Shown: positions 1-64,000 of the stretch, piece after piece | Layout of the letters: each line of letters opens with the position of its first letter | Position numbering within the stretch: position 1 is the stretch's first letter | Source of the DNA: Melioribacteraceae bacterium | Lineage (GTDB): Bacteria; Bacteroidota; Ignavibacteria; Ignavibacteriales; Melioribacteraceae | Length of the DNA: 64,000 nt | Reading direction: 5' to 3' | Assembly (NCBI GenBank): GCA_016927595.1 | Contig: JAFGMI010000021.1 | Coordinates: 1 to 64,000, forward strand | Notes under the pieces: generated by a model | What the model saw: only the letters and a program-made list of their open reading frames with translations | The model's database searches: none | Told to the model about the DNA's origin: nothing | Made by a program: the position numbers and the translations under genes

Positions 1-822
1 AAAGTCATCACCTGCATCGCCATTATCTATGTCAGACCAGATGCACGCATACGTGCTGTCATATTTGTCTACGCTACGATTGATTAATATATACCTTCTG
101 AAAATCGTGTTGCTGAGCGCGCCTACAATATTATACCCCCAGAAAGTTGCTTGCATCTCTATTCCCATCGGTTTCGAGCCATATAAATGAATCGTCACTG
201 AATCATTTAAATCATTCGCAACGAACCATACTGTTTGATGTGCGCCGGGGAATCCCGGTATATCAATATCGGGATCATAAGCTCCGTTCAGATCAATGTC
301 TTCGAACGGTGCTCCCTGATCAGCAGGCCACTCGCTCCAGTCTTTTTCGTATTGTGCTCTTATTTCACTTTCTGATTTGTTCTCGTCTTCCTTTTCAGAG
401 AACAAGTTTCCTGTCCGCCAGTCAGGTCTTACCCTGTAAATCCTGACGCAGGGATCATCCGGATCTGCCGCAGTACCATCAGGCAGAATCCTTCCAGGAA
501 CTATACCTTGCCTGTAAGTCGAACCACCCACTCTTTTTTCTCCATCTATAATTCCTCCCCAAACCAGTCCCGTTTGAAACACACATGTTTTCCCACTTCC
601 TTTTGGGTATGTCAGACCTGAATTGCCATGAGGATCGCTGTCGCTGTTGCCGTTATTGTAAATCCATGTTGAAATATAGTTTATATTCAGTTTTGTAACC
701 GACGGTTCTCCAATAGATTTCATAATTGAGTTTTGCTTGCAAAATTTATCCTGTCCGTTTACTATTAGTAGTGTTACGAAGAATAAAATAATGAGATTTC
801 TGTAGAATAAAATTCTCATATC
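1..822 (-). CDS. Partial secreted protein (C-terminus off left edge), hypothetical
   Basis: Not in the ORF track. Reverse strand from ATG at 822 is open for all 274 codons to the window edge (MRILFYRNLIILFFVTLLIVNGQDKFCKQNSIMKSIGEPSVTKLNINYISTWIYNNGNSDSDPHGNSGLTYPKGSGKTCVFQTGLVWGG...), with an N-terminal signal peptide-like segment. Confidence 0.85.
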
Positions 823-1130
823 ATTTTTTGATTAAAAATATTTCAGAATTGGGTAAAATATGCGGATTTTCAGTCAGATATTGCAGTCTTCTCATTACAT
901 GTGTGTGTTATTTTATAATAAATGTAAAGAAACATCTATCAATGTAGACGTATATGTCTTTATTATAACAACAATTTAAGACTATTTAGAATTAAATCAA
1001 TGTATAATATGTTCTCTATTTAAAACATTTTATTAAGTTTTTTGCAATTAAAAATTACGATAATTTATTCATTGTATTGATATCCAACTAGCTTTTTAAG
1101 CTGTAATCATAATTATTCCAATAGAGACTC

Positions 1131-1159
1131 TTGACAAAATGCACATTGTATCTTATATT
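1131..1159 (+). promoter_or_regulatory. Sigma70-type promoter of groES-groEL
   Basis: TTGACA (1131-1136), 17-nt spacer, TATATT (1154-1159); the -10 overlaps the CIRCE left arm. Confidence 0.75.
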
Positions 1160-1188
1160 AGCACTCACAATTACTGAGTGCTAATATA
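1154..1188 (+). promoter_or_regulatory. CIRCE element (HrcA operator)
   Basis: TTAGCACTC-N9-GAGTGCTAA at 1158-1184, perfect; inverted repeat extends to 13-bp arms (TATATTAGCACTC/GAGTGCTAATATA). Confidence 0.97.
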
Positions 1189-1216
1189 AAACGAACTAAT
1201 CAAAATGGAGGTTAAG

Positions 1217-1510
1217 ATGGCTGATTTTAAGATTAAACCTTTGGCAGACAGAGTTATTATTAAACCAAAAGATGCAGAAGAAACTACCAAGGGTGGTATA
1301 ATATTGCCTGATACGGCAAAGGAAAAACCTATAGAAGGAAGTATCGTAGCTGTCGGTCCCGGCAAATACGAAGAAGGAAAATTGGTTGAATTATCCGTTA
1401 AAGTCGGTGATAAGGTACTATATGGTAAATACGGCGGTACAGAAATAAATGTTGACGGCAATGAGTATCTGATTATGAGAGAAAGTGATATATACGGAAT
1501 CGTAGGCTGA
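1217..1510 (+). CDS. groES: Co-chaperonin GroES
   Basis: [22 protein letters not shown]...; start placed at 1217 rather than 1205 because the 1205 ATG overlaps the GGAGG Shine-Dalgarno. Confidence 0.97.
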
Positions 1511-1543
1511 TTTATTGCATCAAATTCTGAAAGATAATTTTAA

Positions 1544-3196
<1,653 letters not shown>

Positions 3197-3217
3197 TAGA
3201 ATGTTAAATGATGCATT

Positions 3218-3250
3218 AAAAGGCGGTTCGTTTTGAATCGCCTTTTTTTT
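3218..3250 (+). terminator. Rho-independent terminator after groEL
   Basis: AAAGGCGgTTC-GTTTT-GAAtCGCCTTTTTTTT. Confidence 0.85.
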
Positions 3251-4199
3251 AACTAATCGCTAGTTGTTTTTTAAAAAACTCAATAGTCGTCTTTAATCCT
3301 TCTTCCCTGCTTATTCTTGGTTCCCATCCTAAAAGTTCCTGCGCTTTCTTTATGTCAGGCTGACGAACTTTCGGATCGTCAACAGGAAGAGGTTTAAATA
3401 CAATTCTGCTCTTGCTTCCGGTAATTCTAATTATCTCCTCGGCAAATTCAGCTATAGTAATTTCTGCTGGATTTCCGATATTTATCGGATTTGTTTCATC
3501 CGACATCAGTAGTTTAAATATTCCATCAATTAAATCATCAACATAACAGAAGCTTCTTGTCTGTGTCCCGTCTCCAAAGACGGTAATATTCTTACCTGTA
3601 AGTGCCTGAGATACAAATGCAGGCAGAGCTCTGCCATCATCTAATCTCATCCGTGGACCATAAGTATTAAAAATCCTCGCGATTCTTGTATCAACATGGT
3701 GAAACCTGTTATATGCCATTGTCATTGCTTCAGCAAATCTTTTGGCTTCATCATAAACACCGCGTGGTCCTACAGGATTAACGTTTCCCCAGTAGTCTTC
3801 GGGCTGAGGGTGGATTTCAGGATCACCGTAAACTTCCGATGTAGAAGCAAGCAGAAACACAGCGTTTTTATCTTTAGCCAATCCGAGTGCTTTATGTGTA
3901 CCTAACGAACCAACTTTTAATGTCTGGATCGGTAACTCCAAATAATCGATTGGGCTTGCTGGTGAGGCGAAATGGAGGACAAAATCAACATCTCCTGGAA
4001 TATGTGTAAAATTTGTTACATCATGCTTAATAAACTTGAAATGATCGTTACCGAAGAGATGTGAAATATTTTGAAGACTTCCAGTAAGTAAATTATCAAC
4101 ACAGATTACCGAAATATCATTCGCCAATAATTTGTCGCACAAGTGAGAACCAAGGAATCCGGCTCCTCCTGTCACAACAGCAGTTTTTCTTTTACTCAT
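3249..4199 (-). CDS. UDP-glucuronate decarboxylase-like extended SDR (UXS family)
   Basis: [59 protein letters not shown] hallmark motifs. Confidence 0.9.
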
Positions 4200-4201
4200 T
4201 G

Positions 4202-6445
4202 CTAGACTTTAATTTTTCGTTTGGTAGAACCATTCCCGCCCTGAGAGTAGTAATAATAATACTTATAATATGATCCATAGCCGCTTTTATAACTAAAGTT
4301 GTTCAGGAGAACTCCTATAAAACTATTCTTTTCATGATTGATCATTTCACTAGACTTTCTCATGAGTTCAATTTCGGTTTGGTTTGCCGAGACTACCAGA
4401 ATAGTCGCATCGACCAAGCGTGATAAAATTTCCGAATCGGTTACTGCTATAATTGGCGGGGAGTCAAATATCACAACATCGAATACACTGTTAATTCTTT
4501 GGATAAATGCTTCCATCTGATCTGAAGATAAAATTTCGGAAGGATTCGGAGGAATTGTTCCTGAGGTTATATATGACAGATTAGGCACTTCGGATGAATG
4601 AATTATCTCTTCAAGAGAAGCCTGTCCGAAAAAGTAATCACTGAAACCCGGAAACCTTTGAATCTTGAATATACTATGGAGTCTCGGTTTCCTTAAATCA
4701 CAGTCGACTATTATTGTTTTTTTATTTGCCTGAGCAAAGCTGCCGGCAGTATTAACAGCGACAAAGGTTTTACCTTCCTTCGGAGCTGATGAAGTAACTA
4801 AGATCGTTTTGATCGGATTTTCTTTTACCCTTGAAAACTGTATCCTGGTTCTTAAAGCTCTGAATGCTTCACTGTGTATTGAGTCAGGCTTTTTTGCAAC
4901 AATAAACTCAAAATCCTTATTGTTGTCAATAGTATCAATTTGCGGGACCCATGCAAGTACATTTAACTTATTGTTCTGAATGTCTTCGGGAGTTTTTACC
5001 GTATTGTCGAAGTAATTCTTAACGAATGCAAATGTAAGACCCATCCCTACTCCAAGAATAAGACCTACAATTATAATCATCATCCTGTTGGGTTTAGAGG
5101 GATTCAGCGGAGGTATGGCTCTATCGATAATCAAAACATTACCCGGTGTTGATTGTTCATTAATAAGCGCTTCCTGATATTTTTCTTCCACCAAAAGATA
5201 TAGTTTTTCATAAGCCGTCAATTCTCTCTGGTAGCGTGCGTAATCAATAGTTTGTCTTGGAAGTTCATTAAATCGTTTTTCATATCTATTTACAATATTA
5301 TCAAGATTTTCATATTTAGATTTAAACGTAACCTTTTTAATTTCTTCCTCCAGGACTTTCAGAGAAAGTTCCTTTAATTCTTCGGGAGTAGATGCAAAAA
5401 TGCTCGCTTTATAAACAGATAGCTGTTCATCAAGTGTGACTTTCAAGTCGTTTATCCGGGAGTCAAAATCATCTACAAGTTCTTTTCTTCTCATTGCTCC
5501 CTGTGTATTTGCGAGAGCAAGATCTCTCTGTGATTCGAGAAGTGAAATATTCTCCTGCAGTCTTTTAATTCTCGGTTCTTTCGCGTAACTCTCGATGTAC
5601 TGAGCAATTGTCGGATTTTGTCTTGCAAGTTCTTCTTTATATTGTTCAAGACTTTTTTCAGCTATTACCAATTCGATCTGTGTTGCATCTCTTTGTGATT
5701 GAAAATCTGTTATTACGTCTATTAAGGCTCTAGCCTGTTCATCAATCGCAACAATACCGCCTTTTTCCTGGAATGATTTAAAATTTTCTTCCGACTGGAC
5801 CAGATCATTAAGTTTTTCTTCACGCTGTTTTTCAAGAAAATTTTTTACGGTTATTAATTGCTGTCTTTCGTATCTAAGGTTGAGCTTTTCATAATTGCTT
5901 GCGTAGGTATTCGCAATAAGTGCAGCTTCAAACGGAGAGGGAGATTCAGCCGTGATCTCCACTATATCCAATCCTCGCTTCTGCTCAATAGTAGCATTAT
6001 TTACTAATGAAATCAATTCTATAACGGACTTTGGAGTAATATCGTTGGTTTTGCCAAAGGTATCCTCCGGTTTCTCAATAAGCAGATAAAAACTGTTGGG
6101 ATTGTTAATCGCATGGAAAGAATCAATTAAAGCATAAGCTACAATTTCTTTCATCCGGTAACTTTTAAGTATTTCAATTTCATTTGCAATAAATCTATCG
6201 CTTCCCCAGTCGTTAAATTCAGGTATTAGCGGTGAATTCAATATACTTCCTGAAGGCTTCTGAAGTTTTATAACTGTTGTTGAGCTATAGATATCTATTG
6301 CTTTATATGCATAAATAACAGAAACAATTAATCCTGTTAAGCTAATAAGAAGTATCGGTATAATATTCAGTTTAATAAGATTAATATAATCTTTAAGAGA
6401 ACTTGCTTCTTCCTCTCTGAGATTATGAAATATTCTGTTTTCCAA
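4202..6445 (-). CDS. Wzc-type polysaccharide co-polymerase with C-terminal BY-kinase domain
   Basis: N-terminal Wzz-like TM region, coiled coil, P-loop ([21 protein letters not shown]), Walker A' [16 protein letters not shown], and C-terminal Tyr cluster [16 protein letters not shown]. Confidence 0.93.
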
Positions 6446-6454
6446 AATGTACCT

Positions 6455-6982
6455 CTAATTTCTGACGATATTTAATATCAGAATTGCCAAAGAAATCAAT
6501 GTTGAAACAATAGACAATGTAATAGAGAACCAGTCTTTGAAATATAACCTTGGACTTCCCGGAACTACAAGAATATCACTTGCTTGCAGATCCGGAACGT
6601 CCTTTCGAATACTTTTTAACGATGATTCCCACATCAGATCATCAAAAGAGAATTTAAAAAGTTGCTGAGTTTTATCTTCATTCGTCCTGTAGAGTCTGAG
6701 GTCCTCCAGGTGAGCATCGTCTGTAGGTCCTCCGGCAAGCGAGAAGAGATCAGTAATAGTAGTGTATTCAGGGACAACATATCTGCCCGGATATCTTACA
6801 AATCCCCAAACAGCAACTTTTATATTAATACTCAGCGGGTCGGAATAATCATAAAATCCACCCTGGTTGTTAAATAAGCCGGACTGAGATGTTCCAAGTT
6901 CATAATCTTTAACTTGTCCGCATATAACAGATGCAGTAAGGAATAAAATCAATAAAATATAATTCTTTTTCACAACTGCCAT
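6455..6982 (-). CDS. SLBB-domain polysaccharide export-type protein
   Basis: VAVWGFVRYPGRYVVPEYTTITDLFSLAGGPTDDAHL..., signal peptide and C-terminal TM segment. Confidence 0.8.
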   Translation of the reverse strand: MAVVKKNYILLILFLTASVICGQVKDYELGTSQSGLFNNQGGFYDYSDPLSINIKVAVWGFVRYPGRYVVPEYTTITDLFSLAGGPTDDAHLEDLRLYRTNEDKTQQLFKFSFDDLMWESSLKSIRKDVPDLQASDILVVPGSPRLYFKDWFSITLSIVSTLISLAILILNIVRN

Positions 6983-6987
6983 AGAAT

Positions 6988-7860
6988 TTATTGATTACTG
7001 GTATCAATTTTAAGAGAAAGCTTTTTGCTGAAAATACCTGTGCCTATCGGTCCAAGTATTATACCCAAAATAATTAAAATAAAGTTAATAAAATAAGTCA
7101 AGCTTACAAATTCAAAATGAACAGAAATTTGCCGTACAGTGATCAAAATCGTATTGAATATAATTACTGATAGTACACCGCTTGCAGTACCAAGTATAAC
7201 TCCTCTTATAAATAATGGTATTCTGAGTGTGGATAATTTAGCTCCTACAAGCTTCATGGTTTTATAATGGATTTTATTGTGGAGTATGTACATTTTACTG
7301 CTTGAATAAATCAGGTAAACTGAAATAATAAGCATAAGAAACCCTGATAAATAGATTATCACTTTTGCAGAATTGAGATAGTTGAGCAAAGTAATAGCAA
7401 GATTATAGTCTATAACCACATCGTCCACACCTTTAATAACCTTTAATTCGTTTATGATAGTTTCTAACTCTTGCTCATTGATATTTTTATTGAATTTTAT
7501 TACGAGCAATTGCGGTAACGGATTTGCTTCGAGCAGTGACCGGAAATCGCGACCCGTTTCAGCAATAAATTTTTTTTCAGCCTCTTCTTTTGATATATAG
7601 TTTATGTCCGCGATATATTCGCTTTCAGAAATTTCGGCTTTAATTTTATTTACAGAGGTCACTGAGACGGAATCATTTAAGAAAAGATTTGCTTCAATTT
7701 TCTTTTTTAATTTTTCATTTATTTCGGATGAAGCAAACATGAGCAAAAGTGATCCCGTTAAAAACAAAACTGATAAAGACAAAGAAATAATTGCGACAAA
7801 GGAAAACAATTTAGTTTTCCGGAATGTGTTGAATGCTTCTTTGAAATAGTAATAGATCAT
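6988..7860 (-). CDS. ftsX: FtsX-like cell-division permease
   Basis: MIYYYFKEAFNTFRKTKLFSFVAIISLSLSVLF...; 4-TM FtsX architecture. ATG at 7860 follows GAGGGATAAT; the 7872 TTG start overlaps that RBS. Confidence 0.85.
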   Translation of the reverse strand: MIYYYFKEAFNTFRKTKLFSFVAIISLSLSVLFLTGSLLLMFASSEINEKLKKKIEANLFLNDSVSVTSVNKIKAEISESEYIADINYISKEEAEKKFIAETGRDFRSLLEANPLPQLLVIKFNKNINEQELETIINELKVIKGVDDVVIDYNLAITLLNYLNSAKVIIYLSGFLMLIISVYLIYSSSKMYILHNKIHYKTMKLVGAKLSTLRIPLFIRGVILGTASGVLSVIIFNTILITVRQISVHFEFVSLTYFINFILIILGIILGPIGTGIFSKKLSLKIDTSNQ

Positions 7861-7868
7861 ATTATCCC

Positions 7869-8375
7869 TCAAAAATTTGATTCATCAATCCATCTAAGGA
7901 TCTGCCATTTTTCACCAACTTTAACAAGATCAAGGTTTACTCTTCCTTCTATAAATACAATATCTGTGGGATTAAACGTTATTGTCAAGTTAAAACTTCT
8001 TATAATATTTGTTGAATCACTTGTCATAGAAACTATATTATTCCATATCAAATCCAGGCGCTGCGAATTTCTGAAGAGTCCGTCGGTAACTTTCATTTCT
8101 TCATCTCTGCCCCAGGATACATCTACACCTCTTTCATAGTCTCTGTAGACAAAGCTGTACTGTTTTTCCAGCAGTTTACCATAAATAGTCGTGTCTTTGA
8201 AAGTGTAAGAATACAGGAAATTCTGAAATAGTCCTTCAACATTTTCTTGTTCAGTTATTAATGTCCCATCTCTTCCTAATGAATTGTCCAACTCATAGTT
8301 AAAAGGATTGCATGAGATTATAATGACAAAAAGTATTGAAGTCCCAAGTGAATATATAATTACTTTTTTAATAAT
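7869..8375 (-). CDS. Putative lipoprotein, possible ATT start
   Basis: Called ORF 7869..8291 starts at TTG, but the frame stays open upstream and encodes (I)IKKVIIYSLGTSILFVIIISCNPFNYELDNSLGRDG..., a lipobox signal peptide, preceded by AAAAGGGAG. Confidence 0.6.
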   Translation of the reverse strand: MIKKVIIYSLGTSILFVIIISCNPFNYELDNSLGRDGTLITEQENVEGLFQNFLYSYTFKDTTIYGKLLEKQYSFVYRDYERGVDVSWGRDEEMKVTDGLFRNSQRLDLIWNNIVSMTSDSTNIIRSFNLTITFNPTDIVFIEGRVNLDLVKVGEKWQILRWIDESNF

Positions 8376-8931
8376 TACTCCCTTTTAATTCACTCCAGCT
8401 CGGGTAATCATCTACTTTTATATCTTCCCACTTTGTAATAACCCAGTTCGATCTCCTATCTGTTTTCACAGTAAACAACGAATTCCCTTTGTAGGTAACC
8501 TCGGATGCTCCAACATAGACTGCTTTCAATACATATTCAAACTGGTATCTGGCACTGTCGGAGCTTATTGTTTTTTCTTCGTTGTTGAGTTCAAGAATTA
8601 TTTCGGATTGCTGCTCAACGCGGCTCAACAGAGTATTGAAATATTGTCTTTCTGCATTTACATCCCAGTCGATAAATATTTCTGATTGTGAAATGCCAGC
8701 TGACGGAATATACCTGAATTCATCGTCGGAAAACGCCTCATCAGCTAAACATTGAAGGTAGTTCTCAACAACTTTCTGACGAAATGAATTTTTAAGATTT
8801 TGAAACAGAATTGAGGGCTGAGTCGGTGTAATGAAATCGTCTCTCGGGGCAGATGGCTTCTCAGGATCTCTTGTGGTTAATAAATCACAAGAGGTTAAAT
8901 ATAACATTGATAGAATCAGGAAGTACTTCAT
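8368..8931 (-). CDS. Putative lipoprotein, hypothetical
   Basis: MKYFLILSMLYLTSCDLL: lipobox LTSC. Confidence 0.75.
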   Translation of the reverse strand: MKYFLILSMLYLTSCDLLTTRDPEKPSAPRDDFITPTQPSILFQNLKNSFRQKVVENYLQCLADEAFSDDEFRYIPSAGISQSEIFIDWDVNAERQYFNTLLSRVEQQSEIILELNNEEKTISSDSARYQFEYVLKAVYVGASEVTYKGNSLFTVKTDRRSNWVITKWEDIKVDDYPSWSELKGSNY

Positions 8932-9662
8932 TTCTTTAAAAACATTATTAGTCGCTCGGAATTATTTTGATCGAAAACATTGCCTTTATAATCGCCAAAT
9001 AAATTTTCAATCTTAAAACCCATATTTGTAAAAGTATTTTCGAGATGCTCTACTTTATACATTTTAACCGTTTCATAAAATATGTGATCTTTACCATCAT
9101 ATTCAATTGCAATTTTTTTAACCACTCTAGTATCGACTATGCTTCTTGTTTCCTTTATTATTTTGCCATTAATCTTCTTTTCATTGAAAGCTACGAGGTT
9201 ATTTTTGAGAAATTTCTCATTAAAATAGTCTAAAACTATATAACCATTAAATGAGAGAAAATATTTTGAATTATTAAAGAAACTGAAATTTTCATCGTCA
9301 TTATCAAAATATCCGAAGCTTGTAAACATATTCAGGATAAGATCGAATTTCCTTCTGAATGAAGCATATCTCAAATCAGAGCAAATAAAATTAATATTCA
9401 CTCCGAGATCTAAGGCATTTTCAGCTGCAATTTTTAATAAATTTCTGCTGAGATCGAAAGCAGTGAGGTTGTAACCTTTCTCCGCCAGCAGTATTGAATG
9501 CCTGCCGGCACCGCAAGCAGCATCAAGAATATTTGCGTTTTCTTTGAGCTTAAGGGTTTTTGTTATAAGCCTGATGATATCCTGTGCATCTTTTTCATTC
9601 CGATGTGAATAGACGCTAAGGTATTCATCTGATGAGAACCATTTTTTGAACCATTCTTTCAT
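8928..9662 (-). CDS. Class I SAM-dependent methyltransferase
   Basis: NILDAACGAGRHSILLAEKGYNLTAFDLSRNLL motif I/II. Confidence 0.88.
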   Translation of the reverse strand: MKEWFKKWFSSDEYLSVYSHRNEKDAQDIIRLITKTLKLKENANILDAACGAGRHSILLAEKGYNLTAFDLSRNLLKIAAENALDLGVNINFICSDLRYASFRRKFDLILNMFTSFGYFDNDDENFSFFNNSKYFLSFNGYIVLDYFNEKFLKNNLVAFNEKKINGKIIKETRSIVDTRVVKKIAIEYDGKDHIFYETVKMYKVEHLENTFTNMGFKIENLFGDYKGNVFDQNNSERLIMFLKK

Positions 9663-10258
9663 TGTATTGTAACACGGTTAAGAACTGCACGTCCGATCGT
9701 AGCTTCATCAGCAAATTCTAAATTACCGCCCACTGGCAATCCTCTGGCGATACGTGTTATCTTTAAATTGCTTTCCTTGAAAAGTTTTGCAATATATAAT
9801 GATGTAGTTTCCCCTTCTGTATCCGGGTTAAGAGCAAGGATAATTTCTTTGAAGTTTCCGTTTTTAATACGCTCCTCAAGTTCTTTAATTCTTATGGAAT
9901 CTACGTCTCTTCCGGTTAAAGGAGATAATACTCCCCCGAGCACATGATATAAACCGTTATACTCATTAGTTCTTTCAACTGCAATTATATCACTTATGTC
10001 CTCCACAACACAGATTATACTACGATCTCTTTTAGGACTTGAACAGATATCACAGATTTCGGTTGTGGTAATGTTAAAGCATATACTGCATTGTCTTATT
10101 TTAGTTTTCAAAGATAGAATTGAATCGGAAAGTCTGGATATATAATTTTCATCGCTTCTTAATAAAAATAATGCCAGACGTTGTGCAGTTTTCTTACCAA
10201 TGCCGGGTAATTTACTTAATTCTTCAATCAATATTTCAAGTGGTTCCGGTATCGTCAT
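9659..10258 (-). CDS. recR: Recombination protein RecR
   Basis: LIEELSKLPGIGKKTAQRLALFLL, Cys4 zinc finger (CSICFNITTTEICDIC), Toprim. Confidence 0.97.
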   Translation of the reverse strand: MTIPEPLEILIEELSKLPGIGKKTAQRLALFLLRSDENYISRLSDSILSLKTKIRQCSICFNITTTEICDICSSPKRDRSIICVVEDISDIIAVERTNEYNGLYHVLGGVLSPLTGRDVDSIRIKELEERIKNGNFKEIILALNPDTEGETTSLYIAKLFKESNLKITRIARGLPVGGNLEFADEATIGRAVLNRVTIQ

Positions 10259-10585
10259 TTATAATCCGGGGATATTAAATCCGGGAGGTATCATGCCTTT
10301 TGTTACGTTTGCCATCTCCTCTTCAGCCATTTTACCGGCTGATTCAAGCGCTTTGTTAACGGCGGCAACAATCAGATCTTCCAGCATCTCTTTGTCACTT
10401 CCGCTTGCTACTTCATCTTCTATTTTAACGCTTATAAGCTCTTTCCTGCCATTAACAGTGGCTTTTACCATGCCACCACCTGCATCCTCTGTAACAGATT
10501 TATTTGCCAGTTCATTCTGAACCTTCTCCATCTCAGCCTGCATTTTCTGAACCTGTTTCATCATCCCCTGCAAATTGGGTTTCAT
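10259..10585 (-). CDS. YbaB/EbfC nucleoid-associated protein
   Basis: MKPNLQGMMKQVQKMQAEMEKVQNELANKSVTEDAGGGMVKATVNG; immediately upstream of recR. Confidence 0.95.
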   Translation of the reverse strand: MKPNLQGMMKQVQKMQAEMEKVQNELANKSVTEDAGGGMVKATVNGRKELISVKIEDEVASGSDKEMLEDLIVAAVNKALESAGKMAEEEMANVTKGMIPPGFNIPGL

Positions 10586-10728
10586 TTAACCTCCTTACAT
10601 GTTAGTATTCTATGTTTCTTTTAATTTATAAAATTAAGAAAAATTAGTAATACAAAGAAATTATTGGAAGAAAATACTACATTTACTATTCTATTTTAAG
10701 TATTTTAAAATAATTATTTTATAATATC

Positions 10729-11379
10729 ATGTTAACAAAATACGGCTACAATACATTAGGCATAATAGCTATTATTAGTTTCTTATTAATAGCCTTTTCA
10801 ATTTATACAAATTCCACTGCATTTAAGTATTTACTGGTAATTTTAAGTCTTTTATTATTAGGATTTTCCTTGAATTTTTTCAGGGATCCTGATCGAAATG
10901 CTCCCCTCGAAAAAGAAATAATAATCTCGCCCGCAGACGGGAAGGTTATGTTGATTAAAAAGGTCCAGGCCGACAGATATCTCAATCAGGATGCATGGCA
11001 GATATCAATTTTTATGTCGCCTTTAGACGTTCATGTTAACAGGATACCGGTTTCGGGCAAGGTAGAGTATCTAAACTACATTAAAGGAAAGTTTTTAACT
11101 GCGTTTACCGATAAAGCTGACAAAGAAAATGAAAGAATGGAAATTGGTATTAAATCAGACCTGGGAAAAGTTCTTTTCACCCAGGTAGCTGGTTTTATTG
11201 CAAGAAGAATTATTACCGAACTTGAATTGGGACAAAAAGTAAATATAGGTGAACGATTCGGTATGATAAAATTCGGCAGCCGTGTTGATGTACTCGTTCC
11301 GCTTGAGTGGTCTCCTGTTGTTAAAGAAGGAGAAAAAGTAAAAGCCGGAGAATCTATAATTTACAGGTTAAATAAATGA
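10729..11379 (+). CDS. psd: Phosphatidylserine decarboxylase (short type)
   Basis: SPADGKVMLIKKV, MSPLDVHVNRIPVSG, IKFGSRVDVLVP (GS processing site). Confidence 0.95.
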   Translation: MLTKYGYNTLGIIAIISFLLIAFSIYTNSTAFKYLLVILSLLLLGFSLNFFRDPDRNAPLEKEIIISPADGKVMLIKKVQADRYLNQDAWQISIFMSPLDVHVNRIPVSGKVEYLNYIKGKFLTAFTDKADKENERMEIGIKSDLGKVLFTQVAGFIARRIITELELGQKVNIGERFGMIKFGSRVDVLVPLEWSPVVKEGEKVKAGESIIYRLNK

Positions 11380-12131
11380 AAAAATTAACCTTCTCTATGT
11401 CAGTGTTCCCGAATCTAGCTACCGCGCTGAATGTATTTTCAGGATTCATTTCAGTTATCTATGCTGCCGAACATAACTTTAAACTTGCAGCTATTTTTAT
11501 TTTTGTGGCAGCTTTTTTTGATCTTCTCGACGGCATAATCGCCAGAATTTTGAAAACAAGCAGCAAACTGGGCGTTGAACTTGATTCACTTGCAGACGTT
11601 ATCAGTTTCGGCTTTGCTCCGTCATTTCTCATATACAAGGTTTATTTGATTAATTACGATTTAATAGGATTAATTATCAGCTCCTTCATTCTGCTTTTTG
11701 GTGCATTCAGATTAGCAAGATTTAATGTTCAGTTGGAGAATATTAAAACAAAACTGGATTTTAGCGGATTGCCTGTACCGGTAGCAGCAGTTACAATTTC
11801 ATCGATTGTGTTATTCTTTTATAATGGTGTAAATTTAATTACTCCATTCTCTTACATCGTTATACCTGTTGTTTTGATATTATCTTTTCTTATGATAAGT
11901 AAAATAAGATATAATACATTGCCGAAAATTAAGTACCTGACTCTGTCAGCAAAAATAGTGGTAATTTCAATATCACTTGCTGCTCTTATTGCGATTGTTC
12001 TCACTAAAGGAGTAGCATTTTTCTACCTGGTGTCATTTCATATTATATTTGGAGTTTTAAGATACCTGTATTTATTGGTTTTCCGTGACAGCAATCCGGT
12101 TGATTATAAACAGAAAACCAGCGCAGGTTGA
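11376..12131 (+). CDS. pssA: CDP-diacylglycerol-serine O-phosphatidyltransferase
   Basis: DLLDGIIARILKTSSKLGVELDSLADVISFG: CDP-alcohol phosphatidyltransferase motif; overlaps psd by 4 nt. Confidence 0.95.
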   Translation: MKKLTFSMSVFPNLATALNVFSGFISVIYAAEHNFKLAAIFIFVAAFFDLLDGIIARILKTSSKLGVELDSLADVISFGFAPSFLIYKVYLINYDLIGLIISSFILLFGAFRLARFNVQLENIKTKLDFSGLPVPVAAVTISSIVLFFYNGVNLITPFSYIVIPVVLILSFLMISKIRYNTLPKIKYLTLSAKIVVISISLAALIAIVLTKGVAFFYLVSFHIIFGVLRYLYLLVFRDSNPVDYKQKTSAG

Positions 12132-12176
12132 ATACATTGACAAAAAATAATTATATAAATAAGGATAGAGGATAAT

Positions 12177-12365
12177 ATGTTTGGAAACTTAGGCGCAACT
12201 GAAATAATACTTATCGTTTTAGCGATACTTCTTCTTTTCGGTGCTAAAAAAATACCTGAACTAGCAAGAGGAATCGGGAAAGGCATGAAAGAATTCAAAA
12301 AAGCCGTCAAAGAAGTTGAAGAAGATATAAAACTGGATGACGAAGATGATAAGAATAAGCAATAA
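12177..12365 (+). CDS. tatA: Twin-arginine translocase TatA/E
   Basis: [44 protein letters not shown]. Confidence 0.95.
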
Positions 12366-12379
12366 AATCTGAGGACTTT

Positions 12380-13816
12380 TTGCTCCAATATAAAACCCAT
12401 TCCCAAAAATTAAACCTGATAAAGAACGGAAAGTTATCTTTAACTGAGAATGTTGAATACTTCAGGGACTCCATTAATAAAAACGCAGATCTGAATGCTT
12501 TTAACTTTGTATTTGAGGAAGTAGTAGAAGAGAGCAGAAAGATTGAGGAAAAGATACATGACGGTAAGTATGGTAAACTGGCTGGAATGGTTATAGCTGT
12601 TAAAGATGTACTGGCTTTAAAGGACAAACCTTTAACCTGCTCATCCAATATTCTGAAAAAATTTAAATCTATTTACACTGCTACTGCTGTCCAGAAATTA
12701 CTTGATGAAGATGCTCTTATTATCGGGAAAACAAACTGTGATGAATTTGCGATGGGTTCTTCAAATGAAAATTCTGCACGAGGCGTGGTTAAAAATCCTG
12801 TGAATACTGAATTCGTACCCGGTGGATCAAGCGGAGGCTCGGCTGCCGCAGTTGCTGCTGGTCTTTGTGATGCCTCACTCGGCACGGATACTGGCGGATC
12901 AATCCGTCAACCTGCATCGTTCTGCGGAATTTATGGTTTTAAACCTACATATGGCAGAGTGTCCAGATTCGGTTTAACTGCATTCGCTTCATCATTCGAT
13001 ACAATCGGTCCTTTTGCAAGAAGCGTTGATGATATCTCTCTATTGCTTCAGGTAATATCAGGGAAAGACAAATATGATTCTACTTCCTCCGATAAAGAAG
13101 TTCCTGACTTCCTATCAGAATACCAAAATGCCACAAAACTGAAAATAGGTCTGCCCCAGGAATTTTTTAGCGATGGACTTGATCCGGAAATAAGAGATAT
13201 TTTGTATGACTACATCAGTAAACTGAAAACCGACGGATTTGAGATTATTGATATTCATCTTCCCCATCACGAATATTCAATTGCTGCATATTATATTTTA
13301 ACAACTGCAGAGGCAAGCACAAACCTTGCAAGGTACGACGGTGTAAGATACACCACCAGAAGCGGTAAGAAAGATGATTTAATAAATATGTACACAAACA
13401 CCAGATCTGAGGGATTCGGAGATGAAGTTAAGCGCAGAATTATGCTGGGTACATATGTTTTGTCCGCAGGATATTACGATGCTTATTATGCAAAAGCCCA
13501 GAAAGTCAGAAGATTAATTCAGAAAGACTTTTTCGATGCATTTGAAAAAGTTGATGTTATAATCACACCAACTTCCCCTTTTACAGCATTTAAACTGGGC
13601 GAAAAAACATCGGATCCTCTTCAAATGTATCTGAGTGATATTTATACAACTTCAGCTAACTTAGCGGGAATTCCCGGAATTAACGTTCCTGTAGGTTCCG
13701 CAGGAAACGGACTTCCTATTGGGATGCAAATCCTGGCAAATCAATTTGAAGAGCTGAAACTGCTCCGATTAAGCAGCTACATTGAATCCAATTATTTGAA
13801 AAATGAAGTCGTCTGA
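12380..13816 (+). CDS. gatA: Asp/Glu-tRNA(Asn/Gln) amidotransferase subunit A
   Basis: Amidase signature GGSSGGSAAAVAAGLCDASLGTDTGGSIRQPASFCG; TTG start with GAGGA RBS. Confidence 0.95.
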   Translation: MLQYKTHSQKLNLIKNGKLSLTENVEYFRDSINKNADLNAFNFVFEEVVEESRKIEEKIHDGKYGKLAGMVIAVKDVLALKDKPLTCSSNILKKFKSIYTATAVQKLLDEDALIIGKTNCDEFAMGSSNENSARGVVKNPVNTEFVPGGSSGGSAAAVAAGLCDASLGTDTGGSIRQPASFCGIYGFKPTYGRVSRFGLTAFASSFDTIGPFARSVDDISLLLQVISGKDKYDSTSSDKEVPDFLSEYQNATKLKIGLPQEFFSDGLDPEIRDILYDYISKLKTDGFEIIDIHLPHHEYSIAAYYILTTAEASTNLARYDGVRYTTRSGKKDDLINMYTNTRSEGFGDEVKRRIMLGTYVLSAGYYDAYYAKAQKVRRLIQKDFFDAFEKVDVIITPTSPFTAFKLGEKTSDPLQMYLSDIYTTSANLAGIPGINVPVGSAGNGLPIGMQILANQFEELKLLRLSSYIESNYLKNEVV

Positions 13817-13899
13817 GTGACCTTTCACAGTTAATCGAGGCTTTTTAAACATTTTTTAATAATTTTGTTCATTCAAATCAAACTCCTAAGGAAATTCTA

Positions 13900-14778
13900 A
13901 TGAGTATATTACTTGATCAGAAAACCCGCGTTGTGGTGCAAGGCATTACAGGTGGAGAAGGTTCGTTTCACACACAACAAATGATTGAATACGGCACTAA
14001 CGTAGTAGCGGGTGTTACTCCTGGTAAGGGCGGCACTAAAATATTCAGTCTGCCTGTTTATAATACTGTTAAAGAAGCTGTAGAAAATGAAAAGGCTGAT
14101 GCCTCGGCTATTTTTGTCCCTCCGCCTTTCGCAGCTGATGCAATACTGGAAGCTGCTTCAGCAGGAATAAAACTGATAGTATGCATTACAGAAGGAATTC
14201 CGGCTAAGGATATGGTTAATGTATACAATGTTATCAGAGAAAAAAATATACGCTTGATCGGTCCGAACTGTCCGGGTATAATATCTCCTGGAAAAGCAAA
14301 AATCGGTATCATGCCGGGTTTCATTCATAAAAAAGGTAAAGTCGGAGTTGTATCAAGAAGCGGTACACTTACATATGAAGCAGTAAAACAATTAAGTGAT
14401 CTTAAAATCGGACAGTCAACGTGTATAGGTATTGGCGGTGATCCGGTGGTAGGTTCACAGTTTATTGATATAATTAAGTTGTTAAACGACGATCCTGGGA
14501 CTGAAGGAATAGTGATGATTGGTGAAATAGGCGGTAATGCTGAAGAAGATGCTGCTGCCTATATAAAGAAACATGTTAAGAAACCCGTTGTAGGTTTCAT
14601 TGCCGGCAGAACTGCACCTCCCGGAAGAAGAATGGGTCACGCAGGAGCGATAATAGCCGGCGGAAAAGGTACCGCTGCAGAAAAAATGCTGGCTATGAAA
14701 AAAGCCGGTATTCATGTTGTTGAAAGCCCTGCAGATATCGGTATCACTATGCAAAAAGCACTTAAAAAGATAAAGTAA
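13900..14778 (+). CDS. sucD: Succinyl-CoA synthetase alpha subunit
   Basis: [33 protein letters not shown]; active-site region [14 protein letters not shown]. Confidence 0.96.
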
Positions 14779-14804
14779 TTTGATTAAATAGAGTATAAAT
14801 AAGT

Positions 14805-14841
14805 GAACGAAGTTTCTCAGTTGAAGCTTCGTTCGTTTTTT
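14805..14841 (+). terminator. Rho-independent terminator after sucD
   Basis: GAACGAAGTTTC-tcagtt-GAAGCTTCGTTC then GTTTTTT (12-bp stem, one GT pair). Confidence 0.85.
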
Positions 14842-14868
14842 ATAATTAAGATATAATACGGAGAACAA

Positions 14869-15300
14869 ATGAATAATAAGACTTTGGCAATACTTAAACC
14901 TGATTGTGTGCGTAAGAACCTGATAGGACAGGTAATTTCAAAGATAAATGAAGCCGGATTTAAGATAAAAGCAATGAAGATGGTACATCTTACAAAAGAA
15001 TCTGCCGGTGGCTTCTATGAAGTTCACAAAGAAAGACCATTTTTCAACGATCTTATTGCGTATATGACTTCGGGACCATGTGTACCAATAGCACTTGAAA
15101 AGGACAACGCTGTTGAAGATTTCAGATCTCTTATTGGTGCAACTGATCCTTCGAAAGCTGCTGAAGGTACGATTCGTAAATTGTACGCTGAAAGTATCGA
15201 ACAGAACATTGTTCATGGTTCAGACTCAGATGAAAACGCGGTTAAAGAAATCGCTCACTTTTTCTCCCGGAAAGAATTACTCGAAAATTATAGTGATTAA
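14869..15300 (+). CDS. ndk: Nucleoside diphosphate kinase
   Basis: [30 protein letters not shown] active-site His. Confidence 0.97.
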
Positions 15301-15302
15301 AT

Positions 15303-16541
15303 ATGAAACGTATTTTTAAAATATTATATCTGTTAATTCTGGTTACGATAATCGGATGCTCAAATTCGGAATCAAAAGTAGAAATAGGGGCTGATTTGTT
15401 ATTCTCCGACTACTTTGACTTTATTAAAAACAAGAAAATCGCTCTGGTAACAAATCATACAGGAAGACTTGCAAACGGTACACATTTAATCGATACACTT
15501 CTAAATACTAATGATACCAGGTTGGTTAAAATATTTTCACCAGAGCATGGATTGTTCGGGAAAGCCCCGGACGGCAGCAGTATAACCGACTCCGTTCTGT
15601 CAGAATACAGCATCCCAGTATTATCGCTTTATGGTACAAACAGAAAACCTAGCCCCGAGATGCTGAAAGATATTGATGTAATTGTATTCGATATACAGGA
15701 TATAGGATCACGATACTACACGTATATTTCAACAATGTATTACTGCCTTGAAGCTGCCGCTGAAAATAAACTGCCTCTGATTATATTGGATCGTCCTAAT
15801 CCAATCGGCGGAAATTATTTTGACGGTCCGTTGATTGAAGAAAATTATAAATCGTTCGTTTCAATTGCACCTATACCTATTGTTCACGGTATGACGATGG
15901 GTGAACTTGCTTTGCTGTTTAACGGTGAAAGAATGACTGATAGTAAGCATCCCGCAGAAATATTTGTTGCTAAAATGAAAAACTGGAAGCGCCGTTACTT
16001 ATATTCCGACTGTGGTCTTCCCTGGATTAAACCATCCCCTAATATGCCCACTCTTGAAACGGCATTGATATATCCGGGTCTTTGTCTGCTTGAAGGGACT
16101 AATATTTCAGAAGGTCGCGGAACGTATGAACCGTTCCTCAAATTCGGTTCACCTTATATTGATGCAGATGAATTACTCGGCGAAGCAATAAAAATTCTAC
16201 CGGATGATATTAAAGCAGAGGCTGTTAAATTTACACCTGTTTCGATTGATACAATGTCAAAATATCCCAAATACGAAGATGAACAATGTTTCGGATTACG
16301 CCTCAGTTTTGATGATTCAGGAAATATTGATGCATTAAGATTCGGGATTAGATTGCTATTTGTCTTAAAAAATTTATATGACGATGATTTTGGTTTAAGA
16401 AATTCACTCGACAGATTATACGGCAGCAGTAAATTAAGGAAATATTTGATGAAGAATGAAGATCCTGAGAATTTATTCGCTTCATGGCAGGAGGATTTAA
16501 ATAAATTCAAAGTTATCAGAAACAAATACTTACTCTATTAA
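15303..16541 (+). CDS. DUF1343/NamZ-like exo-beta-N-acetylmuramidase lipoprotein
   Basis: Lipobox IIGCSNSE; VTNHTGRL, FSPEHGLFG, DIQDIGSRYYTYISTM, LDRPNPIGG, EGTNISEGRGT. Confidence 0.9.
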   Translation: MKRIFKILYLLILVTIIGCSNSESKVEIGADLLFSDYFDFIKNKKIALVTNHTGRLANGTHLIDTLLNTNDTRLVKIFSPEHGLFGKAPDGSSITDSVLSEYSIPVLSLYGTNRKPSPEMLKDIDVIVFDIQDIGSRYYTYISTMYYCLEAAAENKLPLIILDRPNPIGGNYFDGPLIEENYKSFVSIAPIPIVHGMTMGELALLFNGERMTDSKHPAEIFVAKMKNWKRRYLYSDCGLPWIKPSPNMPTLETALIYPGLCLLEGTNISEGRGTYEPFLKFGSPYIDADELLGEAIKILPDDIKAEAVKFTPVSIDTMSKYPKYEDEQCFGLRLSFDDSGNIDALRFGIRLLFVLKNLYDDDFGLRNSLDRLYGSSKLRKYLMKNEDPENLFASWQEDLNKFKVIRNKYLLY

Positions 16542-16550
16542 GGAAATATT

Positions 16551-17570
16551 ATGCGAAAATTTTTAATCATTCTCTTAAGCATTATTTTACTGTTTTCCTG
16601 CAGTGACGAAAAAAAAGAAACTTTAGACAACAAACCGGTTCAGACTGTTCCTGTTGAAGCTGAATCAGGACCGAGGAAATTACTGGAATACAAGTTTAAA
16701 CCGGGAGATGAATTTAATTACAGATTGACAACTGAAATGAACAGTACGCAGCATGTTGAAGCTGATACTGCAATGAACACTTCAATGAACCAGTGGACAC
16801 AGTACGAGTTTAAACTCAATGTGGAGAAAGTTGCCGGGGACGGTATAGCCGATATTAAAGTTCGTGTAAATGCGGTCAGAGCCAAAGCAGATGCAAACGG
16901 ACAGAAGGTGGAGTATGATTCAAAATATCTTTACAGCACTCGTGAAAGACAACTCTTTATGGATTATGAATCTATAAAGAATAAGTCGTATAGTATTAAA
17001 GTTACAAAACACGGACAGTTAATCGATATTACCGGTGTGAAACCCATTATAAACGAAATGCTGGTAATTCAGAATTCAAAAGAAAGCATGTCTAAGGAGC
17101 AATTAGAAGCTTTCGAGCAGGAATTTATATTATCAGGCATTGCGCCTTTAACCGAACAGTTGTTCAGAAAAACATCAGAACAAGTAGTAGGGATTAATAG
17201 TAAGTGGGAGCAGAGATATCCCTCAGTTCTTGCAGGTTTTCAAATCGAAAACATAGCCACTTTCAGACTTAAGGAATATTACAAAGAAGGTAACGATACT
17301 CTTGCACTATGCGATGCTTTTCTTTCTATAACATGGCAGGGGGAAAATCAGGTTAATCAGGAAGGTGTTAATTACAACTTCAGCGATCCTGATATATCGG
17401 GATCGGGGCAGTTTCGTTTTAATGTGGATAAAGGAGTAGTCGAATTTTCCGAGACAAATGTTAAAATGGAAATTGAAATGACCGCTGAAGGACTTGATAA
17501 GGACAATAATCCTATTAAAGTCTATAAGAAAGACTTTGTGAACAACAAGAGTAAACTGGAACTTATCTAG
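16551..17570 (+). CDS. Putative lipoprotein, hypothetical
   Basis: MRKFLIILLSIILLFSCSDEKK: lipobox. Confidence 0.75.
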   Translation: MRKFLIILLSIILLFSCSDEKKETLDNKPVQTVPVEAESGPRKLLEYKFKPGDEFNYRLTTEMNSTQHVEADTAMNTSMNQWTQYEFKLNVEKVAGDGIADIKVRVNAVRAKADANGQKVEYDSKYLYSTRERQLFMDYESIKNKSYSIKVTKHGQLIDITGVKPIINEMLVIQNSKESMSKEQLEAFEQEFILSGIAPLTEQLFRKTSEQVVGINSKWEQRYPSVLAGFQIENIATFRLKEYYKEGNDTLALCDAFLSITWQGENQVNQEGVNYNFSDPDISGSGQFRFNVDKGVVEFSETNVKMEIEMTAEGLDKDNNPIKVYKKDFVNNKSKLELI

Positions 17571-17582
17571 TTTACTCTTTTT
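17547..17582. terminator. Bidirectional terminator overlapping both convergent stop codons
   Basis: AAGAGTAAACT-ggaacttatct-AGTTTACTCTT, T-run on + side; stops of 16551..17570 (TAG 17568-17570) and 17572..18888 (TAA 17572-17574) lie inside it. Confidence 0.75.
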
Positions 17583-18888
17583 GTTCTTCAACTATAACCT
17601 TCGATCCGGAAACATCAACAACTTTTAGCTGCACCCCCCTGCTTATAAATTCTCCCGCAGTTACAACATCGTATCTTTTACCCTCAAATACTGCAGTACC
17701 TGAAGGTCTTAAATCTGTTAATGCTTGTCCTGTCAAACCGATAAGATGATCAAAACCGGGTGCCGAAGTTGTGTAGCCGGAAGTAGCACGGATATTGCTT
17801 GCAAGAATTAATTTGTTCCACACATTTGATTTAGGTAACAATCTAGACAGAATCAGCATCATAATAAATGTTGCAACAAATGATGACGCAAGTTGAATAA
17901 TCACAAAGGATATATCTCCCCAATCAATCAGCGGGAAATCGGCTAACAGCCCAAGGAATAGTCCGGCTATCATAAATAGTATTCCCAGTATACCGAAGAC
18001 ACCGAATCCCGGGACAACGAAAATCTCAATTATTAATAAAGCCACACCTATAATAAACAGGACAATTTCTATGACTGAAGCCAGCTCCAAAATATAATTC
18101 GTGCCGAAGAGCAGAGCTAACGCAATTACAGCAGCCGTACCCGGCAAGCCCCAGCCGGGAGTTTTAACTTCGGTAAACAGACCTACAAGACCAATCATTA
18201 TTAATAATCCGCTTATAATCGGATTACTTATAAACCTTACAATATTTTCAGCCCAGTCGATTTCAATCTCAATTATTTCGGCATTTTCAATATCATTATA
18301 TTCAAGAACCTGGCTCAGGCTTGAGAGAATGGTATCAGCGATACCGTACTTTAACGCCTCATTCGATGTTAATGTTATAAGTTGAGTGCTGTCAACCAGT
18401 CCTTCAATAACGATTCTTTCATCAACCATACCTTCAGCTATGTCCGTTCTTCTGCCGGTCCTTTCGGCAGTGGCACGCATCTCGGATCTCATATAGGACT
18501 GGGCTTTTTCGGCTTGTTTGGTGCCGGATTGATCAACAACAGTTGTCGCGCCAATAGATGCTCCAGGAACCATTATTATTTGCTCACACGACAATGATAT
18601 CAATGAACCGGCTGAAATTGCCCTTTTATCGATAAAGGCTATTGTTTTCACTTTGCTGTTGAGTATAGCATCTTTTATCTGAGTTGCAGCATCAACTCTA
18701 CCGCCAAAAGTATTAATCCTGAATATTACCGCTTCAGCCAGATTTGCTTCGGCTTCACTTATTAGTCTTTTTACATAAGGTGCCAGTCCCAAATCAATAT
18801 CACCTTCAATTTCCCCGAGATATACCTTCTGGGATAAAATTGATGATGCTGTAAGAACAGAAACCAAGAGTAATAATTTCAACTTCAC
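17572..18888 (-). CDS. NfeD-family membrane serine protease (ClpP-class)
   Basis: FRINTFGGRVDAATQIKDAI, AISAGSLISLSCEQIIMVPGASIGA, multi-TM region and C-terminal OB-like domain. Confidence 0.9.
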   Translation of the reverse strand: MKLKLLLLVSVLTASSILSQKVYLGEIEGDIDLGLAPYVKRLISEAEANLAEAVIFRINTFGGRVDAATQIKDAILNSKVKTIAFIDKRAISAGSLISLSCEQIIMVPGASIGATTVVDQSGTKQAEKAQSYMRSEMRATAERTGRRTDIAEGMVDERIVIEGLVDSTQLITLTSNEALKYGIADTILSSLSQVLEYNDIENAEIIEIEIDWAENIVRFISNPIISGLLIMIGLVGLFTEVKTPGWGLPGTAAVIALALLFGTNYILELASVIEIVLFIIGVALLIIEIFVVPGFGVFGILGILFMIAGLFLGLLADFPLIDWGDISFVIIQLASSFVATFIMMLILSRLLPKSNVWNKLILASNIRATSGYTTSAPGFDHLIGLTGQALTDLRPSGTAVFEGKRYDVVTAGEFISRGVQLKVVDVSGSKVIVEEQKE

Positions 18889-18933
18889 ATTGCCACCGGT
18901 TTTAATAAATGAATAACTGAAGTAACTATTAAA

Positions 18934-19251
18934 TTATTTTTCTTCTTTTGAAGTAGCGATTGATCCGATCGCACTTCTATCGAATTTCATTTTAATATTA
19001 TTTCCCACATCAATCAGACATGTTTTTTCATCAATGCCTGCTACAACTCCGTGCAGACCACTGTTCATCACGACCTTGTCGCCTTTTTTAATTTCAGAGA
19101 GCATTCTCTCACGTTCCTTTGCCCTCTTCTGTTGAGGTCTGATAATCATGAAGTAAAAAATAGCGAATATAGCTCCGAACATTATTAAAGTACTTATCAT
19201 ACTTCCGCCACCGCCGCCTTCAGCCGGTGCCATTGCAAGTAAATTATACAA
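18934..19251 (-). CDS. yajC: Preprotein translocase subunit YajC
   Basis: FMIIRPQQKRAKERERMLSEIKKGDKVVMNSGLHGVVAGI. Confidence 0.95.
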   Translation of the reverse strand: MYNLLAMAPAEGGGGGSMISTLIMFGAIFAIFYFMIIRPQQKRAKERERMLSEIKKGDKVVMNSGLHGVVAGIDEKTCLIDVGNNIKMKFDRSAIGSIATSKEEK

Positions 19252-20400
<1,149 letters not shown>

Positions 20401-20490
20401 TTATTCGGGTATTTTAAGGTTTAAAAATACCAAAAATAATTCATTTACTTATCACAATACTTAATTAATACTTATAAAAATACTTTATTA

Positions 20491-20883
20491 TTACTGAATA
20501 AAGCGTGATTTAATTTCCTCGTCAGGTATAAGGCATTCATCCCGCATACCGAATATTTTATAGCGGTTACCTGCAATCAAATCATATATAAAATCTCTTA
20601 TAATTCGCGGAACGAATTTAGCGAATTGAAAATATTTCCACGGATTACCGATAATATAAAATATTTTTAGTGCGGCATCGGACTTTTGATACTGTTCTCC
20701 CTTATATTTCAGAATTATTGTGTCGGGATTATTTATAACTGTTTTAGAATTTTTATTATAGGACTGAATCGGCACAAATCTTAGTTTTTTCTTTTTATCT
20801 ATACGGATTAAAAATTTAACAATACCGCAGCATAAATTGCAGATTCCATCGAAAACTACTATCGGCTCATCTTCAGGTATCAT
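20491..20883 (-). CDS. DCC-family (DUF393) thiol-disulfide oxidoreductase
   Basis: VVFDGICNLCCGIVKFLIRID: DxxCxxC. Confidence 0.88.
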   Translation of the reverse strand: MIPEDEPIVVFDGICNLCCGIVKFLIRIDKKKKLRFVPIQSYNKNSKTVINNPDTIILKYKGEQYQKSDAALKIFYIIGNPWKYFQFAKFVPRIIRDFIYDLIAGNRYKIFGMRDECLIPDEEIKSRFIQ

Positions 20884-20912
20884 GATAGAAAAGCATCTTT
20901 ATAATTACTTGA

Positions 20913-22349
20913 TTAGAGAAATTCACTTACAGATTCCATAGTAACGTCATCCGTGCAATGCGGGTACTCAATCTGCCAAGCATTGAAACCTCCCGTTAAA
21001 TTATACACGTTCTCATATCCCGCACTTTTCAACAAACTGACTCCCATACTTGATCTGTCGCCGGATGCACAATGAAGTATAATATCTTTGTTTTTATCCA
21101 GAAGGTCAAGATTATCGAGCAGTCTGCCAGCATGAATATTCATTGATCCTTCTATACGACCTTCATCATATTCAGATTTGGCGCGGACATCAACCAATTG
21201 AATACTATTGTAATCTGCATCCAGCTTCATTTTAACTTCACAGCATGATATCTGTTTTACCGTCTGCAATTCATGACCCTGATTAGCCCACAAGTCAATA
21301 TCATTGATATAACCGTAAATATTGTCCAATCCTATTCTGATTAAAGATTTTGTTAAGTCTTCAATATTCTTTTCATCTGCTATAAGAATGAATGGTTCCT
21401 CGTAATTTAATATCCAGCCGGACCATGTGCTGAATCCGCCATTGTCCTGAATATTTATTGAGCCGGGTAAATGTCCGCCTGCAAACGCAAGTTTATTTCT
21501 GGTATCAATTATTTTTATGCCTTTTTCTATTGCATCTTTAAGCTGGACAAGTGTTAATCTGCCCGGACGGGGTATTCCACCAAGTATTTGGGGACCTGAT
21601 TTGTTAAGTTTTTTCATCATACCAAAATATTTAGGAGCTTCCGGTTGTCCTTCCAGCAGAGTATCGATGAATCCGTTTTCATCGGATATATTCAATGCCC
21701 AATTCACGAGTTTTTCATAACCTACTGTTGAGCTCGGGACAGCTCCGAGTGACTTGCCACATGCTGAACCTGCTCCATGCCCCGGCAATACCTGTAGGTA
21801 GTCAGGTAGTGATTTAAACTTTTTGAGCGAATCAAACATCTGATGCGCACCAGTTTTTCTGGAACCGGCGATACCTGCTGCTTCTTCAAGTAAATCCGGG
21901 CGACCAACATCCCCCACGAAAACAAAATCCCCCGTGAATATCATTACGGGTTTGTCACTGGAAGCAGTATCTGTAAGCAAAAAACTGATATGCTCTGGTG
22001 TATGTCCAGGTGTATGAATTACCTCAAATAAAAGATTACCCACTTTAAACTTATTTCCGTCCTTCAAACCAGTATGTTGAAACTGATACTGCCAGTCGAT
22101 TCCCCCTTCATCAGAAAGTAGTAACATGGCTCCGGTAATATTTGCAAGTTCTCTCGATCCGCTTAGGAAATCTGCGTGAATATGAGTCTCGGTTATATGT
22201 GTGATATTAAGATTTTCCTGTTCGGCTATTTTCAAATATTCCTCAACATCTCTCCGCGGATCAATTACAATCGCCTCGCCGGATGCCTGGCATCCTACCA
22301 GGTAGCTGGATTGAGCTAATCCTTTATCATAAATATGTTTAAAGTACAT
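20913..22349 (-). CDS. Persulfide dioxygenase-like MBL-fold protein with two C-terminal rhodanese domains
   Basis: TETHIHADFLSGS, HTPGHTPEH, FTGDFVFVGDVGRPDL, LPGHGAGSACG; first rhodanese lacks catalytic Cys (LIADEKN), second has HCASGDRS. Confidence 0.92.
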   Translation of the reverse strand: MYFKHIYDKGLAQSSYLVGCQASGEAIVIDPRRDVEEYLKIAEQENLNITHITETHIHADFLSGSRELANITGAMLLLSDEGGIDWQYQFQHTGLKDGNKFKVGNLLFEVIHTPGHTPEHISFLLTDTASSDKPVMIFTGDFVFVGDVGRPDLLEEAAGIAGSRKTGAHQMFDSLKKFKSLPDYLQVLPGHGAGSACGKSLGAVPSSTVGYEKLVNWALNISDENGFIDTLLEGQPEAPKYFGMMKKLNKSGPQILGGIPRPGRLTLVQLKDAIEKGIKIIDTRNKLAFAGGHLPGSINIQDNGGFSTWSGWILNYEEPFILIADEKNIEDLTKSLIRIGLDNIYGYINDIDLWANQGHELQTVKQISCCEVKMKLDADYNSIQLVDVRAKSEYDEGRIEGSMNIHAGRLLDNLDLLDKNKDIILHCASGDRSSMGVSLLKSAGYENVYNLTGGFNAWQIEYPHCTDDVTMESVSEFL

Positions 22350-22357
22350 TTTCTCCT

Positions 22358-22720
22358 CTACGACTTATAATCTGATTCAATTTCACCATGCCAGCCAATA
22401 ATGCCAGGCTCTAGATTGTAGACGCTTTCAAAACCCAGCTGCATCATTTGTCTGGCTGCATGATAACTTCTATTACCGCTTCTGCAGTAGATATAATAAC
22501 TTTTTGATTTATCCAGTTCCATTATCCGGTCCATAAACTCCGGACTTGATATATCTATTAAAATTGAATTTGGAATTCTAACCTGTGCATTTTCGATATC
22601 GGTTCTGACATCCATAAGAACTGCATTTTTATCACTCTTCATCTGTCTTTCGAAATTTTCAGAATCGAGATTTATCACCCGTAAACCTGTACCGAATATA
22701 GTTGAGAAAATTGAACCCAT
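22358..22720 (-). CDS. Single-domain rhodanese sulfurtransferase
   Basis: LMDVRTDIENAQVRIPNSILID, YCRSGNRSYHAA active site. Confidence 0.92.
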   Translation of the reverse strand: MGSIFSTIFGTGLRVINLDSENFERQMKSDKNAVLMDVRTDIENAQVRIPNSILIDISSPEFMDRIMELDKSKSYYIYCRSGNRSYHAARQMMQLGFESVYNLEPGIIGWHGEIESDYKS

Positions 22721-23530
22721 CTATAAGCCTCCCATTGTAAATATATTTTGAAAAATTATTAAAATTCCTGCTCCCAGTACGAACCAGCCGAAAACAGGTT
22801 TAAGTAGATTTGCATTCATTTTGTGCGATAACCGTGAACCTATTATCATTCCCATTATTGCGATTGCCGTAAAAATTATTAAAAAATACCAGTCAATTTG
22901 CAGCCCGGTACCCAAATCACCGGTAAAGCCTATAAGTGATTTCACCGCTATTATAAACAATGAAGTCCCCACAGCAAGTTTCATTGGCAAATTTGCAAAC
23001 ACTACAAGTGCAGGAATTATTAAGAATCCTCCGCCCGCTCCTACAAGTCCGGTTAAAAAACCAACCAGGAAGCCTTCAAAGGTTATAAATAAGATCCGGC
23101 TAAAATTATTGCGGTTAAACTTGCTGAAATTAAAAGTTATGTCTTTTATCATACTAATTGACGCAAATACCATTAGCGAGGAAAATAGCAGCATTATCAT
23201 AATATCTTTATTTAGTACAACTCCGTTTATGCTGAAAATCTGTTCGGGAAATGATGGAATAACAAAACGTCTTGTCAGATACACTGCAATCAGAGCCGGA
23301 ATGGAGAAAACTATTCCTGTAGAGTAATTGACATTTTTTGATTTCTGATAAGTTATTACGCCTATTAAACTGGTTACTCCTACAATTATAAGTGAATAGG
23401 AAGTAGATAATAACGGTGAAATATTAAATAAATAGACCAGAACTGGTACTGTAAGTATCGAACCACCTCCACCAATAATCCCGAGTACTACTCCTATAAG
23501 GGCGGCAGATATGTATCCTAGAATTTCCAT
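22721..23530 (-). CDS. TauE/SafE-family sulfite/anion exporter
   Basis: ALIGVVLGIIGGGGSILTVPVLVYL ... GFLTGLVGAGGGFLIIPALVV repeat signature. Confidence 0.92.
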   Translation of the reverse strand: MEILGYISAALIGVVLGIIGGGGSILTVPVLVYLFNISPLLSTSYSLIIVGVTSLIGVITYQKSKNVNYSTGIVFSIPALIAVYLTRRFVIPSFPEQIFSINGVVLNKDIMIMLLFSSLMVFASISMIKDITFNFSKFNRNNFSRILFITFEGFLVGFLTGLVGAGGGFLIIPALVVFANLPMKLAVGTSLFIIAVKSLIGFTGDLGTGLQIDWYFLIIFTAIAIMGMIIGSRLSHKMNANLLKPVFGWFVLGAGILIIFQNIFTMGGL

Positions 23531-23605
23531 ACTAATAATATTAATTTTATTCGTATATGATGTCCATTTATATAAAATGATTCAATACAGATTGAAGAAA
23601 TTCGG

Positions 23606-24829
23606 TTATTCTGGCATAATTTGTAGCTTTACCAGTTCAATCTTCCTTTTATCGGAGCGAATGATGAGGAATTTATATTTTTCGAGTATGATGTGGGTTT
23701 TACCCTGTTCGGGAATCTGACCTATATGAGATGTAATCATACCGGCTATTGTTTCATAATCGCCTTCGGGCAACTGCAGATCAAATTCTTCGTTAATATG
23801 ATCAATTTCAACACTTCCGCTAATCACATAAGTATTATCATCAATTTTCTTGCATACATTTTCATCAATATCATATTCATCTTTAATTTCACCAAGTACC
23901 TCTTCAATAATATCTTCAACAGTCACTATCCCGGCAGTACCGCCGAATTCATCAACAACAACCGCAATTGATACCTGTTTTTCCAGGAATTCGTTAAGCA
24001 TATCAAGAGATTTTTTAGTATCGGGGACGTAATTTATAGTCCGTATAACGCTGGATAGATTTTCAGGATTTTTGAACATGTCGTATGCATGCACAAAACC
24101 TTTTATGTTATCGAGACTTTCCTCATAGACAGGAATCTTGGAGTAACCGCTCTCTATAAAAACACCTCTAACCTCCTGAATGCTCGAGTGTATCTCAACT
24201 CCAACAATTGCCGTTCTGGGTGTCATTGCTTCATATATTTTCTGCTCCCCCATTTCAAACACTCTGGAAATAATATCAGATTCCTCCAGGTTAATTTTGC
24301 CAACGGTTGAGCTTTCTATTATAAGATCCTGCAAATCATTCTTGCCGAAAAGATATGAATAATTTTCCTCGTTAATATTTGCCGATCTTGTAAGTATAGT
24401 AGAAATGGAGGATATAACTTTTACGACGGGATAAATTACCAGAGCTATTATTCGCAGAGGTATAGAAACTATTAAAACAAATCTGTCCGGAAGTTCGCGT
24501 GCAATATACTTTGGAATAAGTTCGCCGAAGATTAGGAGAACAACCGTAGAAATCAGAAGTATATTGATATCACTCAGCTGAAAAACATTAAACAGGTATA
24601 CGGCAGCCAGCGAGGCAAAAGCTATATTTACTATATTATTTGACACCAGGATGGTTGAGAAAAAAATATGAGGTTTCTCTATAAAATAGTGTGCGTATTT
24701 TGCAGCAATTTTATTTTTACGGGCACGCAGTTCAATTTTAATTTTGTTTGCAACCACATATGCCATTTCACTCGAAGAAAAGAATCCGCTTAACAAGATC
24801 AGAAATATAAGGACAATAATTTCACTCAT
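23606..24829 (-). CDS. CNNM/CBS/CorC-HlyC domain protein (hemolysin family)
   Basis: N-terminal DUF21 TM domain, AMTPRTAIVGVE, VDEFGGTAGIVTVEDIIEEVLGEIKDEYD. Confidence 0.93.
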   Translation of the reverse strand: MSEIIVLIFLILLSGFFSSSEMAYVVANKIKIELRARKNKIAAKYAHYFIEKPHIFFSTILVSNNIVNIAFASLAAVYLFNVFQLSDINILLISTVVLLIFGELIPKYIARELPDRFVLIVSIPLRIIALVIYPVVKVISSISTILTRSANINEENYSYLFGKNDLQDLIIESSTVGKINLEESDIISRVFEMGEQKIYEAMTPRTAIVGVEIHSSIQEVRGVFIESGYSKIPVYEESLDNIKGFVHAYDMFKNPENLSSVIRTINYVPDTKKSLDMLNEFLEKQVSIAVVVDEFGGTAGIVTVEDIIEEVLGEIKDEYDIDENVCKKIDDNTYVISGSVEIDHINEEFDLQLPEGDYETIAGMITSHIGQIPEQGKTHIILEKYKFLIIRSDKRKIELVKLQIMPE

Positions 24830-24833
24830 GACG

Positions 24834-25322
24834 TTAATAAGTAGTCTCTACATCAACTTTTTCAATAAAATATTTTAAGTGGTTGTTTCCGTCATAAAAA
24901 TCAAGTACCAGATTTACAGGTAAATCAGGATCGAGCTGAGGATTCATTAATACACCTTTTATGGTCGAGAATCTTATTACTTTAATCCTTAAATCCGATT
25001 CTGAATCGCTTATCTGACTTGTCGGTTTAATCTGAAAAACAACTTCGTCATCCTGTATTACATCAACCGTTTCCAGTTTAATATAATTAAAATTATAATC
25101 AGGTTTATCGTGCACTTCCACAACACCAGAAATATGAAAACGTGTCTCCGAATACGGCATAAGATTTATCCAGGCATTAACTTCACCTATATTCAACATC
25201 ACTTCCTGCTTAAACAGTTCTTCCAGTTCAACTTTTTTTGTTGATTTTTCGGCAGAAGAACATCCGATAATAAATGCAAGCAATAACGCACAAAAAGGAT
25301 ACTGTTTTTTCAATTTAATCAT
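24834..25322 (-). CDS. Putative lipoprotein, hypothetical
   Basis: LLLAFIIGCSSAEK lipobox; small ordered protein. Confidence 0.7.
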   Translation of the reverse strand: MIKLKKQYPFCALLLAFIIGCSSAEKSTKKVELEELFKQEVMLNIGEVNAWINLMPYSETRFHISGVVEVHDKPDYNFNYIKLETVDVIQDDEVVFQIKPTSQISDSESDLRIKVIRFSTIKGVLMNPQLDPDLPVNLVLDFYDGNNHLKYFIEKVDVETTY

Positions 25323-26185
25323 AAATAAATTATAAGAAGTACTGTCAAAAGATATAAAAAAGAATTCACAAGCATAGGAACATCTTTGATCACTATTTCG
25401 ATAGAGTTTTCACCTTTATTCTGCGAATACACCAAAAACATGTATCTTAAAATACCAAAGATAAAGAATATGGTCGTAAAAATTAGGTTTTCCGTATTAA
25501 AGACGCTGATAGTTCTTTCCGAGACAGTATACAATGCATAACAAATAATTACTGCCGAGGAGGTGACTGCTGAAATCTGATTAATAAATTCGCTTGAATA
25601 ATGTTTAAGTACGGTTCTTGTCGGTAAGCCGTTGGTAATTATTTTCAGTTCCGATTTCCTTTTCATAACAGCAAGAAACAGCGACAAGAATAACGCAGTG
25701 AGAATAAGCCATTTGGAGATGTAAACATCAATTACCACCGCACCTCCGATTACACGCAGCATAAATCCGGCTGCGACGCACATAATATCGAGAATAACGA
25801 TATTTTTCAGGTAAAAACTGTACAATATGTTAAGTAAGAAATAACCGGCAACAACAATCAAAAAATGCAACGGAAGCTGAGTCAATAAAATTACTGATAC
25901 AGCTATTAATACAAAGGCAGCGCTCAGAGCACTCTGAATTGTGATTGCACCTTTTGCTATGGGGCGTTCCTTTTTTACGGGATGATTTCTGTCTTTATCG
26001 GAATCTGCAATATCGTTGATAATATAAACAGCGCTGGCTGCAAGGCTGAACGATAAAAATGCACCTAAAGCATTATAAACTGCCGTTACTTCGAAGAGCC
26101 TTTGAGCAAAAACTATAGGAATAAAAACAAATATGTTCTTGAGCCAGTGATTTATTCTGAATAGTTTTAAGTATTCACCGATCAT
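25319..26185 (-). CDS. UbiA-family prenyltransferase, decaprenyl-phosphate phosphoribosyltransferase-like
   Basis: LFRINHWLKNIFVFIPIVFAQ, NDIADSDKDRNHPVKKERPIAKGAI. Confidence 0.85.
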   Translation of the reverse strand: MIGEYLKLFRINHWLKNIFVFIPIVFAQRLFEVTAVYNALGAFLSFSLAASAVYIINDIADSDKDRNHPVKKERPIAKGAITIQSALSAAFVLIAVSVILLTQLPLHFLIVVAGYFLLNILYSFYLKNIVILDIMCVAAGFMLRVIGGAVVIDVYISKWLILTALFLSLFLAVMKRKSELKIITNGLPTRTVLKHYSSEFINQISAVTSSAVIICYALYTVSERTISVFNTENLIFTTIFFIFGILRYMFLVYSQNKGENSIEIVIKDVPMLVNSFLYLLTVLLIIYL

Positions 26186-27840
26186 TAAAAAACCACCGAT
26201 TCTTCATAAATTCCGAATGTTTTCTTTAATTCTTCTATCATTTCCCCCAGTGTAACATAATTCTCAGCTGCTTCTATCAATACCGGCATCAGGTTGGTAT
26301 TATTTTTAGCGGCTAGGTCAATTTTTTTCAATGATTCTTCTACCTTTGGATTGTCTCTTCTGTTTTTAAGGTCCCGAATTCTTTTCCTTTGCATTTTTTC
26401 GACTTCCGGTGATATCTGCAAAATATGAATTTCATGATTCTCATCCATATCAATAAATTCATTAACACCGACAACAAATTTTTCTTTTCTTTCAAGCTCA
26501 AGCTGATACCTGTAAGCTGACTCCGCAATCTCTCTCTGGAAATAACCGGCTTCGATGGCTGGAATCACGCCACCGAAAGAATCGATTTCAGCAAATATTT
26601 TTTCAGCTTTTTCCTCCATTTTATCGGTGAGATTTTCGACAAAATAGCTGCCTCCAAGCGGATCAACAGTGTTAATCACGCCCGATTCATAGGCAATAAT
26701 CTGCTGCGTTCTCAATGCAATTTTTACGGATTTTTCACTCGGCAAAGCTAATGTCTCGTCCATTGAGTTCGTATGCAATGATTGTGTACCGCCCATGACG
26801 CCTGCAAGCGCCTGGAGAGTTGTCCTTATAATATTATTTTCGGGCTGTTGCGCTGTAAGAGTGCAACCGGCAGTTTGAGTATGAAATCGTAGCCACCATG
26901 ATCTTGGGTTTTTGGCTTTGTATTTGTTTTTCATTCTTTTTGCGTATATTCTTCTTGCTGCCCGGAACTTTGCAATCTCTTCAAAAAAATCGAGATGTGA
27001 ATTAAAGAAGAATGATATTCTTGGGGCAAAAGAGTCAATATCCATACCTCTGCCCAGACAATCTTCAATATATGCAAATCCGTCAGCCAGAGTATAGGCA
27101 AGTTCCTGTATTGCAGTAGATCCGGCTTCGCGTATATGATAGCCGCTCACCGATACAGGATTCCATAACGGCACATCGCTGGTACAGTATTCGATCATGT
27201 CTGTAATTATACGCATTGAGGGCTGGGGTGGAAAAATATATTCCTTCTGCGCTATATATTCTTTAAGTATATCGTTTTGAAGTGTTCCCCTCAGTTTATT
27301 GAACGAAACTCCCTGTTTCTTAGCTACTGCCAGATAAAAAGCAAAAATCATTGCTGCAGGCGAGTTAATGGTCATTGAAGTGGATACCTTCTCAAGCGGA
27401 ATTCCCTCGAATAGTGTTTCCATGTCCGCGAGAGATGAGATTGCAACACCGCAAATTCCTACCTCACCCTCGCTCATTGAATCATCAGAATCCTTTCCCA
27501 TAAGTGTAGGAAGATCAAAGGCGACTGATAAACCGGTCTGACCTTTTGAAAGGAGGTATTTAAATCTTTTGTTTGTATCTTCAGGAGTTCCGAAGCCGGC
27601 AAACTGCCTCATAGTCCAGATTTTACCTCTATATCCGTTTGTATGAATTCCCCGGGTAAAAGGATATTCACCCGGAAATCCTACTTCATCGGTGAAAGAT
27701 TCAGACTTAACATCATCAGGTGTATAAAGTGCATTAATAGTCTCGCCGGATACTGTTGTGAACTTCAATCCATTTTCTTCTGATGAATTCAATCTTTCAA
27801 TAAAATTGTTTTTGAGCTGTTTGTATTTATCTGAGTCCAT
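26185..27840 (-). CDS. Methylmalonyl-CoA mutase-type acyl-CoA mutase large subunit (no B12-binding domain)
   Basis: [74 protein letters not shown]; 551 aa, ends before a cobalamin domain. Confidence 0.92.
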
Positions 27841-27937
27841 TATTTCCCTTCCCGGATGCGGTTTTAAAACGGATTTATAGTTTGTTACAGAATATAATAA
27901 AGATGCTTATTAATGCCAACGGGAAGAAATAATCTTG

Positions 27938-28315
27938 TCAGGAATGATTCGTTTTGATTTTGTTTATTACATATAAGAGGTCGGGAGTTTCGATGGGTTT
28001 AATCATATACTTTACCGGATCAACCGTATTTGCTCTTTCTATATGCTGTTTATCCTGATATCCGCTCATAAATACGATAGGGACTTCAACTTTCTGTTTA
28101 ATGGATATTGCTGTATCAATCCCGTCCATTTCACCAGCAAGGCTGATGTCCATCAGAACCAAATCGGGAGTTGTGTGTACAATAGCGTTCAAAGCATCTT
28201 CGCCTGTAGCAACTACGCTGAAAACCTTATAGCCGGCTTTACTTAAAACCATCTTTAAGTACATTGCCGTCAATGCCTCGTCCTCAACCAGCAGTATATT
28301 TGTAATATCAGGCAT
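27938..28315 (-). CDS. Single-domain response regulator
   Basis: ILLVEDEALTAMYLKMVL, DLVLMDISLAGEMDGID, VFMSGYQD, MIKPIE. Confidence 0.93.
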   Translation of the reverse strand: MPDITNILLVEDEALTAMYLKMVLSKAGYKVFSVVATGEDALNAIVHTTPDLVLMDISLAGEMDGIDTAISIKQKVEVPIVFMSGYQDKQHIERANTVDPVKYMIKPIETPDLLYVINKIKTNHS

Positions 28316-28317
28316 TT

Positions 28318-30663
28318 CTAGACTCTTTTATTGTAAATCGATTCGCTGAACTTAATACTGCAAGAAACACCGCTGCCGGAATTAAACACTACATTTCCCT
28401 GCAACTGATGCTCCACAATGCTATAAATGCTTCTAAGACCCAGCGTCTCCTGTGCAGAAAAATCAAAACTATCCGGAACTCCTATTCCATTATCGGAATA
28501 ACCCAGATTTATTTCACCTTTATCTGTTCTGGAGAGTGAGATTTTAACAATACCATTCCTGTTATCCGGGAAAGCGTACTTAAAAGAATTCGATAACAAT
28601 TCATTAAGTATTAAACCGAAAGGAATGGCTATATCGATAAGGATTTCAATATCTTCTATATTATATTCCAGTGATACTCTATCCGATGCTATTGAAAAAC
28701 TCCTTAAAACAAGTTCGCTCAGTTCCTGAATGTAATTTTTTAAATTTATACTTGAGAGATTCTGCGACTGATACAGTTTCTGATGAACAAGCGACATTGC
28801 CTGTATTCTGTTCTCGGTGTCTCTGAATGTGCTTCTTACCATTGCATTATCTGTAGATGCTGCCTGCAGTGAAATAAGAGACCTTATAACCTGCATATTG
28901 TTTTTCGTCCTGTGGTAAAGTTCTCTCAGAAGTACGTCTTTCTCTTTTATTGATTCTATTAGTTTCTGTTCAACAATTTTACTTTCAGTTATGTCCTGAA
29001 TAGTCCCGATCATAAATTTCACACTGCCATCATCATTAAAATCAAGCTCGCCGCGTCCATGAACCCACCTCTCCTCTTTGTCATTTATGCGGATAATTCT
29101 GTATTCATAATTAAAAGGATTTTTGTTCTTTACGACATGATTCAACAGATAGTCGGACATCTCTTCAGCATGTTCGGGATGTATTACTTTCAGCCAGCCT
29201 TTAATATCTTTTATATAATTCTTATCGATGCCGAATATTTCGTCGAGTGTCTGCGAGCTTTCCCATTCGCCTGTTTTAATATCGAAAGTATAATGACCAA
29301 GCCTCGCTATTTTCTGAGATTCTTTAAGAAGGTTTTCACTTTTTTTAATGGTTTCGTTTACTTTTTTAGTCTCGGTTATATCTCTTGCTGTTGTTGTAAC
29401 GAATTCCTGGTTTTCAAAAACTATATAATCAACTGATATTTCTACAGGAAATATTTCACCGTTTTTTTTCTGATGCCTTGTTTCGAAGCTGTACGATTTT
29501 CTATTTCTCGTTACAATCCATTGTGCATCCCATCTGTCTTTCGGAAAATCAGGATCAATATCGAGAACGGTCATATTTAGTAATTCTTCGCGCGTATACC
29601 CCAGTTGCTCGCATGCGGAATCATTTACATAAATAATTCTCGCATCCCTTGCACACCAGTAAATTGGATCGCGGATTTTATCGACGGTAAACTGAGTTCG
29701 TTCTAACTGTTCTTTTACTTTCTTTTGTTCGGAGATATCTTTTACAAAACCCATCATATATGTCTTATCGTTCAGCTGAACAATACTTGACCTGATTTCC
29801 ACAGGCAGTTCAGTACCGTCTTTTCTTTTATGAATACTTTCAAAGCTGACAGCTTCTCCGTATTGTATCGATTCCCATATTGAATGGATTTTTTTCAGAT
29901 CATTAAACAACGGATCAATTTGCTGAACACCCATGTTTAAAATTTCATTTCGTGAATAACCAAGTAAATTACAAGATACTTCGTTCACGTCAAGTATTCT
30001 GGCAGTCTCAAAATCCACAAAATAAAATGCATCGCCCGCCTGATTGATAACACTCCGGTACCTCTGTTCACTTTCTGTGAGAGCGTTCAGGACTGTCCTC
30101 CTTTCAGTTACATCGAGAATTATTCCATCCCAGATAATGCTCCCGTCATTCTGCTTTTCAGGTGTCGACAAAAATTCCATCCAGCGGTTTTCACCTTCAA
30201 GAACAAATTCAACAATTTCTTTGAAGGGAGACAATGTTGCGGCAGATTCTTTTATTTTGCTGATGATCCTGGATAAATCCTTTTCTACTATCTTATTCAT
30301 CAGAAAATCAGGATTATTTATCAGATCAGCAGACTTGATCCCGAGAATGCATTCTGCATTAGGACTTACATATGGGAAGGAATACGAATCATCAGGTTTT
30401 AGCTCAAACAGATAAAGAACTCCCGGAACGTTATAATTTAACCTGATGAGATTCTTTGCCGTATTTTGTGCCAGTTGTTCCTTTTTTTCTAATTTCTGAA
30501 CTTCATTCTCAAATTTTTTTATCAGCTTTGATATGGAAACTGTAAGTGAATTTAATTCCGTATCAATATTAATCAAAGAGATATCTGTTTCTTTGGAATT
30601 GATGTAGGCTTCTATAAACTCGGATAATTTATTAATTTCATTTAATAATTTGTCTTTTGTCAT
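28318..30663 (-). CDS. Multi-PAS HisKA_2-type sensor histidine kinase
   Basis: About four PAS/PAC repeats, then LLRELYHRTKNNMQVIRSLISLQ and HATPase LNELLSNSFKYAFP / YSDNGIGVP. Confidence 0.92.
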   Translation of the reverse strand: MTKDKLLNEINKLSEFIEAYINSKETDISLINIDTELNSLTVSISKLIKKFENEVQKLEKKEQLAQNTAKNLIRLNYNVPGVLYLFELKPDDSYSFPYVSPNAECILGIKSADLINNPDFLMNKIVEKDLSRIISKIKESAATLSPFKEIVEFVLEGENRWMEFLSTPEKQNDGSIIWDGIILDVTERRTVLNALTESEQRYRSVINQAGDAFYFVDFETARILDVNEVSCNLLGYSRNEILNMGVQQIDPLFNDLKKIHSIWESIQYGEAVSFESIHKRKDGTELPVEIRSSIVQLNDKTYMMGFVKDISEQKKVKEQLERTQFTVDKIRDPIYWCARDARIIYVNDSACEQLGYTREELLNMTVLDIDPDFPKDRWDAQWIVTRNRKSYSFETRHQKKNGEIFPVEISVDYIVFENQEFVTTTARDITETKKVNETIKKSENLLKESQKIARLGHYTFDIKTGEWESSQTLDEIFGIDKNYIKDIKGWLKVIHPEHAEEMSDYLLNHVVKNKNPFNYEYRIIRINDKEERWVHGRGELDFNDDGSVKFMIGTIQDITESKIVEQKLIESIKEKDVLLRELYHRTKNNMQVIRSLISLQAASTDNAMVRSTFRDTENRIQAMSLVHQKLYQSQNLSSINLKNYIQELSELVLRSFSIASDRVSLEYNIEDIEILIDIAIPFGLILNELLSNSFKYAFPDNRNGIVKISLSRTDKGEINLGYSDNGIGVPDSFDFSAQETLGLRSIYSIVEHQLQGNVVFNSGSGVSCSIKFSESIYNKRV

Positions 30664-30971
30664 ATGTATAATTATTTGCCCAGAGTCAATATTTAATAAT
30701 AATTACTGATGATAATATTTTTCCATTATTATCACGCATATTTTTAAGGATTATCTTTATAATCGGACAATAATATAAATAGTTTATAATTTTTTACAAA
30801 AAAAATGCTGTACGGCGTGATAATTATCATGAAGAATTTAACTTGTTAGTTTTTATAAGTCGAATATTTGAGGATTACATTTATCTCATAAAAAAATCCT
30901 GAATTTATCATCAGATTGGCTACTGATTTCCTGCATAAGCTCGGGTTATTTGATAAAAACAGGCTGAGTTA

Positions 30972-32834
30972 TCAGGTTCTGCCAAATCGTTTATCAAATT
31001 CCGTAAGTGATATTTTAATTACAATAGGTCTGCCGTGAGGACATACATAAGGCATTGAAGTAGCAAATAATTGATCGACTAACAGCCGCATTTCACGTTC
31101 ATTCAATTTGTCGCCTGCTTTTATGGCAGTCTTACAAGAAAATGATTTTGCAAGATTATCCCTTACATCAAGATTTTTTTCGACCCGATTCCTGCGATAT
31201 TCCGATAAAATATCCTTAAACGTTTCTGCTTCCGAACCGATATTAACATCCGATGGAACCCCAATAATCTCTATGGTTCGTCTGCTCAAATATTTTAAGC
31301 TGAATCCGAGCTGAGTAAGATAGCTGTCAAGTTCTTTAGTAAGCTCATAGTCGGCTGGATCCAGTTCAACACTTTGTGAAAACAGTAGCTGCTGTGAAAA
31401 CGGCATGTTGGATTCGAAAGATTTCAATGCTTTTTCGTAAAGTATACGTTCGTGCGCTACATGCTGATCGATGATCATAAGACCCGTTTTAATCTGAGAA
31501 AGGATATACTTGTTGTGAAGAGAAATAATGAATGATGATTCTTCGCCGAATCTCTTTGATTCTGTATTCTCTGATTCATCGCTTTTATGTGCAATTTCTC
31601 TTCGTGTCTCATCGGGTGTAATATTCTGCTCAATACCGGTTATACCCAGTTTTTTATTCAGTGAATCGAACAGCAAGTCAATTTCATTATCATCGAATAT
31701 TCCTGTACCTTTGCTGTTCCCTGGACCAGTCCTGAAATTCGGGACATCGGAAAAATCGTTACCGGCAGTTTCGCGATAATTCGTAAACGATAATTTATCG
31801 CCGGCAATTCCCGCATTGGTAATTTTCACACTTGGAACAAGATCGTATTTACCAAGTGCTTTTTTAACTACTGCATTAATAAACTTGTAAATAGTTTTCT
31901 CATCTTCAAATTTTACTTCCAGCTTTGACGGATGCACGTTTATGTCAATTTTCTCGGGATCAATGCTCAGATAAATTACGAAGAACGGATAATCACCCTT
32001 TTCCAGAATATTTTCATAAGCGCTGAATACTGCATGATTAATTATTTTGCTGGTAACGTATCTTCGGTTTATAAACAGGTACTGATCGCCTTTGCTTTTT
32101 TTGAGATAAGTGGGCTTGGCTGCGCAACCTTCAATTTTTATAAAATCGCTTTCCTCATGCAATTCGACAACCGCATCATATATATTGTCTGCAATAACAT
32201 CTTCAAGCCGGTTTCTTTCGGAAGCAGAACTGAAATCAAATATTAAATCGTCATCATTTGTTAACTGAAAAGACACTCCCGGATTACTTAATGCTGCCCG
32301 CTTAAAAGTTTCAATCAAATGCTTCAGCTCAGTCGAATTACTTTTCAGAAAATTTCTTCTGGCGGGAGTATTATAAAACAGATTCTTGACTGAAATTGAT
32401 GTGCCTTTTTTAAAGGATCCTTTTTCATGTATTAAACCGGATTCATCGTCATATCTTATGAGAGTACCAAGTTCATCATCATACCGTTCGGTTTTTAGTT
32501 CCAGTCTGCTTACCGCTGCAATTGAGCTTAATGCCTCGCCTCTGAACCCGTAAGTTGTAATCCTGTCGAGATCTTCTACTGTTTTAATCTTACTTGTAGC
32601 ATGACGCATTGTGCACTTAAGAGCGTCCTGAAACGACATTCCACTGCCGTCGTCAGCAACTTGTATCAGAGATTTCCCCGCATTTTTAATAAATACTTCT
32701 ATCTTTTTGGAACCAGCATCGAGTGAATTTTCTATCAATTCCTTCAGCACTGAAGCGGGTCTCTGTACAACTTCTCCTGCAGCTATCTTATTTGCTATAT
32801 AATCGGGTAATATTTTTATTTCTTCGTAATTCAT
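30972..32834 (-). CDS. mutL: DNA mismatch repair protein MutL
   Basis: LPDYIANKIAAGEVVQRPASVLKELIENSLDAG; endonuclease motif IDQHVAHERILYE; CPHGRP. Confidence 0.97.
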   Translation of the reverse strand: MNYEEIKILPDYIANKIAAGEVVQRPASVLKELIENSLDAGSKKIEVFIKNAGKSLIQVADDGSGMSFQDALKCTMRHATSKIKTVEDLDRITTYGFRGEALSSIAAVSRLELKTERYDDELGTLIRYDDESGLIHEKGSFKKGTSISVKNLFYNTPARRNFLKSNSTELKHLIETFKRAALSNPGVSFQLTNDDDLIFDFSSASERNRLEDVIADNIYDAVVELHEESDFIKIEGCAAKPTYLKKSKGDQYLFINRRYVTSKIINHAVFSAYENILEKGDYPFFVIYLSIDPEKIDINVHPSKLEVKFEDEKTIYKFINAVVKKALGKYDLVPSVKITNAGIAGDKLSFTNYRETAGNDFSDVPNFRTGPGNSKGTGIFDDNEIDLLFDSLNKKLGITGIEQNITPDETRREIAHKSDESENTESKRFGEESSFIISLHNKYILSQIKTGLMIIDQHVAHERILYEKALKSFESNMPFSQQLLFSQSVELDPADYELTKELDSYLTQLGFSLKYLSRRTIEIIGVPSDVNIGSEAETFKDILSEYRRNRVEKNLDVRDNLAKSFSCKTAIKAGDKLNEREMRLLVDQLFATSMPYVCPHGRPIVIKISLTEFDKRFGRT

Positions 32835-32878
32835 AAGCTGTAATAATCTTTTGATCAGGGCTTCTAAGATAAGAAAAT

Positions 32879-33361
32879 TTATTGACTGGTTCTTCTATAG
32901 GTAGTAATTACAAAATCCTTTTTACTTATTATTTCCGTAGAGAGCCACTTATTTTCGTCAATTGCGGGGAAAAAAACATCACCTTCATGTTCGCCGGCGA
33001 TGTGACTTATTATTAATTTATCTGCTTTATCTATAAATTGCTTAAATACTTCCCCGCCGCCGATTATAAATAATTCACTGAAATATTTCGCCTTAACGAT
33101 GTCCAAAGCATCATCAAAAGAATTAACATAAAGAAGATTCTGATCATCTGAAGTTTTATTTGTATCGCGTGTAAGCACAATGTTCAGTCTGTCCTTAAGC
33201 ATACCGCCAATGGAATCATAAGTTTTTCTTCCCATCAGGACAGAATGACCAATAGTTGTTTTTTTGAAATGAGCAATATCCTCACGAATTTTCCATGGAA
33301 TGGAATTATTAAGACCGATGACATTCGCATTATCTATGGAGGCAATTATTGTAATATTCAC
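32879..33361 (-). CDS. folA: Dihydrofolate reductase
   Basis: IASIDNANVIGLNNSIPWKIREDIAHFKKTTIGHSVLMGRKTYDSIG; FIIGGGEVFKQFI. Confidence 0.95.
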   Translation of the reverse strand: MNITIIASIDNANVIGLNNSIPWKIREDIAHFKKTTIGHSVLMGRKTYDSIGGMLKDRLNIVLTRDTNKTSDDQNLLYVNSFDDALDIVKAKYFSELFIIGGGEVFKQFIDKADKLIISHIAGEHEGDVFFPAIDENKWLSTEIISKKDFVITTYRRTSQ

Positions 33362-33373
33362 AAATCTCTGAAC

Positions 33374-33688
33374 TCAATTTTCCATTTTGACAATGATTGT
33401 TTTTGTTGCATTATCATTTAATGTAACCACAACGGTTGAGTCAATTAAACCGCCTAATTTAAGAGTAATCTGGTAACTGCCAGGTTCAAGGTTTAATAAC
33501 CATGCAGGAGTTCTTTTTTCCGTGTAAATTCCGCTCAGAAAAATATGCGCACCTTCAGGAGATGATTCAATATACAGTTTGTTCATATTATTTCCAGAAG
33601 GATAAATTAAAGGATCTTCCCTGCAGCCGCTAAGCATAGTGCTTAAAAATAAAATCGGCAAAACCGGTTTTAACAATTTGCCCCACAT
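33374..33688 (-). CDS. PEGA-domain lipoprotein
   Basis: Lipobox MLSGCRED; LYIESSPEGAHIFLSGIYTEKRTPAWLLNLEPGSYQITLKL. Confidence 0.8.
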   Translation of the reverse strand: MWGKLLKPVLPILFLSTMLSGCREDPLIYPSGNNMNKLYIESSPEGAHIFLSGIYTEKRTPAWLLNLEPGSYQITLKLGGLIDSTVVVTLNDNATKTIIVKMEN

Positions 33689-33766
33689 GTTCTACCCCCC
33701 CTAATCACTCAGAAGTAAACATGTTTTATAAACCTTTTAAAAACAATACACTTTTTTTCCCCTGAA

Positions 33767-34699
33767 TCATACCCGCCAGGGAAGTTTCACAGAGAGTCTG
33801 TAAGCTTTTTCCTCGAATTCAATACGTTCAAGATTTTGCTTTAATGAGCCGTCTTTTCGTGTCTCAAGCCATCCGGCTCTTTCAGCAAGTTTTAACCCTG
33901 TTTCAGTATCGTTTTTAATGATGCTTGATAAGACATCGAGTTCAAGTTTTGAGAATTCCCGTGATCCCAGGCGATAGTCTTCGAATGCTTCCCATGCAAG
34001 CGGCGCCCATCTTTTTACTATCTCATAGCCGATAGTTTCCGAATACTTGCGTATTTCATATTGAGCATGCTTATCCATTCTGAGTTCAAGGAAATGGAGA
34101 AGATTATGCAGATCAATTTTCCAGTAAGCTTCTGTATAAGTTGCAAGTGGCAGATCTTTTCTTGCCTGTTCACGCGCAATACCCAAATCAATTCTTTTAT
34201 TATAAATATTTCTTGAGAGATCGTGAAGCTTCAATTCCTCCAGGGTTAACTCTTCCCCGAGTTTCTCGTCGGCAAATCCTTCACTCCCCTGTTTGTTAGA
34301 TTTAGATTGAATTCTCCATTCATTTTTAGCCGTAGTCTGAGCAGCATCAATTGCAATTGAATAGCGGGTTGAATATTCATTTATATTTGCGGTTCTATGT
34401 CGTATCCATTGTCTCCAGCAATCCATAGGTACGCGCAGATGCAGTTTTATTTCGCACATTTCAAAAGGTGTAGTATGTCTGTGACGCATTAAATACCTTA
34501 TCAGACCTCGGTCCTGCTGTACCTGCTTTGTTCCTTTACCGTAAGAGACTCTAGCCGCCTGCACAATTGATTCATCGGTGCCCATATAATCGATTACACG
34601 GACAAAGCCATCATTCAGAACAGGGAATGGTTTTCCTAATATTTTATCCAGCTCGGTTACTTTTATAGCTTCTATTTTCTCAAATTTCTGATTACTCAT
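33767..34699 (-). CDS. thyX: FAD-dependent thymidylate synthase ThyX
   Basis: ThyX motif RHRTANINEYS (RHRX7S); MRHRHTTPFEMCEIKLHLRVPMDCWRQWIRHRT. Confidence 0.97.
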   Translation of the reverse strand: MSNQKFEKIEAIKVTELDKILGKPFPVLNDGFVRVIDYMGTDESIVQAARVSYGKGTKQVQQDRGLIRYLMRHRHTTPFEMCEIKLHLRVPMDCWRQWIRHRTANINEYSTRYSIAIDAAQTTAKNEWRIQSKSNKQGSEGFADEKLGEELTLEELKLHDLSRNIYNKRIDLGIAREQARKDLPLATYTEAYWKIDLHNLLHFLELRMDKHAQYEIRKYSETIGYEIVKRWAPLAWEAFEDYRLGSREFSKLELDVLSSIIKNDTETGLKLAERAGWLETRKDGSLKQNLERIEFEEKAYRLSVKLPWRV

Positions 34700-34781
34700 T
34701 AAGCAAAGCCTTTATTTAATTGATTAAAATCCGAGAGGCAAGATACAAAAATAAAGGTGAACGATGAGAAGATTTTCATTT

Positions 34782-35282
34782 TTAATCGATTTTATCGAAT
34801 GCATCAATAAGATCGTACTTTGTTCTGAGTAAATCCTGCGAAATAACTTTTACCTCTCCAAGAGCAGGCATGAAGTTGGTATCGCCGTTCCATCGCGGCA
34901 ACACATGAAAATGAATATGAGTATCAATTCCTGCTCCGGCTGCCTTGCCGATATTTGCTCCTATATTGAATCCGTGAGGTTTCATAACGACAGCAAGAGC
35001 ACTTGATGATTTCTGTATTAATTTCATTATTTCAATATTCTCTTCAGCGGAAAGCTCATTCAGAGATGATATATGTCTGAAAGGAACAACCATCATGTGA
35101 CCGTTATTGTACGGGTATAAATTCAAAACTACAAATGCCTTTTCACCTTTATATACCAGTAAATTTTTGTTGTCTTTTACATCCTTGGCGGCTGTTTCAC
35201 AGAAAATACAACCTTCATCCCCCTTCTTATCCTTAAAGGATTCTATATACTGAGAACGCCATGGAGACCATAATCTATCCAT
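34782..35282 (-). CDS. HIT-family hydrolase
   Basis: CIFCE...; HIHFHVLPRW histidine triad. Confidence 0.94.
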   Translation of the reverse strand: MDRLWSPWRSQYIESFKDKKGDEGCIFCETAAKDVKDNKNLLVYKGEKAFVVLNLYPYNNGHMMVVPFRHISSLNELSAEENIEIMKLIQKSSSALAVVMKPHGFNIGANIGKAAGAGIDTHIHFHVLPRWNGDTNFMPALGEVKVISQDLLRTKYDLIDAFDKID

Positions 35283-35297
35283 ACAAACCTCATAAAC

Positions 35298-35323
35298 AAA
35301 AAAGGCGGGATAATACTCCCGCC
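35298..35323 (-). terminator. Intergenic terminator between the EF-G paralogue and the HIT gene
   Basis: On minus strand GGCGGGA-GTATTA-TCCCGCC-TTTTTTG. Confidence 0.8.
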
Positions 35324-35342
35324 CTTTTCTGAATAGTTAAAT

Positions 35343-37433
35343 TTAATCTTCTTCTTTCGATTTTTGATATTCCTCTATTACCTTCGCTTCAATATCTTTA
35401 GGTACTTCTTCATAACTTGAGAACTGTCTGGAGTGAACACCTCTCCCGGAAGTTAAACTTCTAAGGTGAGTGGAATACTTATACAATTCAGCCAGAGGTA
35501 CGCGAGCCTTAATTATCTGGAAAGGTCCTTCAGAATCCATACCCAGAATTTTACCTCTCCTGCTAGAAATATCGCCCATAACATCGCCCATGTATTCTTC
35601 GGGTACTTTAACTGTAATTTCGTAAATCGGTTCAAGTATTACAGGTTTTGCTTCCATAAAGCCTTTCTTGAAAGCTTGTGATGCTGCAATTTTGAAAGAT
35701 ACTTCATCGGAGTCGACGTTATGGAAGGAGCCGAAATGCAGTGTGACTTTTACATCAATAACTTTGCTGCCGGTTAAAACTCCCTTAGTCATAATCTCGT
35801 TTAATCCTTTCTCAACTGCAGGTATAAATCTGCCGGGAACAACTCCGCCTACAATTGCATCAACAAATTCAAATCCTGTACCTCTGGGCAGCGGTTCAAG
35901 TTTCAGAACAACATGACCGTATTGACCTCTGCCGCCAGATTGCTTCTTATGCTTGTACTCTGCGTTCTCAACAACACCCTTAATTGTTTCTCTGTACGGA
36001 ATTCTCGGCTCAACTATATCTACCTCTACTCCATATCTGTCCTTTAACAATTTGACAGCGAGATCCAGTTGTAGTTCACCCTGACCTGATAAAATAGTCT
36101 GCGACAATTCGGGATCGTAATGAACAGAAAGGGTCGGATCTTCTTCATGTGCTATATGAAGACCTGTTGATATTTTATCCTCATCCCCTTTAGCTCGAGG
36201 TTTAATGGCACCTCTGATAACCGCTACAGGGACTTCGAAAGAATCGATTATAACCGAATAATTTTTTGAAGCAAGAGTATTACCGGTATGGGTATCTTTA
36301 AGTTTTACAACTGCTCCGATATCGCCTGCATTAAGCTTTGAAACTTCTTTTCTGTTTTTGCCATTTAATACAAATAACTGTCCGATTCTTTCGGATTTAT
36401 TATTTTTCGTGTTCATCAGATCGATACCGGCACTTACACTTCCGGACATAACCTTGAATATTGATAACTCACCGACATGCTGTTCGGAAAGTGATTTAAA
36501 TACGAGTAAAGATGGTTCGCCTTTCTCGTCACATTTAATTTCAACGGGACTGTCATTGCCTGCGAGAGTACCCGTCATAGGTTTTCTTTCGTTTGGAGCA
36601 GGGAAATATTCTGCAACGAAGTCGAGGAAGTTGTTCAGACCAACTCCTTTAGCTGCCGAAACTGCAAAAACGGGTACGAATGAACCGTTAACAATCGCCT
36701 TCTTAAGTCCGCTTGTGAGATCTTCTTCACTTAGAGTGCCTTCCTCAAAAAATTTATTCATCAATTCTTCACTGGATTCGGCAATTTTCTCTATTAATTC
36801 CTCACGCATCGATTCAGCTTCATCTTTATGATCTGCTGAAATATCATTTATCTTAACATCATTGGAATTAATATCAACATAGGTGAATTCCTTCATCTTA
36901 ATTATATCAACAACCGATGTAAAGTTTAATCCTTCGTTAGCCGGAAAGGAGATAACAGTTGCATCCTTGCTTAAACGGCTTCTGACCATTTCGACTGTTT
37001 CATTAAAATTAGAATGTTCATTATCCACTTTATTAATCAGAACTGCTCCCGGAATACTTTTGCGGACTACATAATCCCATGTAGATTCTGTTCCTACTTC
37101 AACTCCTTCGGCAGATTTAACAACAACTACTGCCGTATCACTTACGTGCAGACTACTGAACACCTGACCTATAAAATCAGAATAGCCCGGTGTATCAAGA
37201 ATATTGATCTTTTTATTATTCCATTCAATATGCAGAGCGGATGAAGAGATTGATATCTGCTTATCTATTTCATTTTTATTAAAGTCGGAAATAGTATTTC
37301 CTTCTTCAATTTTACCTATCCTGTTTGTTTCGCCGGCTTTATAAAGTAATACTTCCGAAATGGAAGTTTTGCCGCTGCCTCCATGACCAATAAAAGCTAT
37401 ATTCCGGATTGATTCCGCAGTGTACTCTTTCAA
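35343..37433 (-). CDS. Elongation factor G paralogue (EF-G-like GTPase)
   Basis: GHGGSGKTSISE, DTPGYSDF, NKVD, EF-G domains II-V (RGQYGHVVLKLEPLPRGTGFEF; SRRGKILGMDSEG). Confidence 0.93.
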   Translation of the reverse strand: MKEYTAESIRNIAFIGHGGSGKTSISEVLLYKAGETNRIGKIEEGNTISDFNKNEIDKQISISSSALHIEWNNKKINILDTPGYSDFIGQVFSSLHVSDTAVVVVKSAEGVEVGTESTWDYVVRKSIPGAVLINKVDNEHSNFNETVEMVRSRLSKDATVISFPANEGLNFTSVVDIIKMKEFTYVDINSNDVKINDISADHKDEAESMREELIEKIAESSEELMNKFFEEGTLSEEDLTSGLKKAIVNGSFVPVFAVSAAKGVGLNNFLDFVAEYFPAPNERKPMTGTLAGNDSPVEIKCDEKGEPSLLVFKSLSEQHVGELSIFKVMSGSVSAGIDLMNTKNNKSERIGQLFVLNGKNRKEVSKLNAGDIGAVVKLKDTHTGNTLASKNYSVIIDSFEVPVAVIRGAIKPRAKGDEDKISTGLHIAHEEDPTLSVHYDPELSQTILSGQGELQLDLAVKLLKDRYGVEVDIVEPRIPYRETIKGVVENAEYKHKKQSGGRGQYGHVVLKLEPLPRGTGFEFVDAIVGGVVPGRFIPAVEKGLNEIMTKGVLTGSKVIDVKVTLHFGSFHNVDSDEVSFKIAASQAFKKGFMEAKPVILEPIYEITVKVPEEYMGDVMGDISSRRGKILGMDSEGPFQIIKARVPLAELYKYSTHLRSLTSGRGVHSRQFSSYEEVPKDIEAKVIEEYQKSKEED

Positions 37434-37466
37434 CTTGTCTCTCCTGATTTAATTTCCGATTCAATA

Positions 37467-37844
37467 TTATTTTGATATGTCTTTTACAAATGCTGAAAAT
37501 CCTTTTATTATGGCTTTCAGATTATTTATAAAGATTATTATCTGGTTATCTGCCGTTTCACTTTTAAATCTGTCCTTAAAACTGACAATTTTAGATTTAA
37601 CTTCCTCAATCGTATCGTTCAAATCCGATACCTGCTTTTTAGCAGTTGAACTAACTTCAAGAGCCTGTTCAGTAATTTGATTAAGATTCTTAATTACCGG
37701 AATAGTCTCATCAGTTAAATCATGTATATCCTTTTTTATCGAATCTACAGATTCGCTTAATTTATTGAGTGAAATTATCAAATAAATACAAAGTGCCGAA
37801 CCGGCGATCAACAGTACCGCCAAAAGTATATCTATTAAAGTCAT
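37467..37844 (-). CDS. DUF948-like membrane-anchored coiled-coil protein
   Basis: N-terminal TM then heptad-rich LNKLSESVDSIKKDIHDLTDETIPVIKNLNQITEQ. Confidence 0.7.
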   Translation of the reverse strand: MTLIDILLAVLLIAGSALCIYLIISLNKLSESVDSIKKDIHDLTDETIPVIKNLNQITEQALEVSSTAKKQVSDLNDTIEEVKSKIVSFKDRFKSETADNQIIIFINNLKAIIKGFSAFVKDISK

Positions 37845-37862
37845 AACCCAACCAAAATTATA

Positions 37863-38279
37863 TTATGCGTCTTTTTCAGACTTATACGTATCTAAACCGG
37901 CTTTAACGGCTGATTTAAGCTTATCCCCTTTTTTCTCCAGGGATTTTTTCCCTTCTTCCACGTACTCACCGGTTTTTTTCTTGGCATTCTCAAGTATTTC
38001 TTCAGCCTCTTCCAGAAGAGCATCAACTTTCTCTTTGGCTTCGGTAATCAATTTCTCAGACTTATTCTTACCGTCATTGATAAGTTTGTTAGCCTTCTCT
38101 TTTGCATGTTCCAGATATTCCTCAGTTTCTTTGAAGAATTCATCCGATTTTTCACGTATATCTCCCCTGAGTTCCTTACCGGATTTAGGAGCGTATAACA
38201 AGGCTATTACAGAACCAACTATAGATCCTGTCAGAAAACCTACTATTAAACCTTTGCCTAATCCATTATCATCTGCCAT
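37863..38279 (-). CDS. YtxH-domain protein
   Basis: GLIVGFLTGSIVGSVIALLYAPKSGKELRGDIREK. Confidence 0.88.
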   Translation of the reverse strand: MADDNGLGKGLIVGFLTGSIVGSVIALLYAPKSGKELRGDIREKSDEFFKETEEYLEHAKEKANKLINDGKNKSEKLITEAKEKVDALLEEAEEILENAKKKTGEYVEEGKKSLEKKGDKLKSAVKAGLDTYKSEKDA

Positions 38280-38369
38280 AGTGACCTCCTAAAGTTTAAA
38301 AATTGGATTTTAAACATACCAACAGACATGCCTAAAATCAAGGATATAAGGGTCTGTATAATATCATGT

Positions 38370-39620
38370 TTATAAATTTTTTACAATCCGTCCGGCATAT
38401 GCAGAACATTTTACTGATTTTACGCCACTCATCCGGTTAGCGAGGTCGTATGTAACATATTTTGACTTTATTGTTTTTTTGATCGCATTTTCGATGATTA
38501 CTGCTGCCTCACTCCAGCCAATATACCGGAGCATAAGTACTCCCGACAGAATCAGCGAAGTCGGATTAATCTTATCCATTCCGGCATATTTCGGAGCAGA
38601 ACCGTGTGAAGCCTCGAATACACAAATGCTGTAACTCATATTTGCACCCGGCGCTAAGCCAAGTCCGCCTATCTGCGCAGCACATGCATCGGATAAATAG
38701 TCTCCAATCATATTAGGCGTGGCTAAAATTTCGAAATCGCCCGGTCTGAAGAGCAATTGCTGAAACATGCTGTCAATAATCCGGTCGTTTATGAGAATTT
38801 TTCCGGAAGGTATTTTACCTTTATATTTCCTATCCAATTCTTCTTCTGTTATGGTAATATCTGGGAAAAATTTCCTTGCTGCGTGGTAGCCCCAATCTTT
38901 AAATGAACCGTCAGTATATTTCATTATATTTCCTTTGTGAACCAGGGTTACGGTTTTTCTTTTATTCTCAATTGCATATTCAATTGCTTTTTTTACCAGT
39001 CTTATTGAAGCGAACTCGCTAATTGTTTTTATACCTATGCCTGATCCCGGGCTTATATTCTTTTTGAATTTTTGCGAAATGAATCCGATAACTTCCTTTG
39101 CGTCTTTCGAGTTTGCCTTAAATTCTATACCGGTATAAACATCTTCAGTGTTTTCCCTGAAAATAACTACATCGAGATTTCCTGGTTTTTTAACCGGACT
39201 AGGAACACCTGAAAAATATTTTACAGGACGAATGCATGCAAACAGATCAAGCTTTTGTCTCAATGCAACGTTAATACTTCGTATTCCTCCACTCACTGGA
39301 GTAGTAAGAGGTCCTTTGATAGCTACCTGATATTCTTTAATTGCATCAACTGTTTCTTTGGGCAACCATTGATTCTTGCCATAAATCTTGACCGCTTTTC
39401 TACCCGCATATATTTCCATCCAGTTTATTTTGCGTTTGGAATTGTATGCTTTTATAACAGCATTGTCGATAACTGACTTTGTAGCTTTCCAGATGTCGGG
39501 TCCGATTCCATCTCCTTCAATAAAAGGGATTATAGGGTTATCCGGAACAATGAGCCTGTCACCGTCAACATCAATTCTTTCCCCCGCCTTTGGAATTTTA
39601 ATGTGTCTGAATTTTTTCAT
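38370..39620 (-). CDS. icd: Isocitrate dehydrogenase (NADP-type)
   Basis: [77 protein letters not shown]. Confidence 0.95.
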
Positions 39621-39638
39621 TTGAGACCTCTGGCAATA

Positions 39639-40586
39639 TTACTGTTCTTTTAATACACCATATATTTTCTGGTAAAAGATCAAACTGATAATACCAACAA
39701 ATAATGCAAACCAAAGGGTAGCAATTCTTATCAACAGAGTTGAGGCAACCGCAATTTCTTTATCCAATCCATTTTGTAAAATGAGGTAAGTAAGAGAACC
39801 GTCTGTAATTCCCAGTCCTCCCGGCAGCATGGAAATGGATCCTAAAATTGTTGAGAAAGCATAAGTGAATGAAGCCCAGAATAAAGATATTTCCTTGCTA
39901 AAATTACTGAGAATTAAATAAAAACCAAAACACTCGAAAAACCATGCTGTAAAACTAAGCAGGATCATATTAAAAAGATGTCTGGGACGAACAAGTATAT
40001 ATGCACTTTCATACGCCTTGAATATTTCGGGTCCGTACTTTTTTATGACAGGAATCTTTCCGATTATTTTAATCAGGAATGTTCCTATGTCTTTTATTCC
40101 TATACTCAGTACAAGAGCGATGAAAAGTATTGATGTAATTATAATTATATTGAGTCCGGCATCGAATACTATTCCACCGGCAACTGCAATTATCAGCAAT
40201 GACAAAAAATCTGTAATTCGTTCTACAAGTACGATTGGGGCTGATCTGCTGACGGCGATACCATGATTCTGTTTAAGCATAAAACTTTTTAATAACTCAC
40301 CGAATTTCCCCGGTGTTACACTCATCACTAATCCTGATAAAAATATTATTAAGGATTCATTATGACTGATACGTATATCGAGGCAATGAAGATAATAATG
40401 CCACTTAAGAAATCTCGAGTAATAATTAAGCAATGAAAGTCCAAGAACCAATGCGAGCGGCAGGAATCCGAACTGATAGAAGAGATTAATTACTGAATTA
40501 TAATCGGCATAAACAGTAAGCAACAGATAGATAAGAGATGCAGCAATAATGGTATAGATGATATGCTTTTTAATTTTTGAAAGCAA
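39639..40586 (-). CDS. UPF0104/LPG-synthase TM-region flippase-like protein
   Basis: GLVMSVTPGKFGELLKSFML, SMLPGGLGITDGSLTYLI. Confidence 0.88.
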   Translation of the reverse strand: MLSKIKKHIIYTIIAASLIYLLLTVYADYNSVINLFYQFGFLPLALVLGLSLLNYYSRFLKWHYYLHCLDIRISHNESLIIFLSGLVMSVTPGKFGELLKSFMLKQNHGIAVSRSAPIVLVERITDFLSLLIIAVAGGIVFDAGLNIIIITSILFIALVLSIGIKDIGTFLIKIIGKIPVIKKYGPEIFKAYESAYILVRPRHLFNMILLSFTAWFFECFGFYLILSNFSKEISLFWASFTYAFSTILGSISMLPGGLGITDGSLTYLILQNGLDKEIAVASTLLIRIATLWFALFVGIISLIFYQKIYGVLKEQ

Positions 40587-41165
40587 TCAAACCACCTTTT
40601 GTATCATTTCATAAAGTCGTGATAACGGCAATCCAACAACGTTATAATAACAGCCCTCAATTTTTTTAACGAACACCGAACCGAAATCATCCTGAATACC
40701 GTAAGCGCCCGCTTTATCCATAGGACTACCGGATTCGACATAATCTTTAATAAGTTTATCATCGAGCTTGTTAAAAGTAACGCCTGTTTTAACATAATCG
40801 ACAAGAGTTTTGCCGTTGACGGTATTAAATAAAGCTAAGCCTGTGTACACAAAATGCTTGTTATTACTTAACTTATTGAGAATTCTTACCGCATCTTCTT
40901 TATCGGTTGGTTTGCCAATTATTTTTTTATCAAGTACAACTATCGTATCTGCTGTTATTATTATTCCTCTTTTCACTCTGGATTTAGCAAGCGACATTTT
41001 TTCAAGCGACAATCTTTTTACAGTTCTTATCGGATGTTCACCATCCAGTATCTCTTCCTTCAATTCCACATGGAAAGAATTAAATTTCAGATTTAATTGT
41101 TTAAGAAGTTTTCTCCGGCGCGGTGATTTAGAAGCTAAATAGAGTGGCACACTAAGTACAATCAT
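40587..41165 (-). CDS. maf: Maf-family nucleotide pyrophosphatase
   Basis: YLASKSPRRRKLLKQL, ADTIVVLDKKIIGKPTDKEDA, DKAGAYGIQDDFGSVFVKKIEGCYYNVVGLPL. Confidence 0.95.
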   Translation of the reverse strand: MIVLSVPLYLASKSPRRRKLLKQLNLKFNSFHVELKEEILDGEHPIRTVKRLSLEKMSLAKSRVKRGIIITADTIVVLDKKIIGKPTDKEDAVRILNKLSNNKHFVYTGLALFNTVNGKTLVDYVKTGVTFNKLDDKLIKDYVESGSPMDKAGAYGIQDDFGSVFVKKIEGCYYNVVGLPLSRLYEMIQKVV

Positions 41166-41193
41166 AAAAAATCAGGAAAAGCTGAAGGATGGA

Positions 41194-41598
41194 TTATCTA
41201 AACAACGCTTTAATACTACCCCAGGTTCTTTTAACGGTTGTAGTAGTAGAGTGAACAACCTGTATATCGTTTGAATAAGTCGGTTGCGAACCGTCGTTAT
41301 TAACTATTTTAATTCTATATGTATAGAGCTGGTCGTTGGATTTGAAAACATTTTCATCAATATATTCATAATTCTGATCCTGGCGCGTATTAACCGTAGC
41401 AATCTCGATAAAGTCGTCATTGTTTACACTTTTTCTTTCAATAACAAAATGTTTAACGTTTACTTCAACTCCGGTTTGCCATCGAATAATTATATTTCCT
41501 CCGGAACTTTCTGCGGTGGGTGCAGTCGGGAATGTAGCATATCCATATAAAATTGTTACTGCCGCAAGTAGAAGAATTGTAAAAAAAGTTCTTTTCAT
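41194..41598 (-). CDS. Secreted fibronectin type III-like protein
   Basis: Signal peptide; IIIRWQTGVEVNVKHFVIERKS...YTYRIKIVNNDGSQPTYSNDI. Confidence 0.7.
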   Translation of the reverse strand: MKRTFFTILLLAAVTILYGYATFPTAPTAESSGGNIIIRWQTGVEVNVKHFVIERKSVNNDDFIEIATVNTRQDQNYEYIDENVFKSNDQLYTYRIKIVNNDGSQPTYSNDIQVVHSTTTTVKRTWGSIKALFR

Positions 41599-41659
41599 GG
41601 CAAAAATATATTTTTTCTGGACATAATAGTCAAGTAAATAATTATTGAAAAATAATTTA

Positions 41660-43021
41660 CTAGGAGGAACTATCGCCTTTTTTATACTGCCAGCTGCCGT
41701 ATTTGAACTTTAGAAACATCATCAGCGAATAGATTATTACATAAAACGGTAAAGCCGCCCATGCTCCCAGCAATCCGAAATCGAAAACAATACCGAGTAA
41801 ATATGCTGCCGGTAAAAAAATTATCCAATTAGCGACGATATCCGACATCATTACAAAAAAAGATTCACCAACTGCTTGTAATGAATTTGCCAGTACGACA
41901 CCGATGGCATAAAAAACCTGTCCGAACCCTGCAATACGCAAAGCTGGTACTGCAGCATCAATAACCTGCTGATCCTCGGTTATTAATATTAAAATCAACT
42001 GCGGAACTGCAATAAATATTATTCCAATCAGCAATGTATAAGCTGATGCAATTTTACTCGTTTTAAAACCATAAAATTTGGCTTTCTTAATATCTCTGCT
42101 TCCATATGAAGTACCTACAAGCGTCTGAACAGCAATACCAAATCCAAAACAGGGCATCATAGAAAATAGTAATGCTGAAATAATTACCTGACTGACAGCC
42201 TGTTCCAAAGTACCGATTATTCCAGTTATTGCTACAAAAATTAAAAAACCAATTAGTATAAACACATTCTGAAATGAAACCGGCAGTGAAATTCTGATAA
42301 TTCTTTCGGCAAGTTCTCTGCTGAAATGAAAAAAATTATAATAGAGGTATTTTTTTCTGTAATCCGATAATAAAGCAACGGAAATATAAAACAGAACATC
42401 GCACATAGTTGCAAGAGTTGAACCGATTCCGGCACCAGCCAGACCCATTCCTTTTAATCCGAAAGCGCCGAATATGAAAATATAATTAAAAATAATATTC
42501 AAAAAATTTACCAGTATTCCGGAATACATGAATATTTTAGTTTTCCCAATACCAAAGAAAAACCCTCTGTATGCGACTGAAATCAGAAAGAAAGGTATAC
42601 CCATGAAACGGAAATGCAGATAATCTCCGGCGAGTATTCCCACGACCGGATCTTTGCTGAAAAAATCAGCGATCTGATATGAAAAAAAAACACCTGTAGA
42701 AGCAACGATACCACCTATCAGTATTGATATTACTAAAGATGTATTCAATACTTCGCCGCATTTGCGGTAGTTTCCCGATCCGTAATTCCTGGCTACCAGT
42801 ACGTGCGTTCCGGTTGCAAGGCTCGAAAAAAAACTAATAAGTGCCCAGGTAGCCAGCACGCCGACACCCATGGCAGCGAGCGCATATGTTGCAGTTTCAA
42901 GGCGTCCTATCATCGCAGTATCCACAAGAGAAACTATCATCTGCGTTGATAACCCCGCAATCGCCGGTAATGCAAGCCTCAGTATTTTACGGTATTCGAT
43001 TATTAATTCGGATTTAGTCAT
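41660..43021 (-). CDS. MATE-family efflux transporter
   Basis: LRLALPAIAGLSTQMIVSLVDTAMIGRL; second half GFGIAVQTLVGTSYGSRD. Confidence 0.94.
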   Translation of the reverse strand: MTKSELIIEYRKILRLALPAIAGLSTQMIVSLVDTAMIGRLETATYALAAMGVGVLATWALISFFSSLATGTHVLVARNYGSGNYRKCGEVLNTSLVISILIGGIVASTGVFFSYQIADFFSKDPVVGILAGDYLHFRFMGIPFFLISVAYRGFFFGIGKTKIFMYSGILVNFLNIIFNYIFIFGAFGLKGMGLAGAGIGSTLATMCDVLFYISVALLSDYRKKYLYYNFFHFSRELAERIIRISLPVSFQNVFILIGFLIFVAITGIIGTLEQAVSQVIISALLFSMMPCFGFGIAVQTLVGTSYGSRDIKKAKFYGFKTSKIASAYTLLIGIIFIAVPQLILILITEDQQVIDAAVPALRIAGFGQVFYAIGVVLANSLQAVGESFFVMMSDIVANWIIFLPAAYLLGIVFDFGLLGAWAALPFYVIIYSLMMFLKFKYGSWQYKKGDSSS

Positions 43022-43248
43022 TAAATCTAAAGGGAAAGCGATATTAAACTAATTACTAGTCCGCAAAAAATAGTTAAAAACAAATTCTGATTCCAAATAT
43101 ATTTTAGTATTTGAAGTATTGCTAAATCCGGCTAAACCATTGTAATAAAAGATATTTTGATTATATCTAATTATACAATTTATTTATTGCTTCATTTTTA
43201 TTATTTTTTCCATCATATTATTGCTTAACCATCTGAGGAAATACTTTC

Positions 43249-43818
43249 ATGACAAAGCAAGAAGAAATCAAATTCTTACTCACAACATACGGAATTAAAC
43301 AAAGTTGGGTAGCAGAAAAAATAGGTATTAAAAACCAGACACTCACATTTCTGCTCAATGACATCGAAAAATTCGACGATGAGCTTTATGGAACGATAAA
43401 GGAATTAATTGACAAGTATCAGTATGATTTAGGTTTCGACGATCATGATAAGACAACGGAAGAATTGGAACTTTTTGATGAAAATCAATTGAAAAAAGGA
43501 ATCGGCAACAGGATTAGAATATTTGCAAAGAGAAAATACAGCACTTTGAAAAAACTTGCTGAAGCAATGGATATATCGCCCCAGCAGTTACAGCAGTATA
43601 TAAGCGGTAACCGTGAGCCGGGTTCAAGAATATTAATTAAATTTATGAGACTCGGGTGCGATATAAACTGGTTATTAGGCGGTTCTGAAAGTATTGAGTC
43701 CTACAGGATATACAAACTTGAAAATGAGATCAGGAAATTACAAATAGCGTTATCCCAGATCGAGAGTATCTCATCAGGTTCTATCCATCCTCATCATAAG
43801 GAGCAAAGTGGTGGATAA
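43249..43818 (+). CDS. Tandem helix-turn-helix (XRE-like) regulator
   Basis: N-terminal HTH-like IKQSWVAEKIGIKNQTLTFLLN and second HTH LKKLAEAMDISPQQLQQYISGNREPGSRILIKFMRLGCDINWLLGG. Confidence 0.82.
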   Translation: MTKQEEIKFLLTTYGIKQSWVAEKIGIKNQTLTFLLNDIEKFDDELYGTIKELIDKYQYDLGFDDHDKTTEELELFDENQLKKGIGNRIRIFAKRKYSTLKKLAEAMDISPQQLQQYISGNREPGSRILIKFMRLGCDINWLLGGSESIESYRIYKLENEIRKLQIALSQIESISSGSIHPHHKEQSGG

Positions 43819-43906
43819 AAAAAACAATGCCTTCGATAACCGGGTTATGATAATATCTGTAGTAATTTTAATAATACTAACAGCAATAGTAAACCTGATT
43901 ATCTGA
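43811..43906 (+). CDS. Putative 31-aa single-pass membrane peptide overlapping the HTH gene 3' end
   Basis: GTG GAT AAA...TGA: MDKKNNAFDNRVMIISVVILIILTAIVNLII; AAGGAG RBS at 43798-43803 (7-nt spacing). Below the ORF-track size cutoff. Confidence 0.55.
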   Translation: MDKKNNAFDNRVMIISVVILIILTAIVNLII

Positions 43907-44060
43907 ACATAATTCATGTGTTTAAAAAATCTCATTCCATGTTCATAATTCCCGAAGCATTTCAATCCCGTGTTTAAACCGAAAAAGTGTTGGCTATAAA
44001 CTTAAATATTAAGTCGGCTGATAATAGGATTTAGTGAATCTTCTGATATGGTTGTTAAAG

Positions 44061-44585
44061 TCAGTTGATAACTTCTATGATTGTATTTTTTTCTGTGATC
44101 TCTGCTCTTATCCTGACGAAATTTTTACCATCATCCCCGGTTTCAATTCCCTGAGCAGCAACAATAATCCTTTTCGGTTCCATCGTAAAATTAAATGTAC
44201 CCTGTTGTGTGCTTATAATTATTCCCGATTGTTCACTGTCGCCGTTTTTCTTTTTTAATAATCCCTTCGCTTTCCCTCCCGATTTTTCCAGACCCTTGCC
44301 TTTTGATTTTGTTGTATCCTCCTTTTCTTCGTCTGAAGATATATCCTCGGAGGTATACAATGCTGAATGCGGTTCCCAGCCTATAAATGAACCGCCGCCG
44401 CCGTTCTGTTCGACAGGCTTTTTATAATATGCAATTGCCATATCGGAAAATAAATAAATTTTATTGGTAAGATAATCTCTGTTGGCTTGTGCTGCTGAAG
44501 TTACAAAAATATCTATTGCTACGAAGATAGCAATTCCGACAAGTATAATCCCCAGAGTTATTAAAAGCAGTTGTTGTTGACCCAC
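44061..44585 (-). CDS. Hypothetical protein with N-terminal TM (pilin-like) segment
   Basis: MGQQQLLLITLGIILVGIAIFVAIDIF then Lys/Gly-rich region. Confidence 0.7.
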   Translation of the reverse strand: MGQQQLLLITLGIILVGIAIFVAIDIFVTSAAQANRDYLTNKIYLFSDMAIAYYKKPVEQNGGGGSFIGWEPHSALYTSEDISSDEEKEDTTKSKGKGLEKSGGKAKGLLKKKNGDSEQSGIIISTQQGTFNFTMEPKRIIVAAQGIETGDDGKNFVRIRAEITEKNTIIEVIN

Positions 44586-44939
44586 AGTAGCTCCCCAGCT
44601 GTTCGGTCTTTTAATTAGTTGAAACTGATACTGAATATCTAATTACTATATTCAACTTCAATAATTAGTTGATTGTAATTGTCTTTTTGCCCGATTACGC
44701 TGGTAAATATATCAAAATAATACCTTCGAAACTACTGAAATTAAACGGAGGAATTGAATAGTTGACTAGCGAATCTGAGCTGAATTTTTGCTTTTCATTT
44801 TCAATATGATGTTAAAAATTTAATTATTGTCTGGTAATTGATCAGGGTATGCTTCAGGTTTACAGTTATTCTCTTTTCCTGTATTCACAACCGTAGTTCC
44901 GAGCGATGTGAGTGTTTTGTCTTCGGACTTCGCCGTGAT

Positions 44940-44971
44940 AGGCTTCGTTCCTCTTAAACGGAACGAAGCCT
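44940..44971. repeat. Perfect 11-12 bp inverted repeat 3' of tRNA-Ala
   Basis: GGCTTCGTTCC-TCTTAAAC-GGAACGAAGCC (44941-44970), plus an outer A-T pair; no T-tract on either side. Confidence 0.75.
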
Positions 44972-44973
44972 TG

Positions 44974-45046
44974 TGGAGCTAAGCGGGTTCGAACCGCTGA
45001 CCTTTTGACTGCCAGTCAAACGCTCTCCCAACTGAGCTATAGCCCC
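44974..45046 (-). tRNA. tRNA-Ala (anticodon GGC)
   Basis: GGGGCTATAGCTCAGTTGGGAGAGCGTTTGACTGGCAGTCAAAAGGTCAGCGGTTCGAACCCGCTTAGCTCCA; cloverleaf, G3:U70, anticodon loop CTGGCAG, CCA not encoded. Confidence 0.97.
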
Positions 45047-45098
45047 GTATCAATAAAATTAACGGTGTAAAAGTAATTAAGTTATATTGTTTTGTCAA

Positions 45099-46430
45099 TT
45101 ATTCCTTCTGTCTCAATTCGTTTTCATGTAATGATATTGTATAGTGTACTTCTCCGGACTTTTTAATTATACTCATTGTTAATTTACGGTTTTTCCGCTC
45201 ACCTGTTACTTCAATGAATCCGAAGTTTCTATCAGGCAGCAGACTTTCTTCAATCCTGGCTGAATTCGGATATACTCTTGAAGATGGACCTGCAGTAAGC
45301 GGGGATATTGTAAATTCATACAGAGGGTATGTCCCTTGTCTTTCTAATTTTGTAACCTCCGATCTGTGCACATCACCTGTAAGAAATATAACTCCTGGTA
45401 TTTTTTCTGTTGTAATTAAATCAATAATTCTCTTTCTCTCCGATGGGTAAGCAGAATGATTTTCCCCGCCAGGATCCGGATTTAGAAATTGCGTCCCTAT
45501 TACGACAAACTTAAACGGTGCAAAGCTTGAAGTCAAAGCATCCATTAACCAATCTACCTGATGCACACCTAAAATTTCGCGTTCAGTACTCTCCCTGTTT
45601 TCAGGGCTCCTGTAATACCTGTCATCCATCAGGAAGAAATCCAGATCTCCCCACTGGAACTGAGTAGTAACACCGGGTTTTCCCATAACACCGAAGGATG
45701 GATTAGCCCAGAATAATTTAAACACTTCAAGTGTTGTTGCCTTATTCCAGAAACTGCGGTCGCTGTTATTCGGTCCGAAGTCGTGATCATCCCATGTAGC
45801 ATAGTGGTGAGTATTTGCAAGCAACTTTTGAAGCTCATCAGTACTTCTGGTGTGAGTGTATCTTTTCAGTATCGAGGATCTTGCAGACCAGTCAGCCTCC
45901 CGCAAATAAACATTATCACCCATCCAGATCATGAACTCAGGCTTACCTGAATAAACATGCTCAAGAATTTCATACTCACCGCCGTAAGGTTTACCTGGTC
46001 TGTCGTATTCATCTTCATTAATGTACAAACAGCTGGCAAAAGCAAATTTGATACCTGGAGGATTTTTTCGCCACTGCCACAATTCCTGTGTCTTAAATTT
46101 TGTCGGGTAACCGAATTCCAGTAAATGATCGTTTATATAAACCGAGTAATTGTATTCTTTGCCTGGTTCCAACTGATCTGCAATTAATTTCGCAGTGAAA
46201 GCATCAACTTTTTTGGTATTTACTACATCTGTAGAATACTTAATGGCATGATTAAATTTATCCCAGTATTCAATTCTTACTGATGCCGGCGCCGTTGTCT
46301 GAATCCATATACTCACCTCACGCATCGTTGAATATCCCAGCATCGGACCTGACTGCAGCAGGCTGTTTTGAGCTTTAGTGTTAATTATTGTGACGAATAC
46401 AATTACTGTAAGAAGTATTTTATACCTCAA
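45099..46430 (-). CDS. PhoD-like alkaline phosphatase D family protein
   Basis: FAFASCLYINEDEYDRPG, FMIWMGDNVYLREADW, YATWDDHDFGPNNSDR, FLTGDVHRSEV. Confidence 0.93.
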   Translation of the reverse strand: MRYKILLTVIVFVTIINTKAQNSLLQSGPMLGYSTMREVSIWIQTTAPASVRIEYWDKFNHAIKYSTDVVNTKKVDAFTAKLIADQLEPGKEYNYSVYINDHLLEFGYPTKFKTQELWQWRKNPPGIKFAFASCLYINEDEYDRPGKPYGGEYEILEHVYSGKPEFMIWMGDNVYLREADWSARSSILKRYTHTRSTDELQKLLANTHHYATWDDHDFGPNNSDRSFWNKATTLEVFKLFWANPSFGVMGKPGVTTQFQWGDLDFFLMDDRYYRSPENRESTEREILGVHQVDWLMDALTSSFAPFKFVVIGTQFLNPDPGGENHSAYPSERKRIIDLITTEKIPGVIFLTGDVHRSEVTKLERQGTYPLYEFTISPLTAGPSSRVYPNSARIEESLLPDRNFGFIEVTGERKNRKLTMSIIKKSGEVHYTISLHENELRQKE

Positions 46431-46526
46431 TTTTCACCTCTTATCGCTTTAATATTTTTATAATTTTATCACTAAATTAAGAAAGTGCAAATTAGCTATT
46501 CCACTGTAAACAATATAATAATTGAA

Positions 46527-46934
46527 ATGAGAAAATCTTATTTAATTTTGTTGAGTATACTTTTATCGGTCACTATTTTCAACTCTTGCGACGATACTGT
46601 AACCGGTAATGATATTGATAATAGATTAATCCCCGATAAAGACGTAAGTTTCCAGACACATCTCCTCCCTGTTTTTAATGCTAAGTGCAGTACCAGCGGA
46701 TGTCATGATAACGTTTCGATGGCTGGAGGCTACTCGATGGTTTCGTGGTCATCAGTCGTGGAGCCTGGAATCGTGAATCCCTTCAGCGCTGAAACAAGCA
46801 TTATTATCTGGCGGATTGATCCCAGATACGGATTCGATCCAATGCCGCCGCTTGGACAGCCGGTTACACCCATGACGGAAGATCAGATTCAGGGTGTTGT
46901 TACATGGATAAACGAAGGCGCAAAAAACAACTAG
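46527..46934 (+). CDS. Putative c-type cytochrome lipoprotein (CX4CH)
   Basis: MRKSYLILLSILLSVTIFNSCDD lipobox; heme-binding-like KCSTSGCHD; MPPLGQPVTPMTEDQIQGVVTWINEGAKNN. Start moved from GTG 46485 to ATG 46527. Confidence 0.75.
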   Translation: MRKSYLILLSILLSVTIFNSCDDTVTGNDIDNRLIPDKDVSFQTHLLPVFNAKCSTSGCHDNVSMAGGYSMVSWSSVVEPGIVNPFSAETSIIIWRIDPRYGFDPMPPLGQPVTPMTEDQIQGVVTWINEGAKNN

Positions 46935-46952
46935 ATTTTAACCAATAAATAA

Positions 46953-47438
46953 ATGAAAAACATTTCTTCAGACGATCTTGATGAAATTAAGAGCGGTGTA
47001 TACCTTCTTGAAATTTTTGCTGAAAAACAATTTAAGATCAACGTGAAAAAGTTTAATAAAATTATATTCCCCGCAGGTTATTATTATTACGCAGGATCTG
47101 CTCAGAAAAGTCTGGACAAACGTATTAAAAGGCACTTCAGACAAGCTAAAAATTTACATTGGCACATTGATCATATAACGACAAAAAAAGAGATCCAAAT
47201 TCAATGCGTAATAATCTTTCCCGGCTATACTAAAGAAACCGAATCTCGCCTGGCAAATTCTTTAGAAGGAATAGCGGGTATAAAAATTACTGCACATGGA
47301 TTCGGAAACTCTGATACGAAAGATACCAAGACTCATCTGTTTCATTCAAAGCGCAGATTAAATCACAGCCATTTTTCAGACCGGTACCATTCAACCGTGC
47401 GTTTCATACCATCCTCCAGCGAAAATTCCGGAGTATAG
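46953..47438 (+). CDS. DUF123/GIY-YIG-like nuclease-fold protein
   Basis: SGVYLLEIFAEK...IIFPAGYYYYAGSAQKSLDKRIKRHFRQAKNLHWHIDHIT. Confidence 0.82.
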   Translation: MKNISSDDLDEIKSGVYLLEIFAEKQFKINVKKFNKIIFPAGYYYYAGSAQKSLDKRIKRHFRQAKNLHWHIDHITTKKEIQIQCVIIFPGYTKETESRLANSLEGIAGIKITAHGFGNSDTKDTKTHLFHSKRRLNHSHFSDRYHSTVRFIPSSSENSGV

Positions 47439-48355
47439 CCCAGTTCTTTTTCAGCCTTTGTTATATCGCACGTCCAGTACCTCTGCACAAAATCCCTTGC
47501 CTTTTCTATATTAAACGTTGCCGCTTTTGAACTGAATAATGAAAACAATTCTGCAAAAAACGCAACTGTATAGACTAAGAAATGAGGGAATCTGAGTGTA
47601 ACCGCTTTCTTGCCCATAGCTGCTGATATAGCTTTACTGATACGATGCCATGTATAATACTCTTTCGAACTGATAAAGTAAGTCTGCGATTCTGCATTTT
47701 CTTTTGTGGCTGCCAGGTACATACCGTTAGCAAGATCTTTTACATAAATTATACTTACTTTTTTTTCATCGAATCCCACCATAGTCATCAGTCCGTTTTT
47801 GTAGGTCTTAAGAACCAAATAAATTTCCGTATCACGTTCTCCGTAAACAGCAGGTGCTCTTATTATTGTGATTGGTATTTTATCCATAAAACTTTGTGCA
47901 AGTCTTTCCTGAGCTAATTTACTTTTGCCGTATCTGGTTATTGGTCGTGGTTCTGTCTCCTCATTATTGGCAAGATCTGATTTGCTTGGTCCCGATGCCG
48001 TTTGGCTGCTTACAATCAGCACTCTCTTAATACCCGGATTAACCTTCACAACTGTTCCGAGAAGATTTTTTGTAGTTTCAACATTACCTCTTAAATAGTC
48101 CTCGTTCCGTTTTGCTTTTACTACTCCAGCAATATGGAATAAATAATCCGCATCTTTGAGCACGTCTTCAAGCGCATGCGTATCAAAGAGTCCGCATTTA
48201 ATTATCTCCACAGGTTTATTTTCGAGCCATCTGAGATTACTGCTCTCCCTAACAATACATTTAACAATATGACCTTTCTCAATTAGGAGGTCTACCATAT
48301 GGCTTCCTACAAAACCGGAGCCGCCAGTTACAACAGATATAGTTTTACTTTCCAT
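47363..48355 (-). CDS. NAD(P)-dependent extended SDR epimerase/reductase (candidate ceramide-pathway reductase)
   Basis: VVTGGSGFVGSHMVDLLIEKGH, ITRYGKSKLAQERLA (YxxxK), IIRAPAVYGERD. Start at M27 of the track ORF (48355). Confidence 0.88.
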   Translation of the reverse strand: MESKTISVVTGGSGFVGSHMVDLLIEKGHIVKCIVRESSNLRWLENKPVEIIKCGLFDTHALEDVLKDADYLFHIAGVVKAKRNEDYLRGNVETTKNLLGTVVKVNPGIKRVLIVSSQTASGPSKSDLANNEETEPRPITRYGKSKLAQERLAQSFMDKIPITIIRAPAVYGERDTEIYLVLKTYKNGLMTMVGFDEKKVSIIYVKDLANGMYLAATKENAESQTYFISSKEYYTWHRISKAISAAMGKKAVTLRFPHFLVYTVAFFAELFSLFSSKAATFNIEKARDFVQRYWTCDITKAEKELGYTPEFSLEDGMKRTVEWYRSEKWL

Positions 48356-48483
48356 AAGATTATATAAATTATTGTTATGATTGATTTTATAGAGATTAAA
48401 TAATAATTTTGCCTGATTCTTATTTTTGAACAATCACAAAATAATAAAATTACCTCACTAAATTATAATTCCAGGAGGACTAA

Positions 48484-49674
48484 TTGGATTTATTCAAGAA
48501 GTGTTACGACTTTACACGAGCTGACGAAGTAAAAGCAATGGGAGTATATCCATACTTCAGAGCCATAGAGGAAAACGAAGGACCTGTTGTACAAATTGAA
48601 GGCAGAAAAATTGTAATGGCAGGATCAAATAATTACCTTGGATTAACAGCCCATCCAAAAGTTAAAGAAGCAGCTATAAAGGCAGTTGAAAAATACGGTA
48701 CTGGTTGTTCGGGCTCTCGATACCTTACCGGTACGCTGGATCTTCATATAGAACTTGAAGAAAAACTTGCTAAATTTTTCAATAAGGAAGCGGTAATGCT
48801 TTACAGCACTGGCTATCAGACTGCACAGGGAATTATTCCCACCTTAGTTCAGCGTGGCGAATACGTTGTTTCGGATAAAGATAATCACGCCTGTATTGTT
48901 GCAGGAAATTTGATGGCAAGAGGTGCTACCGCCGATGTCCTTCGGTACAAACATGCCGACATGAAGGATTTGGAAAGAGTTATCAGCAAGGTAGATAAAG
49001 ATATCCCTAAATTAATAGTGAGCGACGGCGTTTTCAGTACAGGAGGTGAAATTGTTGATTTACCCGAACTGGTTAAACTTGCCAAAGAATATAATGCAAA
49101 AATTTTAATAGATGATGCACATGCCGTTGGTGTAATCGGTAAAGGCGGCAGGGGTACTGCAAGTGAATTCGATCTTGAAGATCAAGTAGATATGACAATG
49201 GGTACTTTCAGCAAGACCTTTGCTTCACTAGGCGGTTTCGTGGCAGCCGAAGCAAAAGTAATAGATTATCTCAAACACCACTCACCTGCACTGATATTCA
49301 GCGCATCACCTACACCTGCATCAGTTGCCGCTGCACTGGCAGCTTTAGAGATATTAGAAGCAGAACCCTGGAGAGTAGATAAATTAGTAAGTAATGCCGA
49401 CAGAGTACGAAAAGCCTTAACCGAAGCAGGATTCACGGTAATAGATGGAAGAACCGGAATTGTTCCCGTAATTGTAGGTGATGACGGACTTGCATTTCAA
49501 ATGTGGCGCAAGCTTTTTGATGCCGGTGTTTTCGTTAATGTATTTATTTCTCCCGGTGTGCCTCAGGGCAGACAAATGATGCGTACAAGTTACATGGCTA
49601 CACATGAAGATGAACATCTTGATTATATAGTGAATACATTCATTAAAGTCGGGCAGGAACTGGGGTTGGTCTAA
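48484..49674 (+). CDS. spt: PLP-dependent alpha-oxoamine synthase, serine palmitoyltransferase-like
   Basis: [99 protein letters not shown] with TTG start. Confidence 0.88.
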
Positions 49675-49696
49675 TTTATGAAATAAATATTATTTT

Positions 49697-49731
49697 AAAG
49701 CATACTGATATTTATTGGTATGCTTTTTTTT
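49697..49731 (+). terminator. Terminator-like hairpin after the SPT gene
   Basis: AAAGCATAC-tgatatttattg-GTATGCTTT + TTTTT; overlaps the spurious upstream start (49715) of the next ORF. Confidence 0.8.
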
Positions 49732-49750
49732 ATTTAATACGGAGCAGTTC

Positions 49751-50869
49751 ATGGATAATGTAGTTATAAAATCTATTGCTAATTCGCAAAGAAAAAAATT
49801 TTTGAAACTTGCTTTTGAAATATACTCCAACGATCCCTACTGGGTTCCGCCTTTATTTTCCGATAAGATGAAAGTACTCAGCAGGGAAAAAAATCCTTTC
49901 TTCCATGAAAATGATCTTGAATTGTTTATCGCTTACAAAAACGGCAAACCAGCCGGAAGAATCGCTGCAATAGAAAATAAACTTCACAACAAAATTCATA
50001 AAGAAAACATCGGATTCATAGGATTTTTTGAATCAGTAAATGATCAGGAAGTTGCCGATAAATTGTTCGACGCTGCTGCTGGCTGGATGAAGCGAAAAGG
50101 CTTCGATTCGATGCGCGGACCTACCAATCCAACAAGCAACGATGAATACGGATTACTTGTTGACGGTTTTAATGATTCACCCAGAATAATGATGAGCTAT
50201 AATCCGAAGTATTATGTTAACTTATTCGAGAATTACGGGTTTACGAAAGCCAAGGATCTTTATGCTTATCATATTCAGAACCAGGAAATGCTGAAGAATG
50301 AAAAGATTAAACGCGTTGCTGAAATTGTAAGAGACCGGTATAAATTGAACATCCGTTCTGTAGATATGAAAAATTTTAAAAAAGAGCTTGGCCTTTTCAA
50401 GTATGTATATAACAAAACATGGGCGCCGAACTGGGGATTTATTCCCATGTCCGATGAAGAGATTGATGCAGCAGCATCTGATCTGAAACCGTTAATAGAT
50501 CCTAACCTCGTCCTCTTCGGTGAAATCAGCGGTGAAATTATTGCAACTGCTCTTGTGCTGCCCGATTATAATGAAATATTCAAATCATTCAGAGGCAGAT
50601 TATTCCCCTTCAACTTTATCAGGATATTTACAAAGAATAAAGATATTACATGGGCGCGTGTAATAGCACTCGGTGTATTGCCTGAATACCAGAAGAAAGG
50701 CATTGACGGTGCGCTTTATTACGATATTTTAAAACGTGCCGCCGAACGTGGAATTATGAGAGGCGAAGCAAGCTGGATACTGGAAGACAACGAAATGATG
50801 AATCGCGGTGCAATAACTATGAACGGTAATATTTATAAAAAATACAGAATATATCAAAAAGCAATCTAG
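49751..50869 (+). CDS. GNAT/YghO-like N-acyltransferase (candidate bacterial ceramide synthase)
   Basis: YSNDPYWVPPLFSDKMKVLSREKNPFFHENDLELFIAYKNGKPAGRIAAIEN, MRGPTNPTSNDEYGLLVDGF, ARVIALGVLPEYQKKGIDGALYYDI; start at ATG 49751 after GGAGCAG. Confidence 0.8.
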   Translation: MDNVVIKSIANSQRKKFLKLAFEIYSNDPYWVPPLFSDKMKVLSREKNPFFHENDLELFIAYKNGKPAGRIAAIENKLHNKIHKENIGFIGFFESVNDQEVADKLFDAAAGWMKRKGFDSMRGPTNPTSNDEYGLLVDGFNDSPRIMMSYNPKYYVNLFENYGFTKAKDLYAYHIQNQEMLKNEKIKRVAEIVRDRYKLNIRSVDMKNFKKELGLFKYVYNKTWAPNWGFIPMSDEEIDAAASDLKPLIDPNLVLFGEISGEIIATALVLPDYNEIFKSFRGRLFPFNFIRIFTKNKDITWARVIALGVLPEYQKKGIDGALYYDILKRAAERGIMRGEASWILEDNEMMNRGAITMNGNIYKKYRIYQKAI

Positions 50870-50873
50870 ACAG

Positions 50874-52817
50874 ATGAAAACTTTCTTTGCATTATTTTTT
50901 ATTGCCGCATCACTTCTTGCACAATACAAAACTGAACACCTGGATTTAATAGAGACGACATTTCAGAGACAGTTCGACAGGGAGATTATAAACAAGTACT
51001 TGCAATCCAACGACTCAGCTTCTGTGAATGCAGCCTTATTGAGTATTGCCCACAGCAGAGACACTACTTTTATTCCTATCGTAACTCAAGTTGATTTCAG
51101 GTATTACGAGCATATACTTTTTGCGCTTTCGCAAATCGGACAGTCCGAAAAATCTGCCAGCTATATACTTAGCAAATTGCATGAAGAAACAGATCCTTTA
51201 ATACGTTATAATTTATTTATTTCGATCGGATCAACAGGCGATTCTTCGGACATGTTTTATCTTCTGAACAACTTTAATATTGAGCCGGGAATACCAACTT
51301 CTATTTTCAGATTTCATTCTAGAGATATTCGCTCGGAAGAACAGAATTATTATTTATCTGCAGCATTAAATCAGATTAATAATGATGATTTGCTTTTTGA
51401 AACTTTATTCTCATATTACAGAATCGGACCTCTGGAACGCGACTATAAAAGGTTTTTAGAACTTCTCGCAGAACCGGATTCAAATGTTTCTATCGAGAGC
51501 AGACTTAATACCATTAATTGTCTGAGAAGTATTCATAAGTTTGAGGAAGTTGATGTCTGTGATAAATTAGTCACTCATTCCGATTGGCGGATCCGTTCGG
51601 AAGCTGCTAGGATTTTATGCTATTTTAACTATAAATCATCCGATGAGATTTATAGATACTTAAAACTTATCGATGACGTTAATCCCAATGTGTCACTAAC
51701 TGCTGCGATATCAATCAGGGACATCAGTGTCAACAGTGAATTAACCAGTGTGATAAAAGAATTCATTTTTAATAAAATTAATTCCGGAAAATTATCCACG
51801 AATATAAGAGGCGAACTATTCATATCTCTCTGCAGTATATCTGATAGTGATATACCTGATTTAATTGACCGGTACAGTGATCATATTGAATTTAAATTCC
51901 TGAATCAGGCAGTGAGTTATTATGATAACAGCCCTGTTTGGATATATGATTTTTTAAGCGGACAACTCCCTTCCGCGAAAGAAACTGATTTATTGAGTAT
52001 CGTCCCTCCCCTTCTTAAACTGCAGGGGAAATTAGTTGACTTTGAAGATTACGATAAGACAGTCTTGACTCTTCTAAATTCCGGTTACCCATCAACGATT
52101 TCTATAGTTGCCGATGGTATTGATTCATTATTTATCATGCGGAACAGCAATATATTACAGCAGATTATTCTGGATAAATCTTTTCAACATATGAACGATG
52201 CGCAGTTTGTGGAGAGCATTTTTTCCCTTATAAATTTAAGCAGCAAAATTTCACATCAATTTAATGCAACCATAACTGCATTGCTGGCAAATTCAGGATT
52301 GAAATCAATCAGATCCAAACTGAATTTAGGTGATAAAAAAGTTAATACAAAATTGCCCGGCATATTTAATAAAATAATTGAATCGGCATTTAAGTATTCA
52401 GGTGCTATAGTTTCAACATCAAAAGGGAATTTTAAAATAAAATTTCTTCCCGGCTACGCACCTGTTTCAACCGGTAATTTTTGTTATCTGGCTGAGCAAA
52501 ATTATTTTGATGATGTAACTTTTCACCGTGTAGTTCCGGACTTTGTAATACAAACCGGCGACAGCAGCGGTACAGGCTGGGGAGGTCCGGGTTACGAAAT
52601 TATTTCAGAATTCTCTCCGTTACATTTCAAACGAGGGTATGCAGGAATGGCGAGTGCAGGATTTGATACCGAAGGTTCTCAATGGTTTGTGATGCACAGC
52701 TATCATCCGCATCTGAACGGAAGATATAGTATCTGGGGTATTGTAACCGAAGGCATGAGCGTGGTCGACGAAATCGATCAGGAAGATAAGATATTATCCA
52801 TCGAGTTAAAGAGATAG
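50874..52817 (+). CDS. Secreted HEAT-repeat/cyclophilin-type peptidyl-prolyl isomerase fusion
   Basis: Signal peptide; helical repeat region ~aa 30-480; C-terminal cyclophilin VTFHRVVPDFVIQTGDSSGTGWGGPGYEI...GSQWFVMHSYHPHLNGRYSIWGIVTEG. Confidence 0.88.
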   Translation: MKTFFALFFIAASLLAQYKTEHLDLIETTFQRQFDREIINKYLQSNDSASVNAALLSIAHSRDTTFIPIVTQVDFRYYEHILFALSQIGQSEKSASYILSKLHEETDPLIRYNLFISIGSTGDSSDMFYLLNNFNIEPGIPTSIFRFHSRDIRSEEQNYYLSAALNQINNDDLLFETLFSYYRIGPLERDYKRFLELLAEPDSNVSIESRLNTINCLRSIHKFEEVDVCDKLVTHSDWRIRSEAARILCYFNYKSSDEIYRYLKLIDDVNPNVSLTAAISIRDISVNSELTSVIKEFIFNKINSGKLSTNIRGELFISLCSISDSDIPDLIDRYSDHIEFKFLNQAVSYYDNSPVWIYDFLSGQLPSAKETDLLSIVPPLLKLQGKLVDFEDYDKTVLTLLNSGYPSTISIVADGIDSLFIMRNSNILQQIILDKSFQHMNDAQFVESIFSLINLSSKISHQFNATITALLANSGLKSIRSKLNLGDKKVNTKLPGIFNKIIESAFKYSGAIVSTSKGNFKIKFLPGYAPVSTGNFCYLAEQNYFDDVTFHRVVPDFVIQTGDSSGTGWGGPGYEIISEFSPLHFKRGYAGMASAGFDTEGSQWFVMHSYHPHLNGRYSIWGIVTEGMSVVDEIDQEDKILSIELKR

Positions 52818-52846
52818 CCTGTCAGACCGACTTGGATAGATGCCGT

Positions 52847-53731
52847 TTATTTTTCCATCGCTTCAAGATATTTTGACGTATGACCCACATCTATTCTCTG
52901 AAGGACATTAAATATTGATTTATCTTCATAGTCATTCAGATAATCTATAATTTCCCCATATTTAGCATCGAAGAATACATTAAGTAAAACACTTCTCTTG
53001 TTAATTTTCTTTTTCAGATTATCAATATTAGTTATCATTTTTATTATCGATTCGTGCGTTTTATTTTTATCCAGATAATACATATCGATACCATAATAAT
53101 GATAATCAGTAAAATCATTCCTGAATCCGGCAAAATTTGCACTTAATAGTTCATCTACAAGTGCCCTTTTATTATAAGCAGTACTCTTAGACAACCAGCC
53201 GTCGGAATAACTGCTCGATGCACCTTTTACGGCTACATTCAGGGCTTTGTTAAAAAACTCGGTGCCTGATTCATACTCGTATGATTCGTTCATGAACCCA
53301 ATAATTATAAAAGCATAGAAATCAAGAAAACTGGTTAATGGATCAAAATCAGTCTGATTGAAATACATTGACTGATTCTTCTCGTATTCAAATGTCCAGG
53401 TATTATCCATTAACGATAACATAAGAGTACTCTTTTCCTGCCCTTCAATGGGTCGCTGGCAGGTAATCACTACCTGAGCATTATAGTTTGTCTCACCGCT
53501 TGCCCCTGTAAAAAACACATTAAAATTGCACTTAATGCGAAGCCATTCCCAGCTACCACCGCTGAATTGTGAATTATTTAAATAATCTTCAATCTGCTGA
53601 CTGAAATCAACCAATTTATCCTGGTATTCACTTGGAAGCTGCTCATAATTAACACTTACATCTGCTTCCAGTTCCTGTGGAAAAATCATACAAGCAGGTA
53701 TCAGAAAAACGAATATGATAAGTTTTTTCAT
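52847..53731 (-). CDS. DUF4835/PorD-like protein
   Basis: LEADVSVNYEQL...DKLVDFSQQIEDYLNNSQFSGGSWEWLRIKCNFNVFFTG...FYAFIIIGFMNESYEYESGTEFFNKA. Confidence 0.8.
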   Translation of the reverse strand: MKKLIIFVFLIPACMIFPQELEADVSVNYEQLPSEYQDKLVDFSQQIEDYLNNSQFSGGSWEWLRIKCNFNVFFTGASGETNYNAQVVITCQRPIEGQEKSTLMLSLMDNTWTFEYEKNQSMYFNQTDFDPLTSFLDFYAFIIIGFMNESYEYESGTEFFNKALNVAVKGASSSYSDGWLSKSTAYNKRALVDELLSANFAGFRNDFTDYHYYGIDMYYLDKNKTHESIIKMITNIDNLKKKINKRSVLLNVFFDAKYGEIIDYLNDYEDKSIFNVLQRIDVGHTSKYLEAMEK

Positions 53732-53804
53732 GTTTATACTCTTACTATTAATATTTGTATTATTGTAATTATATGCATATATTGAGCCACGTATTGAAAT
53801 AAAA

Positions 53805-54668
53805 ATGAAATATGCATTTACAATAGTAACTTATTTCTTACTACTACCGCAATTTAATAGTTCCGCACAAATATTACCAGGTGCTAAAGAAATCTCAATT
53901 TCACATTCAGGTATTGCGACCAGTAACGATGTATTCGCAATTTTTACCAATCCGGCAGGTCTTGCTCAGCCAGAAGATATTGCAGCCGGTATATATTATT
54001 CCCCCAACCCTTTCGGCATGAGTGAACTTTCAACTATATACTGTTCAGCATTGTTCCCTTTCGGTTTTGCTAATTTAGGTGTGGGATATATGCTTTACGG
54101 ATTTAAACTTTACAAGAAAAATATATTATCACTATCATTCAGTGGAAGACCGTTCAACAAATTACTTGCCGGGATTACAGCCAACTATAACAGTATTTCT
54201 ATTCATAATTACGGAACTGCAGGAACGGTCACATTACGTGCAGGGTTATTATATCTAATAAACAATTATTTACGTTTTGGATTTTCGGTTGATAATATAA
54301 CACGTGAAAGTTTCGGCGATTACGGAGCTCAGTTACCATCTGCTCTTACCTCCGGATTTACATTTATTCTGGATGACATTCTAAGACTAAGCACAGCAAT
54401 TTATTCCGAATTGAATTCGAATACCGCCGTGAGTATTGGTATTGATTATGAGATTATAAAGTGGTTCAGTTTCCGGTTCGGATTCATGGACGAGCCTGTT
54501 TCTTTCTCATCCGGATTCGGATTAAATTATTCATCCTTCGAATTCAACTATGCTCTATTTACCCACCGTTCACTTGGAATTACACACCAGTTCGATACAA
54601 TAATTCATTTCGGTTCTAATAATTCGATATCAGTAAAAACAAACGATCATTATAATATCGATAGATAA
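53805..54668 (+). CDS. PorV/PorQ-like outer-membrane beta-barrel protein
   Basis: Signal peptide, GAKEISISHSGIATSNDVFAIFTNPAGLAQ, alternating amphipathic strands. Confidence 0.72.
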   Translation: MKYAFTIVTYFLLLPQFNSSAQILPGAKEISISHSGIATSNDVFAIFTNPAGLAQPEDIAAGIYYSPNPFGMSELSTIYCSALFPFGFANLGVGYMLYGFKLYKKNILSLSFSGRPFNKLLAGITANYNSISIHNYGTAGTVTLRAGLLYLINNYLRFGFSVDNITRESFGDYGAQLPSALTSGFTFILDDILRLSTAIYSELNSNTAVSIGIDYEIIKWFSFRFGFMDEPVSFSSGFGLNYSSFEFNYALFTHRSLGITHQFDTIIHFGSNNSISVKTNDHYNIDR

Positions 54669-54672
54669 TAAA

Positions 54673-56625
54673 TTGAAACAGCTGACTTTAATTTTTTTAT
54701 TCTTTGCTGTAGATCTGCAATGTCAGAATGATTCATTATTCAATGTAGCTGATTATTTTATTGATGAAGAAAGCGACGAGGGAAACGATGCAATTATAGA
54801 ACTACTGGAATCACTCCACAACTCTCCTGTAGATATCAATAATTCTTCACCGGAAGAACTTCTTGTTATACCTTTCATGGATATAAATTCAGCCAGAAAT
54901 ATAATCGCATTCCGGGAACAAAACGGCAGATTTTTTTCAAAATCGGAATTATATATGATAAACGGACTGGATAAAAGTATTGTGAAATTAATGCTGCCTT
55001 TTGTTACGACCTTACAGAAAGAAATGATTCCGGATGTCAGAAATTCAGTCCTGGATTTTAATTTAAGAAACAGAATATCAAGTGATATCCAGAATAAAAT
55101 GGGATTTATTACAAATTCATATAAGGGAAATAAACTTAAATCGTATACCAGATTGAGAACCGGATATGCGAATACAAACCTTAACTTGCTTATTGAAAAA
55201 GATCCCGGAGAAGAATCATTCACTGATTTCTATTCCTTCTCATTACTATCGGATGATCTTATACCTGCAAGTACGGTTATTGCAGGTGATTATCTGGTTG
55301 AATTCGGACAAGGACTTGCTCTCTGGAGTCCTTACTCAATATCTAAGGGATCAAGCAGTGTATCAGCGGTCATCAGAAGGCAGCGTGAAATAAGATCATA
55401 TTCGAGCAGTGATGAAACAAATTTTTTCAGAGGTTTTGCAATTAAAACACATTTAAATCCTTTTAATTTTTTTGCATTTATTTCTCAGAACTTCTGGGAT
55501 GCCTCACTCGATTATGATGCGGATGTTTTTACATCCGTTTCGAAGACAGGTTATCACAGAACTTCTGCCGAACTAAACAGAAAGGATCGGTTAAAAAATG
55601 CTTCATCCGGCATAGGATTAGGCTACCGATATAATGATTCAGCAGATATATCATTTTTATATGTAAATACCGGACTATCAGACAAGCTTACCGTTTCAGA
55701 CAATATATCATTAAAAAATTTTCAGGTTTATTCCGGATCATATAATTTTTATAGTAATAAAATTTCCTTAGCCGGCGAAGTTAGTTATAACAATTACTCC
55801 TGGGCTTCAATTAACAATATTTATTTTAATCTTGCGCGAAGTATAACCTGTATTTTCTCGTATCGGAATTATCCTTCAGATTTCCACAATCTTTACGGAC
55901 ATGGTTTCGGCGAGACATCAACAACTCAAGGTGAAACCGGATTATATGGCGGTGTAAAAATCACTACCGGATTTGGATTGTTTAATCTTTATGTCGATCA
56001 GTTCCGCTTCCCGGCTGATAAAAAGCATGCATTCGATTTAACCGGGACTGAATTCATGATCTTTTATACATGTTCAATACTGGAAAACTTTATTATAACG
56101 GGAAAATATTTTAACGAAGCTAAGGAGCAAATGATTGAATATAATTCAAACATAATAGTTGCTGAAAGAATATTAAAAAAGTTCAGACTTGGTTTGGAAT
56201 TTCCAGCTGATGATAATTTACGTTTAAAATCAAGGATTGAATTGTCAAGATGCAGCTTTGAGGGTATATCAAATTATGATAAAGGTTTTCTAACCTATTT
56301 CGATATTAAGTACAGCATTTTTTCTAATCTCACAATATATTCGCGCATATCCTATTTCAAAACGAATAACTATAATTCAAGGATATACGAATTTGAAAAC
56401 GATTTGACAGGCGTCTTCACAAATACCGCATTATTTGGTGAAGGATACAAATGGTATATAATGATAAGATTAAAATTATCATTTGGACTCGATATTTCGT
56501 GTAAGTTTTGGGAAATGTATAAAAACCACACTTCAGCCTTTGGCTCAGGGTATGACGAAATTTCAGGTGACCGTCTGGATAAATTCGGAATACAAATTGA
56601 TTTTTATCCATTTAAGAACCGATAA
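54673..56625 (+). CDS. Helix-hairpin-helix plus outer-membrane barrel-like protein
   Basis: PVDINNSSPEELLVIPFMDINSARNIIAFREQNGRFFSKSELYMINGLDK (ComEA-like HhH) followed by long beta-rich region; TTG start. Confidence 0.75.
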   Translation: MKQLTLIFLFFAVDLQCQNDSLFNVADYFIDEESDEGNDAIIELLESLHNSPVDINNSSPEELLVIPFMDINSARNIIAFREQNGRFFSKSELYMINGLDKSIVKLMLPFVTTLQKEMIPDVRNSVLDFNLRNRISSDIQNKMGFITNSYKGNKLKSYTRLRTGYANTNLNLLIEKDPGEESFTDFYSFSLLSDDLIPASTVIAGDYLVEFGQGLALWSPYSISKGSSSVSAVIRRQREIRSYSSSDETNFFRGFAIKTHLNPFNFFAFISQNFWDASLDYDADVFTSVSKTGYHRTSAELNRKDRLKNASSGIGLGYRYNDSADISFLYVNTGLSDKLTVSDNISLKNFQVYSGSYNFYSNKISLAGEVSYNNYSWASINNIYFNLARSITCIFSYRNYPSDFHNLYGHGFGETSTTQGETGLYGGVKITTGFGLFNLYVDQFRFPADKKHAFDLTGTEFMIFYTCSILENFIITGKYFNEAKEQMIEYNSNIIVAERILKKFRLGLEFPADDNLRLKSRIELSRCSFEGISNYDKGFLTYFDIKYSIFSNLTIYSRISYFKTNNYNSRIYEFENDLTGVFTNTALFGEGYKWYIMIRLKLSFGLDISCKFWEMYKNHTSAFGSGYDEISGDRLDKFGIQIDFYPFKNR

Positions 56626-56707
56626 ACTCCGAATTCCTTTGCGAAATAGCACTAACCTCTCTAATTTTACATTCCCAAATATTCACATTAACGATGAGGT
56701 CCTGCCC

Positions 56708-57886
56708 ATGAAAACGATAGTTGCGATGCCTGGTGACGGCATTGGTAAAGTCGTATTACCCGAAGCGATAAGAGTACTGGAGGCATCCGGATTCGAAGCG
56801 GAATATATCCACGGTGATATAGGCTGGGAATTCTGGATAAAGGAAGGAAATGCACTTCCCGAACGAACAATTGATTTATTGGGGAAACACAAAATAGGTC
56901 TTTTCGGAGCAATTACAAGTAAGCCTAAAACGGAAGCTGATAAGGAGCTAGCTCCTGAATTGAAAGGAAAAGGTTATGTTTATTTTTCCCCCATTGTCGG
57001 ATTAAGGCAGCACTTTAATCTGGATATCTGTACGAGACCATGTAAAGCATTTAAGGGAAATCCCTTAAATTTTATAAGAAAAGACGGTAAAGGCGGCTTT
57101 GAAGAACCGATGGTTGATGCTGTAATATTCAGGCAGAACACTGAAGGTATGTACGGCGGTGTTGAGTGGACAAATCCGCCGGCTGAGGTCAGAGCTGCAC
57201 TTGAGACTCATCCCAGAATGAAAGCTTTTAAGGAAGTTAAAAGCGAGGATCTGGCAATTTCGACAAGAATTGTTACCCGACCGGCAACTGAAAAAATTAT
57301 TCGAGCAGCGTTTGAATATGCTAAAAAATTCGGTTATAAAAATGTTACGGTATGCGAGAAACCGAACGTACTGAGAGAAACATCCGGCATGTATTTACAA
57401 ATAGGAAAGGAAATTGCAAAAGAATACCCAGGAATTGATTTATGGGATACAAATATCGATGCCCAGATGATGTGGCTTACTAAAAATCCTGAGAACTATG
57501 GTGTTCTTGTTTCAGAAAACATGTTCGGCGATATTATAAGCGACGGATTTGCAGGACTTGTAGGCGGTTTGGGATTTGCCTGCAGTGCAAACATAGGTGA
57601 CGAGGTAGCTGTCTTTGAACCCACACACGGATCTGCACCTAAATATGAACAATTAAATCCGTCCATTGTTAATCCGATTGCTATGATTCTAAGTGCCTGT
57701 ATGATGCTCGATCACATAGGCGAAACAGATAAAGCTGAAAAAATCAGAAATGCAATTGCATCGGTAATCGAAGAAGGCAAAGTTAAAACCTATGATATGA
57801 TGAAACTCAGAGGAAGCGCTAAAGCTATAGAAGAAGGCGCTGCAACAACTCAGCAGATGACAGATGCTATTATTGCTAAAATATAG
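56708..57886 (+). CDS. Isocitrate/isopropylmalate dehydrogenase family paralogue
   Basis: MKTIVAMPGDGIGKVVLPEAIRVLE, FRQNTEGMYGGVEW, ENMFGDIISDGFAGLVGGLGFACSANIG, FEPTHGSAPKYEQL. Start moved from 56483, which lies inside the previous gene. Confidence 0.9.
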   Translation: MKTIVAMPGDGIGKVVLPEAIRVLEASGFEAEYIHGDIGWEFWIKEGNALPERTIDLLGKHKIGLFGAITSKPKTEADKELAPELKGKGYVYFSPIVGLRQHFNLDICTRPCKAFKGNPLNFIRKDGKGGFEEPMVDAVIFRQNTEGMYGGVEWTNPPAEVRAALETHPRMKAFKEVKSEDLAISTRIVTRPATEKIIRAAFEYAKKFGYKNVTVCEKPNVLRETSGMYLQIGKEIAKEYPGIDLWDTNIDAQMMWLTKNPENYGVLVSENMFGDIISDGFAGLVGGLGFACSANIGDEVAVFEPTHGSAPKYEQLNPSIVNPIAMILSACMMLDHIGETDKAEKIRNAIASVIEEGKVKTYDMMKLRGSAKAIEEGAATTQQMTDAIIAKI

Positions 57887-57898
57887 AACTACTTTTTG

Positions 57899-57928
57899 AT
57901 GAGGTAAGATCAGTCATGCTTACCTCAT
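57899..57928. repeat. Intergenic perfect 10-bp inverted repeat
   Basis: ATGAGGTAAG-atcagtcatg-CTTACCTCAT, no following T-tract. Confidence 0.7.
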
Positions 57929-57947
57929 ATTCTGAAGGAGTATAAAC

Positions 57948-58493
57948 ATGCGTGAACAAATAAAAAAAATCTGGCCGGAAATTGAATTAATTAAGGATGA
58001 TGAATTAAAAGAAAAAACGTATAAGTGCTGGGAATATGCTGTTGATAACAGTGTTTTGTCGGCAGAGGATCTTGAGAAAATCCCTTTCTCGTTACTAATT
58101 GATGATTGTGATATTACTTTTATGAATCACAAGAGAACTGCTGTCCGGCTTTCAATTGAAATAGCAAAAATAATGGAAGCAAATTTTAATCTGCAGATCA
58201 ATTGGGACAATTTGATTTCAGGTGCAATACTAATTGATGTCGGCAAACTGCTTGAATATGAAATATACGATGGCAAACTTGGCACAAGCAGAGAAGGCAA
58301 ATTGCTGCGCCACCCGTTTTCCGGAGTTGCTATTGCAGATCGGTTCGGTCTCCCTGCCGATGTTCAGCACATAATAGCCTATCACTCAAAAGAAGGTGAT
58401 CTGGGAAAGCGCACTGTCGAATCCATAATTGTTCATCATGCTGATTTCGTTTCATTTGAGCCGTTTCAAAATGCAAAAACTCTTAAAATCTGA
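57948..58493 (+). CDS. Divergent HD-domain protein
   Basis: FMNHKRTAVRLSIEIAK, GAILIDVGKLLEYE (ID in place of HD), LLRHPFSGVAIADRFGLP, IAYHSKEGD, IVHHADFVSF. Confidence 0.8.
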   Translation: MREQIKKIWPEIELIKDDELKEKTYKCWEYAVDNSVLSAEDLEKIPFSLLIDDCDITFMNHKRTAVRLSIEIAKIMEANFNLQINWDNLISGAILIDVGKLLEYEIYDGKLGTSREGKLLRHPFSGVAIADRFGLPADVQHIIAYHSKEGDLGKRTVESIIVHHADFVSFEPFQNAKTLKI

Positions 58494-58538
58494 CTAATAT
58501 CTTTATGAGTATTATTGAATTTTATTTTGGGAGAATTG

Positions 58539-60512
58539 ATGCCACAGAATTTAATTGAAAAAATCGCACAGAAATTTGCGGTAGGATTTGAGCCCGGTCA
58601 TATTGTGCAGAGCGGTGATTTTTTATCAGTTAAACCAGCTTATGTTATGACTCATGATAACACCGGTGCAGTTATTCCGAAATTTAAAGCGATTGGCGCT
58701 GCCAGGCTTGCTGACGTAAGACAGGTTGTTCATACACTCGATCACAATATACAGGATACCAGTGAAAAAAATCTTGATAAATACAAAAAGATTGAAGATT
58801 TCGCAAAATCGATGGGTAATGATTTCTATCCTGCGGGCAGAGGTATTGGTCATCAGATAATGGTGGAAGAAGGTTACGCCTGGCCCGGAACAATGGTAGT
58901 TGCATCCGACAGTCATTCCAATATGTACGGCGGTCTGGGATGTCTGGGAACTCCTATCGTAAGAACTGATGCTGCTGCAATATGGGCAACAGGCAGAACA
59001 TGGTGGCAGGTACCGCCTGTAGCTAAAGTTGAACTTACCGGTAAACTCAGAAAAGGTGTCGTTGGTAAAGATGTTATCATCGCCTTGTGCGGATACTTTA
59101 ACAACGATGAAGTATTGAATCATATAATAGAATTCAGTGGCGATGGAATTGAGCAGCTTAGTATAGATCAGCGTTTGACTATTGCTAATATGACTACAGA
59201 GTGGGGAGCGCTTGGCGGTCTATTCCCTGTTGATGAAGTTACAATCCAATGGCTTGAAAATCGCCGTGATTATATCGCAAAACGGGGTTTAGCCGGCGTA
59301 CCTTCCGACTCAGATGGTAAAGGCGAGCATCCGAGAATTAACAATACCAGTATCAGCAAATTAAAAAATGAGTTGGACAAACTTAAACCGGACAAAGACG
59401 CTTACTATTCGAAAATATTGACAATTAATCTCAGCAGTATATCTCCTTATGTCTCAGGTCCGAACCACGTTAAAACAATGCATCCGATAAGCGAGATAAG
59501 CAGAAAAAAAATTAAAATTAACAAAGCCTATCTGGTTTCATGCGTAAACAGCAGGGTCGATGATATTGCCGAGGCTGCTCAGGTCGTAAAAGGCAAAAAG
59601 GTAGCCGACGGAGTTAAGTTTTACATTGCAGCAGCTTCGAGTGAAGTCCAGAAGGAAAGTGAAAATAAAGGTGACTGGCAGACTTTAATTGAAGCAGGTG
59701 CAATTCCACTGCCTCCGGGATGTGGTCCTTGTATTGGATTAGGAACAGGCTTACTTGAGAATGGTGAGGTAGGCATATCAGCTACAAACAGAAATTTCAG
59801 GGGCAGGATGGGATCAAAAAATGCAGAGGCTTATCTTGCTTCGCCGGCAGTTGTAGCATACTCAGCCGTATCTGGATATATTAATTACCCGTGGGGAGAA
59901 GATTCAATTTCAATAAATGCGAATCTTATCGTCAATCCAAAACCCAAACGTGAAATTAAAACAATAAAAATAATTGATGGTTTTCCCGATATAATCGAGG
60001 GCAACTTAATATTTTGCCATCAGGACAATATGAATACAGATGGTATCTATCCGGGCAAATACACATACATTGATGACTTTAAACCGGAAGATCAAGCCAG
60101 AGTTGTTATGGAAAACTATGATCCGGAATTTGTTGATATGGTTGAATACGGAGATATTCTTGTAGGAGGTTATAATTTCGGTACAGGCAGCTCACGTGAA
60201 CAGGCAGCTACCGCTTTGAAGTACCGTGGAATTAAGATGGTAATTACAGGTTCAGCCTCACAAACTTACACACGAAACGCTTTGAACAACGGTTTCCTTG
60301 TACTTGAAGTACCGGAATTAACAGATGATCTTAAAGCAAAATACGGCAATTCAAAACCAACAGTTACTACGGGCATAAAGGCAAAATTAGATTTCAGGAA
60401 CTCTCTTATATTCACTGAAGATAAAGAGTATCCGATTAATCCTGTCGGAACAGCAGCTCAGGAACTGGTGGTTGCGGGCGGACTCGAAAACTGGGTTAAA
60501 AAGAACCTTTAG
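58539..60512 (+). CDS. Aconitate hydratase
   Basis: VMTHDNTGAVIPKF, VASDSHSNMYGGLGCLGTPIVRTDAA, GCGPCIGLGTGLLENGEVGISATNRNFRGRMGS, YNFGTGSSREQAATALKYRGIKMV. Confidence 0.95.
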   Translation: MPQNLIEKIAQKFAVGFEPGHIVQSGDFLSVKPAYVMTHDNTGAVIPKFKAIGAARLADVRQVVHTLDHNIQDTSEKNLDKYKKIEDFAKSMGNDFYPAGRGIGHQIMVEEGYAWPGTMVVASDSHSNMYGGLGCLGTPIVRTDAAAIWATGRTWWQVPPVAKVELTGKLRKGVVGKDVIIALCGYFNNDEVLNHIIEFSGDGIEQLSIDQRLTIANMTTEWGALGGLFPVDEVTIQWLENRRDYIAKRGLAGVPSDSDGKGEHPRINNTSISKLKNELDKLKPDKDAYYSKILTINLSSISPYVSGPNHVKTMHPISEISRKKIKINKAYLVSCVNSRVDDIAEAAQVVKGKKVADGVKFYIAAASSEVQKESENKGDWQTLIEAGAIPLPPGCGPCIGLGTGLLENGEVGISATNRNFRGRMGSKNAEAYLASPAVVAYSAVSGYINYPWGEDSISINANLIVNPKPKREIKTIKIIDGFPDIIEGNLIFCHQDNMNTDGIYPGKYTYIDDFKPEDQARVVMENYDPEFVDMVEYGDILVGGYNFGTGSSREQAATALKYRGIKMVITGSASQTYTRNALNNGFLVLEVPELTDDLKAKYGNSKPTVTTGIKAKLDFRNSLIFTEDKEYPINPVGTAAQELVVAGGLENWVKKNL

Positions 60513-60515
60513 TAT

Positions 60516-60962
60516 ATGGAAAGATACGAGTTTAAACATAGCGACAGGTATGCGAACAAATATAAAAAATCAAAATATATTTTTGTTGCATTCGGAATCT
60601 TCTGGACAATTGTCGGCATCTGGAAGATCGCTTCCGGTGACCCTACATTTTACGCATTCTTCTTTCTTTTAGGCGGTCCCCTCTTCGTTGTTCAATCATT
60701 CATTACTGAGAGATCACTTAGAGAGAATTTCCTGATAATTGATGACACCGGTGTAAAGCTTAAAACCGGACGTAATCCTAAACAAGCTCTTCTGTGGAAT
60801 GAGATTGAACTAATTTCCTATGCTAATCAGAAAATTAAATTTACTTTTCTGAATTCCAGGCAAAATAGTATTAACATCAGCCGTTTTTCATTCGACGACA
60901 GAACAAGAATAAAACAAATTTTTAAAAGTGCCAGCACTGAAAAAAATATTAGATTTCAATAA
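60516..60962 (+). CDS. Small membrane protein, hypothetical
   Basis: Two TM helices then basic PH-like C-terminal segment. Confidence 0.7.
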   Translation: MERYEFKHSDRYANKYKKSKYIFVAFGIFWTIVGIWKIASGDPTFYAFFFLLGGPLFVVQSFITERSLRENFLIIDDTGVKLKTGRNPKQALLWNEIELISYANQKIKFTFLNSRQNSINISRFSFDDRTRIKQIFKSASTEKNIRFQ

Positions 60963-61018
60963 AAATCTACTATTTATCAGGGAAATACTATTGACATTGG
61001 AAAAAAATTATAGGTAAT

Positions 61019-61037
61019 TGTTATAGTGTCTATAACA
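61019..61037. promoter_or_regulatory. Palindromic operator-like site upstream of MmgE/PrpD gene
   Basis: TGTTATAG-TGT-CTATAACA perfect 8-bp arms, 32 nt upstream of the ATG; TTGACA at 60991-60996. Confidence 0.45.
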
Positions 61038-61068
61038 TATTATTTAAAAGTCGGGTCCAGGTTAAAAT

Positions 61069-62502
61069 ATGGGAAAATCAATCTCCAGAATCATATCTGA
61101 ATTTGCAATTCATCTTAAATATGAAGATTTACCGGAAAAAGTAATAACTGAGGTTAAAAGATTCCTTTACGATTCCTTAGGTTGTGCATACGGAGGATAT
61201 CATACTAAAGACGTTAAAATCATTTATGATATATATAAAAATATGGGCGGCATTGCAGAAGCAACAATTATAGGTTATGGTGATAAGATGCCTGCAGTGA
61301 ATGCGACACTTATTAATTCTTTAATGATAAGGGCGCTGGATTTCAACGATATATATTGGAAAGAGGATCCGTCTCATCCCTCTGATATTATTCCGGCTGC
61401 ATTATCCGTCGGTGAACTTGCAGATGTTTCTATGAAAGATGTTATTGTCGCTATTGTACTTGCCTATGAATTTGAACAGCGGCTCTGTCTATTTGCGAAG
61501 CCAGGAATACGAGAGCGTAAATGGCATCATGCGACTTTAACTCAATTTGTTTCACCGATTGTTGCAGGAAAACTACTCGGTTTAACTGTAGATCAGATGG
61601 TAAATGCGATAGGAATAAATGCCTCTCATAATTATACGATTGGCTGCCCGACAGCCGGAAAACTTACAATGATGAAGAATACTGTTGATCCGATGGCTGT
61701 ACAGTCCGGCGTTTTCGCAGCATTGATGGCGCAAAAAGGATATACAGGAACTGAGAAGGTTTTTGAAGGAAAAGAAGGTTTCATGGACTGTTTCTTCGGC
61801 TGGAATGCTAAAAATGAGGAACTGAGCCCGGTAGAGATGCAGGGACGCGATGGTGTGACCAGGTGGAGCTGGGATATTGACGCACTTATTGGCGGGTTGG
61901 GAGAAAGCTACAAGATCCTTGAATGCGGTATGAAAGCATTTCCGACCGAAGCATTGTCACACACCCATTTAACTTGCACACTGAAAGTAATGATAAATAA
62001 TAACCTGGATTATAGTGATATTGAAGAAGTTCAGGTTACAACTCTGGCGCAGGCACACGATATTTTATTTGATCCGGCAAAATATAGACCTGAATCACGG
62101 GAAACAGCTGACCATTCCCTTCCATACTGTCTTGCAGCCGCGATAGTTGACAAAAAGATTACTACCGAATCCTTCTCGGAAGAAAAATTAAAGGATCCGC
62201 GGATATTTGATGTAATAGACAGAATAAAAGGCATCCCATCCTCTGAGTTTGAAAATATGTTCCCGGAAAAACAACCATCTAAAGTTATTATCAGAACAAA
62301 ATCCGGAAATGAATACTCTGAGTATATTGAATATCCCAAAGGCGACCCGCGTGAACCAATGACATTAACAGATCTTGAAAATAAATTCAGCGCACTATCC
62401 GCCGGATTATTAACGGAAGAACGTAAAGTAATTATTAAAGATTCCGTTTTCAATTGTGAAAATCTTAGTTGCAAAGATTTCATGAATTTATTGATTATTT
62501 AA
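61069..62502 (+). CDS. MmgE/PrpD-family (2-methylcitrate dehydratase-like) protein
   Basis: DSLGCAYGGYHTKDV, RALDFNDIYWKEDPSHPSDIIPAALSVGE, KWHHATLTQFVSPIVAGKLLGL. Confidence 0.93.
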   Translation: MGKSISRIISEFAIHLKYEDLPEKVITEVKRFLYDSLGCAYGGYHTKDVKIIYDIYKNMGGIAEATIIGYGDKMPAVNATLINSLMIRALDFNDIYWKEDPSHPSDIIPAALSVGELADVSMKDVIVAIVLAYEFEQRLCLFAKPGIRERKWHHATLTQFVSPIVAGKLLGLTVDQMVNAIGINASHNYTIGCPTAGKLTMMKNTVDPMAVQSGVFAALMAQKGYTGTEKVFEGKEGFMDCFFGWNAKNEELSPVEMQGRDGVTRWSWDIDALIGGLGESYKILECGMKAFPTEALSHTHLTCTLKVMINNNLDYSDIEEVQVTTLAQAHDILFDPAKYRPESRETADHSLPYCLAAAIVDKKITTESFSEEKLKDPRIFDVIDRIKGIPSSEFENMFPEKQPSKVIIRTKSGNEYSEYIEYPKGDPREPMTLTDLENKFSALSAGLLTEERKVIIKDSVFNCENLSCKDFMNLLII

Positions 62503-62540
62503 TCGCATTCTCATGTAAAAAAAATATGTAAGAGTATAAT

Positions 62541-63755
62541 ATGAAATCTAAAAAGGCATATGCAGGCAAAAGAGGCGATAAAGTAAGATCCGATTGTTAT
62601 ATCGAACTTAAGATAAAACGCACTGGAGGATTAAAAATTGATCTCAAAAGTAAAGTACACTCAATGTATGGCGAATCAATAGTACAATTGCTTGAGGAAT
62701 TATGTGATCACTTTTCAATATTTCATGCCGATGTATATTGCGAAGATTTCGGCGCCCTCCCTTTTACAATAATGGCACGATTCGAAAGTGCAGTAAAACG
62801 CATCGACGGCGATTGTCAGATAGAGTACTTGCCCTTATTTAACAAGGCTAATAAGTACGTTTCAAAAAATGACAGTTTGCGAAGATCCAGGCTTTATCTG
62901 CCCGGTAACGAACCTAAATTTTTCCCCAATGCGGGTCTTCACAGTCCGGATGGAATTATTCTGGATCTTGAGGATAGTGTTGCCCCTTCAGAAAAAGATG
63001 CAGCTCAGATTCTCGTACGTAATGCTTTGCGGAGCGTAGATTTTTACGATGCTGAAAGGATGGTAAGGATCAATCAATTACCAAAGGGTCTGGATGACTT
63101 AAAATATATTGTACCTAATAATGTTCATGTAATACTTATTCCGAAATGTGAATCGGCAACACAGATCAAGAATGTAGAACGCGAGGTTGAGTTCCTGCGT
63201 GAGATCCATAAAATTAAATATCCGATATATTTCATGCCGATAATTGAAAGCGCTCTGGGAGTTGAGAAAGCTTATGAAATTGCCACCGCATCTTCATCAA
63301 ACTGTGCATTAGCGGTAGGTTTGGAAGACTACACGGCGGATATTGGTGCTGAAAGGACTAAAGCAGGTACTGAAAGTTTTACTGCCCGCACAAGAATACT
63401 TAATGCTGCAAAAGCTGCTGGCATTCAGGCAATAGACACTGTATTCTCAGACGTATCGGATACCGAAGGATTAATAGAAAGTGTACTCGAGGCTAAATCA
63501 CTGGGCTTCGAAGGTAAAGGCTGCATCCACCCTCGGCAGATTAAAACCATTCATAAATACTTCTCTCCAAATTCTGAGGAGATTGAAAAAGCCAAGAAGA
63601 TTGTACTTGCATATGATAAAGCCATCAGAGAAGGTTTGGGTGTTGTATCCATGGGAAGTAAAATGATTGATGCTCCCATTGTCAAAAGAGCACTCCGCAT
63701 TGTAAACCTGGGAATATTAAATGGACAAATTCCCACGAACTGGAAAAACAATTAG
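62541..63755 (+). CDS. CitD-CitE fusion: citrate lyase acyl carrier protein + beta subunit
   Basis: N-term ~110 aa CitD-like (VRSDCYIELKIKR...GGLKIDLKSKVHSMYGESIVQLLEELCD...DFGALPFTIMARFESAVKR) followed by CitE (RSRLYLPGNEPKFF...GIILDLEDSVAPSEKDAA...ALAVGLEDYTADIGAERT...GKGCIHPRQI). Confidence 0.88.
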   Translation: MKSKKAYAGKRGDKVRSDCYIELKIKRTGGLKIDLKSKVHSMYGESIVQLLEELCDHFSIFHADVYCEDFGALPFTIMARFESAVKRIDGDCQIEYLPLFNKANKYVSKNDSLRRSRLYLPGNEPKFFPNAGLHSPDGIILDLEDSVAPSEKDAAQILVRNALRSVDFYDAERMVRINQLPKGLDDLKYIVPNNVHVILIPKCESATQIKNVEREVEFLREIHKIKYPIYFMPIIESALGVEKAYEIATASSSNCALAVGLEDYTADIGAERTKAGTESFTARTRILNAAKAAGIQAIDTVFSDVSDTEGLIESVLEAKSLGFEGKGCIHPRQIKTIHKYFSPNSEEIEKAKKIVLAYDKAIREGLGVVSMGSKMIDAPIVKRALRIVNLGILNGQIPTNWKNN

Positions 63756-63788
63756 AGTATATGCACTCTTTATATTTAGAGGATTGAA

Positions 63789-64000
63789 ATGAAACTGGTA
63801 AAAAACGCTGCAGGCAGAATGGTTCCCTTGAAAGTTAACGGACAACCGCAAATACCATTTAAAGGAATTGGTAAGTTTAAACCTGGAGGCGGAACTGCAT
63901 CTGTAAAAATTAATTCGTGCGCTGATTTTCCCGACGATGGTAACAAGGTCGTTGAAACGCTCAAAGTCGCTTTGAAGAAAGCTGGTCTCAGAGACGGAAT
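63789..64000 (+). CDS. citF: Citrate lyase alpha subunit, partial (runs off right edge)
   Basis: MKLVKNAAGRMVPLKVNGQPQIPFKGIGKFKPGGG...DDGNKVVETLKVALKKAGLRDG; open to window end; GAGG RBS. Missing from the ORF track. Confidence 0.8.
   Translation, partial: MKLVKNAAGRMVPLKVNGQPQIPFKGIGKFKPGGGTASVKINSCADFPDDGNKVVETLKVALKKAGLRDG

Follow-up and report, generated by a model that had tools for sequence, protein, structure and literature searches.

Organization and conservation of the locus

Three genes for a predicted lipid pathway lie side by side in the window, the 64,000-nucleotide stretch of Melioribacteraceae bacterium DNA that we analyzed. They encode an extended-SDR reductase, an alpha-oxoamine synthase (AOS), and an N-acyltransferase (Table 1). 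We confirmed the three open reading frames at the coordinates that the initial annotation had given. As it had proposed, they are real genes that sit together with the SDR gene divergent. We found this layout to be conserved across relatives. Chance can be excluded as the origin of the open reading frames because they are conserved in these relatives.

Table 1. Features of the three-gene locus (positions in the window)
Feature	Coordinates	Strand	Remarks
Extended-SDR reductase, CerR/Epi-like	47363..48355	minus	330 aa; Pfam Epimerase, 114 bits
Divergent intergenic region	48356..48483	.	128 nt between SDR and synthase genes
Alpha-oxoamine synthase (AOS), serine palmitoyltransferase-like	48484..49674	plus	396 aa; TTG start
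Terminator-like hairpin and T-run, spt/cerS-like spacer	49697..49726	plus	13-pair stem
Tandem-GNAT N-acyltransferase, YghO/bacterial ceramide synthase-like	49751..50869	plus	372 aa; ATG start

The SDR and synthase genes are divergently oriented and 128 nt apart, and the acyltransferase gene follows the synthase gene on the same strand after a gap of 76 nt. The TTG start of the synthase is preceded by the ribosome-binding site AGGAGG at 48473-48478, and the ATG of the acyltransferase is preceded by GGAG. The divergent region presumably holds both promoters as well as the AGGAGG of spt; promoter prediction in 48356..48483 gave nothing above chance. At the other end of the SDR gene, its 3' end is overlapped, tail to tail, by the 3' end of a gene for a DUF123 protein (46953-47438).

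We found homologs of each of the three genes in 94 to 95 of 97 genomes of the same order. The full divergent trio was intact on one contig in 83 of the 97, with 99 to 293 nt between the SDR and synthase genes. In most of the remaining 14, the trio was broken across contigs or truncated where a contig ended. Three genomes (G006, G013, and G020) were without the trio; some of these gave paralog matches only, and G020 retains synthase fragments. Identities in the relatives were 73 to 87% for full-length synthases, about 49 to 69% for the acyltransferases, and 47 to 70% for the SDRs. We also followed the 43 named loci (L071-L113) whose acyltransferase was at least 50% identical. The synthase gene lay directly upstream of the acyltransferase gene in all 43, and the SDR gene was present in 40, two of the three exceptions being at contig ends.

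The AOS and GNAT pair, usually with the SDR, also occurs in Calditrichota, Saprospiraceae, Nitrospirota, Sumerlaeota, Planctomycetota, Rubrobacter, and Streptomyces. On a plasmid of Streptomyces NBC_01001 (L065:4769-9295), the order is synthase-GNAT-SDR, followed by a condensation-domain gene, and on a Rubrobacter plasmid (L064) the same trio precedes an LTA-synthase-family gene. A Calditrichia contig (L140) encodes a synthase that is 78% identical to that of the window and falls inside the Ignavibacteria clade. Its acyltransferase is only 43% identical and groups with Calditrichota; this mismatch may reflect either a binning error or the exchange of genes within the trio.

The three predicted enzymes

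The best-scoring profile for the synthase was NF047600 (NCBIfam, Bacteroidota SPT) at 491 bits, followed by KBL at 375 bits and BioF at 363 bits, all below their cut-offs. The 149 bits by which it missed the 640-bit cut-off of NF047600 refer to the naming threshold of one model and not to a biochemical criterion. The best solved structure was that of the Sphingobacterium SPT (PDB 3a2b; 381 bits). In a 97-sequence tree, the synthase fell in a starred clade (97) with the SPTs of Bacteroidota and proteobacteria, and KBL, CFAT, BioF, and other oxoamine synthases fell outside it. A 52-sequence tree with bootstraps gave the same SPT clade with support of 96/92. The window synthase group is sister to the clades of verified SPTs and not inside them. 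At 47 positions diagnostic for SPT versus KBL, the window synthase agrees with SPT at 27 and with KBL at 6. The active-site residues D210, H213, and GTFSK244, which carries the PLP lysine, line up without variation with those of other SPT-type enzymes. We concluded from its sequence that the synthase is most likely a serine palmitoyltransferase, which is how the initial annotation had read it.

No other clear oxoamine synthase was found in the window genome. In related DNA, contig G012:C4 of the same family (L194:4005-5198) encodes a second SPT-like synthase, with 48 to 49% identity and 527 bits to the SPT model, that groups with Calditrichota-type trio synthases. Further oxoamine synthases of 418 to 435 aa (L195, L197, L216, and L217) share about 35 to 38% identity with that of the window and fall outside the SPT, KBL, BioF, and CFAT clades.

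For the acyltransferase, ACYLTRANSFERASE (49751..50869), database searches show only a weak GNAT domain (PF00583, 36 bits). Its AlphaFold model has a pLDDT of 92.3, and the best PDB folds are tandem GNATs. Its alignment with E. coli YghO covers 98% of the length at 32% identity. In the acyltransferase tree, it grouped with the other trio acyltransferases and with the YghO-type proteins of E. coli, Rahnella, Sphingomonas, and Diaphorobacter, and Prevotella-type paralogs were set apart with support of 95/83. This bears out the earlier assignment as a GNAT/YghO-like N-acyltransferase. The protein is most likely a YghO/bacterial ceramide synthase-like enzyme and is predicted to N-acylate a sphingoid base. 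It is not the sole candidate for this step, since a second YghO-like paralog is encoded elsewhere in the genome (G000:C17:18139-19236; L193:6122-7246), with 26 to 27% identity. This paralog is present in many relatives. We consider it less likely to be the bacterial ceramide synthase (bCerS) because its gene adjoins glycosyltransferase/polysaccharide genes and the protein groups with a Prevotella protein.

The TGxxGFVG motif, S117, and Y142xxxK146 of the reductase are invariant across 28 trio SDRs, and its AlphaFold model (pLDDT, 93.4) has an extended-SDR fold. We built a tree with 17 other SDRs, all sampled from the order. The trio SDRs grouped with the ceramide-locus SDRs of E. coli, Rahnella, and Sphingomonas (97/94), apart from 13 of the paralogs; the 4 others fell on the side of the trio. 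The grouping with E. coli- and Sphingomonas-type reductases agrees with the prior reading of the SDR as a ceramide-locus reductase. An HpnA-type sugar epimerase was rejected, with a score of 132 bits against a cut-off of 368. We propose that the SDR is a CerR/Epi-like enzyme that would reduce the 3-keto group of a sphingoid base or of a 3-keto-ceramide. Caulobacter CerR has been reported to be periplasmic (PMC11087976); no signal peptide was visible by eye in the window SDR.

The spt-acyltransferase spacer and acyl supply

The spacer hairpin, which the initial annotation had not noted, has the consensus GCATACY...RGTATGC with a T-run and is conserved across Ignavibacteria. A strict search of homologous spacers of 45 nt or more (n = 46) found it in 27, compared with a mean of 0.07 in shuffled spacers. 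This search superseded an earlier loose terminator scan, which 276 of 500 shuffles also matched. The stem shows paired changes among relatives, which lean towards structure as the hairpins had been selected by pairing. The genome contains the motif just twice. The hairpin ends 24 nt before the acyltransferase ATG, a distance that would be too short for a promoter, and we infer that the hairpin lowers expression of the acyltransferase relative to spt.

At 15 other loci, only 1 to 29 nt separate spt from the acyltransferase gene. The gaps of 1 to 18 nt in some relatives suggest that the two genes are cotranscribed there; cerS has been said to lie always in an operon other than that of spt (PMC11324152). 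The spacer hairpin is the one feature of the locus for which we found no description in the literature.

No gene for AcpR or an acyl-ACP synthetase (AasR), a dedicated pair that the rhodobacterial ceramide gene set has near spt, was found in the locus. Elsewhere in the genome, genes for an MBOAT protein, an acyl carrier protein, and an acyl-AMP ligase lie in a row (G000:C22:136000-152500; L263). We rejected this cluster as a co-conserved partner in the role of the missing AcpR/AasR because its ligase turned up in just 29 of 58 relatives and travels with the MBOAT gene. Among the relatives, there was no dedicated AcpR/AasR pair that was co-conserved with the trio. The presence of the ligase in just half of the relatives points to acyl-CoA or housekeeping acyl-ACP as the probable acyl donor.

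Predicted pathway, alternative readings, and known ceramide loci

Taken together, these data make it likely that the trio serves a free-living Ignavibacteria bacterium in the synthesis of dihydroceramide, the backbone of sphingolipids. This assignment draws on homology to the counterparts in known ceramide loci, on invariant catalytic motifs, and on near-universal co-conservation. In the predicted pathway, the PLP enzyme would form 3-keto-sphinganine by condensation of serine and a long-chain acyl thioester. The tandem-GNAT protein would acylate the amine, which attaches a second chain, and the divergent SDR would use NAD(P)H to reduce the 3-keto group, so that dihydroceramide results. We infer the amino acid, the acyl donor, and the order of acylation and reduction. 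The initial annotation had also proposed a ceramide locus in which the three activities are packed together, and each enzyme does group with its ceramide-locus counterparts.

A synthase of the KBL or BioF type that adjoins an unrelated SDR and GNAT by chance is extremely unlikely. Such a synthase would fit the substantial scores to both models and the fact that the window AOS is the only clear one in the genome. However, true KBLs from the same order reach 673 to 675 bits against the KBL model and fall in a clade of their own. AU tests rejected trees in which the window group was held with KBL (P = 0.003) or with BioF (P = 0.025); these P values, and the one for CFAT below, are indicative, as the groups had been named after a first tree. 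The lack of a Thr-dehydrogenase or biotin gene nearby, from which the initial annotation had argued, extends to the whole genome, where profile searches found no KBL, BioF, BioB, or Tdh over the cut-off. Linkage of the synthase gene to the acyltransferase gene is also near-universal. On the basis of the tree, the AU test, and genome content, we rejected a KBL/BioF identity.

The steps of sulfonolipid synthesis parallel those of ceramide synthesis (PMC11211663), and the synthase could in principle be a cysteate fatty acyltransferase (CFAT), with the trio making capnine-type lipids. The AU test left the union with CFAT standing (P = 0.076). In contrast, the real CFATs, recognized by a 719-bit match to PDB 28eh, form their own clade with 100/100 support and without the window synthase, which agrees with SPT at 25 and with CFAT at 4 of the positions diagnostic for these two. 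The tree and the residues disfavor a CFAT, and we regard the sulfonolipid pathway as very unlikely. It is also unlikely that the same trio makes 1-deoxy- or related N-acyl amino-ketone/alcohol lipids with a synthase that uses alanine or glycine. The separation of the window clade from the verified SPTs would be consistent with this, as would the trio homologs in actinobacteria and the abundance of 1-deoxyceramides in anoxic water with Bacteroidota (PMC11334938). However, the synthase keeps the SPT residue at most positions diagnostic for SPT versus KBL or CFAT, and we found no positive evidence for a different amino acid. A further, rather unlikely idea is that the Ignavibacteria-type synthase is SPT-like but distinct in function (e.g., alanine-using or dependent on housekeeping acyl-ACP) and that the hairpin serves as a built-in dial for how much long-chain base stays free relative to ceramide.

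The dihydroceramide reading places the trio beside several known systems. In E. coli BL21, yghO-aasR-epi-acpR-spt is the dihydroceramide gene set (PMC9386255). The AOS, YghO, and SDR of a locus of this type, seen in E. coli PN43 (L069), are homologous to the window proteins and group with them in trees. However, identities are only 34, 32, and 23% for the AOS, the YghO acyltransferase, and the SDR, respectively, the window is without a dedicated AcpR or acyl-ACP synthetase, and the gene order differs. Spt, bCerS, and CerR have been described in Caulobacter (PMC11087976, PMC11324152), and we expect the same three activities here, a likeness drawn from the published descriptions. In Caulobacter crescentus, cerS lies in a separate operon, whereas the cerS-like gene of the window follows 76 nt after spt; many relatives of the window have the hairpin in this spacer, and in others the gap is as short as 1 nt. 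The SPTs of Bacteroidales and Sphingobacterium (3a2b; P. distasonis and B. finegoldii) belong to the same AOS clade, with 44 to 48% identity. Bacteroides spt stands alone beside a diacylglycerol-kinase gene, whereas the window spt lies in the trio and in a sister clade.

Plasmid pAUEa of Aureispira anguillae (L063) has an identical arrangement of a divergent SDR gene and an AOS-GNAT pair, with identities of 42% (SDR), 64% (AOS), and 42% (GNAT). Unlike that of the window, this locus belongs to Saprospiraceae and is plasmid-borne. The "Clade B" Spt-like proteins, which lie outside the classical SPT clades in many phyla, also have colocated bCerS-like and CerR-like genes (PMC11334938); we liken the window trio to them by this description of gene colocation and not by sequence placement.

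spt, bCerS, and cerR are often clustered, and producers have been predicted in 38 phyla (PMC11334938). Ignavibacter is stated to have the genetic potential, and ceramide lipids are reported to correlate with Ignavibacteria (PMC10667739). The clustering and the potential of Ignavibacterium are thus already published, and the trio extends a known pathway; we found no literature on ceramide in Melioribacter. For the order as a whole, whose members are environmental bacteria, sphingolipid synthesis becomes a near-universal prediction. The prediction comes with a single compact, divergent locus that is open to cloning and testing, and the conserved spacer hairpin offers a way to test how the two acylation steps are regulated. 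The trio may also serve as a marker for sphingolipid makers in which the SPT model of NCBI stays silent.
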